From assembly GCA_025774865.1 (NCBI GenBank), contig JALGZO010000351.1, positions 1 through 9,485 of the forward strand: a DNA stretch of 9,485 nt, given 5' to 3'. Numbering within the stretch: the stretch's first letter is position 1; every line of letters begins with the position of its first letter. A program made the position numbers and the translations under genes. Under the pieces are notes generated by a model. The model made no database searches. It saw only the letters and a program-made list of their open reading frames with translations, and was not told where the DNA came from. This document shows positions 1 to 9,485 of this stretch, one piece after another. This stretch comes from a bacterium. GTDB taxonomy: Bacteria > ARS69.

Positions 1-1
1 C

Positions 2-334
2 CTCGGGCTCCACCGCGAGGCGATCAAGACCGTTCTACGGGCGCTGGATCGGGGAGACCGCCCCCCGCTAGCGCGCTACACTCTGGCGTACGTCTTGGAG
101 CGGGGGGAGCGGTTCCAGGAGTCGGTGCACGAGTACCGTCAGCTGATCCGCGACCACCCCGACTACCTACCGCCGTACCGGAACCTCGGCGCGCTGATGG
201 CCCGCGACGGCGAGCTCGAACAAGCGATCCGGCTCTGGGAAGAGGCGCTGAGTCGACACCCCGGTGATGCGGGGCTGCGCGCGAACATCGACGCAGCGCG
301 CGAAGCTCTCGGGTCGGTAACCCTCGGAGGTTGA
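2..334 (+). CDS. TPR-repeat protein, C-terminal part (5' end outside the window)
   Basis: The reading frame is open from the first bases of the window to the TGA at 332-334, so only the last 110 residues are seen. They contain two helix-turn-helix units with tetratricopeptide spacing. One starts near RYTLAYVLE and ends at HPDY, and the next runs from LPPYRNLGALMARDGE through AIRLWEEALSRHPGD. The alternating small residues (A, G, L, Y) and the P closing each unit are typical of TPRs, which form superhelical scaffolds for protein contacts. A TTG at 95 could be read as a start, but the TPR pattern continues upstream of it, so the gene surely begins outside the window. The stop lies just upstream of rpiA, which suggests co-transcription. 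No enzymatic domain is visible, and the specific role is unknown. Confidence 0.8.
   Translation, partial: LGLHREAIKTVLRALDRGDRPPLARYTLAYVLERGERFQESVHEYRQLIRDHPDYLPPYRNLGALMARDGELEQAIRLWEEALSRHPGDAGLRANIDAAREALGSVTLGG
326..330 (+). promoter_or_regulatory. Ribosome binding site deciding the rpiA start
   Basis: GGAGG at 326-330 directly abuts a TTG at 331 but lies 9 bases before the GTG at 340. A ribosome cannot use a Shine-Dalgarno with zero spacing, so GTG 340 is the likelier start. The site sits inside the last codons of the upstream TPR gene. Confidence 0.6.
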
Positions 335-339
335 AACTC

Positions 340-1050
340 GTGACGACGGACGATTCCAAGCGGGCGGTCGCGCGACGCGCGGCCGACCTGGTCACCGACG
401 GCATGGTAATCGGACTCGGCACCGGATCGACAGCCAAGCACCTCGTGGACCGAATCGGTGAACGGGTCCGGGACGGACTCCGCGTGCGCGCGGTTCCCAC
501 GTCCGAGCGGACCGCGAGTCAGGCGCAGTCGTTGGGCATCGCGCTCGTCTCGCTCGAGGAGTGCCCGCAACTCGACCTTGCCATCGACGGTGCGGATCAG
601 GTCGATTCGCGAGGCGACCTCATCAAAGGTCTCGGGGGGGCGTTGCTGCGCGAAAAGCTCGTGGCCCGAGCAAGCCGCGAGTTCGTCGTGATCGTGCACT
701 CGACGAAACTGGTCCCCACGCTCGGCTCGGGCTGCCCCGTACCGGTCGAAGCCCAGCCCGACGAATGGGAACGCGTGCGGGACCGTCTGATCGAGCTCGG
801 CGCGAGCCCCCACCTCCGGCACGAGGGCCCGGAGCCCTACGTGACCGACAACGGAAACATGATCTTGGACGCGGATTTCGGCGCGCTCGAAAACCCGGGA
901 CAGCTCGAGCTCCGGATCAACGAGATCCCGGGAGTCCTGGACAACGGGATATTTGCCGGGATGACCGACCGCGTGCTGATCGCGGAGGACCACGGCGTCC
1001 GAGAGTGGGTGGTCCCGACCCGGTCCAGAGCCGAATCTCCCGGAGGCTGA
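340..1050 (+). CDS. rpiA: Ribose-5-phosphate isomerase A
   Basis: It interconverts ribose 5-phosphate and ribulose 5-phosphate in the non-oxidative pentose phosphate pathway, in the cytoplasm. At 236 residues it is slightly longer than E. coli RpiA (219). The phosphate-binding loop GLGTGSTA is at residues 25-32. The active-site block AIDGADQVD has aspartates D83 and D86, matching the conserved pair in E. coli. The next block, KGLGGALLREK, carries K96 and the candidate catalytic glutamate E105 (E103 in E. coli). C-terminal family motifs NMILDADFG and IPGVLDNGIFA are intact, so the enzyme should be active. The start is placed at GTG 340 rather than TTG 331 because GGAGG at 326-330 is correctly spaced only for the former; using TTG would add three residues. 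It follows the TPR gene with a 5-base gap (or a 4-base overlap with the TTG start), implying one transcript. Confidence 0.95.
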   Translation: MTTDDSKRAVARRAADLVTDGMVIGLGTGSTAKHLVDRIGERVRDGLRVRAVPTSERTASQAQSLGIALVSLEECPQLDLAIDGADQVDSRGDLIKGLGGALLREKLVARASREFVVIVHSTKLVPTLGSGCPVPVEAQPDEWERVRDRLIELGASPHLRHEGPEPYVTDNGNMILDADFGALENPGQLELRINEIPGVLDNGIFAGMTDRVLIAEDHGVREWVVPTRSRAESPGG

Positions 1051-1135
1051 CCGGGGGCGCTTCGCGCGACGTTCCAACCGACTGCCATTTAGAGGGTTAC
1101 TCGCAAATTCTTTCCCTCCGCTGGATTTTTTCTCC

Positions 1136-1165
1136 TTGAGAAAGGGTTCGGCGGACGATTATCCT
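1136..1165 (+). promoter_or_regulatory. Candidate sigma-70 promoter for the XRE regulator
   Basis: TTGAGA at 1136-1141 (5 of 6 to the -35 consensus) and TATCCT at 1160-1165 (4 of 6 to the -10) are separated by 18 bases. They lie in the most A+T-rich stretch of the left half of the window. Transcription would begin near 1172, giving a leader of about 45 bases before ATG 1216. An imperfect operator-like inverted repeat, GTTCG at 1146-1150 and CGAAC at 1166-1170, brackets the -10. This is pattern matching by eye only. Confidence 0.35.
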
Positions 1166-1199
1166 CGAACTCAGCACCTCGGAATCCGCAGAACGTGAC

Positions 1200-1205
1200 A
1201 AGGAG
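1200..1205 (+). promoter_or_regulatory. Ribosome binding site deciding the XRE start
   Basis: AAGGAG at 1200-1205 lies 10 bases before ATG 1216. It lies downstream of the alternative in-frame GTG at 1195 and so cannot serve it. This favours ATG 1216, which also places the protein start immediately before the helix-turn-helix domain. Confidence 0.55.
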
Positions 1206-1215
1206 CCACCCCCTG

Positions 1216-1566
1216 ATGCATCCGATCGGCAAGAACATCAAGATTCTCCGGCAGATGCAGGGCGTCACTCAAACCCGCCTGGCCGAGGCCGTCGGCGTCG
1301 CCCCTGCCTACATCAGCCAAATCGAGTCGATGATCCGGGTTCCCAGCGTGAAGGTCACTCACCGCATTGCAGAGGCGCTCGGGACCACCGTGGGCACGCT
1401 TTTGGGTGAGAATCCGGACACGAGCGCGGAAGGTCGCCTCTCGAAGCTCGAGCAGATCCATCTGCTCAAACGGCTCGTGCTCCAGCTCGAAGCCGAGCTC
1501 CAGCAGGAGAACGGCGACCACTCCGACACTCCGGACACGGCGTCCGTTGGGAAGGGAATGGCGTAG
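1216..1566 (+). CDS. XRE/Cro-C1 family transcriptional regulator with C-terminal coiled coil
   Basis: A small DNA-binding regulator of 116 residues. The N-terminal half is a canonical HTH_3 domain (about residues 5-64). Helix 2 is TQTRLAEAVG (18-27), the recognition helix is APAYISQIES (29-38), then comes the family hallmark P-S...IAEALG, ending GTLLG. Residues 74-99 (RLSKLEQIHLLKRLVLQLEAELQQEN) form a leucine-rich amphipathic helix, probably a dimerising coiled coil. The tail is short and acidic to polar. There is no ligand-binding or protease domain, so any signal sensed is unknown. It stands alone after an A+T-richer gap with a candidate promoter and lies 106 bases before the 5'-nucleotidase gene on the same strand. 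Control of that gene, of itself or of both is plausible but inferred. A GTG at 1195 would add seven residues but lacks a ribosome binding site. Confidence 0.88.
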   Translation: MHPIGKNIKILRQMQGVTQTRLAEAVGVAPAYISQIESMIRVPSVKVTHRIAEALGTTVGTLLGENPDTSAEGRLSKLEQIHLLKRLVLQLEAELQQENGDHSDTPDTASVGKGMA

Positions 1567-1672
1567 GCCCGAACTCGGGCTCGGTTCTCAGATCCTCGCG
1601 ATCGAACGCCGATGCACGAAAGGGCCCCAACGCACCCCTGGATCGCCCAGCCGTCCCACGACAACCCCGCGG

Positions 1673-3187
1673 ATGCTCATGAACTCCAGCCTGCCGGTCC
1701 CCATCGAGCCGCCGCCACCGGACCCGACGCCCTCGACGCGAGTCTCCGAGTACCGCGCATCGCAGACCGCACCGTTGCACGGCGTTTCTCGCGAGAACCG
1801 GATCTTCGTGAACCGGAACCTCCGCATGCGATCGATCGCCGCCTTCGGCTTCGATCTGGATTACACGCTCGCCCGCTATCGGATTCGGGAGATCGACGAG
1901 CTCGCGTTTCGGCTCACGAAGCAAAAGCTGGTCGAGAAGCGCGGCCACCTCGAGGGAATCCTCGCCATCCCGTTCGATCCGGAGTTCGTCGTTCGCGGCC
2001 TCGTCATCGATCGCAAGCGCGGCAACATCCTGAAGATGGACTATCACAACTACGTCGCGCGCGCGTACCACGGGCGGAACCCGCTCACCACGGAGGAGCG
2101 CAAGCGCACGTACCGGATGCGCCGCGTGCGAACGTCGGCGGAGGCGTACGTGTCGGTCGACACGCTCTTCCACCTGCCCGAGGTCTATCTCTATCTCGCC
2201 CTCGTCGACTTCTACGAAGCGAAGGGCCGGACCCCTGATTTCCGCCAGCTGTATCAAGACGTGCGCGACATGATCGACGAGTCGCACGCCGACGGCTCGA
2301 TCAAATCCGAGATCCAGAAGGATCCCGGTCGCTTCGTATCCCCCGATGCGCGACTGGGCGAGTTTCTCGAGATGTTGAGGGCGGCCGGCAAGAAGGTCTT
2401 TCTCCTGACGAACTCCGAGTACTACTTCACCGACGTGCTGCTCTCCTATCTGCTCGATGGACCCGGGCGCCCGGGATGGCGCCACTACTTCGACCTCGTC
2501 ACGGTCGACGCCGGCAAGCCCGGCTTCTTTCGCGAGTCCCAGGGCGACGGCCGGTTCCTGGACGTCGACGGACCGGGCGCTCCCGTGTACGCGGGTGGTG
2601 ACGTATGGGCGCTCGAGAGAATGCTCGGATTCGCCGGCGACTCCATCCTCTACTGGGGAGACCACACGTACGGCGACATTCTCCGTTCCAAGAAGAGCGT
2701 CGGCTGGCGAACCGCCATGATCATCCCCGAGCTCGAGAGAGAGATCGCGATCACCGAGGAGATCGCACCGCTACTGAGCGAACTCGACGAGGCCGTGGAG
2801 TTGAGGAACCGCGTTCACCAGGAAGAGCAAATCGCGCGGACGGAGTGCGAGCGCCTCGCGCGGCTTCTCGAGGATGCTCGCGGTTGTGCCGCCGAGGCCC
2901 GGCGGGAGGTCGCGCGCAAGCTGCACCGCGCGCAGGAGCGATTGGCAGCGATGCGCACCGAGATGAAGCGACAGCACCGGCGGATCGCCGACCTCGATGC
3001 GACGTCGAGCGCAACCTACAACCGTCACTGGGGGATGCTGTTCCGAGAGGGTCACGAGACCACGCGCTTCGCGCATCAGGTCAAGGACTTCGCGTGCATC
3101 TATACGAGTCGCGTATCCAACTTCCTGAGCTACCCCGTGAACACGTACTTCCACTCTCCGGTGGAACGGCTACCGCACGAGCTGTAA
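1673..3187 (+). CDS. HAD-superfamily purine 5'-nucleotidase, cytosolic nucleotidase II-like
   Basis: It most likely removes the 5'-phosphate from purine nucleotides (IMP/GMP in characterised relatives) in the cytoplasm. The 504 residues match the eukaryotic cN-II family (Pfam 5_nucleotid) along their whole length. The block NRIFVNRNLRM precedes HAD motif I FGFDLDYTLA (nucleophile D61, acid/base D63). Motif II is LLTNSEYYFTD (T246-N247-S248), the motif III lysine is K282 in DAGKPGFF, and motif IV is GDHTYGDI (D330, D335), followed by SKK-GWRT. All catalytic residues are present. Residues about 363-445 form a long charged helical region, apparently longer than in human cN-II as I recall it, before the conserved end FAHQVKDFA...LSYPVNTYF...PHEL. 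The acidic tail of the human enzyme is absent. The first 35 residues are proline-rich and probably disordered. No good ribosome binding site precedes ATG 1673 or the in-frame ATG 1679, so the start is uncertain by a few residues. Substrate preference is inferred from the family. Confidence 0.92.
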   Translation: MLMNSSLPVPIEPPPPDPTPSTRVSEYRASQTAPLHGVSRENRIFVNRNLRMRSIAAFGFDLDYTLARYRIREIDELAFRLTKQKLVEKRGHLEGILAIPFDPEFVVRGLVIDRKRGNILKMDYHNYVARAYHGRNPLTTEERKRTYRMRRVRTSAEAYVSVDTLFHLPEVYLYLALVDFYEAKGRTPDFRQLYQDVRDMIDESHADGSIKSEIQKDPGRFVSPDARLGEFLEMLRAAGKKVFLLTNSEYYFTDVLLSYLLDGPGRPGWRHYFDLVTVDAGKPGFFRESQGDGRFLDVDGPGAPVYAGGDVWALERMLGFAGDSILYWGDHTYGDILRSKKSVGWRTAMIIPELEREIAITEEIAPLLSELDEAVELRNRVHQEEQIARTECERLARLLEDARGCAAEARREVARKLHRAQERLAAMRTEMKRQHRRIADLDATSSATYNRHWGMLFREGHETTRFAHQVKDFACIYTSRVSNFLSYPVNTYFHSPVERLPHEL

Positions 3188-3196
3188 GAGAGCTCC

Positions 3197-4240
3197 CTAG
3201 AAATCTGGAAAGCGCGCGTGCACGAAGTCCGGCACGTCCCCCTCGCCGTCCCAGCTCGCGAAGCGCTGCTCTTCCTTGATATCCAGCCACTCGAGCTCGC
3301 GCTCGCGCAACGCTTTGAATGAGCTGCGCGTGAGCAGCGGCTCGGGAAAGTCGAAGCGCCTGAGATCCTCGAAGCCGATGTCCGGCAGGAACCACGGCAG
3401 CTCGAGCGTCAAGTGAGGGAAGTAGATCGCGGATCCGAGGAACCGGCCATCGTCGGGCGGCGCATCGAGCCCTTGCACCATCGATCGCCAGATGACGACC
3501 GCGCTCGGCCGGTGGAACCCCCACTTCCGGACGTACTGTCCCTCGAGCTCTTCCATCGTGACGACCCGGATGGGCTGGTCACCCGCGGTATCTTGATAGG
3601 TCCGGACCGCCCCGCACGAGTGCTTCTCGTAAACCACGTGAACCCGGTCGTGGGAAAGGGTCTTCATGTCGATGTTGACGACCCGGAGCGCCTTGTCGTC
3701 GATCTCGATGGTCTCGGTCCACGCTCGCATCTTCTCGTCGGCGACGCGGATCTCGCGCTCCTCCTCGCTGTCGACCTCGAACAGCATGCAGAAACGGCCG
3801 AACCCCGCCCGGGCGTCGCGAAGATTCACGATGGGATAGAGCCCCGGATTGCGGAAGTCCCTCGTGAACGCCTCTCGGAGGTCGTCTTCGGACGTGGAGT
3901 AGATGAACTCCTCCTGCACGGCGATCTCCAGGAAGAAATCGAACGCCGTGTGGGAGTTGTAGACGAACGCCGCGAGCGCACTTTTCCGCGTGTCGCCTTC
4001 CCCGGGGACGCCGTACCGCCCGGCGCGATAGGCGGCGTCGATGCGATCCACGAGGTCCACGTTTCGCTTCGAAATCATCGTCCCGACGGAATCGATCGCG
4101 GCGGCGTCGAGATGCACCACGGGAATGTCCTGCTCGTTCATGTAGAAGAAACAGCGGTGCGAATCCGCCCCGGCGAGCCCCGGTAGGCAGAGGAGCGTGG
4201 CCAGGGGCAACAAGCATCGCACGAAGGAAGTGCGCCTCAT
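3197..4240 (-). CDS. Secreted protein of unknown function, coupled to the TRAP operon
   Basis: I do not recognise this 347-residue protein. It begins with a clear Sec signal peptide: basic MRR, a hydrophobic core to about residue 22, then AGA before D26 as a signal peptidase I site. The mature part (about 322 residues) has no transmembrane segment, repeat or familiar catalytic motif. It is rich in charged and aromatic residues and has cysteines at C30, in GRFCMLF and in KHSCGAV, so a disulfide is possible. Near the C-terminus lies a run of short hydrophobic or aromatic segments (SAIYFPHLTLELPWFLPDIGF). The start ATG at 4240-4238 overlaps the stop of the TRAP large subunit by 4 bases (ATGA). 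GGAG (4248-4251 on the + strand) lies 7 bases upstream of the ATG, so translation is coupled. A periplasmic accessory of the transporter, or an enzyme acting on its ligand, is a fair inference from context only. It ends 9 bases from the convergent nucleotidase gene. Confidence 0.85.
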   Translation of the reverse strand: MRRTSFVRCLLPLATLLCLPGLAGADSHRCFFYMNEQDIPVVHLDAAAIDSVGTMISKRNVDLVDRIDAAYRAGRYGVPGEGDTRKSALAAFVYNSHTAFDFFLEIAVQEEFIYSTSEDDLREAFTRDFRNPGLYPIVNLRDARAGFGRFCMLFEVDSEEEREIRVADEKMRAWTETIEIDDKALRVVNIDMKTLSHDRVHVVYEKHSCGAVRTYQDTAGDQPIRVVTMEELEGQYVRKWGFHRPSAVVIWRSMVQGLDAPPDDGRFLGSAIYFPHLTLELPWFLPDIGFEDLRRFDFPEPLLTRSSFKALRERELEWLDIKEEQRFASWDGEGDVPDFVHARFPDF

Positions 4241-5520
4241 GGGGTCGCTCCGCCGCGGACCAAGTCTGCGAGAAAGAGACTCAGCCAGGGAACATACGTG
4301 ATGATCGCCAACGCGACGAGCAAGATTCCGAGAAACGGGAAACACGCCCGATAGAGTTCCACAATGGACCGGTCGAACCGGAACGAGGAGATGAACAGGT
4401 TCAGACCCACGGGAGGGGTCGAGTACCCGATCTCCAGGTTCGTCAGGAAGATGATTCCGAGGTGCGTCAAGTTCACTCCATATCCTTCGGCAATCGGCAG
4501 GATCAGCGGGACCACGACGATCAGCGCCGAGAAAATGTCCATCAAGCTGCCGACGATCAGCAAGAAGATGTTCAGGGCGAGCAAGAACGTCCATTTCGAT
4601 GAGAACGCGCCCTGCATCCACTCGAGGATCCTCATCGGAACTTCGGCATCCACCAAGTAGTTCGTGAAGCCGAACGCCGAAGCCAGGATGACGAGAATCC
4701 CGGCCACGAGGACCATACTGCTTCGGATGATCTCGGGGATCTGCCGAACGGACACGTCCCGGTAGATCAGAACCTCGGCGATCAGCGCGTAGATCGCCGT
4801 GATGGAAGCGGCCTCCGTGACGGTCACCCGCCCCGAGTAGATGCCCCCCAGAACGACGAACGGCAGTGGCGCCTCCCAGGCCGCATCTCGCAGCGCCCGC
4901 CCCGCCGCGCGGCCTCGGAACCCGTGCGGGCGAACCCCCGCGAACAAGCCCCGGCGTGCGCCGTAGAGCCCGAGGAGAACGATGAGGAGCGTGCCCGGGA
5001 CGATGCCGGCCAGGAAGAGCTCGTCGACCGATACGCCGGCGACGTACGCGTAGATGATGAGAGGAAGACTGGGCGGGAACAGGAGCCCCAGCGAGCCCGA
5101 CGTCGTCACGAGGCCGAGCGAGAACCTTTCCGGGTAGCGCGCCTCCATCAGCGCCGGCAGCAGCAAACCACCCACCGCGACGATAGTCACGCCGCTCGCG
5201 CCGGTGAAGGCGGTGAACAGGGCGCAGGTGAGTAGCCCGACGAGCGAGAGACCTCCCGGGAGCCAGCCGAGAATCTCCCGGGACAGCGCGACGAGCCTCC
5301 GCGGTGCGCCTCCCGCCGCGAAGACGGCTCCGGCAAACGTGAAGAGCGGGATCGCGACGAGCATCGGCGAGCTGGCCAGACGTGTCATCTCGATGATCAC
5401 GGAGGAGCCCGCCACCCCGGCCCCCGCGAAGCTGACGAGCGCGATCAGCGCGAGGACGAGGAAGAGCGGCAGCCCGAACAGGGCGCCGACCAGGGCGAGG
5501 AGGACGACGAGGAGAATCAT
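4237..5520 (-). CDS. dctM: TRAP transporter large membrane subunit (DctM/TatM)
   Basis: The ion-coupled transport channel of a tripartite ATP-independent periplasmic transporter, in the inner membrane. At 427 residues it has the family's usual length. It is almost entirely hydrophobic, with about a dozen membrane helices beginning at residue 2. Family signatures include SPMLVAIPLFTFAG near the N-terminus, TAFTGASGVTIVAVGG, the block LLFPPSLPLIIYAYVAGVS-DELFLAGIVPG, and in the second half GSLMDIFSALIVVVPLILP and NLEIGYSTPPVGLNLFI. These two internally related halves are typical of the DctM/IT superfamily elevator fold. ATG 5520 is chosen because it starts the first helix and has GGGGAG (5525-5530 on the + strand) four bases upstream; the open frame continues upstream without family similarity. 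The ATG overlaps the stop of the small subunit by 4 bases (ATGA), and its own stop overlaps the next gene the same way. Subunit stoichiometry is thus likely set by translational coupling. Confidence 0.96.
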   Translation of the reverse strand: MILLVVLLALVGALFGLPLFLVLALIALVSFAGAGVAGSSVIIEMTRLASSPMLVAIPLFTFAGAVFAAGGAPRRLVALSREILGWLPGGLSLVGLLTCALFTAFTGASGVTIVAVGGLLLPALMEARYPERFSLGLVTTSGSLGLLFPPSLPLIIYAYVAGVSVDELFLAGIVPGTLLIVLLGLYGARRGLFAGVRPHGFRGRAAGRALRDAAWEAPLPFVVLGGIYSGRVTVTEAASITAIYALIAEVLIYRDVSVRQIPEIIRSSMVLVAGILVILASAFGFTNYLVDAEVPMRILEWMQGAFSSKWTFLLALNIFLLIVGSLMDIFSALIVVVPLILPIAEGYGVNLTHLGIIFLTNLEIGYSTPPVGLNLFISSFRFDRSIVELYRACFPFLGILLVALAIITYVPWLSLFLADLVRGGATP

Positions 5521-6170
5521 CCCGCTCCCCACTCCCGACTCAGGCGCTCGTGGGCCCCGGCTTCCTCCCCGGAGGGAGGCGCCTCGCCCGCGAGCTCCAG
5601 GAACACGAGGTAGAAGAAGCGGAACGCGAGCAACGTGAACGAAAACGGGAACACGGCCGCGACGATCCAAGCCGGCAACCCGAGAAAAACCGCCTCTCCG
5701 AACTCGATCTCCTCGAACAGGAACTGGAGCGACGCGTGCGTGAGAGCGAGGCAGACGACGGCCGACGCGGCCGCGACGATCGCGCCGCCGATTCGACGGG
5801 CGACACCCTTCAGCAGCCGGCCGAGGACGTTGATCTGAACGTGGCGCTTCGCCCCCGTCGCGATCACGGCGCCGGTGAACGCGAGCAGCAGCGTGAGGTG
5901 GCGGAGAAGCGGATCGATCCAGAGGAGACCCGATTCAAAGAGGTTCCGGAGCAGGATCTGGAGCCCCGAGAGCCCGACCATCACGAGGAGAATCGCGGCG
6001 ACGAGACCGCCCAGCAGACGGTCGACGTTGTTCCGGAGGGCCACGACCGGACGCGTGTTTCGCGCCGAGAAGAACCCGGCGGCGACGACGATGAGTACGG
6101 ACGCCCAGACCCCCAAGAACGGACCGAAGCCCGGGAGGCCTTCCAGGATGCGAGCCAGACTCTCGGCCAC
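5517..6170 (-). CDS. dctQ: TRAP transporter small membrane subunit (DctQ/TatQ) with an extra N-terminal hydrophobic segment
   Basis: The small integral membrane partner of DctM. The family core has four membrane helices, seen here at about residues 54-74, 88-106, 123-148 and 156-186. The signature is present: a W-I-D-P-LLRHL block after helix 1, then LAFTGAVIATGAKRHVQINVL, in which GA...A....H is the DctQ hallmark. The C-terminal tail (about 30 residues) is charged and cytoplasmic in the family model. The 217-residue protein is on the long side because of an additional hydrophobic stretch at residues 15-36 before the core. GTG 6170 is chosen because GAGGAG (6174-6179 on the + strand) precedes it and overlaps the binding-protein stop. 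A later GTG near LRNNVDRLL would remove the extra segment but has no ribosome binding site. The gene starts 8 bases after tatP ends and overlaps dctM by 4 bases. Family assignment is firm; the N-terminus is less so. Confidence 0.9.
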   Translation of the reverse strand: MAESLARILEGLPGFGPFLGVWASVLIVVAAGFFSARNTRPVVALRNNVDRLLGGLVAAILLVMVGLSGLQILLRNLFESGLLWIDPLLRHLTLLLAFTGAVIATGAKRHVQINVLGRLLKGVARRIGGAIVAAASAVVCLALTHASLQFLFEEIEFGEAVFLGLPAWIVAAVFPFSFTLLAFRFFYLVFLELAGEAPPSGEEAGAHERLSREWGAG

Positions 6171-6173
6171 CGG

Positions 6174-6179
6174 CTCCTC
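6174..6179 (-). promoter_or_regulatory. Ribosome binding site deciding the long dctQ start
   Basis: On the - strand GAGGAG begins with the last base of the tatP TAG stop and lies 3 bases before GTG 6170. Counting only the 5' part (AGAGG), the spacing is 5. This stop-SD-start arrangement supports the long form of the small subunit and coupled translation, though the spacing is at the short end of the usual range. Confidence 0.5.
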
Positions 6180-7216
6180 TAGGGCTCCCCTACCATGGAT
6201 GTCGCCGCCGCCTGCCGCCGATGCTCCTCGACTGCGGCGCGGATCCTGTCGAGCTCTTCCTGCGAGTACAGCGAGCCCACGCCACGTTGGGCCGCGGCGG
6301 CTCCGATGCGGCGGAAAACGCTCATCGCGTCCTCCCCGATGGGCACGACCGCGATACCCGCCTTCTGGATGTCGAGAATGGCCTCCCGGTTCTCCCGCCG
6401 TGACGCCGCCTTCAGGCGCTCGAACACGTCGGCCGCGATCTCCCGCACCTTCTCTCGCGAGGCGGGCGAGACCTTTTCGTACGCGCGCTTCGATACGATG
6501 ACGGCCCCGATCGCGTGGGTGACCGGAACCTCCGACATCGCGGCCACCTGCGTGTGCCACTGTAGAACGACGGCCGCGTATGGCGAGCAGTAGACACCGT
6601 CGATCAGTCCCGTCTGCAGGCTCGTGTAGACGTCCGTGATCGCGAGTGACACCGGCGCGACCCCCGCTTCCGCGAACAACGCCTCCGGCAGCGGGTCCCC
6701 CTCCCAAAGCCACATCTTCTGGCTACGCAGCTCCGCCAGATCCGCTACCGGCTTCTTCGTGAACAGGTGGATGAATCCGACCTCCGCCCAGCCGAGGAGC
6801 GCGTATCCCGCGTCCCCGAGCTTCCTCTCGAACTCGGAACCGAACTGCTCGTACATGGCGTCGATCTCGTCCTCGGTCTCGAGCAGAAACGGTACCTCGA
6901 GAACCCGCAGAGACGGCGCGACGGCGCCGAGCCCGTTCCCGGTGAAGCCGCCGCCGTGCAGTTGTCCGGATCGCATCTTGCGGAGCACGAGCCGCTCGTC
7001 CCCCTGGATGCCGCCCGCGTAGAACTTGAAGCCGATCTCGTTGTCGGTCGCCTCACGAACCCGGTCGTCGAGCTCGTGCATCAGGTTCATCCACGTCGAT
7101 CCTTCCGGCGCGAGCGTTGCGACTTTGAGCAGCACCTTCGGTTTCTTCGCCGCGACGCTTCCGCCGAGCGCAAGGGTGAGGATCACGGTGGTGGCGACGA
7201 CTCGGACCATTCTCAT
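6179..7216 (-). CDS. dctP: TRAP transporter periplasmic solute-binding protein (DctP family, TatP-type)
   Basis: The receptor that captures substrate in the periplasm and delivers it to the DctQM membrane complex. It is 345 residues, normal for the family. The signal peptide spans residues 1-23, ending SVAA before KKPK. There is no lipobox cysteine, so the mature protein is soluble, unlike the T. pallidum TatP lipoprotein. Family features in order: LKVATLAPEGSTW at the mature N-terminus, FYAGGIQGDERLVLRKMRSGQLHGG, LEVPFLLE, the hinge segment LRSQKMWLWEG, and LAITDVYTSLQTGLIDGVYCSPYA, the classic EVY-ALQ-G-VDG block. At the position of the conserved carboxylate-binding arginine of ordinary DctP proteins there is W169 (or L170), with K167 just before. 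The start at ATG 7216 has GGAG 7 bases upstream (7224-7227 on the + strand); an upstream in-frame start at 7267 would bury the signal peptide. It lies 13 bases after tatT and 8 bases before dctQ. The ligand is unknown. Confidence 0.95.
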   Translation of the reverse strand: MRMVRVVATTVILTLALGGSVAAKKPKVLLKVATLAPEGSTWMNLMHELDDRVREATDNEIGFKFYAGGIQGDERLVLRKMRSGQLHGGGFTGNGLGAVAPSLRVLEVPFLLETEDEIDAMYEQFGSEFERKLGDAGYALLGWAEVGFIHLFTKKPVADLAELRSQKMWLWEGDPLPEALFAEAGVAPVSLAITDVYTSLQTGLIDGVYCSPYAAVVLQWHTQVAAMSEVPVTHAIGAVIVSKRAYEKVSPASREKVREIAADVFERLKAASRRENREAILDIQKAGIAVVPIGEDAMSVFRRIGAAAAQRGVGSLYSQEELDRIRAAVEEHRRQAAATSMVGEP

Positions 7217-7229
7217 CGGACTTCTCCGT

Positions 7230-8105
7230 TCACTCGAAGATCTCTTCGCTTCGTTCGAGGAGCACATCCGCCTGGAGGCGCGCGATCTGATTGAGGAGCT
7301 CCCCGTCCGGGAGCTGGCCCGCGGGGGCTTCGAGAACTTCTCGGAGGGAGGACTCGAATGCGTCCTGGTCGAACGTCTGGACGCAGTAAGTCTTCGCGAA
7401 AAACACCTGCGCCAAGAGCAGGTTCCGGCTCGACACCTCGAACGCCCGATCGAACTCCTTTCGCGCGCGCTCCGGATCCCCGCCGAGCATCACCGGCCGG
7501 CTGGCATGCATCGCCCCCAAGAGGATCCTCGGCATCCCCCAGAAGAGAGTATCGTCCAGTTCGGCGACCCTCTCGACCAGGGGCATCAAGCGGGCGAAAT
7601 CCGCCACCGCGGCGGGACGGCCGAGGTTCAGCTCGATCCACATCCCCCAATTCCCACAGACCCAGAGGAGGGCCTCGGCGTCGCGCTCGCGAAGCTCTTC
7701 GACCGCGGCCTCCACTTCGGCGAAGCTTCCCTCGCGAATCGCGGCCGCCGTCTCGGGCCGGTCGAGCGCTTGCCACCCGAGCTCGCGCCCTCGATCGTAC
7801 AGCTCCGACGCCCGCGCCGGATCCTCCTCTTCCACGAACGCGAAGCCGTATGCGAAGTACAGCATCGATGCGAGGACGGCGATGTCGCGGTTCTTCGGAT
7901 TCGTCTCGATCATGCCTTCGAGGAGAAGAAGGCTCGTCGGGAGGGCGTCGCGCACGAGCTGCGTATCCTCGGAGCGCAGCGCGACGTCGACGGTGTTCTG
8001 GAGCACCGGCGTCATCATGTTGACGGTCATCCGGGACGTACTGCACCCCAAGGTGCCCAGAAGGACGACCGCGAGCACGATCCTCCCCCATCCCGGATGC
8101 GACAT
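7230..8105 (-). CDS. tatT: TatT-type TPR lipoprotein of a TRAP transporter (TPAT)
   Basis: This 291-residue protein belongs to the TatT family described from Treponema pallidum Tp0956, an all-helical TPR lipoprotein that forms a trimer with a central pore and binds the TRAP binding protein. A signal peptide (R8, hydrophobic core 9-19) ends at GTLGC, making C21 the likely lipidated cysteine. The -3 residue is T rather than L, so the lipobox is imperfect; S22 at +2 suggests outer-membrane sorting. Helical repeats include the segment from [18 protein letters not shown] through [12 protein letters not shown], a second around [14 protein letters not shown], and a third with [18 protein letters not shown]. 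The C-terminal block [21 protein letters not shown], then LREVL and [15 protein letters not shown] is typical of the family. It is the first gene of the operon, with a strong ribosome binding site. In this position it probably guides ligand from the outer membrane to the binding protein (inferred from the family). Confidence 0.9.
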
Positions 8106-8111
8106 ACCTCA

Positions 8112-8116
8112 CCTCC
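8112..8116 (-). promoter_or_regulatory. Strong ribosome binding site of tatT
   Basis: On the - strand GGAGG lies 6 bases before ATG 8105, within GGGAGGTGA, one of the longest anti-16S matches in the window. It fixes the tatT start. Confidence 0.7.
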
Positions 8117-8139
8117 CTGCCCCCCGCCGGGCGACCGGC

Positions 8140-8168
8140 AGTGTTCTGGGCGGTGGAGCGAGCGTCAA
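8140..8168 (-). promoter_or_regulatory. Candidate promoter of the TRAP/TPAT operon
   Basis: Read on the - strand, TTGACG (8168-8163, 5 of 6 to the -35 consensus) is followed after 17 bases by AACACT (8145-8140, 3 of 6 to the -10). Transcription would begin near 8133, giving a leader of about 28 bases before tatT. The -10 is weak, so an activator or a different sigma factor may be involved. This is the best match by eye in the 170-base divergent gap; no convincing promoter for the + strand gene was found there. Confidence 0.3.
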
Positions 8169-8265
8169 GGCGAATCCGCGAACGGTCCTGCCCCACTTTC
8201 CCCGATTCCAGAAACTTCCACGATGTCCCCCGAGTACCATGCGCACCAGGGTATGCTGGATCGTC

Positions 8266-8269
8266 GAGG
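8266..8269 (+). promoter_or_regulatory. Ribosome binding site deciding the start of the thioredoxin-fold gene
   Basis: GAGG lies 6 bases before ATG 8276. The open frame extends upstream to a GTG at 8141, but starting there would place about 45 unrelated residues in front of the signal peptide, so ATG 8276 is preferred. Confidence 0.5.
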
Positions 8270-8275
8270 TCGATC

Positions 8276-9485
8276 ATGGTTTGCAGGCTCCGCCGAATGA
8301 CCCTCTTCCTCTCCGTCGCGGCGAGCCTCGTCGCGGCGACCGCGGCTTCCTCGGGAGAGGGTCGAAGGCCGTTGCCCGGCCCGGAGGAGATCGCCGCGCT
8401 GCCCGACGACGGCGGACCGGAGTGGAACCGGCTCATCTTCGAGCAAAGCCCCTACCTCCTTCAGCATGCCGGCAACCCCGTGGATTGGTACCCGTGGGGC
8501 GAGGAGGCCTTCGCGAAGGCCACGGCCGAGGACAAGCCGATCTTTCTCTCCATCGGCTACTCCACCTGCCACTGGTGCCACGTCATGGAGACGGAGTCGT
8601 TCGAAGACGACGAGGTCGCCGACCTCCTGAACGAAGGATTCGTCTGCGTGAAGCTCGACCGGGAGGAACGACCCGACGTCGACCAGGTCTACATGTCGAT
8701 CACGCAAGCGATGAACAACCGCGGCGGCTGGCCCATGACGGTCGTGATGTCGGCGGACAAACGGCCGTTCTTCACCGGGACGTACTTCCCGAAGCATGGT
8801 CGGTACGGCCGCACGGGCATGATGGAACTCCTCCCCGAGCTGAAGCGCCAGTGGGAAGAGGATCGGCCGCGCCTCCTCGACTCGTCCGCAAAGGTGCTCG
8901 CGCGCGTCCAGCTCAGCCAGACGGGGCCACGCGCGGAGCTGCTCGGAGCCTCAGCGCTCGACTCGGGCTTCCTTCAGCTCAGTCGCCGCTACGACCGCCA
9001 GCTGGGCGGTTTCGGCAACGCGCCGAAGTTCCCGATCCCGCACAACCTGCGCTACCTGCTCCGCTACTGGAGAAGGACCGGAAAGGACGAGGCCCGGCAG
9101 ATGGTCGAGACGACGCTCGACGAGGGATCACGTGGGCTTCGGCTTCCACCGCTACTCGACGGATCGCGTCTGGCTCGTCCCCCACTTCGAGAAGATGCTC
9201 TACGATCAGGCGCTCCTCGCCATGGCCTACGTCGAAGCGTTCCAGGCGATCGGCGACCCGGCGTACGCCCGCACGGCACGGGAGATCTTCACTTACGTCC
9301 TGCGCGACATGACGTCGCCCGAGGGCGCGTTCTACTCCGCCGAGGACGCCGACAGCGAGGGCCGGGAGGGGAAGTTCTATCTCTGGCAACCGGATGAGGT
9401 CATCGGCGTGCTCGGCGCCGAGGAGGGAGAGCTCTTCAACTCCGTCTTCGACATCACGGCCCAAGGCAACTTCCGGGACCCGCAC
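8276..9485 (+). CDS. Exported thioredoxin-fold protein, DUF255/SPATA20/YyaL family; frame broken near 9125 and 3' end outside the window
   Basis: Relatives (bacterial YyaL, human SPATA20) join an N-terminal thioredoxin-like domain (Thioredox_DsbH) to an alpha/alpha barrel resembling sugar epimerases; no reaction is firmly established. The N-terminus has a signal peptide (VCRLRR, hydrophobic core, ATAA before SS near residue 24), so the product is exported. Family motifs follow: [23 protein letters not shown], then [10 protein letters not shown] with the redox pair C98 and C101, [19 protein letters not shown], and [11 protein letters not shown] (243-253). The frame holds to E283 (GAG at 9122-9124). 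One extra base (9125) then shifts it, and the family sequence resumes in another frame as [11 protein letters not shown] (from 9126), [12 protein letters not shown] and [11 protein letters not shown], open to the window edge. The short glycine-rich motif expected between TLD and DH is absent. Without correction, the original frame runs on nonsensically to TGA 9395-9397. This is either a recent pseudogene or a sequence/assembly error. Roughly the first 60% of the family length is present. Confidence 0.88.
9116..9134 (+). other. Frameshift junction with a short apparent deletion
   Basis: Codons CTC GAC GAG (9116-9124) end the first frame, base 9125 is unpaired, and GAT CAC GTG (9126-9134) opens the second. 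Family members have about eight residues between TLD and DH, including a GGI-type motif, which needs about 24 bases. Only 4 are present, so a deletion of about 20 bases, not a multiple of three, explains both the missing residues and the shift. The size is estimated from remembered relatives, not an alignment. Confidence 0.7.

Follow-up and report, generated by a model that had tools for sequence, protein, structure and literature searches.

The locus considered here raises the question of why a TRAP transporter operon of the TPAT type should carry a gene for an additional exported protein directly after its last permease gene, and what that protein does. The hallmark of a TPAT is a TatT trimer that binds TatP and has a hydrophobic pore. 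The sequence-only reading that drew attention to this gene knew of no fifth secreted TPAT protein, and none is described in the searchable literature, where the components are T, P, Q and M only. We use "X" for the 347-residue exported protein encoded at 4240-3197 on the minus strand of the window, that is, the whole 9,485-nucleotide stretch of DNA that was analysed (contig JALGZO010000351.1). X adds a lineage-specific gene to a transporter operon of a known kind. The explanation that we tentatively place first, with slightly less than even confidence, is that it is a lineage-specific periplasmic accessory of the TPAT of its phylum, probably one that handles or docks a hydrophobic ligand together with TatT and TatP.

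All four components of such a transporter are encoded upstream of X on the same strand and are matched by Pfam, so that the TPAT-type setting claimed for X was confirmed. The operon begins with tatT (8105-7230), the T component (PF16811, 227 bits; cut-off 26.5), whose lipobox, LGTLGC, was read from the sequence, and continues with tatP (7219-6179), which encodes a DctP-type solute-binding protein (PF03480, 123 bits; NF037995). These are followed by dctQ (6170-5517) for the small TRAP permease (PF04290, 60 bits), with a GTG start and a GGAG read from the sequence, by dctM (5520-4237) for the large permease (PF06808, 267 bits; TIGR00786, 354 bits), and then by X. A PF16811 TatT lipoprotein, a DctP binding protein of the TatP kind and DctQ and DctM in the same operon together place the system among the TPATs, and TatP(T) Tp0957 is the second-best PDB match of the window tatP (E 1.5e-22, with most of the length aligned). 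Four-base overlaps occur at two junctions, dctQ/dctM (5517-5520) and dctM/X, and a promoter scan over 3100-8400 found none, with 0.4 expected by chance. On the other side of X lies a convergent gene for a HAD-type 5'-nucleotidase (PF05761), separated by a 9-base gap. At the far end of the window (8141-9485), a DUF255/Thioredox_DsbH gene (PF03190, 251 bits) seems to be frame-shifted near 9120-9135, through either an assembly error or a real disruption.

The X frame is not a chance one, since it is preserved, together with the signal peptide and the place in the operon, in homologues from four other genera (G001-G004, 49-63% identity). The start codon of X, an ATG, and the stop codon of dctM share bases in an ATGA (4240-4237), and a GGAG ribosome-binding site (4251-4248) is located within dctM with a spacer of 7. 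The N-terminus reads MRRTSFVRCLLPLATLLCLPGLAGA|DS, by eye a Sec signal peptide of residues 1-25 (4240-4166) with the cleavage context AGA|DS and without a lipobox, and the n- and h-regions are similar in the four orthologues. The coordinates and length given in the sequence-only reading were correct, although the minus strand was left unstated, and the export signal, the overlapping start and the separate ribosome-binding site that it described all stand. Its failure to recognise a domain was equally well founded, given searches of Pfam, NCBIfam and the PDB with single sequences and of the PDB with a 10-sequence profile.

X belongs to an exported protein family that is absent from Pfam and NCBIfam. 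Searched alone, it had no match in Pfam, NCBIfam or the PDB at E thresholds of 1, 1 and 10, respectively, and ten members of the family searched singly gave stray matches only (best E 0.22 in Pfam and 0.045 in NCBIfam), while the best PDB match of the 10-sequence profile was at chance level (E 0.43). Structure prediction was of little help. AlphaFold2 with four input sequences returned a model too poor for fold assignment (pLDDT 42.5), in which pLDDT was near or above 70 only in an N-terminal helical stretch and a short stretch around residues 280-295 (mature numbering), and the C-terminal 219 residues modelled alone reached 34.0. Foldseek with the first of these models gave 99 PDB matches at E <=10, none at E <=0.001 among the 50 listed, and we give this search no weight. 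The DctP, TAXI and TatT folds show no sequence match to X, the models being too poor for comparison of folds, and no X relatives were found on the viral contigs scanned. Could X be an enzyme of the periplasm, processing the ligand either ahead of its binding to TatT or TatP or afterwards? Its size, its export and a block of polar residues that hardly vary in the alignment (R238, K239, H243, D292, and R294), common to transporter-linked and free-standing forms, would suit such a role, but X matches no enzyme family or solved structure, singly or by profile, and we regard this as distinctly improbable.

Within the phylum, the association of X with the transporter is consistent. X lies immediately 3' of dctM, with a signal peptide, in 5/5 phylum genomes examined, which represent five genera, as had been claimed for the window. 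The dctM stop and X start overlap as ATGA or GTGA in four of these; in the fifth (G004) the earliest start codon that seems plausible, a GTG, comes about 18 bases past the dctM stop. Pairwise identity among the five copies is 43-61% for X, close to that of dctQ (41-60%), and 72-80% for dctM, and the five TPAT-linked X copies form one clade with a support of 100/100. In G003, a thyX-like gene stands between the nucleotidase and X with the dctM-X junction intact, and G001 also encodes an unrelated fused-type TRAP permease, which is followed by a UspA-like gene and not by X. Membership of X in the operon is well supported: in this phylum, genuine TPAT operons carry it as a conserved fifth gene. 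The constant order, the overlaps, the monophyly, the dctQ-like divergence, the intact G003 junction and the absence of X beside the fused-type permease were all counted in favour of X as an accessory, as was its occurrence in TatT-bearing genomes.

However, the order of rpiA, HTH and nucleotidase genes around the operon is also conserved as far as the contigs reach, so that the linkage of X to the TPAT is in part a matter of common descent, and we counted this wider synteny against an accessory role. It fits a second explanation, which we consider quite conceivable while leaning away from it, namely that X is a passenger in the operon, an exported envelope protein that has a separate task and is co-translated with dctM because of an ancestral insertion at this site. 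Unlinked homologues in two other phyla, whose neighbours are not coherent, point the same way, as do TPATs elsewhere that lack X. Against this, X has been strictly kept across five diverged genera, with a start/stop overlap in four, and is found only in TatT-bearing genomes.

The unlinked homologues came from profile searches outside the phylum over 386, 80, 3, and 387 genomes (overlapping sets), which added six genomes; one phylum contributed G152 and G290, and another G176, G386, G459, and G461. The family is thus rare outside the phylum of the window. These relatives are exported members of the same family, with 26-38% identity to X in those aligned, and have RKWGxH-, LPDI-DLR-, and RFPD-like motifs in common with X. 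Unlike X, none lies inside a TRAP operon, and every free-standing copy with a readable N-terminus carries a CxxC after the signal peptide that is absent from all five TPAT-linked copies. Free X and tatT lie 13 kb apart in G176 and about 3 kb apart in G152, but they are separated by >400 kb in G386 and G459, whose genomes are complete, and fall on separate contigs in G290 and G461; on the strength of the last four genomes, the idea that the two genes are generally linked outside the phylum was rejected. The sequence-only reading, which would have been damaged by scattered homologues unlinked to TRAP genes, thus held inside the phylum, where X follows dctM throughout, and failed outside it, where the homologues lie apart from TRAP genes.

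The neighbours of free copies also bear on whether X, instead of serving uptake, takes part in building the envelope or in the chemistry of the cell surface. In G152, the gene after the X homologue on the same strand encodes an Alg9/PMT-like glycosyltransferase, and an X fragment in G000 adjoins a gene for a lysyl-PG-synthase-type membrane protein, yet such neighbours are common neither to the other free copies nor to the TPAT-linked clade, and we hold this explanation to be highly improbable. Two details of these contigs deserve mention. In G152 (C212, L027 5033-9751), a tatT-tatP pair without adjacent dctQ and dctM is convergent with the glycosyltransferase gene and the X homologue on the other strand. 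The G000 fragment (C680, L012 1-501) is a second X-family gene fragment at a contig edge; it groups with the G461 copy of another phylum (95/90), and its contig may be foreign because G000 is rated 8.3% contaminated.

Seen from the transporter side, X is not a general TPAT component across lineages. TatT (PF16811) was detected in 93 of 386 diverse genomes, and in a control sample of 40 TatT loci, one from each of 40 such genomes, X was found by profile in none, which indicates that X is not needed for TPAT transport generally. The stretch after dctM was variable in the 31 loci in which dctM could be placed, and X was not found after dctM in the TPAT operons of G176, G386, G458, G459, G463, G450, and G448. 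The absence from all 40 loci and the homologues outside TRAP operons in two phyla both count against an accessory role. TatT is present in 10 of the 11 X genomes; the exception, G001, has a completeness of 67% and an operon contig that begins inside dctP. In the phylum of G176, TatT occurs in 13/80 genomes and X in four, all of them TatT-bearing, for which the chance calculated by hand is 715/1,581,580 (~5e-4) with genomes treated as independent despite their kinship. This figure needs a correction for relatedness, since X is confined to two families in that phylum, and its disregard of phylogeny was likewise counted against an accessory role.

The nature of the ligand may be approached through TatP. 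Where the ordinary binding protein 4p47 reads KIRT, the window TatP reads KMWL. If the arginine of KIRT is the carboxylate-binding residue, KMWL would fit a non-carboxylate ligand. In Treponema pallidum, the TPAT TatT/TatP/TatQM (Tp0956-0958) was described as an operon of three genes, in which TatT, a lipoprotein, contains a hydrophobic pore and docks TatP, and lipid transfer to the permease was proposed (PMC5812351). The window resembles this system in its lipobox-bearing TatT of PF16811, in a TatP matching Tp0957 and in having T, P and permease in one operon, but differs in its separate Q and M genes and in the appended exported X. A hydrophobic ligand is suggested for the window by this literature together with the match of its tatP to Tp0957. 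BstC, a TatT-superfamily protein of a methanotroph, has been studied as a sterol-binding protein (PMC10942540), which suggests by analogy that a TatT-fold protein can bind lipid, although the likeness of BstC is to TatT and not to X. Taken with the comparison of the window TatP (Tp0957, KMWL), the TatT and BstC literature is the reason for proposing that X handles the ligand or acts in docking in the periplasm.

If X is an accessory of the TPAT, it would be translated from the TPAT mRNA with its translation coupled to that of DctM, and then be exported by Sec to the periplasm as a soluble protein. There it may act beside TatT and TatP on a hydrophobic ligand, which it would receive, shield or present, or it may dock TatT and TatP. 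X would have been recruited from an older family of free-standing exported proteins with an N-terminal CxxC, a motif that the linked clade lacks. We infer the physical partnership with the transporter, the class of ligand, the handling role and the direction in which recruitment took place. The more specific proposal that X is a fifth TPAT subunit, representing a new fold family and carrying or docking hydrophobic ligand between TatT and TatP, seems to us rather unlikely; if true, it would give TRAP systems an additional periplasmic carrier that is specific to one lineage. Which physiological ligands TPATs transport is largely unsettled, and X may offer a handle on what TatT and TatP carry, with both free-standing and transporter-linked forms of its family now defined.

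Some variation in the TPAT genes themselves was also observed among the loci surveyed. Six loci (L079, L098, L103, L106, L107, and L114) have tatT-tatP pairs for which dctQ and dctM were not found by profile in the stretch covered, and one TPAT operon, in G018 (C6, L105 2033-4131), has two tatP genes in a row, flanked by tatT and dctQ.
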